Source: a virus | Virus record (IMG/VR): IMGVR_UViG_3300010354_000021 | Span: 1-33,188 of that record | Reading direction: 5' to 3' (one strand) | DNA length: 33,188 nucleotides | Shown here: piece by piece, positions 1 to 33,188 of the stretch | Layout of the letters: every line of letters starts with the position of its first letter | How positions within the stretch are numbered: position 1 is the stretch's first letter | Program-made: the position numbers and the translations under genes | Notes under the pieces: generated by a model | Told to the model about the DNA's origin: nothing | The model's input: the letters and a program-made list of their open reading frames with translations, nothing else | The model's database searches: none

Positions 1-84
1 CTCAAGACCAGGAGAAGAGATGGCTTGATGCAAGAGCAAGTTACAATTGAAAGAACATACACATATAGATCACAACTTAACTAA
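1..84 (+). CDS. 3' end of tail-tip protein (partial, continues from 33149 end)
   Basis: These 27 codons plus TAA are the C-terminus of the 393-residue tail protein annotated at 31968-33149, cut by linearisation of a circular genome. The reading frame is exactly continuous, because base 1 corresponds to base 33066, a codon first position of that gene. The stop codon overlaps the next start as TAATG. It is not a separate gene. Confidence 0.95.
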   Translation, partial: LKTRRRDGLMQEQVTIERTYTYRSQLN

Positions 85-123
85 TGGCTGGAGAACTATT
101 CATTAATGGGAGGCTGGTTGATA
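1..123. repeat. Terminal direct repeat, left copy
   Basis: Bases 1-123 are identical to 33066-33188. The repeat lies inside coding sequence: it covers the last 27 codons of one tail gene and the first codons of the next. Such a short exact redundancy is what a circular or circularly permuted genome leaves after assembly. A true 123-bp packaged terminal repeat cannot be excluded from sequence alone. The unique circle is 33,065 bp. Confidence 0.95.
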
Positions 124-2489
124 TTGACCAAGATGCACCATTTCCATTGACATTCAATATCAGTGACATCAAGGATTTGACAGCTCGCAAGGGCAACAAG
201 TCAAAGACTATCACATTGCCAGGGACAAAGAATAACACAGCTCTCATGCTGAGTGTATATACTTTATCAGCCACTGAAAATATCTCAGGAACTGATTCTG
301 ATTTTGTTGACTTTGATCCAAGCATAAAGGCTGAATGTCAATACTATCAGAATGGCTTGCTTGAGTTCAATGGTGTTGCTCAGTTAATGAGTTGCAAGTT
401 AATGGATGGAATATGGTCATTTGACATCACCTTAGTAAGTGACACTATTGACTATATCTCAAGACTTGCCAAGATTAAAATCAATGAACTTGGATGGTCA
501 GAATATAACCATGCTCTGACATATGACAATCAACAAGATACTTGGAGTGGTATCATTCAATTGAATGGATCACCATCCAGCAATCAAGACTCTCAAGGGT
601 GGACTGGAAGAGGTTATTACTACGGCTTGATTGATTACGGGTTCACGCGTCCAACAGCATCCACCTTTGGAGTTGAGCATATTCCTCCACAAGTATTCTG
701 CTATGAGATATTAGAGAAAGCATTTAATTATTGTGGCATCAGTTGGGATAGTTCATTCCTTGAAAGCCAAAGATTCAAGAGATTGTTAATGGCTTATCCT
801 GGTGGAGATTTGCCAACCATTACACAAGCACAAGCTGAAGGAGAGAGTGTATTCACTACACAAGACAACAGCACAACATCCAGTGGATTCTTTTTGAGTA
901 ATGGATTTGGAGGTACTGGAGTATCTTTTTTTGCATCACAACCAAGCTTCATTGAAATTAATGATTATGAAATACTTGCTCATTATGCATGTACAATTAA
1001 TCAAGATGATCTCAATCAAGCTCAGACATTTGCTCCATTGAGTATTGTTGTGGCATCAGAGGGACTTTATCAGATTTCATATGCTGGTGATCATGATCTT
1101 GATATTACAATTGCTGGTGATGGATCAGGAGCATATACCATAAATGGAGATTATGAAGTCATCATTTACACATATAAGAATAATATCTTAATGGGTAATG
1201 ACTTGTTATATTCAGGATCTATTACATCAAGCACAACAAGTTTGACTTTCTCATTTGATTATTCCAGAATGTTGAATGTTAATTATAATGATGAGGTTAG
1301 ATTTGATATTAGATTCAGATTAATAAGTTGTTCAGTGATTAGAACTGGAATGAACTATCTTGATTTTTTAGTTAGGATTTTATCCAATACATCTGACCTT
1401 GATTTTTTAAAACAGCAACAAGCATTATCAGCTGGAGGAAATGTTTATCTGGATTCATTCTTGCCTGACATGACTTGTGATCAGTTCTTTAAAGGATTAG
1501 TCACTGCATTCAATTTGTATATCAAGCCATCAACAGCTGATCCAACTATCATGGAGATTGAGCCATTGTCAGAATTTTACAATGCCAGTGGAGATGCTCT
1601 TGATTGGACTTATAAACTGGATAGATCCAAGGAGATTAAAGTTGAGCCAACCATTAATTTTAGTTCAAAAAATTACAAGTTTAATTTTGAGCAAGATGAT
1701 GACTATTGGAATACAAGATATAAGGATGATATCCAGGAACAATATGGATCATTCTTGATTCAGAGTCAAAGTCAATTTGCAACCAATGATACTGAATTCA
1801 AATTGCCATTCAGTCAAAAATTATTATGTCGAATTCCAGAGGATTCACCAGAGGGATTCTTCACTGACTTGATTGTTCCAAGATCATTCCAGGTTAAGTT
1901 CAATGAGGATGGCACAAGTTTAATTGAAAAGAAAAAAGGCAAGCCATTCCTTGTGCAACTTGGAGGATTAAGAACTGGAGCATGGACTCATAGAGATGAG
2001 GATGGTGTTGATAATGCAGAGGTTGATTATCCTTATGTTGGTCACTTGGATAGTCTTGATTCACCAACATTTGATTTTAACTTTGGTATCCCTGACTATG
2101 TGTTCTGGTCCACAACAAATTATCCAAGCAACAACTTATATCTCTATCATGAGAAATTTATCAAGGAATTAATATCAAGATTTGGAAAGCAAATTACTTG
2201 CTCAGTTATGTTAAGGCCATCAGACATCAATAGTCTTGATTTTAGAAACTTAATAAATATTGATGGAGTTGTATATAGGTTACAAAAAATAAGTGACTAT
2301 CAGAGTGGAAAGAATGTCTCAACCAATATCGAACTGATTCGCATAATACAAGGGGAGGGTATACAAACAACAATTGTGGCTCCACCATTTGATCCATTCA
2401 CTCAGTATGGTAGAGTATTGGAGGGAGAGACAAGAGGCACTGATGATAGAATCACTGAGGATGGAACTCTTCGAATAATAGAGATATAA
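84..2489 (+). CDS. Large tail-tip / baseplate protein
   Basis: An 801-residue protein, probably part of the distal tail structure and acting as hub or platform for the fibres encoded downstream. The N-terminus (MAGELFINGRLVDIDQD) and the overall beta-rich, Asn/Asp/Ser-rich make-up resemble large tail-associated proteins of Bacteroidota siphophages. I see no membrane segment, signal peptide or hydrolase motif. The ATG overlaps the stop of the preceding tail gene (TAATG), and the next gene, a fibre, starts directly after its stop, so the three are translationally coupled. Its composition matches the phage backbone (few CpG, AGA arginines), unlike the fibre genes after it. The tail role is inferred from size and position; the exact component (Tal-like or Dit-like) is not determined. 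Confidence 0.6.
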   Translation: MAGELFINGRLVDIDQDAPFPLTFNISDIKDLTARKGNKSKTITLPGTKNNTALMLSVYTLSATENISGTDSDFVDFDPSIKAECQYYQNGLLEFNGVAQLMSCKLMDGIWSFDITLVSDTIDYISRLAKIKINELGWSEYNHALTYDNQQDTWSGIIQLNGSPSSNQDSQGWTGRGYYYGLIDYGFTRPTASTFGVEHIPPQVFCYEILEKAFNYCGISWDSSFLESQRFKRLLMAYPGGDLPTITQAQAEGESVFTTQDNSTTSSGFFLSNGFGGTGVSFFASQPSFIEINDYEILAHYACTINQDDLNQAQTFAPLSIVVASEGLYQISYAGDHDLDITIAGDGSGAYTINGDYEVIIYTYKNNILMGNDLLYSGSITSSTTSLTFSFDYSRMLNVNYNDEVRFDIRFRLISCSVIRTGMNYLDFLVRILSNTSDLDFLKQQQALSAGGNVYLDSFLPDMTCDQFFKGLVTAFNLYIKPSTADPTIMEIEPLSEFYNASGDALDWTYKLDRSKEIKVEPTINFSSKNYKFNFEQDDDYWNTRYKDDIQEQYGSFLIQSQSQFATNDTEFKLPFSQKLLCRIPEDSPEGFFTDLIVPRSFQVKFNEDGTSLIEKKKGKPFLVQLGGLRTGAWTHRDEDGVDNAEVDYPYVGHLDSLDSPTFDFNFGIPDYVFWSTTNYPSNNLYLYHEKFIKELISRFGKQITCSVMLRPSDINSLDFRNLINIDGVVYRLQKISDYQSGKNVSTNIELIRIIQGEGIQTTIVAPPFDPFTQYGRVLEGETRGTDDRITEDGTLRIIEI

Positions 2490-3632
2490 ATGGGCATAAA
2501 AATATCACAACTTACTGCCAAAGGTTCTAATTTAGCAGCAACAGATTTACTTGAGATTGCAGAGGTATCTGGATTGAGTTATGTTTCAAAGAGAATAACT
2601 GGTCAACAGATTTTAAATGCTGCATCAACTTTAACAGTAGGAACAACTGCAATAGCAAGTGGTACTATAGGGCGTGTATTTTTTCAAGGTACTGGCAATG
2701 TATTGCAGCAGTCTGCTAATTTGTTTTGGGATAATACAAACAATGCTTTAGGATTAGGAGCTTCACCAGCAACTACTTCTCGTTTAGATATACGAGCAAA
2801 AGACGGATTAAGCACTTCACAAAGTTTTCGAGTTAGAAATAGTACAGATACAACAACACAATTTGAAGTTAATGGTCAAGGTTTAACATCTATTAGCACA
2901 TCGGGGGGCGGTGCTGCTAATTCATTTAGTGTTTCTTTTGTTGGAGGGAATGAAAATTTTAGAGTCCAAGAAAATGGCTATAGTTTATTAAGAACAATTG
3001 CGTCATTTAGTAACTCATCTCAAATGAGTATTTTTGCTGGAAATGCAGTAACAAATGGGTTATTAATTGATTCTCTAAACAATTATAACACAGCAAATAC
3101 TACGCGAAGTTTAGTTGGTTTTACTGCGACATTTTCTCATGCATCTGGTACAAATACAGCTAACGTGTTAAACATTGCAACAACTATTAACACAACTGGA
3201 GGAACAAACACAGTTAGAGGATTATATTACAATCCAACATTAACAAGCATAACAGGAACAACACATAGAGCAATAGAAACTACAACTGGTGATGTTATAT
3301 TCAATTCAACGAGTGGAAATGTAGCCATAGGAGGCACGTCTTTTGGTACAAGTTCATATAAAGTTTTAGCTCAATACACAGGTACTGCTCCAAGCACTTC
3401 ACCTGCTGACGCTTTTCAAATGTACTCTGCTGATGTGGTAGGAGGTAATGCAGCACCACATTTTAGAACTGAGAATGGAGCAATAGTAAAAGTATATCAA
3501 GAAACAACAGCAGTTGCAGCAGCTACATTAGTAAGTAATGCAGGAACTAACATAACTGATACTGATACATTTGATGGATATACATTAAAACAAATTGTAA
3601 AAGCACTTAGAAATTTAGGAATTTTAGCATAA
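2490..3632 (+). CDS. Tail fibre protein
   Basis: A 380-residue fibre-like protein. Residues 1-45 (MGIKISQLTAKGSNLAATDLLEIAEVSG region) look like the virion-anchoring head found on several Bacteroidota phage fibres. The middle is low-complexity and rich in Ser, Thr, Asn and Gly, as expected for a trimeric beta-structured shaft. The C-terminus has 'APHFRTENGAIVKVYQ' followed by a short region ending 'KQIVKALRNLGILA', a tip seen on many fibre and appendage proteins. It begins one base after the preceding stop. CpG and CGN arginine codons are clearly more frequent than in the tail gene before it, which suggests this receptor-recognition gene was exchanged horizontally. Host-receptor binding is inferred. 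Confidence 0.7.
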   Translation: MGIKISQLTAKGSNLAATDLLEIAEVSGLSYVSKRITGQQILNAASTLTVGTTAIASGTIGRVFFQGTGNVLQQSANLFWDNTNNALGLGASPATTSRLDIRAKDGLSTSQSFRVRNSTDTTTQFEVNGQGLTSISTSGGGAANSFSVSFVGGNENFRVQENGYSLLRTIASFSNSSQMSIFAGNAVTNGLLIDSLNNYNTANTTRSLVGFTATFSHASGTNTANVLNIATTINTTGGTNTVRGLYYNPTLTSITGTTHRAIETTTGDVIFNSTSGNVAIGGTSFGTSSYKVLAQYTGTAPSTSPADAFQMYSADVVGGNAAPHFRTENGAIVKVYQETTAVAAATLVSNAGTNITDTDTFDGYTLKQIVKALRNLGILA

Positions 3633-3637
3633 TACAT

Positions 3638-3949
3638 ATGGCACTAATAATAAAAGGAACAGAGAATAAAGAGATTAAAATAGCTGGAACTGATTTAAGC
3701 ATTTCAGAAGTTTATGGGCGTGTTGAGTTTGTAGGACGTGCAAATGGTCAAACCTTAGAAATAGCGGTTATAACTTATGTAAGTAAACAAACTTATGAAG
3801 AAAATAAACCTGTGTTTACAGATATTCCAAATGGTAATTTTAATGCCACATTAGAACCTGGTGAAGATCAATCAGTTGAGACTGCTCATAAATATGGAAA
3901 GTTAGGCTTTGAGCAATTAGGATTTGAGGTAGTAATAGATTTAAAATAA
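3638..3949 (+). CDS. Small structural protein of fibre cassette, unknown function
   Basis: A 103-residue protein without cysteine, membrane segment or recognisable catalytic motif. It starts MALIIKGTENKEIKIAGTDL and is predicted to be mostly beta strand. It sits 5 bp after the fibre gene and 6 bp before another small beta protein, and shares the higher CpG content of the cassette. Position suggests a virion accessory protein, for example a fibre connector or chaperone. I do not recognise a characterised homologue. Confidence 0.55.
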   Translation: MALIIKGTENKEIKIAGTDLSISEVYGRVEFVGRANGQTLEIAVITYVSKQTYEENKPVFTDIPNGNFNATLEPGEDQSVETAHKYGKLGFEQLGFEVVIDLK

Positions 3950-3955
3950 TATAAA

Positions 3956-4222
3956 ATGGCAATAGCAAACAGCGTGCTAACAGCACAACAAGGAACTTTC
4001 ATAGTTAATAATACAGTTGCAAAGACAGTTGATCATGATGCAATTGTGGTACTGGAGGATACAGTATTCTCAGCAATTAGAGTTGCTGGTACTGATGTCA
4101 AGTCAACATACATTGCAGCAACTGGTACAGCAGTGAAAGCTGGAACAATTATCAGACCTATTAATGGAGCCAAGTTCAGTGGAGTCACATTGACATCTGG
4201 CTCGGTTTGTTTAGTATTATGA
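3956..4222 (+). CDS. Small beta-rich structural protein, possible appendage or decoration protein
   Basis: An 88-residue protein rich in Val, Thr, Ala and Gly with alternating hydrophobic residues, typical of a small beta domain. The segment 'AGTIIRPINGAKFSGVTLTSGSVCLVL' resembles the closing strands of small phage appendage domains. Its TGA stop overlaps the next start as ATGA, so it is coupled to the lectin-like protein downstream. A structural role is inferred from position and fold-like composition only. Confidence 0.55.
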   Translation: MAIANSVLTAQQGTFIVNNTVAKTVDHDAIVVLEDTVFSAIRVAGTDVKSTYIAATGTAVKAGTIIRPINGAKFSGVTLTSGSVCLVL

Positions 4223-5055
4223 TTGGATACGGAAATAGTATGTTCTTAGCAACACACGGAATATTAGCACGAACGGCAAGTGGTGGAGGAGGAGGAGTGG
4301 ATCCCGATGCACAAGCATTCATAACAGCGGCTGCAATAACAGACCCGACACAACAAAGTGCTATCAATACTTTGGTGGTTGACTTGAAAGGTTATTCTAT
4401 ATGGACTAAATTTGATGCTTTATGGCCGATGGTTGGAGGAACTGCTACTAAACATTCATATAACCTTAAGAACACAGCACAATATCAAATAGGATGGAAT
4501 GGAGGTGTTACTCATAGTAACTTAGGTGTTCAATTTGGAGGTGTTAATGGATGGGGTAACACAGGTTATAATCTATCAACAAATGCATCTTTAAATTCTC
4601 ATAGTATAAGTGTATATTCAAGAACAACAGGAACAACAGGAACAAGTAGTTTTCAATGTGAACTTGGAGTAACGGGTGGAGTATTTGACGGAGGAGGTGG
4701 TATATTTTTAAGGGCTTCTGGACTTACATATTATAGAGTAAATTCACAAGCTTCTTATATAACATATTCTGATGCCGATTCAAGAGGATTTTATTTAGCA
4801 AATAGGACAGCTTCAAATGTTGTAAATGGTTGGAGAAATTCAACAAAAGTAGTAACAGGAACAACTGTGTCTTACACTCCTTTAGCTAATTTTAATTATA
4901 GTATTGGTGCTTTTAATGAAAATGGAGGTAATAATTATTACTCAGCTAAGCAAATAGCTTTTGCAAGTATAGGACAAGGATTAACAGACGCCGAAGCAGC
5001 TAACTTTTACACAGCGGTTCAAGCATTTCAAACAGCACTAAATAGAAACGTATGA
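4219..5055 (+). CDS. LamG/concanavalin-like receptor-binding protein
   Basis: A 278-residue protein from the ATG at 4219, chosen because it overlaps the previous stop (ATGA); an upstream TTG at 4207 is less likely. After a poly-Gly linker near residues 22-26 comes a helical stretch and then a beta-sandwich-like region ('FDALWPMVGG', 'YQIGWNGGVTH', 'LGVQFGGVNGWGNTGY', 'HSISVYSRTTGTTG') typical of LamG or concanavalin-like lectin domains in phage adhesins. It probably binds host surface glycans as a tail tip or side appendage. The C-terminus ('GLTDAEAANFYTAVQAFQTALNR') closes with a helix common to this family. CpG content is well above the genome background, consistent with horizontal exchange. 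Confidence 0.65.
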   Translation: MIGYGNSMFLATHGILARTASGGGGGVDPDAQAFITAAAITDPTQQSAINTLVVDLKGYSIWTKFDALWPMVGGTATKHSYNLKNTAQYQIGWNGGVTHSNLGVQFGGVNGWGNTGYNLSTNASLNSHSISVYSRTTGTTGTSSFQCELGVTGGVFDGGGGIFLRASGLTYYRVNSQASYITYSDADSRGFYLANRTASNVVNGWRNSTKVVTGTTVSYTPLANFNYSIGAFNENGGNNYYSAKQIAFASIGQGLTDAEAANFYTAVQAFQTALNRNV

Positions 5056-5309
5056 AACTAAACGAATTAACAAAAGAACAAAGACTAACTTATGTAGGGT
5101 TACTTACTGAGTTACAAAAAGACGAATTAATTGGTCAATGGTATGCACCTGACTCTTATTTCAATCCTATTCAAGACCTTAATGATAATTGGGTTATATC
5201 AATAGAAGAAATGGAGCAGTGTGTTAACCCTGACTTTCTTTGGGTTAAAGACCTTGACTTGATTCCTTACGAACAAAAACCGTCACCTTTCCCACCAATT
5301 GAAAATTAA
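5052..5309 (+). CDS. Small protein following the adhesin, possible fibre chaperone
   Basis: An 85-residue acidic protein with a helical first half (ELTKEQRLTYVGLLTELQKDEL) and a Trp/Pro/Asp-rich second half ('FNPIQDLNDNWVISIEEMEQCVNPDFLWV'). The start overlaps the adhesin stop and its own stop overlaps the tape measure start (TAATG). Small genes immediately after adhesins often encode fibre-assembly chaperones or are carried with the adhesin as part of the swap cassette; that role is inference here. Its base composition follows the cassette rather than the tape measure gene. Confidence 0.5.
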   Translation: MKLNELTKEQRLTYVGLLTELQKDELIGQWYAPDSYFNPIQDLNDNWVISIEEMEQCVNPDFLWVKDLDLIPYEQKPSPFPPIEN

Positions 5310-7954
5310 TGGCAGAGAAATCAGTTGTATTCTCACTCAAGGTTAATACTGGCAATAGTGTTAATGACATTCAGGCTATGGATGCAGCTGTCAATGACTT
5401 GAATCAAGATCTCAAGGCAACACAAAAAACAGCAGCAGATAGCACTGGCATTGATACCTTTGACCAAAAACTCCAAGAACTAAATGCAAGAGTTGAGGCT
5501 GGTGGACTCACCATGAGAGAGCTGACCAGGACCATGAAGGACTATCAAAACTTGGCAGCTCAGGCTGGAGCTGAGAGTCCTATTGGAGCACAAGCAATTA
5601 GAAATGCTGCAAATCTTAAGGATGAGATTGGTGATCTTAAGGCTCAGACAACAGCATTGTCATCTGACTTTGTTGGCTTAGATACAACTTTGCAAGGAGT
5701 TGAGACTGGAGCAGCTGCATTCCAAGGTATTCAATCAGCAGTCGCATTGACTGGAGTTGAGTCTGAGGCTTTGACTGAGACAATGGTCAAGTTGCAAGCT
5801 GTCCAGGGATTAGTCAACTCAGTTAGTATCATTTCAAATAACTTGAATAAAGAGTCAATTCTTGGCTTGCAATTGAGGACAGCGTGGGAAAAATTAAAAA
5901 ATTCTGCATTTGTTCAAGGCACAGTTGCAACACAAGCTAATACAACAGCAACAGTTGCTCAGACTGCTGCGACCAATTCGGCAACAGCAGCAACGGCAAC
6001 AGCAACAACTGGGATGAAGTTATTTAGATTAGCCTTGGCGGCTACTGGTATTGGATTAATTGTTGTTGCTCTTGGCTTTTTAATTGCCAACTTTGACAAG
6101 GTAACTGGAGCAGTGATGAAGGCTTATAACTGGTTTAATAAACTTGGACCAGCAGTTAAGCTTGCAATTGCTGTGATGTTTCCTTTGATTGGTGTAATTT
6201 ATGGAGTCATAAAATCTCTTGAATATTTTGGAGTGGTTGATGATGAGCAAACTGCAAAGATGAAAAAAAATGCAAGAGCCAAGACTGATGCCACTGAGAA
6301 AGAGATGAATAAAAAGATTGCAGCTGAAAAGAAAAAAGCTCAGGCTGTTGATGAGAATCTTTCCTTTGAAATCAGAAAGGCACAAGCTGCTGGAAAGAAC
6401 ACTGAAGAGATGGAGGAGAAAAAACTTAAGGCAGCTCTTAAGTCAGGTCGTGCCATTCTTGAAATGCAAAAGCAAAAGATTGCAGCATATGAGGCAGAGA
6501 TTAAACTACTCAAGGCAACAGGAGATGCTGATAGTGATAGAGCTAAGAAACTTGAGAAGTCACTTAAGGATGCAAAGAAAAATAGTTTTGAACAATACAA
6601 GGTTAATAAAAAGAATGCTCAGGATCTTGAAGTATTAAGAATTGAGCAAGACAAAAAAGATGATGAGGCAGCCAAGGCAAGATCTGATAAAGCCAAGGCA
6701 AGAGCTGAAAAGAGAAGAGAGGATGCTAAGAAAGAGGCTGAGAGATTAGCAGAGATTGAACGCAAAGCAAATGAGGATAGAATCAAGGCTGAGGATGAAC
6801 AATTCCAATTGAGTCTTGACTTAATGGCTGAGAATCAAGAGAAAGAACTTTTGCTCTCAACCATGAAATATGATAAGATGAGAGATCAAGCTCATGGCAA
6901 TGCTAATCTTTTATATGAAATTACTGTCCAGGAAAATGCTGAAAGAATTGCTATTGTCAATAAATACAATAAAATTGAACTTGATAAAATTGCAGAGCAA
7001 GAGGCTAAGAAAAAATCATTGAGAGATCAGGTGCAAAGATTCTTGAATACTGATAGAGAGAATGAATTGCTTGATTTAGAGGAGGCATTGAAAAAACAAG
7101 AGGCATTGAACTTGGCAGCCTTTAAAGCTGAGGCTATTGATGAGGAGGAATTCTATGATGCTAACTTAAAAGCTCAGGAACAATTCAGAATAAAGAAGGC
7201 AGAACTTGATAAAAAATATGATGATCAAGCAAAGGCCAATGCAATCAAAGCAAGAGAGGAGCAACTTAAGGGAGTAACAGCTGCAATTGAGGGAGCTCAA
7301 AAGGGATTGGATGAACTTAAGAAAATTAATGCTCTTATCAATGAAATAGATCAAGCCAGATTAAACAGAATAGCTGAGAATAGAGATGCAGATCTTGCTA
7401 ATCTTGACAAGAATCTTCAGGCACAACTTAGTCAAGAGGGATTGACTGCTGATCAAAAGAAACAGATTGAGGAAAACTTTGCACAACAAAAGTATCAAGT
7501 ACAACTCAAGGCTTATAATGAGGAGGAGAAAATAAAGAAAGCACAATTTGCAAGAGATAAGGCTTTGAGATTGGCACAAGTTGGTATTGATACAGCATCA
7601 GCAATTGTCAAAGGTATTGCACAATTTGGTCCACCACCATCTCCAGCTGGTATTGCTGCCATTGCATCAGCCTCATTAATAGGAATCACTCAGGCATTGG
7701 CTATCATGAATCAAAAGTATCAAGCTGGCTCAGCCCCTACTCCACCACAACTATCATCTGGAGGAGGAGGATCATTGAGTGGAGCTGGATCAAGTTCATT
7801 CACAGCCAATACACAAGCTCAGACAACTGACTTGAATCAGATTGGTCAAGGTCAACAAGGTCAGACAATGACATCACAAGTGGTTGTCTTGGAATCTGAT
7901 ATCACTGGCACTCAAAACAAGGTGCAAGTACAAGAGGCTAAGTCAAGCTTTTAA
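5309..7954 (+). CDS. Tape measure protein
   Basis: An 881-residue tail tape measure protein, which sets tail length and is expelled during DNA ejection. Residues 1-230 are helical with Ala/Thr/Gln-rich segments. Two hydrophobic segments follow at about 236-262 ('LALAATGIGLIVVALGFLIANF') and 283-305 ('AVKLAIAVMFPLIGVIYGVIKSL'). A very long charged coiled coil (about 310-735) is rich in Lys, Glu and Ala, and a second hydrophobic stretch lies at about 755-800 ('GIAAIASASLIGITQALAIM'). This arrangement is diagnostic of the family. The gene is separated from the chaperone-like frameshift gene by the tail-tip and fibre genes, which is not the usual siphophage order. It converges on, and overlaps by 17 bp, the reverse-strand gene that follows. 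Confidence 0.9.
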   Translation: MAEKSVVFSLKVNTGNSVNDIQAMDAAVNDLNQDLKATQKTAADSTGIDTFDQKLQELNARVEAGGLTMRELTRTMKDYQNLAAQAGAESPIGAQAIRNAANLKDEIGDLKAQTTALSSDFVGLDTTLQGVETGAAAFQGIQSAVALTGVESEALTETMVKLQAVQGLVNSVSIISNNLNKESILGLQLRTAWEKLKNSAFVQGTVATQANTTATVAQTAATNSATAATATATTGMKLFRLALAATGIGLIVVALGFLIANFDKVTGAVMKAYNWFNKLGPAVKLAIAVMFPLIGVIYGVIKSLEYFGVVDDEQTAKMKKNARAKTDATEKEMNKKIAAEKKKAQAVDENLSFEIRKAQAAGKNTEEMEEKKLKAALKSGRAILEMQKQKIAAYEAEIKLLKATGDADSDRAKKLEKSLKDAKKNSFEQYKVNKKNAQDLEVLRIEQDKKDDEAAKARSDKAKARAEKRREDAKKEAERLAEIERKANEDRIKAEDEQFQLSLDLMAENQEKELLLSTMKYDKMRDQAHGNANLLYEITVQENAERIAIVNKYNKIELDKIAEQEAKKKSLRDQVQRFLNTDRENELLDLEEALKKQEALNLAAFKAEAIDEEEFYDANLKAQEQFRIKKAELDKKYDDQAKANAIKAREEQLKGVTAAIEGAQKGLDELKKINALINEIDQARLNRIAENRDADLANLDKNLQAQLSQEGLTADQKKQIEENFAQQKYQVQLKAYNEEEKIKKAQFARDKALRLAQVGIDTASAIVKGIAQFGPPPSPAGIAAIASASLIGITQALAIMNQKYQAGSAPTPPQLSSGGGGSLSGAGSSSFTANTQAQTTDLNQIGQGQQGQTMTSQVVVLESDITGTQNKVQVQEAKSSF

Positions 7955-8585
7955 TCCATTCAACACAAGGCTTATTCCAGAAAGCATCTCCAGTTGAGAA
8001 ACATCCCTGGAGTGCAATGAATTCTTGAGCCTTTGCAATAGATGGTGTTGATACCTTACAATTGAATCCCTCCTTTGATGGAACTTGGTACACATTGCAA
8101 TAGATTGACTTGATAAAATGATTGTCATTTTGCCAGTTGATATTGTCAAAGAGTTCAATTAGTTTTTTGCTATCCATTACACATGGAGTATGAGTCTCAT
8201 AATTGTAGGCAGTAAAACTATTATGTTTAAGGAATTCCAATGTATTTGCTTGAGCCACCTTTGTATGTGGAGGATGGTTGTCATTAACCATGATACTCTT
8301 CATGTTAATGGCTACATGTGGCTGCCATGACTCAGTGATAAAAAAGTCTTTATTCATATAGATAAACTCTCCACCAATTTGCTTAGCAAAAGTCAATATT
8401 CTATTGGTCACATCACATCCTCTAATATTATTGTATTGAGTGCAAGGTATATTGTTGATTCCAGACACAGCCTTTCCAATAGTCCATATTTCAGCAGTAG
8501 GATAAACTTTCAGGACCATTGCAATAGATTGCTTGATTTCAAAGTCAGACTCAGCTCTTGAATGGTAAGGATAAACAAATTTCAT
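7938..8585 (-). CDS. Glycosyltransferase-like protein (Stealth-like motif), only clear reverse-strand gene
   Basis: A 215-residue protein from ATG 8583-8585; an in-frame TTG at 8594 is possible but would overlap the promoter motif. The segment 'AKQIGGEFIYMNKDFFI' (about residues 67-83) resembles the 'FIYFNDDVFFG' core of Stealth-type sugar-phosphate transferases and related GT-A enzymes. The early 'YPYHSRAESDFEIKQSI' resembles their N-terminal pattern. The family's other conserved regions are not evident, so the reaction is uncertain; modification of a surface glycan is a guess. It interrupts the virion operon between tape measure and protease, overlaps the tape measure end by 17 bp, and is divergent from the protease with only 26 bp between starts. 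This is consistent with a separately controlled accessory gene. Confidence 0.6.
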   Translation of the reverse strand: MKFVYPYHSRAESDFEIKQSIAMVLKVYPTAEIWTIGKAVSGINNIPCTQYNNIRGCDVTNRILTFAKQIGGEFIYMNKDFFITESWQPHVAINMKSIMVNDNHPPHTKVAQANTLEFLKHNSFTAYNYETHTPCVMDSKKLIELFDNINWQNDNHFIKSIYCNVYQVPSKEGFNCKVSTPSIAKAQEFIALQGCFSTGDAFWNKPCVEWIKSLT

Positions 8586-8587
8586 TT

Positions 8588-8608
8588 CGAACAAATTTAC
8601 ATATTATT
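8588..8608 (+). promoter_or_regulatory. Repeated upstream motif CGAACAA-N5-CATATTATT (copy 1)
   Basis: One of four copies of a motif with consensus CGAACAA-N5-TATATTAAG, each shortly upstream of a virion gene. Here it fills the 26-bp divergent gap and lies 3 bp before the prohead protease ATG. The second half is the most degenerate of the four. CpG is rare in this genome, which makes the recurring CGAACAA notable. It may be a late promoter or a translation-initiation element. Confidence 0.4.
8592..8599 (-). promoter_or_regulatory. Bacteroidota -7 promoter motif (TAAATTTG) for the reverse gene
   Basis: On the minus strand TAAATTTG matches the Bacteroidota -7 consensus TAnnTTTG and ends six bases before the ATG at 8585. 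A clear -33 TTTG is not seen. If active it would give a very short-leader or leaderless transcript. It overlaps the CGAACAA motif reading in the other direction. Confidence 0.4.
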
Positions 8609-8611
8609 TAT

Positions 8612-9514
8612 ATGCTAAGAGAGTTACCACTATATGATATTGTCATAGATCTTGAAGATCCAGAAACAACAGTATCATTCAACAGCCTTGTGGCTAATCC
8701 AGCACATGAGAAATCATTTGAGACATTCTCCAAAAAGATTGCTTATCAGTTTAATGATGAGGAGCAAGTCATCACTGGAGTTGCTATATCTGCAAACACT
8801 CCCATATTCAGAAGAGATCCTCGTACTGGTGAGGAATATTATGTGAACTTTTCACCAGCAGCAATCAAGGATATTGTCTTTGATTATGCAAGGAGAGACA
8901 ATTTCAATAATGTAAACATTGAGCATGATAGCAAGAGAGTGGTTGATGGAATATACATGATCATGTCATATATCATTGATGAGTCAAAAGGATTCACAGC
9001 TCCAGAAAGATTCAAGCATGAGAATGATGGCTCTTGGATTGTGAGCTACAAAGTAACAAATAAGGATGTCTATGATGCTGCTAAGGCTGGCATGTTCACA
9101 GGATTCTCAATTGAGGGAGTATTCCAATTGCTTGAGACTGGCAAAGGTTGGGAGCATGAATTCACAACCATATATCAAGAGCTTAAAAAGGTCCAGGAAT
9201 ATATTACATTTTACAATGACTATCCAGAGGCTGTGAGCAACAACGCCAAGAAAGGTATTGAACTCAATCAAAAGTATGGGAATAAATGTGCCACAAGAGT
9301 GGGCCGCTTAAGAGCAACAACTTTAGCTAATAGACAAACTGTCTCAGTTGCTGTGATTAAAAGAATGTACTCATATCTATCAAGAGCTGAGGAGTATTAT
9401 GATGAGAGTGATCAATCTGCATGTGGTACAATATCATATTTATTATGGGGTGGACTTGCTGCAAAGAGATGGTCAGAGGCTAAGTTAAAAGAATTAGGGA
9501 TTTTCGAACAATAA
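8612..9514 (+). CDS. Prohead protease, XkdF-like, with C-terminal accessory domain
   Basis: A 300-residue protein; the ATG at 8612 (MLRELPLYDIVID) is chosen because earlier in-frame codons lie across the divergent gene. Residues 20-175 match the XkdF-like phage serine protease pattern: 'TGVAISANTPIFRRDP', 'VNIEHD' with probable catalytic His105, and 'AGMFTGFSIEG' with probable catalytic Ser166. It would cleave scaffold and capsid during maturation. Residues 205-300 ('NAKKGIELNQKYG', 'CGTISYLLWGGLAAKRW') form a separate domain found attached to or near phage head-morphogenesis proteins, of unknown function. It heads the protease-scaffold-capsid block, the standard order for HK97-type heads. 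Confidence 0.75.
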   Translation: MLRELPLYDIVIDLEDPETTVSFNSLVANPAHEKSFETFSKKIAYQFNDEEQVITGVAISANTPIFRRDPRTGEEYYVNFSPAAIKDIVFDYARRDNFNNVNIEHDSKRVVDGIYMIMSYIIDESKGFTAPERFKHENDGSWIVSYKVTNKDVYDAAKAGMFTGFSIEGVFQLLETGKGWEHEFTTIYQELKKVQEYITFYNDYPEAVSNNAKKGIELNQKYGNKCATRVGRLRATTLANRQTVSVAVIKRMYSYLSRAEEYYDESDQSACGTISYLLWGGLAAKRWSEAKLKELGIFEQ

Positions 9515-9525
9515 ATTATAATAAG
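9505..9525 (+). promoter_or_regulatory. Repeated upstream motif CGAACAA-N5-TATAATAAG (copy 2)
   Basis: Copy of the CGAACAA-N5-TATATTAAG motif overlapping the protease stop codon and ending one base before the ATG of the scaffold-like gene. The first part also encodes Glu-Gln of the protease C-terminus, so selection on protein cannot be separated from a regulatory role at this copy alone. Confidence 0.4.
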
Positions 9526-9526
9526 T

Positions 9527-10105
9527 ATGAACAAAGAATTAACTACCATTAAGGAATTGATTGCTGAAATGAAAGCACAATTCTCAAAGTCAGTTGACAA
9601 ATTTGAATCAGCAGTATTGGCTGATGGTGTTACAACAATTGAGTATGATGCTCTTGAGGTTGGAATGCCAGTTTTTGTTGTTGCAGATGGCGAAAGAATA
9701 CCAGCTCCTGAAGGAACTCATGCATTGAGTGGTGATCTTGCAGGTGTATCTATTGTTGTTGATGCTGAAGGTATCATAACAGAGATCATTGATGAGAGAC
9801 AAAATGAAGGAGATGGTGAAGTTGCTGTTGAAGAGACATCATCAGAAGCAATGAGTGCTGAGCAAGTTGAGTCAATAGTAAATGCAAAGCTTGAGGCATT
9901 CTCCAAAGCTGTCGAAGGATTGGCAGAAATGACCAAAGCTATTGCTGAGACAAATACAAACTTGGTTAATGAGTTGAGCTCATTGAAAAGTGATTTCGAA
10001 ACTTTCAAAGCACAGCCATCAGTTGAAACCAAAGAGGCTGAAAAATTCAGCAAGGTTGGCAACCTGACAGCCCGACAACTATTCTTGAAAAATTCTAAAG
10101 TATAA
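9527..10105 (+). CDS. Capsid scaffold-like protein
   Basis: A 192-residue acidic protein between protease and major capsid protein, the usual place of a scaffold. Residues 1-30 form a charged helix. Residues 33-92 form a small beta domain ('TTIEYDALEVGMPVFVVADGERIPAPEG', 'GVSIVVDAEGIITEI'). Residues 110-170 are a predicted coiled coil (ESIVNAKLEAFSKAVEGLAEM and following). The C-terminus is basic. It probably organises capsid assembly and is removed by the upstream protease; both roles are inferred from position and architecture. Confidence 0.65.
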   Translation: MNKELTTIKELIAEMKAQFSKSVDKFESAVLADGVTTIEYDALEVGMPVFVVADGERIPAPEGTHALSGDLAGVSIVVDAEGIITEIIDERQNEGDGEVAVEETSSEAMSAEQVESIVNAKLEAFSKAVEGLAEMTKAIAETNTNLVNELSSLKSDFETFKAQPSVETKEAEKFSKVGNLTARQLFLKNSKV

Positions 10106-10110
10106 ATAAA

Positions 10111-11082
10111 ATGTCATTAAAAAAATACCTACGCACAAAGTTTGACTGGGATGTATCTGGTCTTGCAGCTTATGTTGATGAGCAAAGAGAGGACTTAATT
10201 GTAAAGTCAGTAACTGAAGCTCGCACATTACAATATGTTTCAATTCAACAAGGGATTAAAGGATCTCAAGAATTGAAGTTAATGGATGATTCAATTGTAT
10301 ATCAGACTGGTGATTGCACAATGACTCCTGATGGAGATACTGTATTCACTGATCGTGCTATTGCAGTTGAGACTCTTGGTTATATGAAATCTTTCTGTCA
10401 AAAAGATCTTGATGGATTCTGGACACAATTAGGTCTACGTCCAGGAGCAATGGCTGAAGATAAGACTCTTCCATTTGAGCAACAAATCATCAACTACTTA
10501 TTGCAGTTACATTCATTTGAATTAGACAAATTAATCTGGAAAGGTAACAAAGCTACTGGATCAGGTAACTTGAATAAGATGAATGGATTCCGCCAGTTTT
10601 TAACAACAGCAAATGGTTGTGTTAATTTGAACACTACATCAGTTGCAAGCATCTCTGCATCTAATGCATTTGATGTATTCTATAACTGTTTCATTGAAAC
10701 TCCAGCAAATGTTGCTGAGGCTAATGACTTTATCTGTTTCACTGGTCGTGAGAATTTCAATTACTTGACTAAGAACTTGGTTGATGATAACTTATTCCAC
10801 TACAATCCATCAAACATTGGTGACTTGAATGAGTTAGTATTACCAGGAACTAACATGAGAATTGTTAAGGTTAATGGATTGAATGGTCTTGATAACATTT
10901 ACACTGGTCGTGCATCTCACTTTGTATTTGGAACTGACTTATCATCTGACTTTGAAAACTTTGATTTATGGTATTCTCAAGATGATGATGTGATTTACCT
11001 ACGTTCTAAGTTCAGAGCTGGTGTTCAGGTACCATTCTTGGATCAAATCGGAGTGTGGAACGGAACTGGTTCACCTAACTAA
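10111..11082 (+). CDS. Major capsid protein (HK97 fold)
   Basis: A 323-residue protein placed after protease and scaffold, with features of HK97-fold capsid proteins of Bacteroidota phages: an N-terminal helix, 'EARTLQYVSIQQGIKGSQELKLM' leading into the E-loop region, an Asp/Gln-rich 'FCQKDLDGFWTQLGLRPG' segment, a spine helix region around residues 120-145, and a C-terminal beta region ('GRASHFVFGTDLSSDFENFDLWYSQDDDVIYLRSKFRAGVQVPFLDQIG'). It would form the icosahedral shell. The gene begins 5 bp after the scaffold and is followed by a stable hairpin that may end or protect its transcript. Confidence 0.85.
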   Translation: MSLKKYLRTKFDWDVSGLAAYVDEQREDLIVKSVTEARTLQYVSIQQGIKGSQELKLMDDSIVYQTGDCTMTPDGDTVFTDRAIAVETLGYMKSFCQKDLDGFWTQLGLRPGAMAEDKTLPFEQQIINYLLQLHSFELDKLIWKGNKATGSGNLNKMNGFRQFLTTANGCVNLNTTSVASISASNAFDVFYNCFIETPANVAEANDFICFTGRENFNYLTKNLVDDNLFHYNPSNIGDLNELVLPGTNMRIVKVNGLNGLDNIYTGRASHFVFGTDLSSDFENFDLWYSQDDDVIYLRSKFRAGVQVPFLDQIGVWNGTGSPN

Positions 11083-11092
11083 TAACTAACAT

Positions 11093-11112
11093 GGGAGGGG
11101 GTAACTCCTCCC
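11093..11112 (+). terminator. GC-rich hairpin after the capsid gene
   Basis: An 8-bp stem, GGGAGGGG at 11093-11100 with CTCCTCCC at 11105-11112 and a four-base loop; one pair is G-T. It is followed by TATTGTAT, not a long T-run, so it may be a partial terminator or a hairpin that stabilises the 3' end of the capsid mRNA. It stands out in a GC-poor genome. Confidence 0.55.
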
Positions 11113-11140
11113 TATTGTATAACATTAAAAAGAAATAACA

Positions 11141-11674
11141 ATGGCTTGTAATATGACTGCCGGATATAATGACAGAACTTGTACCAATGGAAAAGGTGGT
11201 ATCAAGTCAGTGTTGTTGTTTCCATTAGGCAATGTAACTGGCAGCAATGTCACAGCAACAAATGAAGTTGACTCTTTGACTGTATCTGGTGAAGTGTTTT
11301 TATATAAGTTGAAATCAAACTTATCAAGTTACACTGCACCAATTCGAGTGAACAAAGGAAATGGTACACTTTGGTATGAACAAACTTTGACAATGATCTT
11401 AGCATCAGACACAAAGGAGTTGAGATCAGAGATCCATTTGCTTGGACAGAATGAAGTAGTTGCTCTTGTTGAGAAAGCTGATGGTACTGTTGTTGCTCTT
11501 GGATTTGGTGAAGGCCTTCAGATTGCTGAGGCATCTGCATATGGATCTGGAGTATTGAAGTCTGACAGATTAGGACATGATATCATCTTAGGTGGATTAG
11601 AAAATGATCCAGTGCCAGATGTTGATCCAGCTGTTTATGCTTCTTTATTAGCACAACAATCTCCATCAATTTAA
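11141..11674 (+). CDS. Major tail tube protein candidate
   Basis: A 177-residue beta-rich protein bounded by strong hairpins on both sides, as fits a highly expressed structural gene. Its pattern, with a Cys/Gly-rich N-terminus, 'GGIKSVLLFPLGN', 'SSYTAPIRVNKGNGTLWYEQTL', 'TKELRSEIHLLGQNEVVALVEKADG' and 'GFGEGLQIAEASAYGSGV', corresponds to tail tube proteins of Bacteroidota siphophages as I know them. It would polymerise into the tail tube around the tape measure protein. It directly follows the capsid gene, with portal and connectors after it. No other gene in the genome is a better tube candidate. A capsid-decorating role is the alternative. Confidence 0.55.
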   Translation: MACNMTAGYNDRTCTNGKGGIKSVLLFPLGNVTGSNVTATNEVDSLTVSGEVFLYKLKSNLSSYTAPIRVNKGNGTLWYEQTLTMILASDTKELRSEIHLLGQNEVVALVEKADGTVVALGFGEGLQIAEASAYGSGVLKSDRLGHDIILGGLENDPVPDVDPAVYASLLAQQSPSI

Positions 11675-11695
11675 TAAATTGTAAACTCTTATCAG

Positions 11696-11724
11696 AAAGG
11701 GAGGGCTGTGTCCCTCCTTTTTTT
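11696..11724 (+). terminator. Rho-independent terminator after tail tube gene
   Basis: Stem of 10 bp (11696-11705 with 11712-11721, one G-T pair, core GGAGGG/CCCTCC), six-base loop CTGTGT, then a seven-T run at 11718-11724. This is a textbook intrinsic terminator, and a promoter-like motif follows at once. Confidence 0.85.
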
Positions 11725-11725
11725 G

Positions 11726-11733
11726 TATATTTG
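11726..11733 (+). promoter_or_regulatory. Bacteroidota -7 promoter motif (TATATTTG)
   Basis: TATATTTG matches TAnnTTTG, lies two bases after the terminator T-run and five bases before the next ATG (11739). No clear -33 element is visible, because the terminator occupies that region. It would restart transcription for the portal-connector block with a very short or absent leader. Confidence 0.5.
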
Positions 11734-11738
11734 AAACC

Positions 11739-11954
11739 ATGGAAATAAAATCAAAGTTTATTGGATCAAAACAATGGTCAGCTCTATTAAGTAGATGGAT
11801 TGACATTGAGAGAGGTAAAGAGGAATATTACATGTCTCTTGGATTCCTCCACATCTTTGAAAAAAGAAAACCTAAATTAATTAAAAATGCTGAGAATACA
11901 GAAAGCAACCTCTTCAAATCTGATAGTGACAGTAACAGAACTGACAACAGTTAG
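11739..11954 (+). CDS. Small protein of unknown function
   Basis: A 71-residue basic protein, first gene after the terminator. The N-terminal 45 residues (MEIKSKFIGSKQWSALLSRW, then 'EEYYMSLGFLHIFEKRKP') look like a compact helical domain. The last 25 residues are Asn/Ser/Asp-rich and overlap the next gene by 68 bp in another frame, so the functional part is probably the first half. I do not recognise it; a head-tail joining role is only suggested by position. Confidence 0.55.
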   Translation: MEIKSKFIGSKQWSALLSRWIDIERGKEEYYMSLGFLHIFEKRKPKLIKNAENTESNLFKSDSDSNRTDNS

Positions 11955-12255
11955 TCCAGTTTACTATCTATTTGAATTTGAGCATGAGCAATCATTCTTG
12001 AAATATCATTGCATCCTTGCTAATATCAGCACTGCAATATCAAGATATGATGAATTCTTGCTTGTGGATGGAGTGGATGTTACTTTTGATTATGATGGAT
12101 ACTACACATATCGCATCTATCAGCAAACATCATCAACCAATCTTGATCCTGACTTGTCAGATGGATTAGTTGAGGAGGGTAGAGCACATGTCTATGTGCA
12201 AGATTCACCTTCCAATGAATACAATGAAAATATAACATTCAATATATATGAATAA
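11887..12255 (+). CDS. Structural protein of unknown function upstream of portal
   Basis: A 122-residue beta-rich, acidic protein. It begins MLRIQKATSSNLIVTVTEL, then 'YYLFEFEHEQSFLKYHCILANIS', 'YDEFLLVDG' and a Tyr-rich 'YDGYYTYRIYQQTSS'. Proteins with this N-terminal pattern occur near portal or tail genes of Bacteroidota phages, generally without assigned function. It overlaps the preceding small gene by 68 bp and the portal start by 8 bp. I infer a virion component. The start ATG at 11887 preserves the conserved N-terminus. Confidence 0.6.
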   Translation: MLRIQKATSSNLIVTVTELTTVSPVYYLFEFEHEQSFLKYHCILANISTAISRYDEFLLVDGVDVTFDYDGYYTYRIYQQTSSTNLDPDLSDGLVEEGRAHVYVQDSPSNEYNENITFNIYE

Positions 12256-14773
12256 GTTTGAATCAATGTCATTCAGAAAGGACTTTGTCCTACCAGTTGA
12301 GGAGCAAGATAGAATGCTTGGCTTTATCAAATGGGGAAAAAAGAATGATTATCCCTATTTTTTAGTGGATCTTTTTAATGGATCGGCTTGGCACCAAGGA
12401 ATAATCAAGAATAAAACTCACTACATTGCTGGAGGAGGGATTGAAGTTGTCACTGGTAACTTGCAAAGATTCCTTGAGAATCCTTATTCTGACTTTACAA
12501 TGGATGAGATTGTTGAGCAATTGGCATTTGATTATGAATTGTTTGGAGCATTCGCGGTAAAAGGTACATGGAATAAAGAAGGGACAAGAGTTGTCAGATG
12601 GGAGTATCTTGCAGTTGATATGATAAGAATATCAGCTGATGAAAGAATGTACTATCTATCAGATGACTGGACTGTGCAACAACAATCAGCTGAGAAAACA
12701 AATCTCAGAACAATTTCAGCTCTTGATGAGAATAATAAAGTGGGATCATTTATTATATATTACAAGGATCCAGCAAAGAAAGGTCGTAAAGAACAAGGAG
12801 TCTATCCAAAGCCTCCTTATAATGGAGGTATAACAGCCATTCAGACTGATGTTGATATCTCTAAATTCCACATGTATGAATTACAAAATGGATTCAAGTC
12901 AGGAACTATGATCACATTCATGGATGGCTTTCCAGAAACACAAGAGGAGGCAGAGTCATTCAAGAATCAAATCAAAGGACCAGCATCCAATATTGAGAAT
13001 TCTGGTGATATCATTATCACATTTGCACCATCAGCAGATCAAGCTCCAAAAGTTGAGAGTCTGACTGGAAATGACCTGGATAAAAGATATGAATCTCTTG
13101 AGTCAAGCGTGCAACAGAATATTCTTGTGGCTCATGCAGTTGTTGCTCCATCCTTATTTGGAGTTGCTCCTGAAGGATCATTCAATGCAGCAGAATCAGC
13201 AGAACTATTTGAGATATTCAAAAAAACATATGTTGATACAAGACAAAGAAGGCTTGAATGGATGCTTAATTACATGATTGAATTATCAGGTGATGTTGGT
13301 ACAGTTAAACTCAAGGATGTTAAACCAATCGGAGTTGCTGAGACTGCACCAGTTGCTACGACTCCAGGAGCTGAGGCACCAGTTGATGTTGCTAAGAGTG
13401 CATTGAATGGAGCTCAGATTGCATCACTTATTGATGTGGTTGCCAAGATTAAAGAAGGTATATTGACTCCAGACTCAGCATTGCAAGTATTGTTGGCATC
13501 ATTTCCTACAATTGATGAGGCACAAGCAAGAAGGATTGTTGGAATCAATAGTCCACAAATTATGAGCTCATGCAAACATAATTTTGATGATGATGATATT
13601 GGATATTTTGCTCAGTATGGTGAATCTGCCAATAAATACAATACAATTATGAGCTTCAGTATTCCATGGGACACACCAATGGATGAAGTATTCAAAAAAC
13701 AAGATGAAATTTTTGCAACCATTGGACAGGTAACTGTGGGCGGGGAGGGCTCTAAAGGCCTGGGAAAGAATGATGGAGGGAGTGAGTTTGAAGTTAGATA
13801 TAAATATCAGCAAATTCCTGGAATCCCTCCAGTAAAAACTCAATCAAGAGCTTTTTGTATTAAGTTAATTGAACTCAACAGATTGTATACAAGACAAGAG
13901 ATTGAAACAATATCATTAAAATTAGGTTATGATGTCTGGAGATACAGAGGTGGATGGTATACTAATCCAGATACTGGAAAAACAACACCATGGTGTAGAC
14001 ATGAATGGGTTCAGCAATTAGTTATTGCAAAAGCTGGTACTAAAAACATTGAGGTTGTTCAACCAGAAGTTAAAACAAATGAGATTAAGATTACAACAAG
14101 CAAAGAAGGAGCAGAAACAGCTATTGAATTTTTCAAAGAGTCGACTGGAATCCAGATGAAAATAGGTAAAGTTGCTGAAAATATTGATCCTGAAAAAATG
14201 CAAATATCATTGACTGAGGTCAAAAATATATTGAGAGAATATAAAATAAGTAATACAATTGAAGACAATGCTGAATTATCATTCAAGACAACGAGTGGAG
14301 CTTATGGAGTTGTATGGCATAGAGGCGGTCAAATTTCAGAAATAAATTTAGGACAAAATGTAAATTTAAGAGGAGCAGTTAATACAGATGCAACAAAAAG
14401 ATTTGAAATTGTATTATCTAAACAAGGCAGATATTTGACTCAAAGAAATAATGCTCATGTTGATGAAATTAATATTGATAAATATGTTGCTACTCATGAA
14501 ATGGGACATGTAATTGCATTGTCTCAGAATCCAAATTCAGCTGCATATTTCGCTAAATTAAAGCCTATATTTAGTCAATACAAAAAAGAAATGCAACAAT
14601 CAGTTATTAATAATGATATTAAAAATTTAAATGAAATATCTCTTGGTGGTTATGCAAGAACAAACTTAAATGAATTCCATGCTGAAGCATTTAGTGAATA
14701 TAGATTAAGTTCAACTCCAGGAAAATATGCTAAATTAGTCGGGAAATTAATTGACCAACATTTTAAAAAGTAA
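12248..14773 (+). CDS. Portal protein fused to minor-head-like region and HExxH metallopeptidase
   Basis: An 841-residue multidomain protein. Residues 1-360 have portal features ('FIKWGKKNDYPYFLVDLFNGSAWHQGIIKNK', 'YELFGAFAVKG', 'RYESLESSVQQNILVAHAVVAPSLFGVAPEG'), forming the DNA-entry vertex. Residues 440-600 are a minor-head-like region with 'GGWYTNPDTG' (568-577) and 'PWCRHEW' (581-587). Residues 690-835 look like a zinc metallopeptidase: 'THEMGH' with HEMGH at 750-754, and a downstream 'EFHAEAFSEY' (809-818) that could supply the third ligand, as in metallopeptidase domains attached to phage head proteins. At 841 residues it is well over the usual portal length. It overlaps the upstream gene by 8 bp. 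The portal call is firm, the protease activity inferred. Confidence 0.8.
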   Translation: MNKFESMSFRKDFVLPVEEQDRMLGFIKWGKKNDYPYFLVDLFNGSAWHQGIIKNKTHYIAGGGIEVVTGNLQRFLENPYSDFTMDEIVEQLAFDYELFGAFAVKGTWNKEGTRVVRWEYLAVDMIRISADERMYYLSDDWTVQQQSAEKTNLRTISALDENNKVGSFIIYYKDPAKKGRKEQGVYPKPPYNGGITAIQTDVDISKFHMYELQNGFKSGTMITFMDGFPETQEEAESFKNQIKGPASNIENSGDIIITFAPSADQAPKVESLTGNDLDKRYESLESSVQQNILVAHAVVAPSLFGVAPEGSFNAAESAELFEIFKKTYVDTRQRRLEWMLNYMIELSGDVGTVKLKDVKPIGVAETAPVATTPGAEAPVDVAKSALNGAQIASLIDVVAKIKEGILTPDSALQVLLASFPTIDEAQARRIVGINSPQIMSSCKHNFDDDDIGYFAQYGESANKYNTIMSFSIPWDTPMDEVFKKQDEIFATIGQVTVGGEGSKGLGKNDGGSEFEVRYKYQQIPGIPPVKTQSRAFCIKLIELNRLYTRQEIETISLKLGYDVWRYRGGWYTNPDTGKTTPWCRHEWVQQLVIAKAGTKNIEVVQPEVKTNEIKITTSKEGAETAIEFFKESTGIQMKIGKVAENIDPEKMQISLTEVKNILREYKISNTIEDNAELSFKTTSGAYGVVWHRGGQISEINLGQNVNLRGAVNTDATKRFEIVLSKQGRYLTQRNNAHVDEINIDKYVATHEMGHVIALSQNPNSAAYFAKLKPIFSQYKKEMQQSVINNDIKNLNEISLGGYARTNLNEFHAEAFSEYRLSSTPGKYAKLVGKLIDQHFKK

Positions 14774-14783
14774 AAAACAATAT

Positions 14784-14978
14784 ATGATACCAATTGATTT
14801 TATTTGTTTCAAATGTAAAAATTTTACATTAATGGGGTGTCCAGCATTTCCTGATTTTGAAATACCTGAGGAAATAACATCAGGAGAAAATAAACATAAA
14901 AAACCATTGCCAGGTCAAGGCAATGATATTGTATTCACACCTAAAACTGAGGAAGATGAATTATTTATTGTCGGTTGA
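14784..14978 (+). CDS. Small Cys-containing (zinc-ribbon-like) protein
   Basis: A 64-residue protein from ATG 14784 (MIPIDFICFKCKNF). It carries CxxC at residues 8-11, a third Cys in 'GCPAFPDFEIPEEI', and 'GENKHKKPLPGQGNDIVF'. This small domain recurs in phage genomes beside portal or minor head genes and probably binds a metal, though its function is unknown. The gene starts 10 bp after the portal fusion and its end overlaps the next gene by 23 bp. Confidence 0.65.
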   Translation: MIPIDFICFKCKNFTLMGCPAFPDFEIPEEITSGENKHKKPLPGQGNDIVFTPKTEEDELFIVG

Positions 14979-15468
14979 GAATCTCAAGAAGCTTGGACTC
15001 ATCCATAGCAATACAGATACAAAACTCTTGGCAGTTGCTATCAAGAGAAGTCAAGACATGCATATTCAACCAGCTCTTGGGACTCCCTTATATAAGGCCT
15101 TGCTTGATAGAGTTGAGACAAATACATGGACAGCTGATTATCTCACATTAATGAATGATTATGTTGTGCCATGTCTGGTTGCTTTTGTTGATTACAGAGC
15201 AGCGTTATTCCTTACTGAGAAACTTACAAACAAGGCAGCTGGAAGAGTATCTGATGAGAATCTTCAAGCCAATACTTTGGATGAGGTTAATGAACTAAGG
15301 GATCAATTGAGAAAGGATGCTTATTTTTACAAGCAAAGACTTGTTGGATTCCTTATGGATGATCAAGCAACAAAATATCCAGAATATTGTGATATGTGTT
15401 CTGATCATTGCAATGAATATGTGAAAAAAGATAAGACTGGATATAGGCCAATAAATTGGATGCAATGA
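14956..15468 (+). CDS. Head-tail connector protein
   Basis: A 170-residue mainly helical protein from ATG 14956. The N-terminal 'LLSVENLKKLGLIHSN', the region 'VAIKRSQDMHIQPALGTPLYKALLDRV', and the helical 'YVVPCLVAFVDYRAALFLTEKLTNK' fit gp6-type neck or adaptor proteins of Bacteroidota phages. It would sit under the portal and join head to tail. It contains a Cys-rich end ('YCDMCSDHCNEYV'), which is unusual and might bind metal. It overlaps the upstream zinc-ribbon-like gene and its stop overlaps the next small start (ATGA). Confidence 0.65.
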   Translation: MNYLLSVENLKKLGLIHSNTDTKLLAVAIKRSQDMHIQPALGTPLYKALLDRVETNTWTADYLTLMNDYVVPCLVAFVDYRAALFLTEKLTNKAAGRVSDENLQANTLDEVNELRDQLRKDAYFYKQRLVGFLMDDQATKYPEYCDMCSDHCNEYVKKDKTGYRPINWMQ

Positions 15469-15602
15469 AATTCTCAAAGAAACAGATTGATAAATTAAAA
15501 GCATATCTCAATAAGGATGGAAAAGACATTAAACCAGTTAATGAAAGAACTGGAAACAATAGCAACAGAACACCGTCAGATAAACGAGTTCTTTCAAGGT
15601 GA
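15465..15602 (+). CDS. Possible 45-residue basic protein
   Basis: A short frame starting at the ATGA overlap with the connector stop: MKFSKKQIDKLKAYLNKDGK and onward, Lys/Arg-rich, ending in TGA at 15600-15602. The N-terminal 20 residues form a plausible basic helix. It overlaps the next gene by 86 bp in a different frame, so the C-terminal half may not be under selection. Coupling at the stop codon is the main support. Confidence 0.35.
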   Translation: MKFSKKQIDKLKAYLNKDGKDIKPVNERTGNNSNRTPSDKRVLSR

Positions 15603-16101
15603 CTATATTGATGCTGTGTCCAGAGATGCAGCTCAATATCCTTTGATGGTTGTAACTTTACAGCCTGGATCTATGACAGATCAAGCTGTCAATGTCAATA
15701 TGGTCATATCAATCGCTGATAAATATAACATCCAAGAATATAGACAAATCAATGAGATACATTCTGATTGCTTGAGCATATGCAATGACATCAGAATTAC
15801 ATTTCAGCAATGGAGATTTGAGGAGTTTATGGACATCAATGGAGATATCACAACACAGCCATTCATTAATCGCGGTCCAGATGTAACTGCTGGATGGACA
15901 ATCAATGTCAGTGCATCTATCTATGATTACAATGACTGGTGTGCAATTCCTTATGATGATTACGATTTTGAAAATGGCAATCCACCAGCAACTAATTGTG
16001 GAGATTTGACAACAACATACAATGTTTATGTCAATGGAAATCTTGAGGATACATTTACTCAGAACACAACAGAAAACAATACTATAAATATCAACGTCTA
16101 A
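15517..16101 (+). CDS. Tail terminator / tail completion-like protein
   Basis: A 194-residue acidic protein whose size and position (after the connector) fit a tail terminator or head-tail completion protein. The first 110 residues alternate helices and strands ('TLNQLMKELETIATEHRQINEFFQGDYIDAV', 'YPLMVVTLQPGSM', 'VNVNMVISIADKYN', 'ICNDIRITFQQW') as in gpU-like folds. The C-terminal 40 residues are Asn/Thr-rich ('TTTYNVYVNGNLEDTFTQNTTENN'). Its TAA overlaps the next start (TAATG). The fold assignment is by pattern only. Confidence 0.5.
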   Translation: MEKTLNQLMKELETIATEHRQINEFFQGDYIDAVSRDAAQYPLMVVTLQPGSMTDQAVNVNMVISIADKYNIQEYRQINEIHSDCLSICNDIRITFQQWRFEEFMDINGDITTQPFINRGPDVTAGWTINVSASIYDYNDWCAIPYDDYDFENGNPPATNCGDLTTTYNVYVNGNLEDTFTQNTTENNTININV

Positions 16102-16652
16102 TGGCAACAACAAACATTAATGTCACAACATTAGAGACAGCAAATTATGGATTATTTGCTCAGACAGCTAATAGCACACCAATAACCAACACAACAGTTG
16201 AGACATCACTAATCAATGGAGGAGTTGGATCATTAACTGTTCCGGCAAATGGTTTTGCTGTTGGTGATTCATTTAGAGCTGTGATGGCTGGAATCTTGAA
16301 TGTAGCTAATAATCAAAGCATCAGAATCAGAGTCAAGGCTGGCTCAGTTGTATTGCTTGATAGTGGAGTTCAATCAATTAGTAATATCACAAATGATGTA
16401 TTCTCTTTGAATATAGATTTCACAATCAGAGCCATTGGAGGAGCTGGGACTGCATCAATTGTATCACTTGGCACATTCCACTATGTTAAGACATCCAATG
16501 CCTCAGCTCAAGGTTTTGCTTTCAACTCAGTAAACTCAACAACATTTGACACAACCATCAGCAATCAATTAGCCATTACAGTTGAATGGGGTGCTGCCAA
16601 TGCTGGTAACTCAATTTATTCTGATATTTTTATCTTGAATAAAACATATTAG
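16101..16652 (+). CDS. Virion appendage / beta-sandwich structural protein
   Basis: A 183-residue Gly/Ser/Thr/Asn-rich protein without charged helices. It has a pattern I associate with widespread phage appendage proteins: 'VETSLINGGVGSLTVPANGFAVGDSFRAVMAG', 'SIRIRVKAGSVVLLDSG', 'FSLNIDFTIRAIGGAG' and 'TTFDTTISNQLAITVEWG', ending in 'IYSDIFILNKTY'. It is likely a jelly-roll-like fibre, head fibre or decoration protein exposed on the virion. It is the last structural gene before the lysis cassette, to which it is joined by a 10-bp gap. Confidence 0.6.
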   Translation: MATTNINVTTLETANYGLFAQTANSTPITNTTVETSLINGGVGSLTVPANGFAVGDSFRAVMAGILNVANNQSIRIRVKAGSVVLLDSGVQSISNITNDVFSLNIDFTIRAIGGAGTASIVSLGTFHYVKTSNASAQGFAFNSVNSTTFDTTISNQLAITVEWGAANAGNSIYSDIFILNKTY

Positions 16653-16662
16653 CATATTAAAT

Positions 16663-16905
16663 ATGGAGAGTATATTCAAACTTGATTTCAAAACATTTCT
16701 AAAAAGTCCATTTACTTATATCTTTTTTATATTACTTACAATCCTTATTTTTATCGGAAGATATGTGATCAATTCAAAGGATCAAGAAATCAAAGTACAA
16801 CAGCAAAAGATTGATGATTGTGATGATGAGAGAAAGGCTGATAAAAAATTAATGCAAAATATATTATTTCAAAAAGAACTAAATAAAAGACTAAATGGAG
16901 AATAA
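16663..16905 (+). CDS. Single-span membrane protein, holin or spanin-like candidate
   Basis: An 80-residue protein with one transmembrane segment at about residues 15-35 ('PFTYIFFILLTILIFIGRYVI') followed by a charged coiled-coil tail (about 38-78). This N-in/C-out layout and its position two genes before the endolysin suggest a lysis function such as an inner-membrane spanin or a holin-related protein, but no diagnostic motif exists for either. It overlaps the next gene by 11 bp. Confidence 0.55.
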   Translation: MESIFKLDFKTFLKSPFTYIFFILLTILIFIGRYVINSKDQEIKVQQQKIDDCDDERKADKKLMQNILFQKELNKRLNGE

Positions 16906-17140
16906 AATCTTGATAGCTATAACTATTGTAAGTAGTTGTATTGCAATATTCAGTCCAGTTGCTGAGCATAAGTATCAACCACATAAAAAAGATCAAACAA
17001 CAATCAAGGCAGAGAAGTATCTGCATGATCTTGAAGAGGAAAATAATAAAAAGGTTGAGGACCTTAAGCATGATGTTGACAGCTTATTGACAATAAAGAA
17101 AAAAATTAAGTATATTTACATCCAAAGGGATTCAATATGA
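16895..17140 (+). CDS. Membrane-anchored coiled-coil protein of lysis cassette
   Basis: An 81-residue protein with a hydrophobic N-terminus (residues 4-22, 'KILIAITIVSSCIAIFSP') that may be a signal anchor, then a highly charged coiled coil. There is no clear lipobox, although 'VSSCIA' holds a Cys at residue 15. It overlaps both neighbours (11 bp and an ATGA with the endolysin). Together with the preceding protein it could form a two-component spanin-like or holin/antiholin system. Function is not established. Confidence 0.5.
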   Translation: MENKILIAITIVSSCIAIFSPVAEHKYQPHKKDQTTIKAEKYLHDLEEENNKKVEDLKHDVDSLLTIKKKIKYIYIQRDSI

Positions 17141-17655
17141 GTTATGCTTGGTTAAAAAAAGAAACAGCTCCAAACATATTGGTTGAGGCAGTCAAGCACA
17201 TTGGTGTCAAGGAGATTGTTGGTAAGCAACACAATCCAACTATTCTATCCTGGGCAAAAGCTCTTGGTCTTGAGAAGGTATACACCAATGATGAGATTCC
17301 TTGGTGTGGTTTATTTATAGCATATTGCTGTCATGCTGCTGGATTAGATGTTGTCAAGGCTCCATTATGGGCATTGAATTGGAATAAGTACGGCAATGTT
17401 GCAAAGGTTGCAATGCTTGGTGATGTATTGACATTCACCAGGAATGGAGGAGGTCATGTTGGGATCTATGTTGGTGAGGATGATACTCATTATCATGTGC
17501 TTGGAGGAAATCAAAACAACTCAGTCAGTGTATCTCGCATTGAAAAGTCAAGACTCAGCCAAGCAAGAAGGACAGCATGGAAGATTGCACAACCATCCAA
17601 TGTCAGAGTAGTTAAACTTGAGCCAAAAGGAGTAGTCACAACAAATGAAGCATAA
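17137..17655 (+). CDS. Endolysin, CHAP-like (TIGR02594 type)
   Basis: A 172-residue peptidoglycan hydrolase of the NlpC/P60-CHAP class. Probable catalytic residues are Cys57 in 'EIPWCGLFIAYCCHAAG', His107 in 'GGGHVGIYVG', and a polar third residue near Asn125 in 'LGGNQNNSVSV'. This arrangement is characteristic of the TIGR02594 family. It would cleave peptide cross-links or the amide bond to lyse the host. There is no signal peptide, so it needs a membrane partner, and the two small membrane proteins upstream are candidates. The start overlaps the upstream stop (ATGA), and its own stop overlaps the following gene (TAATG). Confidence 0.85.
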   Translation: MSYAWLKKETAPNILVEAVKHIGVKEIVGKQHNPTILSWAKALGLEKVYTNDEIPWCGLFIAYCCHAAGLDVVKAPLWALNWNKYGNVAKVAMLGDVLTFTRNGGGHVGIYVGEDDTHYHVLGGNQNNSVSVSRIEKSRLSQARRTAWKIAQPSNVRVVKLEPKGVVTTNEA

Positions 17656-17936
17656 TGAAAAAACCAGGTAGACCAAAAAAGAATTTGAATATAAACATTG
17701 ACACAAAGAATGTCGATGTTAAAATAACGCGAAAAGATGGCGTTACAGACATTAAAGTTGACACTCCAAAGGTTGATGTTGATTTGCATAAAGATAATGA
17801 AGGAAAGACCATCAAAATTGATTCAGATAAAGTTGATGTAATCATTGATAAAGGTGAGGTCAAGGTTGATGTAAATGAACAAAGTGGATTGCTTGGTAAA
17901 ATAGCCAAGTTGATCTTCAGAAAGAAGCTTCCATAA
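17655..17936 (+). CDS. AT-hook-like N-terminus, three 20-residue repeats and cationic tail; unknown function
   Basis: A 93-residue protein. Residues 1-9 (MKKPGRPKK) contain the Gly-Arg-Pro core of an AT-hook. Residues 12-71 are three tandem 20-residue repeats, each carrying Ile-x-(Ile/Val)-Asp-(Thr/Ser) followed by Val-Asp-Val; the VDV units begin at residues 20, 40 and 60, with an additional one at 71. Residues 77-93 (SGLLGKIAKLIFRKKLP) are a cationic amphipathic helix resembling membrane-active peptides. It is coupled to the endolysin (TAATG) and is the last gene before a terminator. A lysis-accessory or nucleic-acid-binding role is possible; I recognise no named family. Confidence 0.6.
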   Translation: MKKPGRPKKNLNINIDTKNVDVKITRKDGVTDIKVDTPKVDVDLHKDNEGKTIKIDSDKVDVIIDKGEVKVDVNEQSGLLGKIAKLIFRKKLP

Positions 17937-17962
17937 GCGGTTGTTTTTAGGGTTAACAAGAG

Positions 17963-17988
17963 AGCCATCCAATTAGGGTGGCTTTTTT
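17963..17988 (+). terminator. Rho-independent terminator closing the virion/lysis region
   Basis: An 8-bp stem, AGCCATCC (17963-17970) with GGGTGGCT (17976-17983), five-base loop AATTA, one G-T pair, then a six-T run to 17988. It separates the late region from the early promoter region that follows. Confidence 0.85.
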
Positions 17989-17991
17989 ATT

Positions 17992-18049
17992 TGTTAAAAT
18001 ATGTTAAAATTATTTCATAAGTGAAAATAGTTATTAAATTTGTTTAACA
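17992..18049. promoter_or_regulatory. Possible operator: TGTTAAA direct and inverted repeats
   Basis: TGTTAAA occurs at 17992-17998 and 18002-18008, exactly 10 bp apart (one helical turn), and its inverse TTTAACA at 18043-18049, just downstream of the TAAATTTG motif. Such phased sites around a promoter suggest a repressor or activator binding region at the head of the early genes. No cognate regulator is identified. Confidence 0.35.
18035..18042 (+). promoter_or_regulatory. Early promoter -7 motif (TAAATTTG)
   Basis: TAAATTTG matches the Bacteroidota -7 consensus. No convincing -33 TTTG lies at the usual distance; TATTTC at 18011-18016 is the nearest. It lies between the terminator and the first early open frames, 21 bp before the ATG at 18064, so it is well placed to drive the early operon. 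Confidence 0.5.
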
Positions 18050-18063
18050 CTAAAACAAAAAAC

Positions 18064-18138
18064 ATGGGAACATTTATCTATTTGCTGTTACTATACAGCT
18101 TTGTTGCAACTCTAAAAATCGTTAACTTAAAAAAGTAA
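18064..18138 (+). CDS. Possible 24-residue hydrophobic peptide
   Basis: A short frame beginning MGTFIYLLLLYSFVATLKIV and ending with a Lys-rich tail, predicted as a single membrane span. It is the first frame after the early promoter, has an A-rich upstream region (ACAAAAAAC) and ends 3 bp before the next gene. Small membrane peptides of this type are common early phage products, but nothing beyond position and hydrophobicity supports it. Confidence 0.35.
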   Translation: MGTFIYLLLLYSFVATLKIVNLKK

Positions 18139-18141
18139 ATT

Positions 18142-18408
18142 ATGGAAAGTTTAATTCAAGAATGCCACTATTGTAATGGCTCTGGTTATGTTGATTTTAA
18201 CCATGATTATGATGCAAAGAGACAAGCTCTGGAATCAATTAATGAAATGATATATGTCTTTCAGCAAAAGATGAAGATACATCAGAGATTGATTCCAGAG
18301 TTAAGGAGATGCTATTTGAATCAACTTGCTGATAAGTATGAGGATAAGGTTGATACCTATGCAAGAGCAATTGGAAGATTAAAAAATTATAAACTCAAAT
18401 TCATATGA
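18142..18408 (+). CDS. Small early protein with CxxC knuckle
   Basis: An 88-residue protein. Residues 8-16 (CHYCNGSGY) match one unit of the CxxCxGxG zinc-binding motif found in DnaJ-like proteins; only one copy is present, so metal binding would need dimerisation. The rest is a charged helical region ('ALESINEMIYVFQQKMKIHQ', 'LADKYEDKVDTYARAIGRLKN'). First robust gene of the early operon. Function unknown. Its stop overlaps the next start (ATGA). Confidence 0.6.
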   Translation: MESLIQECHYCNGSGYVDFNHDYDAKRQALESINEMIYVFQQKMKIHQRLIPELRRCYLNQLADKYEDKVDTYARAIGRLKNYKLKFI

Positions 18409-18620
18409 GTACAGTATATTATGAATACTGGTGGCAAAGAGCTGGCAGATTCAACATGGATTTATTTAATAACTATTTAAGAGCAAAGAGAGATGCTGAA
18501 TTTCAAAGTAACATACAAAATCAAGGATGGCAAATGGAAAGTAATCCACAAGATAATTCAAGCCAACAGTCCAGAGGATGCAATCAAGAAGATGGACATG
18601 TGGCCTCCATTAATTATTAA
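18405..18620 (+). CDS. Small early protein, 3' half overlapping another frame
   Basis: A 71-residue frame starting at an ATGA overlap. The first 35 residues (MSTVYYEYWWQRAGRF and following) look like real protein. The last 40 are Asn/Gln/Ser-rich and lie over a more convincing frame (18493-18636). Either two genes overlap by 128 bp or a +1 frameshift or past indel joined the N-terminus to the second frame. Function unknown. Confidence 0.4.
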   Translation: MSTVYYEYWWQRAGRFNMDLFNNYLRAKRDAEFQSNIQNQGWQMESNPQDNSSQQSRGCNQEDGHVASINY

Positions 18621-18636
18621 AGTTGAGAAGATATGA
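18493..18636 (+). CDS. 47-residue protein, KxxxGKWKV-type domain
   Basis: Begins MLNFKVTYKIKDGKWKVIHK and continues with 'ANSPEDAIKKM', then a hydrophobic end. The beta-hairpin pattern followed by a helix that starts 'SPEDAI' is typical of a small folded domain recurrent in phage early regions, and is far more protein-like than the overlapping frame. Its stop overlaps the next start (ATGA). Function unknown. It could be the C-terminal part of a protein starting at 18405. Confidence 0.55.
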   Translation: MLNFKVTYKIKDGKWKVIHKIIQANSPEDAIKKMDMWPPLIIKVEKI

Positions 18637-18803
18637 AAAGATTTAGAATATGGCTTGAAGATGAAATGGAGGAAGAGGGTGGATCCTGGTGGAATTGCAT
18701 CATGGATGAGAATGGTTGTTTATTTGATCCAAACTATCCAGATGAGGAACGAGATACACTGCAATGGTATATTGAACATGGATACAAAGTGGAGGAGCTA
18801 TGA
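18633..18803 (+). CDS. 56-residue acidic protein
   Basis: Starts at an ATGA overlap: MKRFRIWLEDEMEEEGGSWW, then 'CIMDENGCLFDPNYPDEERDTLQWYIEHGYKVEEL'. It is strongly acidic and Trp-rich, which is common in phage proteins that mimic DNA or bind host enzymes, but no function can be assigned. Its stop overlaps the next start (ATGA), so it belongs to the same chain of coupled early genes. Confidence 0.55.
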   Translation: MKRFRIWLEDEMEEEGGSWWNCIMDENGCLFDPNYPDEERDTLQWYIEHGYKVEEL

Positions 18804-18871
18804 ACATCAATGATATCATAAGAGAAAGATTTCCTAATGAAAGAACTCAAGATCTTGCTGATGAACTTTGA
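18800..18871 (+). pseudogene. Truncated N-terminal HTH fragment of the HNH endonuclease gene
   Basis: A 23-codon frame starting at an ATGA overlap (MNINDIIRERFPNERTQDLA, then DEL) and ending at TGA 18869-18871. Read past that TGA, the same frame continues without interruption ('LTYSQLANRAYKMGIKKSDEF') into the HNH endonuclease at 18908. The joined sequence forms the N-terminal helix-turn-helix usual for these enzymes. One G-to-T change (GGA to TGA) would explain it. Other genes here use TGA as a normal stop. Confidence 0.65.
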
Positions 18872-18907
18872 TTAACTTATTCTCAACTTGCCAACAGAGC
18901 TTACAAA

Positions 18908-19417
18908 ATGGGCATCAAGAAGTCAGATGAATTCAAGATGTCAGAGAAATCTGGAAGGCACAATCTGATTGAATGTGGCAAGCCATTTAGATATTCAAAA
19001 GGTCATACACCATTAAACAAAGGAAAAAAGATGAGTCCAGAGTTATATGAAAAATGCAAAGTATCAATGTGGAAACCAGGCAATATACCTCAAAATTGGA
19101 AGCCTAATGAATCTGTTGTTCAAAGAATAGACAAGACTGGAAGAGTTTATAAATATTACAAGGTCAAAGATTCTCACTGGATTCTTTATCATCACAAAGT
19201 CTGGAATGATCATCATGGACCAATACCATCAAAGCATATTGTAAAATTCAAAGATGGAAATACATTGAATTGTGACATATCAAATCTGGAATTGATTACA
19301 ATGGCAGAGAATGCAATTAGAAACAGCATTCAAAGATTTCCTCAAGAAGTACAACAACTAATTAAATTAAACGCAAAACTAAAAAAGAAAATCAATGGCA
19401 AGAAACAAAATCAATGA
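18908..19417 (+). CDS. HNH homing-type endonuclease (N-terminally shortened)
   Basis: A 169-residue protein from the internal ATG 18908. It contains the HNH_3-type core 'WILYHHKVWNDHHGPIPS' (His95 and His96), then 'VKFKDGNTLNCDISNLELIT' (around residues 112-131). The upstream 'KGHTPLNKGKKM' and a basic N-terminus are typical of phage HNH endonucleases that nick or cut specific DNA. The natural protein probably began at 18800 with an HTH segment, now separated by an in-frame TGA. The HNH core looks intact, so a restart product might still be active. It overlaps the next gene by 23 bp. Confidence 0.75.
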   Translation: MGIKKSDEFKMSEKSGRHNLIECGKPFRYSKGHTPLNKGKKMSPELYEKCKVSMWKPGNIPQNWKPNESVVQRIDKTGRVYKYYKVKDSHWILYHHKVWNDHHGPIPSKHIVKFKDGNTLNCDISNLELITMAENAIRNSIQRFPQEVQQLIKLNAKLKKKINGKKQNQ

Positions 19418-19658
19418 TCTTAGAGATCATCTCTTTGCAGCATTAGAGAGATTGGACAACGATGAGCTCACAGCTGAAGAGCTCCAAAAAGAACTGGATA
19501 AGGCTGAGGCAGTTGCACAAATTGGCAATGTGATCATCAGCAGTGCAAAGGTAGAGGTTGACTTCATGAAAGCAACTGGAATGATATCAACTAATAGTGA
19601 TTTATTTAAAGGAGTACAACATGAGTCCAGACAATTATACAGTGGTAGAGAAAGTTAA
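19395..19658 (+). CDS. Conserved small helical phage protein
   Basis: An 87-residue protein starting MARNKINDLRDHLFAALERL, then 'ELTAEELQKELDKAEAVAQIGNVIISSAKVEVDFMKATG'. The pattern is that of a small helical protein often found near HNH or replication genes in phages, with no assigned function. It lies in the early coupled chain, overlapping the HNH gene and the DnaA-like gene. Confidence 0.6.
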   Translation: MARNKINDLRDHLFAALERLDNDELTAEELQKELDKAEAVAQIGNVIISSAKVEVDFMKATGMISTNSDLFKGVQHESRQLYSGRES

Positions 19659-20088
19659 GCAATTAATCATCCAGGATGAGCTTAATTCAAAGTCAAGGGA
19701 AAGAGATAAAATATATAAAAGATCTTATCTCTATGCAATACTCAGAGAAGAGGGATGGAATCTATCCAAGATTGGAAGGTTATTCAATAGAGACCATGCA
19801 ACTGTGATTAATGGATTGAGATGTTACGACAACTATTATGGTAATGATAAGATTTATCATAGATATATAAAACATTATGAATCAATATTCAGACCATCTA
19901 TTGAAGTGCCAAAAGATTCTATTTATGATGATGTGATGAACTGCCATAATACTACTCAATTGAGGTTGATTAAGGATAAGATAATGGGTGGATTGTATGA
20001 CAACACGACAAGTCTCTTATTGTACGTTCCTATAATTTTTTCTTTTTTTGTGTGGGGGGTAGAAAAAATGCTCGTCATCTTGTCATGA
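19621..20088 (+). CDS. DnaA domain-IV-like DNA-binding protein
   Basis: A 155-residue protein; ATG 19621 is preferred over 19597 because of the AAAGGAG sequence upstream. Residues 36-70 ('LYAILREEGWNLSKIGRLFNRDHATVINGL') match the helix-turn-helix of bacterial DnaA domain IV, including the 'RDHATV' signature that contacts DnaA boxes. There is no AAA+ ATPase domain. It is encoded immediately upstream of a repeat-rich non-coding region and the primase-helicase, so it may recognise the phage origin or act as a regulator. The last 25 residues ('SLLLYVPIIFSFFVWGVEKM' and on) are unexpectedly hydrophobic, read from a T/G-rich stretch, and may be an accidental extension. Confidence 0.65.
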   Translation: MSPDNYTVVEKVKQLIIQDELNSKSRERDKIYKRSYLYAILREEGWNLSKIGRLFNRDHATVINGLRCYDNYYGNDKIYHRYIKHYESIFRPSIEVPKDSIYDDVMNCHNTTQLRLIKDKIMGGLYDNTTSLLLYVPIIFSFFVWGVEKMLVILS

Positions 20089-20171
20089 TTTTGTTGAAAG
20101 CCAATACTGGCTTAATATACAGCCATGACAAGTCAATTTTTAACCTGTCATGATAGAAAAAGTTTGTCATG
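20079..20171. other. Candidate replication origin / operator: TGTCATG repeats and inverted repeat
   Basis: TGTCATG occurs at 20081-20087, 20146-20152 and 20165-20171, and in inverse orientation (CATGACA) at 20124-20130. The first and the inverted copy extend to a perfect 9-bp inverted repeat (CTTGTCATG at 20079-20087, CATGACAAG at 20124-20132) that encloses a small hairpin (20098-20102 with 20109-20113). It lies in the largest non-coding gap of the replication region, between the DnaA-like gene and the primase-helicase. Iterons of an origin or operator sites for the adjacent promoter are both possible. Confidence 0.5.
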
Positions 20172-20173
20172 GA

Positions 20174-20204
20174 TTTGGAGAATAAAAAAAAATCTTTATA
20201 TTTG
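20174..20204 (+). promoter_or_regulatory. Promoter for the replication genes (TTTG-N19-TATATTTG)
   Basis: TTTG at 20174-20177 and TATATTTG at 20197-20204 are separated by 19 bp, an excellent match to the Bacteroidota promoter (-33 TTTG, -7 TAnnTTTG). It lies just after the last TGTCATG repeat and leaves a leader of about 80 bases before the primase-helicase start. Confidence 0.7.
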
Positions 20205-20233
20205 CAAAGGGGTTTGCGGTTAGCTGCCCAGTA

Positions 20234-20278
20234 AAAGGTTTGACACTGTACCTTTCCCCCTATTTTTAATCAGTGTCA
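20234..20278 (+). promoter_or_regulatory. Structured mRNA leader with two mutually exclusive hairpins
   Basis: Stem A pairs AAAGGT (20234-20239) with ACCTTT (20250-20255). Stem B pairs TGACACTG (20241-20248) with CAGTGTCA (20271-20278), a perfect 8 bp. The 5' arm of B lies in the loop of A, so the two stems cannot both form as simple hairpins; they are alternatives or a pseudoknot. A C-run and a T-run sit in the loop of B. The element ends 12 bases before the primase-helicase ATG and could control its translation. Confidence 0.45.
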
Positions 20279-20290
20279 TAAAACAGTTGT

Positions 20291-22636
20291 ATGAAAATAT
20301 CAGTATTCAAATCGTTATTTAACACCAAAGAGACTGCCTATTCTCTGACCATTCCTGAAGTGGTCGCAAGGATTCAAAATGGTACACCAGATCTCAAAAA
20401 AAAGATTGAGATTATTAGGACCATGAGCAAAGGTCAAAAAGAATATGACCAAGCAAAAAAGGAACTTTATGCAATCATGTTCAATGGTACATTCTCAGAA
20501 AGGAGTGCAAATGGATTGATTGAACATTCAGGACTTTGTATCCTTGATTTTGATGGATATCCATCTGATGATATCATGAAAGTTGAGAGACAAAGATTGA
20601 TTAATGATCCTTATGTGATTATTGTATTCACATCACCTGGAGGCAAAGGACTCAAGGCAGTGATTAGAATACCAAAATCAAATGCATCAGAACATAAAAG
20701 AAGATTCTTAGCTTATGCTGATTATTTCAAGTCAGATTATTTTGATACTAAGAATCAAGATGTCTCAAGAGTTTGTTTTGAGTCTTATGATCCAGATATA
20801 TATTACAATGAATTCTGTCAAGTATTTGAAGGAATTACAGAGGATAAAGGATTTCAGTATATTGAAAGAGCTCCAGTATGTATTCTTAATGATGAAGCTA
20901 AGAAAATAGAACTTATTGAGAAATTTCAATTTAAACATTCATTCACCGATGGAAGTCGCAATCAGTTTATCTTTGAGATAGCTTGTTGTTTCTGTGATTA
21001 TGGTATATCTCAAGATATTACAGAGCATCATCTGTCATCAAAGTATCCATCAAGTCCAGACTTTACTCACAATGAGATGTTGAGTGCAATCAAATCAGCA
21101 TACAGGAAGAGTCAATTCAGCTCAAAATACTTTGAGGATAGATCAACCATTGAAAGAGTCAAGCTCAAGCTTAAGAATGGAGTTAATGAGGATGAGATAA
21201 AAAAGCAACACAATATCTCAGATGATATTCTCAATGACATTAAGGACAATGCAACCAATTCTGATGATGTATTCTGGACAATAGTCAAAAAAAAAGATAG
21301 TGAAGTTGTAATCATTGAGCCATTGAAATATGCTCAATTCTTGGTTAAGAATGGATTCAATAAATTCTATCCAGAGAATGCTGAGAAACCAACATTTGTC
21401 AGAGTGATTGAGAATAAGGTCAAGCTTTCATCTGTGGACCAGATTAAAGATTTTGTTTTGACATATCTAATTGAGAAAGGTCATATCAATGTATGGAACT
21501 TTTGTTCTAAGTCAACTTATCTGTTCTCAGAGAATCATCTTAACATGATTGATTCAATCTATTTAAAGATGTTGCAAGATACTGAGACAGAAAGTTATAT
21601 TCCTTTCAAGAATGGTGTGATTAAAGTTACAAAGGATTGTACTGGACTTTTGAGCTATATTGATGTGGATGGTTATATCTGGGAGAATCAGATAATTGAC
21701 AGAGAATTTCATCTTTGTATTGACTTTCATAATGATTTCAGAGACCTGGTCCATAAGGTAAGCAATGGAGATCATAAGAGAATTGCAAGTCTTGAGTCAA
21801 CTCTTGGATACTTAATGCATTCATACAAGGATAAGACTAATCAGAAAGCAATCATATTTAATGACCAGGAGATTGATGATAATCCAAATGGAGGGAGTGG
21901 TAAGTCATTGATGTTGACAGCTCTTGGATATCTCAGAAAGACAGTGAAGATTGATGGTAAGTCATTCAATCCAAGTAAATCTGATTTTGTTTATCAAAGA
22001 GTCAATCTTGATACTCAGATTCTGGCATTTGATGATGTTAAAAAGAACTTTGATTTTGAGCAACTATTTATGATTGTCTCTGAAGGAATCACAGTTAACC
22101 GAAAGAATAAGGATGAGATATTCATTCCATTTAATAGATCACCAAAGATTGTCATCACAACCAATTATGTGATATCAGGAGCTGGAGGATCACATGATCG
22201 GAGAAGGCATGAGATTGAATTCTTTCAATATTTCAATGCGACAAATTCACCTTTAAAAGAATATGGGAAGCTATTGTTTGACCAATGGTCACAAGATGAC
22301 TGGTCAAAGTTTGACAACTACATGATTAAGAACTTGCAAATGTTTTTGAGAAATGGATTGACAAACACAATAAGCATCAATGCAGAGGCCAAGAGATTCA
22401 TCCAGGCGACAAGCAAGGATTTCTTTGATTTCGTATCTGATAATCCTTTGCTCCTGGATGTTTATTATTTCAATACAGAATTACTTAATCAATTCCAGAA
22501 TGAATACAATGGATATAAGGAAATAAATCCACAAAGATTCTCTAAATGGATTGCAGAGTATGGAAAATATAAAGGTTGGATCATGGAGAAAGGCAGAAAT
22601 AATAAAGGCAGATATATAACATTTAAGAATAAATAA
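20291..22636 (+). CDS. Primase-helicase (BT4734/VirE-N-like primase domain plus SF3-like helicase)
   Basis: A 781-residue replication protein. The N-terminal region resembles the BT4734/VirE N-terminal primase-like domain: 'HSGLCILDFDGYP' with the Asp pair D86/D88, and 'VIIVFTSPGGKGLKAVIRIP' (T114-G120). The C-terminal region is a superfamily-3-like helicase ATPase: Walker A 'NPNGGSGKS' (531-539), Walker B-like 'ILAFDDV' (577-583), a motif C-like 'PKIVITTNYV', and an arginine-rich 'GGSHDRRRHEIEF'. It would unwind DNA and prime replication. It has its own promoter and structured leader. The ATG at 20291 follows an A-rich context. The two-domain architecture is common in mobile elements and phages of Bacteroidota. 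Confidence 0.8.
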   Translation: MKISVFKSLFNTKETAYSLTIPEVVARIQNGTPDLKKKIEIIRTMSKGQKEYDQAKKELYAIMFNGTFSERSANGLIEHSGLCILDFDGYPSDDIMKVERQRLINDPYVIIVFTSPGGKGLKAVIRIPKSNASEHKRRFLAYADYFKSDYFDTKNQDVSRVCFESYDPDIYYNEFCQVFEGITEDKGFQYIERAPVCILNDEAKKIELIEKFQFKHSFTDGSRNQFIFEIACCFCDYGISQDITEHHLSSKYPSSPDFTHNEMLSAIKSAYRKSQFSSKYFEDRSTIERVKLKLKNGVNEDEIKKQHNISDDILNDIKDNATNSDDVFWTIVKKKDSEVVIIEPLKYAQFLVKNGFNKFYPENAEKPTFVRVIENKVKLSSVDQIKDFVLTYLIEKGHINVWNFCSKSTYLFSENHLNMIDSIYLKMLQDTETESYIPFKNGVIKVTKDCTGLLSYIDVDGYIWENQIIDREFHLCIDFHNDFRDLVHKVSNGDHKRIASLESTLGYLMHSYKDKTNQKAIIFNDQEIDDNPNGGSGKSLMLTALGYLRKTVKIDGKSFNPSKSDFVYQRVNLDTQILAFDDVKKNFDFEQLFMIVSEGITVNRKNKDEIFIPFNRSPKIVITTNYVISGAGGSHDRRRHEIEFFQYFNATNSPLKEYGKLLFDQWSQDDWSKFDNYMIKNLQMFLRNGLTNTISINAEAKRFIQATSKDFFDFVSDNPLLLDVYYFNTELLNQFQNEYNGYKEINPQRFSKWIAEYGKYKGWIMEKGRNNKGRYITFKNK

Positions 22637-22637
22637 G

Positions 22638-22826
22638 ATGAAACAGCAAAAATACTTTATCATTCACTGTGGAGAGGATATTAATAAGTCAATTCTCTTT
22701 GATATTACTGACAAACTAAAAGAGCAAGGTCATTATTTTGTAGTCAATTGCACAAGCAACATCAATCAGTTTGATGTGAAGAGAGTCACACAAGAGGAGT
22801 TTAATAAATTCAATGGATATGAATAA
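22638..22826 (+). CDS. Small protein of unknown function
   Basis: A 62-residue protein starting one base after the primase-helicase stop. It looks like a compact alpha/beta domain ('YFIIHCGEDINKSILFDITDKLKEQGHYFVVNC' then a charged end). I recognise no motif. Its end overlaps the nuclease gene by 14 bp. Presumably a replication accessory, by position only. Confidence 0.5.
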   Translation: MKQQKYFIIHCGEDINKSILFDITDKLKEQGHYFVVNCTSNINQFDVKRVTQEEFNKFNGYE

Positions 22827-23301
22827 GATAAACAAGGATAAACTCAAAGCTCTGGAGCTGGAGTCACTGAAATCAAAATATCCATCCATGGATCCGAGAT
22901 TCATTCCTTTAACTGATTGGAAGGATACATCAGCAAATGGACTCACTAAGTGCATCATCTTCTGGATCAATGCAATGGGTGGACAAGCTGAGAGGATATC
23001 CAACCAGGGACAATACAGAGCTGGTAAAAAGATTCAAGTTGGCACTGGTGAGATTGCATACACTAAGGAGCTCAAAGGAAAGTGGACTCCAGGTCAAGGC
23101 ACCAAAGGAACAGCTGATATCTCAGCAACTATCAGAGGCAGATCAGTCAAGATTGAAGTCAAATATGGCAAGGATAGGCAGTCAGATGCTCAGAGACAAT
23201 ATCAAGAAATGATTGAGAAAGCTGGAGGAATTTATGAAATATTTAGAGACTTTGACTCATTTGTTGAATGGTATGAAAAAATCACATTATGCTTAATATA
23301 A
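22813..23301 (+). CDS. VRR-NUC-like (PD-(D/E)XK) nuclease
   Basis: A 162-residue protein with the restriction-like nuclease core: 'GTADISATIRGRSVKIEVKYGKDRQSDAQRQYQ', in which Asp102, Glu115-x-Lys117 and Gln127 fit the D-ExK-Q pattern of VRR-NUC and resolvase-like phage enzymes. An early 'TKCIIFWINAMGGQAERIS' corresponds to the first helix and strand. It probably resolves branched DNA or processes recombination intermediates. It lies in the replication-recombination block, overlapping both neighbours. An ATG at 22819 is an alternative start. Confidence 0.7.
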   Translation: MDMNKINKDKLKALELESLKSKYPSMDPRFIPLTDWKDTSANGLTKCIIFWINAMGGQAERISNQGQYRAGKKIQVGTGEIAYTKELKGKWTPGQGTKGTADISATIRGRSVKIEVKYGKDRQSDAQRQYQEMIEKAGGIYEIFRDFDSFVEWYEKITLCLI

Positions 23302-23900
23302 CGAATGAAGATAACATGGAGCTAATGGCTCGCTATCCTGACAAGCATTTTGATTTGGCTATTGTTGACCCGCCTTATGGAATAGATGTTATGAATGGTG
23401 GTGGACAACCAAAAAAACATAGATTTAAACAATGGGAAAGAAAAAGTTGGGATAAATCAATTCCTGATGAAAAATATTTTCAAGAATTATTTCGTGTTTC
23501 TAAAAATCAAATAATATGGGGCGGTAATTATTTTACAGATTTTTTAAAACCAAGTCAAGGTTGGATATTTTGGTTTAAACAACAAGGTATGACGTTTGCA
23601 GATGGAGAATTGGCTTGGACTTCATTTGATAGAGCAACACGACAATATGATTTAGATGGGATGGGAGGTGCTGGTAGAATACACCCTACGCAAAAACCTA
23701 TTAGACTATACAAATGGCTCTTAGACAAATACGCAAAGCAAGGAGATAAAATACTCGACACACATTTAGGCAGTGGTTCAATAGCGATAGCTTGTCACGA
23801 TTACGGCTTTGACTTAACAGCTTGTGAATTAGATAAAGAATATTTTGATTTGGCAACAAAAAGAATTAATGAACATCTTGCACAATTAAAATTATTTTAG
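23289..23900 (+). CDS. DNA adenine-N6 methyltransferase
   Basis: A 203-residue enzyme with the catalytic motif DPPY at residues 27-30 ('LAIVDPPYGIDVM') and the AdoMet-binding 'ILDTHLGSGSIAIAC' near residues 155-169. The order (catalytic motif before the AdoMet motif) is that of beta-class methyltransferases. It may protect phage DNA against restriction or mark it. No restriction partner is adjacent, so it is an orphan enzyme. Base usage differs from its neighbours: CpG and CGN codons are frequent here ('CGCTATCC', 'GGCGGTAA', 'GCGATAGC'), suggesting recent acquisition. The target sequence cannot be read from the gene. Confidence 0.85.
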   Translation: MLNITNEDNMELMARYPDKHFDLAIVDPPYGIDVMNGGGQPKKHRFKQWERKSWDKSIPDEKYFQELFRVSKNQIIWGGNYFTDFLKPSQGWIFWFKQQGMTFADGELAWTSFDRATRQYDLDGMGGAGRIHPTQKPIRLYKWLLDKYAKQGDKILDTHLGSGSIAIACHDYGFDLTACELDKEYFDLATKRINEHLAQLKLF

Positions 23901-23908
23901 TACATTTG
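23878..23908 (+). promoter_or_regulatory. Promoter for recombination genes (TTG-N20-TACATTTG)
   Basis: TTG at 23878-23880 and TACATTTG at 23901-23908, separated by 20 bp, fit the Bacteroidota promoter consensus. The -7 element lies just after the methyltransferase stop and 21 bp before the ERF ATG, giving a short A-rich leader. Confidence 0.65.
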
Positions 23909-23929
23909 TAAAACCTAAAAACAACATAA

Positions 23930-24442
23930 ATGGAAAACAAACCTTTTAACAGGTCATTGTGGGCAAAATTACACATGGCCAAGATGAACATTGGAAAGGT
24001 TGCTAAGAATGCAACGAATCCACATTTCAAAAAATCCTATGCTGATATCAATGCATTGCTTGAGACAGTTGAGCCAATACTCCATGAGAATGGCTTGGTA
24101 TTATTGCAACCAGTTAAGGATCACATTGTATTCACTCAGATCATTGACATTGATTCTGGTGATATGATTGAATCATGGATGCAACTGCCAGAGATTACTG
24201 ATCCTCAGAAACTACTCGGAGCCATTACTTATTTTCGAAGAGGTACATTGCAGTCTTTGTTGGCATTGCAGTCAGTGGATGATGATGGAAATGGAGCAAC
24301 AGCAACAACCAAAGCACCTAATCCATCACTATCTGAAGAGCAATTCAAGAAGGCAGTTGATGCTATTGCCAAAGGAAAGTATACCATTGAGCAGTTGAGA
24401 GCAAGCTATTCATTAACGAAAGAACAGGAGGCACAACTATGA
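23930..24442 (+). CDS. erf: ERF-family single-strand annealing protein
   Basis: A 170-residue recombinase. The N-terminus ('LWAKLHMAKMNIGKVAKNATNPHFKKSYADINALLETVEPILHENGL') and the central 'KLLGAITYFRRGTLQSLLALQSVDDDGNG' are hallmarks of ERF annealing proteins, which pair complementary single strands during phage recombination and replication restart. The C-terminal 45 residues are a separate helical tail ('LSEEQFKKAVDAIAKGKYTIEQL'). It has its own promoter and overlaps the exonuclease gene (ATGA), forming a recombinase-exonuclease pair. Confidence 0.85.
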   Translation: MENKPFNRSLWAKLHMAKMNIGKVAKNATNPHFKKSYADINALLETVEPILHENGLVLLQPVKDHIVFTQIIDIDSGDMIESWMQLPEITDPQKLLGAITYFRRGTLQSLLALQSVDDDGNGATATTKAPNPSLSEEQFKKAVDAIAKGKYTIEQLRASYSLTKEQEAQL

Positions 24443-25059
24443 AATGGCACCCATCATCATTAGGCAAGCTGATGACAACAGCAAAGTCAAAATCTGAGAT
24501 ACTTTCTGAAACTGCAAAGACCTACATCAAGACAAAAGCAAAGGAGGATTACTTTGGATTCTCTTCATTCATAACAACCAAGCCAATGCTTAAAGGCAAG
24601 GATTGGGAGGAGGAATCTATTGCTCTTGTCAATCAAGTGAGAGGTACATTCTATGTTAAGAATAAGGAAAGATTTGAGAATGAATTCCTGACTGGAGAGC
24701 CAGATATTATCTTGGATGACATGATCATTGATATCAAGACATCTTGGTCACTTGAGACATTTCCAGCAACTCAAGATGAAGGAATTAACAAGGATTACAT
24801 GTGGCAATTGATTGGATACTGTTGGCTATTAGATAAGCCACAAGCTGAATTAATCTATTGCATGATTGATACTGATGATACATTGCTTGGAGATTGGGAT
24901 AATAGATCTATCCATAAGGTTAGTCATATTGATCCAGCAAAGAGAATTACATCATTAAAGTATGAAATGTCAATGGATCTGATATATGATATTAAAGAGA
25001 AACTCACAGCAGCTAATGAGTATTACTCACAGTATATGCAACAACTTAATAATAAATAA
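24439..25059 (+). CDS. Lambda-exonuclease-like (YqaJ-type) PD-(D/E)XK nuclease
   Basis: A 206-residue enzyme beginning 'MKWHPSSLGKLMT'. Nuclease core: Glu59 in 'DWEEESIALV', 'LTGEPDIILDDMIIDIKTSW' with Asp89 and the D98-x-K100 pair, and 'DYMWQLIGYCWLLDKPQAELIY' as the following helix-strand. It would resect DNA ends to give single strands for the ERF protein encoded just upstream, with which it is translationally coupled. Confidence 0.8.
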   Translation: MKWHPSSLGKLMTTAKSKSEILSETAKTYIKTKAKEDYFGFSSFITTKPMLKGKDWEEESIALVNQVRGTFYVKNKERFENEFLTGEPDIILDDMIIDIKTSWSLETFPATQDEGINKDYMWQLIGYCWLLDKPQAELIYCMIDTDDTLLGDWDNRSIHKVSHIDPAKRITSLKYEMSMDLIYDIKEKLTAANEYYSQYMQQLNNK

Positions 25060-25060
25060 A

Positions 25061-25333
25061 ATGGAACACAAATTAAAAGGAAAGCTCATCCTAAAATCAG
25101 AGCCAAGACAAATATCTGAAAAGTTCAGAGTAATGGATTTCGTAATTGAAACACCAGATGAGAAGTATCCTCAGAAAGTACAATTTCAAATCCTTAATGA
25201 TAGGATTCAGGAGATGGATAAGTGGACAATCGGTGAAGAGCTTGAGGTATCATTCGATATTAGAGGCAGAGAATATTCAGGCAAGTATTATAACAGTCTG
25301 AATGCTTACAAAATTGAATCAAGTATATTCTAA
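25061..25333 (+). CDS. DUF3127-like OB-fold protein, possible single-strand DNA-binding
   Basis: A 90-residue protein from ATG 25061, chosen because it starts one base after the exonuclease stop with an A-rich context and the family N-terminus (MEHKLKGKLILKSEPRQIS). The pattern 'FRVMDFVIETPDEKYPQKVQFQIL', 'LEVSFDIRGREYSGKYYNSLNAYKIE' is that of DUF3127, a Bacteroidota-rich family with an OB-like fold. Position after annealing protein and exonuclease suggests it covers single-stranded DNA. That role is inferred. The stop overlaps the next start (TAATG). Confidence 0.75.
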   Translation: MEHKLKGKLILKSEPRQISEKFRVMDFVIETPDEKYPQKVQFQILNDRIQEMDKWTIGEELEVSFDIRGREYSGKYYNSLNAYKIESSIF

Positions 25334-25488
25334 TGAAAGATATTGTAATTTGGATATTAACGCTATTCGTGCTGGTTGCTGGGATAGCGTTATTCTATTA
25401 TGGCCTGTATCGTTTCTTTGGCACTATTGGATTATTTGTATTTATATCACTGGCTGTGTTTTGGTTGATGTTAATAAAGAGATCATGA
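25333..25488 (+). CDS. Two-span small membrane protein
   Basis: A 51-residue protein starting MKDIVIWILTLFVLVAGIAL with a second hydrophobic segment ('IGLFVFISLAVFWLMLI') and a Lys-Arg end. It overlaps the DUF3127-like stop (TAATG) and the next start (ATGA), so it is embedded in the coupled operon. It may be an early membrane protein affecting host physiology or superinfection. Function unknown. Confidence 0.55.
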   Translation: MKDIVIWILTLFVLVAGIALFYYGLYRFFGTIGLFVFISLAVFWLMLIKRS

Positions 25489-25703
25489 AAATAATCACAA
25501 TCTATCTCAAGAATCCAGATGACAACATCAAGGAATGGATGATCAGAGAAACAAAGTCACGAATCAGCAACAGATATAAACAAGTGCATATTGCTGAGGA
25601 TATCGGAGTGAACACTACTCAACTCTGGAGATTCATGAATGAGTCAAAGGTATCTGAGGACTTTTACATCAAATGGTTTAAATGGTATTCTAAAATATCA
25701 TAA
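25485..25703 (+). CDS. Small helix-turn-helix protein
   Basis: A 72-residue protein from ATG 25485, taken as the start because of the ATGA overlap. A predicted helix-turn-helix lies at about residues 33-62 ('YKQVHIAEDIGVNTTQLWRFMNESKVSEDFYIKW'), like small phage regulators. It may bind DNA near early or middle promoters. Target unknown. Confidence 0.6.
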   Translation: MKIITIYLKNPDDNIKEWMIRETKSRISNRYKQVHIAEDIGVNTTQLWRFMNESKVSEDFYIKWFKWYSKIS

Positions 25704-25712
25704 CTTAGCAAT

Positions 25713-26225
25713 GTGGAATTCTGGAAAAAAGAAGCCTATATCATTGCTGGTAAAATCACCGGAGGGAATCCAATATCTTCAGACTTGGTCAGCCATGTCT
25801 ATCTATTGGTGCATGAACTTAGCATCAGACAAGAGGACCTTCCAAGAGTCTTTGCCAGATATGCTTACAACCAGTACAACTGGAGGGATTCCACATTCAA
25901 TAAGTTATTCAAGACACATGACCAGTTACCAGATATGGACTCCAAAGAATCAGATGATGAGAGCTACGAAGTTACAAAGGCTCAAGAATTATTGGATGAC
26001 TATCTTCATCAGAGTCCTGAAGATGATCAAAAGATGTTCACCAAAGAGATCACAAAGATGCATCTGATGGGTATGACATACAGAGAGATTCGCACATTAA
26101 CTGGAATTAGTCTTGACACTATTCACTTGGCAATTAAACAATTTAAATATGATTTATCTGATTATAATAACTCTTCCAATAGGATTTGCGAGGGCTCTCC
26201 AGAGCTTCAATCTTCCGAATATTAA
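25713..26225 (+). CDS. Sigma-factor-like regulator
   Basis: A 170-residue protein from a GTG at 25713 (no in-frame ATG keeps the N-terminus). The N-terminal half ('FWKKEAYIIAGKITGGNPISSDLVSHVYLLVHEL') resembles region 2 of sigma-like proteins. The C-terminal 'MHLMGMTYREIRTLTGISLDTIHLAIKQFKYDL' (about 114-146) resembles the region 4 helix-turn-helix. Such reduced sigma-like proteins occur in Bacteroidota phages and are candidates for directing host polymerase to phage promoters. The acidic insert between halves ('DMDSKESDDESYEV') is atypical. It overlaps the next gene by 77 bp. Confidence 0.6.
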   Translation: MEFWKKEAYIIAGKITGGNPISSDLVSHVYLLVHELSIRQEDLPRVFARYAYNQYNWRDSTFNKLFKTHDQLPDMDSKESDDESYEVTKAQELLDDYLHQSPEDDQKMFTKEITKMHLMGMTYREIRTLTGISLDTIHLAIKQFKYDLSDYNNSSNRICEGSPELQSSEY

Positions 26226-26361
26226 ACCATTCAGCTGTCAAAGTTGCCTATCATTTTGGGTATCAATCTTGGCAGCATCAGTCATTGATTGGCATCTGAT
26301 TGGCTTGGCATTCATAACTTATCTATTGTCTGACTTAATTTTGATATATGAAAGTAAGTGA
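26149..26361 (+). CDS. Small membrane protein with CxxC motif
   Basis: A 70-residue protein; ATG 26149 (MIYLIIITLPIGFARALQSF) fits better than 26113. It carries 'PFSCQSCLSFW' (Cys29 and Cys32) and a hydrophobic C-terminal half ('VSILAASVIDWHLIGLAFITYLLSDLILIY'). Proteins with this F-x-C-x-x-C-L-x-F-W pattern recur in phages of Bacteroidota as unassigned membrane proteins. It overlaps both neighbours. Confidence 0.6.
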   Translation: MIYLIIITLPIGFARALQSFNLPNIKPFSCQSCLSFWVSILAASVIDWHLIGLAFITYLLSDLILIYESK

Positions 26362-26584
26362 TGAACTATTAGATCAAGCTGATAGATATAGCAAGACAAG
26401 ATCATTTGCTCTTAACTCAGCCATGAAAAGAGAGCTCAGTGATTGGCACAAAGCTGCTGGTCATGGTAAACTTAATATTGCTTGCTCAACTTGCATCCGA
26501 AATGGAATGAGTAAACTACTCAAATCAATCCAGGATGGTGAGCAACTCAAGCCTCGTATTCATTTCATAGGAATCAAACAATGA
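26348..26584 (+). CDS. Small conserved-looking protein with CxxC
   Basis: A 78-residue basic protein (MKVSDELLDQADRYSKTRSF) with 'IACSTCIRNGMSKLLKSI' at about residues 43-60, a Cys pair followed by a helix. It overlaps the membrane protein before it and the glycosyltransferase after it (ATGA), so it is co-expressed with the sugar genes. Function unknown. Confidence 0.55.
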   Translation: MKVSDELLDQADRYSKTRSFALNSAMKRELSDWHKAAGHGKLNIACSTCIRNGMSKLLKSIQDGEQLKPRIHFIGIKQ

Positions 26585-27279
26585 TAGTCACAGCACCGAT
26601 ACCAGCATTTGGCAGATTTCCTTTGCTCAGATTAACTATCTCAAGACTGAAGAGGCAAGGAGTCATTCCAATTGTTTTAGGACATGAGAGAGAAGCAATG
26701 GATATTGCCATGCAAATGAATGTGGAATGGATATCTATTGACAATGATCCTCTTGGCAATAAATGGAACAAAGGATTCCAGGCATCAAAGAATTACAATG
26801 CAGATGCAGTGATCTTCATGGGATCATCTGACTGGTGCAGTGATGGATATATCCAAAGATGCAAAGAGCATAGCAAGGACTTTGGAATGATTGGTCAGTT
26901 AGGTTGTCACTTTGCTGATGTATCTGATGAGATTAGATTGGTCCATTGGAAAGGATACAAAGAGTCAATGAGACAAAATGAGCCAATAGGTATTGGCCGC
27001 TTTCTCAATAGAGAATTCCTGGAAAGAATCAACTGGACTCCATTCAATCCACAACTCAACTCAGGCCTTGATTGGTCCATGTGGCTCAAGGCTATGAAAA
27101 CAAATCAAGAGATTGGAATACTTGAATGTGACAACTCAGTGCAACTACTATCAATCTCAACAAATAAATGGGTAAACAAACATAAATTCACTGATCACTG
27201 GACTGGATCTCTTAAGTCAGAGAGATGTAATCTCTCAATCCTGGAGAAAGAGTTTAGTGAATTAAAACAACTATTATAA
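26581..27279 (+). CDS. Glycosyltransferase, GT-A-like
   Basis: A 232-residue protein with a nucleotide-sugar transferase pattern: an N-terminal 'MIVTAPIPAFGRFPLLRLTISRLKRQG' (family-2-like strand and helix), 'GNKWNKGFQASKNYNADAVIFMGSSDW' in which the acidic site around 'SSDW' (about 82-85) replaces the usual DxD, and an aromatic 'GLDWSMWLKAM' acceptor-side motif. No membrane segment. It is the first of three coupled sugar genes. It could glycosylate a phage structural protein, phage DNA, or the host surface; the sequence does not say which. Confidence 0.7.
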   Translation: MIVTAPIPAFGRFPLLRLTISRLKRQGVIPIVLGHEREAMDIAMQMNVEWISIDNDPLGNKWNKGFQASKNYNADAVIFMGSSDWCSDGYIQRCKEHSKDFGMIGQLGCHFADVSDEIRLVHWKGYKESMRQNEPIGIGRFLNREFLERINWTPFNPQLNSGLDWSMWLKAMKTNQEIGILECDNSVQLLSISTNKWVNKHKFTDHWTGSLKSERCNLSILEKEFSELKQLL

Positions 27280-28016
27280 TGCAAGCACATATATCAGAAT
27301 CACTTGCTGGCCTTGACAAAGGACTCATTGAAAAATTCAATTTAACACCATACCAGGTTGCAACTTGGGACACTGTATTCATGGGGATGTACAGAGAAGA
27401 GGACTTGACTACTCTTGCAACACATCTCGGAGCCAGCACAATTGTCTGGTTTGGCTCAGATGCCAAAGACCTTCCAGAGGATTGGATTAAGTTCATGAAG
27501 GACTCAGTCAACATTGCAGTCAGTCATCAAGTCCTTGAGACTCTTGCATCCAAAGGCATTGAGTCAATATGGTGTCCTATCAATGCTGTCATTCCTCATC
27601 ACTGGCCATTGCTGCCTAATGGTGACAAGATATTCTGGTATTCTGGAAATGCTCCAGAGTATTATGGTCAAGACCTTATCAACGAAATAAAAGAACGTAT
27701 CAACATTCCTATCATCAGAGCTGGTCATGATACATTCAGCAAAGAGGAATTGGTTGATGTTTACTCTCAATGCTTTTTGAATCTGAGATTGACTCCTCAT
27801 GATGGCTGTCCGAATACCAACATTGAAATGGGACTAATGGGAAGGCGGTCAATTTACAATGGTGACCTTCCAGCATCTATTCCTTGGGAATCAGTGGATG
27901 ATATTTGTCAATCAATTGCAAGAGAATATGCAACAAGACATGTTGATAATGTGTATATTAGTAAAATTTATCATAATTTTGTTAACTATGAAAGAATGTC
28001 CACGCTGTTTGTTTGA
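27279..28016 (+). CDS. Glycosyltransferase, GT-B-like (group 1)
   Basis: A 245-residue protein. The C-terminal half carries a GT4-like donor-binding pattern: 'FWYSGNAPEYYGQDLINEI', 'PIIRAGHDTFSKEELVDVYSQCFLNLRLTPHDGCPNTNIEMGLMGRRSIYNG', in which the Glu of 'NIEMGLMG' corresponds to the conserved E-x7-E region. It is shorter than typical GT-B enzymes (350 or more), so it is a compact version. Its start overlaps the preceding stop (TAATG) and its end overlaps the amidotransferase start by 29 bp. Confidence 0.7.
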   Translation: MQAHISESLAGLDKGLIEKFNLTPYQVATWDTVFMGMYREEDLTTLATHLGASTIVWFGSDAKDLPEDWIKFMKDSVNIAVSHQVLETLASKGIESIWCPINAVIPHHWPLLPNGDKIFWYSGNAPEYYGQDLINEIKERINIPIIRAGHDTFSKEELVDVYSQCFLNLRLTPHDGCPNTNIEMGLMGRRSIYNGDLPASIPWESVDDICQSIAREYATRHVDNVYISKIYHNFVNYERMSTLFV

Positions 28017-29055
28017 TGAGACCATAGCTGAGATTGGTCCAGAACAATGTGAATACTGTGATCTCCATGATCAATTAGAATTGCAATCTAATCCTCATGA
28101 ATTAAAACATCTGATAAAACAAATCAGAGTCAAAGGTCATGATAAAAAATACGATTGTATCATGGGAATCTCAGGAGGTATTGACTCATCAACTCTCTTA
28201 TATACTGCTGTCAAATATTGGAATCTCAGACCATTGGTGATTCATTTCGACAATCACTGGAATGCTCCAGAGGCAGTTCATAACATGACTCAGTTAGTCA
28301 AGTTACTTGGTGTGGACTCAATCACATATACTGTCAATAAAGAGGAATATGATAGACTGAATGATGCATTCCTTTGGGCTGGTATTCCTGATGCTGATAT
28401 TCCAAACGATATTGCAATGACAAAGCTCATGTATGATACTGCATTCAAGTATGGTATCAAGTACATTCTAAATGGTCATGATTTCAGAACTGAAGGCTCA
28501 ACTCCAAAAGGTTGGACTTATATGGATGCAAAATACATTCAATCAGTTTACAACAAATATTCTGGACTCAGACTCCAGAACTATCCCCTATTCACTTTCA
28601 AGGATCAACTATTCTATGCTGCAATGGGTATCAAGAATGTCAGACCATTTCATTATGGATTTGATAGAGATTCAATGGAGGCTGAAATGAAGAGACTAAT
28701 CAACTGGCAAGATTATGGTGGCAAGCATTGCGAGAATGTATATACTGAGTTTGTTGGATCATTCCTCCTTCCAGAGAAGTTTGGAATTGATAAAAGGATT
28801 GTTTATCTTTCAGCTCAAGTAAGAAGTGGTAAACTAACCAAAGACCAGGCAAGAGAACAATTCAATATCAAGTCTGAATTCGATATCACAAAACTTGGCT
28901 CAAGTGCTGAGAGAATGCTCAGACTGGTCAACATAAGAAAGAGAGACCGATCAGAGTTTGAGAAATATGACTTTAAAAAATATAGAATCATCCTATGGTT
29001 ATTAACCAAGATGAAAGTACTACCATATACATTCTATGTTAAGTATTGTAAATAA
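27988..29055 (+). CDS. N-acetyl sugar amidotransferase (WbpG/PseA-like)
   Basis: A 355-residue protein from ATG 27988 (MKECPRCLFDETI). Cys4, Cys7, Cys21 and Cys24 form a zinc-ribbon-like start. The ATP-pyrophosphatase PP-loop 'MGISGGIDSSTLLY' (SGGIDSS 62-68) and family-typical 'LNGHDFRTEGSTPKGWTYMDAKYI' and 'DYGGKHCENVYTEFVGSFLLPEKFGIDKR' follow. The family converts an acetamido sugar precursor to its amidino form during surface polysaccharide or pseudaminic/legionaminic-type sugar synthesis, usually together with a separate glutaminase, which is absent here. Length is near the family norm. Finding it between phage replication and packaging genes is unusual. A host-derived accessory gene is inferred. 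Confidence 0.8.
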   Translation: MKECPRCLFDETIAEIGPEQCEYCDLHDQLELQSNPHELKHLIKQIRVKGHDKKYDCIMGISGGIDSSTLLYTAVKYWNLRPLVIHFDNHWNAPEAVHNMTQLVKLLGVDSITYTVNKEEYDRLNDAFLWAGIPDADIPNDIAMTKLMYDTAFKYGIKYILNGHDFRTEGSTPKGWTYMDAKYIQSVYNKYSGLRLQNYPLFTFKDQLFYAAMGIKNVRPFHYGFDRDSMEAEMKRLINWQDYGGKHCENVYTEFVGSFLLPEKFGIDKRIVYLSAQVRSGKLTKDQAREQFNIKSEFDITKLGSSAERMLRLVNIRKRDRSEFEKYDFKKYRIILWLLTKMKVLPYTFYVKYCK

Positions 29056-29056
29056 T

Positions 29057-29077
29057 CGAACAAAGTAATATATTAAG
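29057..29077 (+). promoter_or_regulatory. Repeated upstream motif CGAACAA-N5-TATATTAAG (copy 3)
   Basis: Non-coding copy of the motif in the 39-bp gap between the amidotransferase stop and the small terminase start, ending 17 bases before that ATG. Because the gap is non-coding, this copy cannot be explained by protein conservation. It marks the beginning of the packaging and virion region. Confidence 0.5.
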
Positions 29078-29094
29078 AGGATAACTATATCTAT

Positions 29095-29490
29095 ATGGCA
29101 TATAATCAAGAGATAATAGATCAACTTGAGGATCTTGGCTTTGAATATATCCAAGAATGCCTTAATAATAAAAAAGAGATGATCTCTAATAAAGGAGAGA
29201 TTGTACTCGTTTCTGATAGACATATTCCAACTATTGATTACTTTCTTATGATATGGATCCCTATTAAACTTGGAATGAAGTTAATTGATAGGAGGACATG
29301 GTATAGATGGCTTAGAGAAGAGTCTGACAAATGTCACACTATAAAAAACATAGATGGTGAATTCATAGCTCTTGGAAAGAACATTGTGGCCAATGAAGGC
29401 AAGGGTATATTCTATGCTAAGAATAAATTTGGCATGCATGATCGCCAGCAACTCGAGACTAAGAATGTAGAGAAGTTTGACTTTGAATGA
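29095..29490 (+). CDS. terS: Terminase small subunit candidate
   Basis: A 131-residue protein immediately upstream of the large terminase (ATGA overlap), the standard place for the small subunit. 'PTIDYFLMIWIPIKLGMKLIDRRTWYRWLREES' is consistent with the helix-turn-helix DNA-recognition region, and the end 'IFYAKNKFGMHDRQQLETKNVEKFDF' resembles the oligomerisation tail of small terminases in this phage group. It would recognise the pac or cos site and start packaging. Assignment rests on position and pattern. Confidence 0.65.
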   Translation: MAYNQEIIDQLEDLGFEYIQECLNNKKEMISNKGEIVLVSDRHIPTIDYFLMIWIPIKLGMKLIDRRTWYRWLREESDKCHTIKNIDGEFIALGKNIVANEGKGIFYAKNKFGMHDRQQLETKNVEKFDFE

Positions 29491-30689
29491 GTACAGTCAA
29501 AGGTTACAAGCCACATGACAAACAAAGAGAGATTCATGATGCCATCAACCATGGCCATGAAAAATATTATGCTCTGAACATTGGTAGGCAGTTTGGAAAG
29601 ACCTTGCTTGGAATCAACCAACTACTTTGGTGGGCCATCAATGATAAAGGCTGTCGCATAGCATGGGTAACTCCAGTTTATAAGCAAGGAAAGAAAGTCT
29701 TTGCAGATCTTGAGAGGGCAGTTGCCAAGAGTGGATTGTTTACTTTCAACCGATCAGATCTGATGGTCAATGGCTTTGGCTCAACCATTGAATTCTTTTC
29801 AGGTGAGAGACCAGACAATATCCGAGGCAATACTTTTGATTATATGGTAGTGGATGAGATGGCCTTCACAAGACCAGAGTTGTGGGATGAAGTCTTGAGT
29901 GCAACTGTCCTGGTCAAAGGAAAGAAAGTCATCTTCATCTCAACACCAAAAGGCAAGAATCATTTCCATAGGCTTTGTATGCAACCGAACTATGATGATC
30001 GCTATGCTTACTTTCATTATTCATCTTATGACAATCCCATGATTGATCCAAGAGAGTTGGATGAGAGAAAGAGGTCATTGCCTGATCATGTATTCAGGCA
30101 AGAGTATTTGGCAGAGTTCATTGACAATGCCAGTGGTATATTCAAGAATGTTCATCAATGCATAAACACAGGCACCAAGACTGCAAAGATGTATGCTGGC
30201 CTTGACATAGGTAGGGCTGATGACTACACTGTGCTAACTATCCTCAATCAAGATGGACAGATGGTAACTGCTCATAGATGGAGGCATGATGAGTGGAGCA
30301 AGATTATTGAGAAGGTTGCCACTATCATCAAGCAATACAATGCCATTACATTGGTGGAGGTCAACAATCAAGGTGATGTATTCTTTGAGATGCTCCAGTC
30401 AAGATGCAAGAATCTCATCCATCCATTTGTGACAACATCTAAGACCAAGCCAATTATCATTGAGGATCTTGCTGTGGCATTTGAGCAATCAACAATCTCA
30501 ATTGTCAATGAACAATGGTTGATAGATGAGTTGGATAATTTTAGTTATATTTACAATCCAAACACAAGGAATGTAAGTTACTCTGCACCAGCTGGACTCC
30601 ATGATGATGGTGTGATATCCACAGCATTGGCTTGGCATAGCAGAAAGGAATTTGCAAACCGAGGTAGATATATGGCCTTAAGAGTATGA
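29487..30689 (+). CDS. terL: Terminase large subunit
   Basis: A 400-residue packaging motor. ATPase: Walker A 'GRQFGKT' (33-39), Walker B 'MVVDEMA' (120-126), coupling motif 'ISTPKGKN' (151-158). Nuclease: 'AGLDIGRADDYTVL' with Asp240 and nearby acids, and 'HDDGVISTALAW' with Asp373/Asp374, the RNase H-like metal site. Both domains are complete and the length is normal for a compact large terminase. It cuts concatemers and drives DNA into the prohead through the portal. The portal gene is about 15 kb away round the circle rather than adjacent, which is unusual. Confidence 0.9.
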   Translation: MSTVKGYKPHDKQREIHDAINHGHEKYYALNIGRQFGKTLLGINQLLWWAINDKGCRIAWVTPVYKQGKKVFADLERAVAKSGLFTFNRSDLMVNGFGSTIEFFSGERPDNIRGNTFDYMVVDEMAFTRPELWDEVLSATVLVKGKKVIFISTPKGKNHFHRLCMQPNYDDRYAYFHYSSYDNPMIDPRELDERKRSLPDHVFRQEYLAEFIDNASGIFKNVHQCINTGTKTAKMYAGLDIGRADDYTVLTILNQDGQMVTAHRWRHDEWSKIIEKVATIIKQYNAITLVEVNNQGDVFFEMLQSRCKNLIHPFVTTSKTKPIIIEDLAVAFEQSTISIVNEQWLIDELDNFSYIYNPNTRNVSYSAPAGLHDDGVISTALAWHSRKEFANRGRYMALRV

Positions 30690-31396
30690 AACAACTGGAT
30701 ATAAAATTACCAAACTCATTATCATCATGCACACCAGAGCAAATGACCAGGTGGCTTATGATGGCTGAGGCAATGAAGGAGCAAAAGGATGACATCACTC
30801 AGTTGTTGATATTCCAATGTCAGTTGCTCAGTCTATTCAGTGGAGAGTCAATCAATAAGATCAAGAGAGCAGATATTGAATCCATCCAAGTTGCTGCCAA
30901 TCATTTGCTGCAATTGTTGGTAAGTTATAAATACCAGGAGCCAAAGTCTGACATTGAAATTAATGGCAAGGCATATTATTTTGAAAAGAACTTTGCTCAT
31001 GTTTCAACTGGTCAGATTATTGACTTGAAATTGATTGAGGATATCAGCCAAGATCCATGTCAAGCATTAGCAATCATGTATGTTGAGAAAGGCATGGAGT
31101 ATTGCCAAGAGGATGAGAGAGGTAGAGTCTTGAATCCTAATGAGCATAGGTACAAGGAATTCAAAGATCACTTTCCTGGAGATGAGTTTTTGAACTTTTT
31201 CAGTTTTTTTTTAGACTTATCGGAGAAGCGGAGGCTCGCTATATTAGGCATACAGATGGCGAGGCAGAGGATGGAAATGATGATGATGGAGCAGGACTTA
31301 AAGATTCAGAGTGGTTTAGTTGGACCACTATCATCCATAGACTATCCAAAGAAATGGGAGTCAGTGTGGAAAAGATTACACAACAGCCTTATGTGA
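30686..31396 (+). CDS. Tail assembly chaperone-like protein, short (zero-frame) form
   Basis: A 236-residue product read without frameshifting. The N-terminal 176 residues are well-behaved protein ('LSSCTPEQMTRWLMMAEAMKEQ', 'IEINGKAYYFEKNFAHVSTGQIIDL'). After residue 176 the frame is Met/Arg-rich ('MARQRMEMMMMEQ'), less convincing than the alternative -1 frame. Position between terminase and tail genes, together with the slippery site, suggests the gpG role of a G/GT pair that coats the tape measure before tail assembly. It overlaps terL by 4 bp. Confidence 0.55.
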   Translation: MKQLDIKLPNSLSSCTPEQMTRWLMMAEAMKEQKDDITQLLIFQCQLLSLFSGESINKIKRADIESIQVAANHLLQLLVSYKYQEPKSDIEINGKAYYFEKNFAHVSTGQIIDLKLIEDISQDPCQALAIMYVEKGMEYCQEDERGRVLNPNEHRYKEFKDHFPGDEFLNFFSFFLDLSEKRRLAILGIQMARQRMEMMMMEQDLKIQSGLVGPLSSIDYPKKWESVWKRLHNSLM

Positions 31397-31476
31397 CCAC
31401 ATTGTTCTGGATGAACTATTTTAGGATAGTTGATGAGAACGAACAAAAACGTATATTAAGTAATGGCAGACTTTGA
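30686..31476 (+). CDS. Tail assembly chaperone-like protein, -1 frameshift form
   Basis: Slipping back one base on UUUUUUA (31207-31213) joins residue 176 to an 87-residue extension in the -1 frame. It contains 'SEWFSWTTIIHRLSKEMGVS', 'YVTTLFWMNYFRIVDE' and ends 'KRILSNGRL' at TGA 31474-31476, 263 residues in all. The extension is strongly protein-like, has no start codon of its own near the junction, and overlaps the next gene by 14 bp, whereas the zero-frame stop leaves a 66-bp gap. Programmed -1 shifting that produces gpG and gpG-T products is known for siphophage tail chaperones. A simple indel or sequencing error is the alternative. Confidence 0.65.
31207..31213 (+). other. Slippery heptamer for -1 frameshift (T TTT TTA)
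   Basis: TTTTTTA in phase with the upstream frame (T, TTT, TTA) inside a nine-T run (31204-31212), the same heptamer used by HIV-1 gag-pol. Thirteen bases downstream is a small stem, AGCG (31227-31230) with CGCT (31237-31240), in an unusually CpG-rich patch for this genome, which might act as stimulator. Confidence 0.65.
31440..31460 (+). promoter_or_regulatory. Repeated upstream motif CGAACAA-N5-TATATTAAG (copy 4)
   Basis: Perfect copy of the motif, ending two bases before the ATG at 31463. It lies inside the end of the -1 frameshift extension (coding Glu-Gln and following). The second half is identical to copy 3 at 29069-29077. Confidence 0.45.
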
Positions 31477-31987
31477 TTTTCTTGAGGACTTTGGTGTAAC
31501 AGCTCAAGATGCAGAGCAACCAAAAAATGCTTATGATAGATTTATCATTGAGCTATCCAATAAACTTGCTGAGGAGTTTAGAGATTACACAAAGAAAGTT
31601 GCTCAGAATACTGGAGCATTGGCAGCATCAATCATTCCAGTACCAACTGGACAATTGTCATTCAGATTAGAGGCTGAGGATTACTATCCATTTGTTGATG
31701 AGGGAGTCAATGCTGTTGGTACAAATAACTATGGCAGTCAATTCTCATTCAACTATCCTGGAGTCAGTCAGAGAATGGCAACAGCAATCAGCCAGTGGAA
31801 GGGATTAGATATGAGCCATGCATATGCAGTGGCATCCAATATCAAGCAACGAGGATTGCAACCAAAGAGAATCACTGATAATGTCATCAATGATCAAGTC
31901 CTGGAGAGGATAGGTAGAGATTTGGCAGAGCTCACTGGTTTAATGTTTGAAATTAATTTTACAAGAAATGGCAGTAACAATATATGA
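31463..31987 (+). CDS. Tail or head-completion protein, HK97 gp10-like
   Basis: A 174-residue protein. A helical N-terminus ('NAYDRFIIELSNKLAEEFRDYTKKVAQNTGALAASI') is followed by a beta region ('FRLEAEDYYPFVDEGVNAVG') containing the 'YYPFVDEG' element typical of gp10-like tail completion proteins, then a helical C-terminus ('AISQWKGLDMSHAYAVASNIKQRG'). It likely stabilises the tail end or joins it to the head. It overlaps the frameshift extension before it by 14 bp and the tail-tip gene after it by 20 bp. Confidence 0.55.
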   Translation: MADFDFLEDFGVTAQDAEQPKNAYDRFIIELSNKLAEEFRDYTKKVAQNTGALAASIIPVPTGQLSFRLEAEDYYPFVDEGVNAVGTNNYGSQFSFNYPGVSQRMATAISQWKGLDMSHAYAVASNIKQRGLQPKRITDNVINDQVLERIGRDLAELTGLMFEINFTRNGSNNI

Positions 31988-33149
31988 TGAGCCACAACTG
32001 ATTGCACCAGCTGGCAATCCATTAGTGTTCACATTCAGCAGCAATCAGACTGCACAACCCAATTTCAGTTTTGTTGTTGAGGTTTATATTGATAGCACAT
32101 TGAGATTGACTCAAGAGGTGTTTAGACAATTCAATACGCTTGGAAGAATAGATGTATCTGAGGCAGTTCAAAGTGCAATAAGAAATCCAGAGATCACAAC
32201 TGATCTTGAGTTTGATGCCACCAATTCAATGGTCACTTATGCTATCATTGTCTATGAAAAGTATGGATCAACTCCGACAATTCAAGCCAGTGATACAAGC
32301 ACAACATTAAAAGCATTCAATGCAGCTCTTGAATATCCACAGTGGAGAGTGTTTGATTATGAGATATATGATCCTAATTTAACACAGGATGCAGTATTCT
32401 TAACTAACTTTCCAACAACATCCAGAGCTTTGTGTGGAATGGATGAGAATTTTTATCTTGGATATTTTGAGCAGAGTGGGGGTGCTATATGTGATTTCAA
32501 TGTGTATTTATTAGATATCCAAGGTAATACAATTGCAAGTGACTCATATACTTTAACATCAACAGAATTCAATATCTTGAATGTTGGTCCACAGGTCATC
32601 ATTGCAAATACATCTATAAATCAGAATGATTTTGATGATTGTTTTAAATATGAAGTATCTGTGTCTGTGCAAGGAGTTTCATTTGTTGGACCCTTCACAA
32701 TATACATGGACCTTGATTGCAAGAGATATACAACTCATAGATTGCATTGGTTGAATAAACTTGGATCATGGGATTCATTTACCTTTGCATTGGTCTCAAC
32801 CGAATCAGCAACAGTACAGGCATTTGACTATCAAAGAGATCCTGGAGTGTGGGATAATACAAGTTACACATATCCTCTTTACTCTGGACAAAAGATTCAT
32901 TTTGCCAAGACAAAGACTGAGCAATTGATTTTGAATTCAGATTGGATATCAGAGGCAGTTCAGAATTGGTTGGTTGAATCTTTATTTGATTCTCCTTTGG
33001 TTTATCTTGAGCAAAATAATGGAACTGAATTTGAGCCAGTTAAAGTGACCAATTCAAACTATCAACTCAAGACCAGGAGAAGAGATGGCTTGATGCAAGA
33101 GCAAGTTACAATTGAAAGAACATACACATATAGATCACAACTTAACTAA
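31968..33149 (+). CDS. Tail-tip / distal tail protein
   Basis: A 393-residue protein from ATG 31968 (MAVTIYDEPQLIAPAGNPLVF), preferred over the upstream in-frame ATG at 31947 because the 'MAVTIYxEPQ..PAxNPLVF' N-terminus is characteristic of a tail-protein family in Bacteroidota phages. It is beta-rich throughout, with 'FKYEVSVSVQGVSFVGPFTIYMDLDCKRYTTHRLHWLNKLGSWDSFTF' as the most conserved-looking part, and lacks transmembrane segments. It probably forms the distal tail or baseplate with the 801-residue protein that follows across the circular junction (TAATG overlap). The gene's last 84 bases are repeated at the left end of the window. Confidence 0.65.
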   Translation: MAVTIYDEPQLIAPAGNPLVFTFSSNQTAQPNFSFVVEVYIDSTLRLTQEVFRQFNTLGRIDVSEAVQSAIRNPEITTDLEFDATNSMVTYAIIVYEKYGSTPTIQASDTSTTLKAFNAALEYPQWRVFDYEIYDPNLTQDAVFLTNFPTTSRALCGMDENFYLGYFEQSGGAICDFNVYLLDIQGNTIASDSYTLTSTEFNILNVGPQVIIANTSINQNDFDDCFKYEVSVSVQGVSFVGPFTIYMDLDCKRYTTHRLHWLNKLGSWDSFTFALVSTESATVQAFDYQRDPGVWDNTSYTYPLYSGQKIHFAKTKTEQLILNSDWISEAVQNWLVESLFDSPLVYLEQNNGTEFEPVKVTNSNYQLKTRRRDGLMQEQVTIERTYTYRSQLN

Positions 33150-33188
33150 TGGCTGGAGAACTATTCATTAATGGGAGGCTGGTTGATA
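33066..33188. repeat. Terminal direct repeat, right copy
   Basis: Identical to 1-123. It closes the circular genome and should be counted once. The reading frames of both genes spanning it continue without change across the join. Confidence 0.95.
33149..33188 (+). CDS. 5' start of large tail-tip protein (partial, duplicate of 84-123)
   Basis: The first 13 codons of the 801-residue tail protein annotated at 84-2489, duplicated by the terminal redundancy and cut by the window end. It is not a separate gene. Confidence 0.95.
   Translation, partial: MAGELFINGRLVD

Follow-up and report, generated by a model that had tools for sequence, protein, structure and literature searches.

A conserved two-box motif before packaging and virion genes of an uncultured phage: a probable late-promoter family with a phage-encoded ECF-like sigma factor as its likely reader

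The IMG/VR virus record IMGVR_UViG_3300010354_000021 is a stretch of DNA of 33,188 nucleotides, called the window here and analysed over its whole length. The first 123 bases of this 33.2-kb record are repeated at its end (1–123 = 33066–33188, a direct terminal repeat), indicating that the record is a circular assembly and probably a complete phage genome. From its ERF, primase, terminase, protease and capsid genes, together with TAnnTTTG boxes and a distant similarity to the Nonlabens phage P12024S in the protease and in gene order, we infer a host among the Bacteroidota. IMG/VR is rich in contigs closely related to the window. CpG is depleted about five-fold (observed/expected 0.18), which bears out by calculation the scarcity noticed when the sequence was read on its own, and close relatives are likewise depleted. 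GATC sites are scarce in the related contigs of high CpG content (10, 23 and 16 in L183, G022 and G023, respectively) and number 135–257 in most other complete genomes; these differences between contigs perhaps reflect avoidance of different host restriction systems. Among the other genes, the protein encoded at 19633–20088 contains a DnaA domain IV-like segment (RDHATVINGL, recognised by eye) and possibly has a role in replication initiation, and a PP-loop (PAPS reductase/Asn synthase-like) protein is encoded at 27990–29055, directly 5' of the terminase unit. Five relatives (G021, G025, G026, G027 and G028) carry, between the PP-loop gene and the terminase genes, a stretch matching residues 195–295 of the protease ORF, which is possibly a stand-alone gene. 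The features on which the analysis turns are the following:

7938–8585, minus strand: divergent gene, 215 aa from ATG 8585, its start abutting motif copy 1
8588–8608, plus strand: motif copy 1, CGAACAAATTTACATATTATT, 3 nt 5' of the protease ATG (8612)
8592–8599, minus strand: host-type TAnnTTTG -7 box, TAAATTTG, for the divergent gene, overlapping copy 1
8612–9514, plus strand: prohead protease-like gene (Peptidase_S78_2), downstream of copy 1
9505–9525, plus strand: motif copy 2, CGAACAATAAATTATAATAAG, 1 nt 5' of the scaffold-like ATG (9527)
9527–10105, plus strand: scaffold-like gene, assigned by position, downstream of copy 2
16642–16659, plus strand: degenerate fifth copy, AAACAT-ATTAG-CATATTA, of the same geometry, 3 nt before ATG 16663
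16663–16905, plus strand: small membrane protein of 80 aa, one TM, holin-like, downstream of the degenerate copy
25713–26225, plus strand: sigma-like protein of 170 aa with an ECF-like sigma2 + sigma4 layout, the proposed reader of the motif
29057–29077, plus strand: motif copy 3, CGAACAAAGTAATATATTAAG, non-coding, 17 nt 5' of the small terminase-like ATG (29095)
29095–29490, plus strand: small terminase-like gene (terS), assigned by its position before terL, downstream of copy 3
29487–30689, plus strand: large terminase, second gene of the putative late unit starting at copy 3
30686–31476, plus strand: frameshift gene, with a probable -1 frameshift at the 31204 T9A run and an extension that carries copy 4
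31440–31460, plus strand: motif copy 4, CGAACAAAAACGTATATTAAG, 2 nt 5' of the gp10-like ATG (31463)
31463–31987, plus strand: gp10-like gene, named as in the sequence-only reading, downstream of copy 4

A pattern search of the window recovers the four motif sites at the positions and with the letters first reported for them, and the gaps between motif and ATG (3, 1, 17 and 2 nt for the copies at 8588, 9505, 29057 and 31440) agree with the 1–17 bases then given for their distance to virion gene starts. The core, GAACAA-N5-YATAWTA (box 1, a 5-bp gap and box 2), has four perfect matches, at 8589, 9506, 29058 and 31441, all on the plus strand, and no further match at up to one mismatch on either strand of the window; random Markov sequences contain it 0.47 times on average and twice at most (n = 200). 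The full 21-mer at up to three mismatches is found four times against 0.52 expected, a count equalled in one of 100 shuffles, so the shuffled-sequence control leaves the motif commoner than chance; CGAACAA occurs five times where 1.17 copies are expected. With a weight matrix built from the relatives' sites, the window being left out, the copies at 8588, 9505 and 29057 score 21–28 and that at 31440 scores 9.8, the random maximum being 12.5. The bare CGAACAA at 5270, which had been listed as a possible further copy ahead of the tape measure gene, is best discounted as a chance occurrence, since it lacks the second box and is not kept before that gene in relatives.

The view that two copies are non-coding holds for those at 8588, which occupies the 26-bp gap separating the divergent genes, and 29057; the copy at 9505 overlaps the protease stop codon (FEQ*), and the copy at 31440 belongs to coding sequence, namely the -1 frame extension of ORF 30686, probably a tail-assembly-chaperone-like gene by position and layout. 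The T9A slippery run and the -1 extension (31204–31476) are conserved in dozens of relatives and adjoin the gp10-like gene, for which no Pfam or PHROG match was found. Where the extension is single-coding, its synonymous entropy amounts to about 0.8 bits per codon; over the motif codons it falls to near zero (Mann-Whitney p 0.0009), a drop to which the nearness of the gp10 start codon may contribute. Close relatives lack the leading C at this copy, distant lineages carry GAACAAGATTACATATTA at the gp10 place, and full motif copies are present at the gp10 gene in the L183 clade and in distant lineages. These full copies and the suppressed synonymous variation speak against a purely coding nature of the 31440 copy; given this collapse over the motif and its recurrence in distant lineages, the copy is coding and most likely regulatory as well.

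Conservation in relatives, on which the original proposal was to stand or fall, extends to dozens of uncultured Bacteroidota-type viruses. At protease-anchored loci, CGAACA lies upstream of the protease in 75 of 75 relatives and upstream of the scaffold gene in 80 of 80. For terS it is found within 60 nt of the ATG in 46 of 61 relatives and at 68–70 nt, behind an extra leader, in 11 more; of the four that are left, most have AAAACAA-N5-TATAATA. At this site some relatives have 5' flanks of unrelated sequence and yet the same motif. The boxes before terS, protease and scaffold hardly vary among about 80 relatives per gene and are either non-coding or overlap a stop codon. Exactly three strong weight-matrix sites, always at terS, protease and scaffold, are present in each of nine complete close relatives, and no other site scores above about 10. 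Across 17 complete or nearly complete genomes the core at up to one mismatch gives 59 matches at the four orthologous genes and about 19 elsewhere, so that enrichment upstream of late genes appears in both kinds of scan, in the window and in the 17 relatives. Lineages whose sigma-like protein is 45–54% identical have the motif at the same genes, with TAGAAC or TGGAAC in place of the usual lead into box 1 and TACATAWTA as box 2; in such distant lineages the letters are lineage-specific and common to the sites of one genome. Among 27 sites drawn from eight lineages, all 27 have AACA and 26 have GAAC, with a constant inter-box gap, and the motif is kept across lineages whose late proteins are 45–70% identical. 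No description of this motif was found in the literature searched.

At least six of the approximately 19 off-target matches precede other membrane-protein genes, and the remainder look like mostly chance matches in coding DNA. Copies ending 21–22 nt before small membrane-protein ATGs are found in G004, G005, G021, G022, G023, G027 and G029; they were first counted as off-target, and the proteins in question are holin-like in size and sequence. The small membrane-protein gene of the window, at 16663, lies two genes ahead of an endolysin-like gene at 17137 and follows the degenerate fifth copy; other lineages have a better match to the motif at the corresponding gene. Judging from these positions, lysis genes are probably part of the motif-bearing set, which agrees with a late regulon.

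The divergent gene at 7938–8585, for which no Pfam match was found, has its own host-type box overlapping the protease site on the minus strand, and this TAnnTTTG is kept in the relatives' sequences. Further TAnnTTTG boxes precede 11739, 18142, 20291 and 23930, and hairpins resembling terminators are found after the capsid gene (11093), the gene that comes after it (11694) and the lysis region (17958). The positions of sites, boxes and hairpins together suggest that motif sites mark the beginnings of late units and host-type promoters those of the others. The motif had been said to differ from the host promoter, and it does: late sites have YATAWTA, and TAnnTTTG is the element found upstream of early genes and of the divergent gene. 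The motif is absent before the major capsid, portal and tail tape measure genes, most virion genes being without the element, and no other conserved promoter element was seen upstream of the motif sites.

The inter-box spacing is fixed, and the motif stands at varying distances from the start codon: counted from the G of box 1, these lie between 21 and 70 nt, 12 of the 59 sites having exactly 21 and none less. The sigma-A boxes of Flavobacterium psychrophilum are located at -12 to -5 (PMC9723704), and a box 2 placed likewise predicts +1 at position 21; the 21-nt floor is what is expected if the ATG must be inside the transcript. Given this start, many sites would give mRNAs that are leaderless or have leaders of 1–4 nt, a type that makes up a minority (5.5%) in F. 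psychrophilum (PMC9723704).

The sigma-like gene is present in 18 of 18 complete or nearly complete relatives checked and lies 3 kb before terS. Its product matches the PHROG RNA polymerase sigma factor family at E 0.002, and relatives reach 4.5e-6. Nothing in Pfam is above cut-offs for the window protein, one relative's protein matches Sigma70_r4_2 at E 0.004, and tblastn in phage records gave no match and a comparison with PDB sequences no sigma. The predicted structure consists of eight helices with a flexible middle (pLDDT 68, pTM 0.44). With the whole-protein model, sigma factors, for the most part of the ECF type, make up nearly all of the first 28 Foldseek matches (best match E 0.013, prob 0.99); the sigma2 part alone is modelled at pLDDT 92 and reaches an E of only about 6, being too short for a significant match. 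Small size and a composition of sigma2 and sigma4 only are also characteristic of ECF sigma factors such as E. coli sigmaE. Residue 135 is Asp in CGAAC lineages and Gln, Arg or Ser in others, a suggestive covariation with the base before GAAC that is confounded by shared ancestry. Directly upstream of the sigma-like gene, a small ORF (25335–25703) with an HTH-like C-terminal segment is kept in distant lineages and is a candidate second regulator.

ECF promoters have a -35 core of GAAC, which box 1 (GAACA) resembles, and such a GAAC-like upstream box is present in the window family (26 of its 27 sites). ECF promoters combine it with a spacer of about 16 bp and a CGT -10 element, whereas the window family has 5 bp and YATAWTA, its boxes being approximately one helical turn closer, and the sigma factor here is phage-encoded and would serve late genes. 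A 16-bp spacer downstream of box 1 was rejected because it would place the -10 box and the start site inside genes, and no conserved element is found at that distance. Several phages have their own late sigma, among them T4 (gp55) and SPO1 (gp28), by which the host polymerase is re-targeted to a few late-gene sites, as proposed here. T4 late promoters consist of a single -10-like TATAAATA box, unlike the window motif with its two boxes, fixed 5-bp gap and ECF-like sigma. Bacteroidota have atypical promoters and no Shine-Dalgarno signals, and their primary-sigma promoters carry TTG at -33 and TAnnTTTG at -7; box 2 has the same position relative to the predicted start, without the TTTG half and without the -33 TTG. 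The sigma54 signature (GG at -24, GC at -12) was looked for in the aligned sites and no GG/GC pair was found. The middle and late promoters of Thermus phage P23-45 belong to the extended -10 class, read by host sigma-A with sigma4 displaced by gp39 (PMC7403470); they lack a standard -35 element, as here, and show no similarity of motif.

An independent parallel is found in the Nonlabens phages P12024S and P12024L, which share the gene order around the sigma gene and have a motif before late genes. The syntenic sigma protein of P12024S (Inhavirus), gp33, is above the Pfam Sigma70_r2 cut-off, and its alignment with the window sigma family is weak, the relationship being only remote. Seven late-gene sites of the form AAAACA ... 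CGTTA[AC]T ... ATG are present in P12024S (146, 2998, 5379, 21248, 23929, 25168 and 26769; record L185), with 19–20 bp from the AAC of box 1 to CGTTA and 11–12 nt from CGTTA to the ATG; no report of them was found in the literature searched. By letters and spacing this is an ordinary ECF-like arrangement, with both the longer spacer and the CGT element, and by prediction also near-leaderless; a CGT -10 box is likewise present in the flavobacterial SM6 motif (PMC9723704). Compared with these sites, the window motif has different letters and a spacing 10 bp shorter.

The reading that we consider probable is that the motif is a phage late-promoter family, read by host polymerase with the phage ECF-like sigma and giving near-leaderless mRNAs. 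Host core RNA polymerase carrying the 25713 protein would recognise GAACAA and YATAWTA, 5 bp apart, and begin transcription some 21 nt downstream of the G of box 1, at the ATG or no more than a few nt away from it, so that the resulting mRNAs would be leaderless or have a very short leader. Such sites would switch on the packaging (small and large terminase), gp10-like/tail, protease and scaffold/capsid genes and, more weakly, the holin-like gene of the window, and host TAnnTTTG promoters would serve early genes and the divergent minus-strand gene. The sequence-only reading had already offered a late promoter with a phage sigma as one option: its putative promoter role is well supported by the conservation, gene specificity, fixed spacing and 21-nt floor described here, while the 25713 protein is the likely reader, an assignment we infer from its sigma2 + sigma4 layout and the P12024S parallel. 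The other option then given, a translation-initiation element in which ribosome binding to Bacteroidota mRNAs is adjusted through their A-rich upstream region, which has no SD, agrees with the closeness of the motif to start codons and with the reliance of Flavobacterium johnsoniae on A at -3/-6 instead of Shine-Dalgarno (PMC6847099). We now regard it as highly improbable, as box 1 stands at a varying 21 to about 70 nt from the ATG while the spacing to box 2 is fixed, and most virion genes (major capsid, portal and tail tape measure among them) do without it. A repeated packaging (pac/cos) or replication site would account for the copy just 5' of the terminase genes, and is left with next to no probability by equally conserved copies of the same orientation before the protease, scaffold, gp10-like and holin-like genes. 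That the motif recurs by chance in a genome rich in AT, with coding constraint adding to the count, could be argued from the few copies, one of them coding and one overlapping a stop codon; the Markov and shuffle controls and the conservation across lineages make this practically negligible.

A different division of labour, in which the host primary sigma uses box 2 as a degenerate -7 element and a phage DNA-binding activator occupies box 1 (at about -21), is an unlikely but coherent explanation, of a kind known from T4, where MotA/AsiA re-target sigma70. The activator could be the product of the HTH ORF upstream of the sigma-like gene, whose conservation in distant lineages speaks for this explanation, or the sigma-like protein acting as a mere activator. 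Box 1 is too near box 2 for an ordinary sigma4 contact, and the place of box 2 is that of the flavobacterial sigma-A box (PMC9723704). Against this stand the absence of the TTTG half of TAnnTTTG from YATAWTA, the presence of sigma2-like as well as sigma4-like parts in the sigma-like protein, and the case of P12024S, where a sigma gene in syntenic position goes together with ECF-like sites. An operator, by which a phage repressor or regulator silences late genes early in infection, the promoter being elsewhere or box 2 alone, would agree with a fixed two-box site at few loci and with the several DNA-binding proteins that the phage encodes; it is very unlikely, as there is no palindrome or direct repeat of the dimeric-operator type, the strict orientation and the 21-nt floor are promoter-like, and no further conserved promoter element was seen upstream of the sites.

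Within the late-promoter reading, an inter-box spacing about 10 bp below the P12024S/ECF layout means that the usual sigma4 contact with box 1 is not expected. A compact class of ECF-type promoter, with GAACA about one helical turn nearer the -10 element and dedicated to leaderless or near-leaderless late mRNAs of abundant freshwater Bacteroidota phages, is put forward tentatively, as a possibility somewhat short of an even chance; the sigma4 of a short phage sigma would follow a new path, or this sigma would read a continuous element from -22 to -5.

How late genes are switched on in Bacteroidota phages seems little described, no account having been found in the literature searched. The present analysis defines a late regulon of four to five sites per genome with one candidate sigma, conserved in many uncultured phages, and P12024S offers an isolated analogue in which the idea of such a regulon can be tested. 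If the compact spacing is true, it bears on how closely sigma2 and sigma4 can approach each other on DNA.

Follow-up and report, generated by a model that had tools for sequence, protein, structure and literature searches.

Comparison of relatives strongly supports programmed recoding into the -1 frame at a run of nine Ts (T9) in a viral gene that lies directly downstream of the terminase. In the explanation that we prefer, the one gene would give two proteins sharing ~176 residues: standard expression would produce the 236-aa form, and a net -1 shift at the T9 run, in a minority of messages or ribosomes, would lead to a form of ~263 aa whose C-terminal domain differs. The preferred route is that the RNA polymerase slips on the nine Ts and adds a single U to some of the transcripts, which brings the -1 frame in phase; the short form would then act as the bulk tail-assembly chaperone, like lambda gpG, and the long form, like gpGT, would carry a domain contacting another tail protein. 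We give this whole explanation, two products made via polymerase slippage and acting like lambda gpG and gpGT, a probability of about 0.5; it builds on a site, a selection on both frames and a frozen run that were established by comparison, from which we infer the recoding, the transcriptional route and the chaperone role.

The window, by which we mean the whole analysed stretch of 33,188 nucleotides (IMG/VR record IMGVR_UViG_3300010354_000021), is probably a complete genome closing as a circle of 33,065 bp; an identical direct repeat stands at its two ends (Table 1), and with circular closure the genes past position 33188 run on at the start of the window. The gene following the recoded one had no match of its own to PHROG or Pfam profiles, and the 881-aa putative tape measure had no PHROG 58 match and no family match in support. 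Two further genes attracted our attention: a 177-aa protein (11141-11674) that looks tail-tube-like by eye and belongs to PHROG 19091, a family of unknown function, and the gene at 27859-29055, which is PP-loop ATPase-like (PAPS reductase or NAD synthase-like), with Pfam matches below the curated cut-offs.

Table 1. Features of the window bearing on the recoded gene
Feature	Position	Strand	Basis or remark
Terminase large subunit, directly upstream	29487-30689	+	PHROG 2, E 2.6e-45; Pfam Terminase_6N, E 1.6e-17
Zero-frame gene, 236 aa	30686-31396	+	ORF list; homologs aligned
T9 recoding run	31204-31212	+	A at 31213; length 9 or 10 in 287/287 distinct homologous sequences
-1 frame extension, 87 codons + stop	31213-31476	+	Conserved protein in alignment
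60-codon stretch coding protein in both frames	31214-31393	+	Substitution pattern by codon position
Next gene, 174 aa	31463-31987	+	Likely neck/tail-completion (gp10-like) by position
Probable tape-measure protein, 881 aa	5309-7954	+	Inferred: A/K/E/Q/L-rich, hydrophobic segments (composition, hydropathy)
Direct repeat, identical	1-123 = 33066-33188		Probable circular closure

The zero-frame product consists of the N-terminal domain that would be common to both proteins and a 60-residue C-terminal tail of its own, mostly helical. Across the run, its codons read AGT TTT TTT TTA, and two heptamers stand in the phase required for a shift, U_UUU_UUU (31204-31210) and U_UUU_UUA (31207-31213). The latter had been proposed as a programmed -1 site by the first-pass annotation of this DNA and is indeed found, as T TTT TTA, in the zero-frame gene, where the last six Ts of the T9 run are joined by the A at 31213; the recoding thus proposed is strongly supported, but the heptamer is too narrow a definition of the site, the element shared among relatives being a run of nine or ten Ts with U_UUU_UUU. 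The -1 frame, open already from 27 nt upstream of 31213, was confirmed to continue for 87 codons to a stop codon at 31474-31476, 14 bp into the next gene since the ATG of the latter stands at 31463. Taken alone, the genome provides weak evidence: T9 by itself is not rare (3 in the window vs 2.5 expected by chance) and, given constraint on the zero-frame protein only, the -1 frame would stay open through the 60 overlapping codons with a chance of 0.04 for the whole window. The significance was therefore taken from the relatives.

The gene is a member of a large, almost unannotated family that includes the Nonlabens phages P12024S/L. The model predicted for the zero-frame protein has a pLDDT of 79 and matches uncharacterised phage proteins and a protein of P12024S (BFVD, E 8e-7); the model of the -1 extension alone is poor (pLDDT 64) and had no BFVD match at E ≤ 0.001. 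The Nonlabens phages share with the window a gene directly after the terminase, a T9 run, an open -1 frame and a matching shared domain, but in P12024S the phase of the run is shifted by one codon position, the zero-frame tail has only 24 codons and the locus is annotated as two hypothetical genes. The first of these, gp38, directly follows the terminase and contains T9 and then a -1 frame of 80 codons; the second, gp39 (L232:23663-23830), which stands in the annotation as a hypothetical gene of its own (55 aa), forms the last part of the -1 extension of gp38, a probable two-product gene that current annotation misses. More broadly, the relatives form a window clade and a sister clade, and the codon phase of the run is NNT TTT TTT TTR in the former and NTT TTT TTT TNN in the latter, where mostly TAY or TGG comes after U_UUU_UUU; among 108 distinct window-clade sequences, 94 have G and 14 have A as the base next to the 3' end of the run. 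The shared-domain profiles of the two clades match (hhalign probability 94, E 1e-7); for the extensions, the match is weak (probability 5, E 0.008), so that homology of the extensions between the clades rests on their position and a W..W pattern.

Relatives were collected in several scans. With the -1 extension as query, 104 relatives were found, and in all of the best 80, which were kept, T9 stands directly before the extension. As such a search conditions on the extension, it was repeated with profiles built from the region preceding the run (best 80 of 221 and best 80 of 276, plus one MAG contig from a scan of GTDB genomes); the P12024S gene as query gave 63 further loci, 32 of 64 loci being tabulated, and two sister-clade profiles ending before the run were scanned as well (best 80 of 575 and best 80 of 587), with T9 or T10 as the only run lengths in 80/80 and 78/80 loci, the remaining two being cut. 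The scans share contigs and cover the best 80 each, and remote members without the site are thus possible; in every scan, all loci that reach the site have T9 or T10. Under one common filter, the site is present in 451 of 454 homologous loci. This filter required no motif and took in 12 loci that the motif filter of one tabulation had missed; it admitted runs from seven Ts, so that runs of seven or eight could have appeared. The three loci failing it are L312, L417 and L453, the first of which has T9 and both frames running to the contig end. Among 287 distinct 120-nt sequences, 261 have T9, 26 have T10 and none has a shorter run, and the -1 frame is 80-92 codons long in all 279 distinct sequences that are uncut. 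A tblastn search of the window proteins against the phage collection gave no match.

Homopolymers are error-prone, and one could suspect an assembly error, a pseudogene or a phase-variable repeat. We consider any of these exceedingly improbable: the run has nine or ten Ts in 287 distinct sequences from many samples, T9 is found in the isolate P12024S, both frames are under selection, and T10 comes with an adjacent Phe or Leu codon rather than as a frame-changing insertion. Relatives with a single uninterrupted frame, which the first-pass annotation had named as evidence against recoding, were not found among the homologs examined, nor was a T count that changes the frame.

The comparison of both frames in relatives that had been suggested at the outset points to selection on each. 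The changes are parsimony counts on a FastTree tree, which is the sole handling of phylogenetic non-independence in these numbers, and for the window clade they come from 57 sequences, 6 of the 63 representatives without the 61-codon tail having been dropped. Before the run, this clade has 3.3/1.6/9.6 changes per site at codon positions 1/2/3; in the overlap, the zero-frame numbers become 2.7/4.8/4.7 (p < 1e-5), and after the overlap, the positions of the -1 frame have 2.6/1.5/5.4. The zero-frame second position, raised in the overlap from 1.6 to 4.8, is the third position of the -1 frame. A similar shift is seen in the sister clade (108 sequences), from 12.7/7.6/25.4 before the run to 9.2/13.1/12.7 in the overlap. 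With this pattern, both tails are most likely real proteins. The earlier impression of the -1 frame as convincing protein is borne out by its conservation in the alignment and the selection on it; that of a low-complexity zero-frame tail was wrong, the tail being conserved, exactly 61 codons including the stop in 114 of 120 distinct window-clade sequences, and under selection. Since selection acts on both frames after the run, the zero-frame tail appears to serve as a second C-terminus that is conserved, rather than being left over. Another idea is that the -1 frame would have an internal start of its own and so be a gene by itself, as the annotation of P12024S gp39 as a 55-aa ORF over part of that frame would suggest. 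We find this very improbable: in agreement with the early remark that the frame lacks an early start, there is no ATG, GTG or TTG from the run to codon 39 in the 57 representatives, although the part ahead of codon 40 is conserved; a single representative has a start codon in this frame, well before the run.

The run itself is frozen. All nine T sites have 0 changes in both clades, and the neighbouring positions vary; in the sister clade, there are 16, 0 and 0 changes in the codon before TTT TTT and 0, 9 and 20 in the codon after it, so that exactly the Ts are kept. Outside the run, invariant Phe codons are TTC in 211 of 378 cases, vs 0 of 126 within it. The run length itself thus appears to be under selection, and the evidence is strong but not proof because the outer Ts may be explained by the amino-acid needs of the two frames, namely the second base of a Leu or Phe codon in the -1 frame and a hydrophobic residue before FF.

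What is frozen is thus the T run, with a phase that differs between the clades and a length that hardly does, which speaks for RNA polymerase slippage rather than, or in addition to, ribosomal -1 shifting. The run has at least nine Ts, its length is conserved in homologs and one added nucleotide opens the frame, as expected of a transcriptional slippage site; for Baranov and colleagues, a 9A or 9T run whose length is kept from homolog to homolog is very likely a case of purposeful transcriptional slippage (PMC1088944), and Tn with n > 8 is listed as a transcriptional slippage site elsewhere (PMC3711429). The competing possibility is that ribosomes make the same two products by a -1 shift at U_UUU_UUU (or, for the window clade, U_UUU_UUR), as in lambda G/GT, and we place it only a little below even odds; as mechanism and function are distinct questions, the odds given for the various explanations overlap and do not add up to one. 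The in-phase U_UUU_UUU, found in both clades and in 287/287 distinct sequences, makes such shifting possible, and ribosomal frameshifting is the established mechanism of phage tail chaperones, whose recoding has been reviewed as ribosomal (PMC5009743); its low efficiency would also fit a low GT:G ratio. On the other hand, the constraint spans nine or ten Ts, not seven, with at least nine everywhere, and the codon phase is not the same in the two clades, the extra Ts lying 3' in one clade and being split to both sides in the other. Furthermore, no purine-rich Shine–Dalgarno-like stretch was seen by eye just upstream in the window, and no conserved downstream structure was found: RNAalifold on 25 sequences, covering structures other than pseudoknots, gave 3 pairs, none changed on both sides, and folding of 60-nt windows in 19 sequences gave a strongest mean z of -0.94. 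A downstream hairpin or pseudoknot was considered, as single-sequence folds of the window contain a stem, but was rejected since the stem is not conserved. A terminator at the T run was likewise dismissed; none was found and there is no upstream hairpin signal. Overall, the sequences slightly favour polymerase slippage as the route to the long form.

Two alternative C-termini, from a gene heading the block of tail genes, make a G/GT-like tail-assembly chaperone the most likely role, which we regard as plausible but unproven. Of the features of such chaperones, a C-terminally extended product, made by recoding towards the 3' part of the gene, is supported by the comparative evidence; a position directly before the tape-measure gene is absent, and in this the first-pass annotation was right: eight genes and ~7.2 kb, downstream across the genome closure, separate the recoded gene from the probable tape measure. 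Neither the zero frame, the extension nor the homologs matched the chaperone profiles of Pfam and PHROG. Lying away from the tape measure and having no profile match, the gene is best said to work like a chaperone and is not filed as a member. The likeness to tail chaperones claimed early on stays plausible through the alternative C-termini, the place among tail genes and weak hints from fold searches, but is unproven. As to the fold searches, the zero-frame model had 31 BFVD matches at E ≤ 0.001, none informatively named, and the two functionally named rows among the 50 listed were tail assembly chaperones, weak at E 0.28 and 1.1; there was no chaperone among the structure matches listed for PDB. 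Some other hits were set aside: PHROG 166 'tail protein' (5/20 sister-clade members, best E 0.005; in the genome search 5/10 records, partial profile matches scoring no more than 12.3 bits) was judged not significant, and the matches of the zero-frame profile in PDB sequences, to repeat modules in unrelated proteins, including toxin repeats (E 4e-5 and worse, over the short segment of residues ~89-144), were judged chance. Flavobacterium phage 6H gp10 (L233), a weak structural match in BFVD, showed no T9 by eye; its region has an unannotated, protein-like -1 frame downstream.

The two C-termini could also be made for a role in packaging or head–tail joining rather than for tail chaperoning, which we think rather unlikely. 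Besides the missing chaperone profile match, the closeness to the terminase speaks for it: among 293 loci examined, 283 have a terminase match, and in 270 of these, the run lies at most 800 nt downstream of it. Against it, alternative C-termini by -1 recoding are a hallmark of tail chaperones (PMC5009743), and the downstream gp42 of P12024S matches a neck/tail-completion family (PHROG 5, E 4e-4), a gene that the sister clade's next-but-one gene resembles by eye; P12024S gp49 has a weak tape-measure match.

A chaperone-like gene of this kind would resemble lambda G/GT in being one gene whose two products share an N-terminus via a -1 shift, and in its occurrence together with a probable tape measure. 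It differs in sitting between the terminase and the tail genes, ~7 kb from that tape measure, in the absence of a profile match, and in having a T run for its site; the lambda slippery site is G_GGA_AAG. The 60-codon dual-coding overlap also contrasts with the SEA-PHAGES training set, where the in-frame stop came on average 26 nt after the slippery site (PMC10885494). In its homopolymer run leading to two products, the gene is like the 9A/9T slippage genes, Thermus dnaX with its A9, Shigella mxiE and some IS elements (PMC1088944, PMC3711429, PMC5009743), but those are cellular or IS genes, not tail chaperones. Among phages, the tape-measure protein of an Acinetobacter prophage is mentioned in passing as apparently made through transcriptional slippage (PMC6095929); by title or abstract, we found no paper in the open literature searched on the T9 site or on a transcriptional-slippage tail chaperone. 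We tentatively suggest, at somewhat less than even odds, that, in a very large group of Nonlabens phage relatives, the tail-chaperone pair is made by RNA polymerase slippage on T9/T10, with the two alternative C-termini in overlapping frames, instead of by the ribosomal frameshift of lambda. If so, the two-product tail chaperone, widespread in long-tailed phages, would have an unrecognised form in a common lineage, placed elsewhere in the genome and with another, perhaps transcriptional, recoding site; by comparison within the group, one could then cleanly ask which kind of slippage, that of the polymerase or that of the ribosome, a homopolymer is selected for. As a separate observation, the window contains an A9 run on the + strand at 21287-21295, within a 781-aa gene (20291-22636, PHROG 28855), as another possible slippage site, and a second A9 at 20184-20192.
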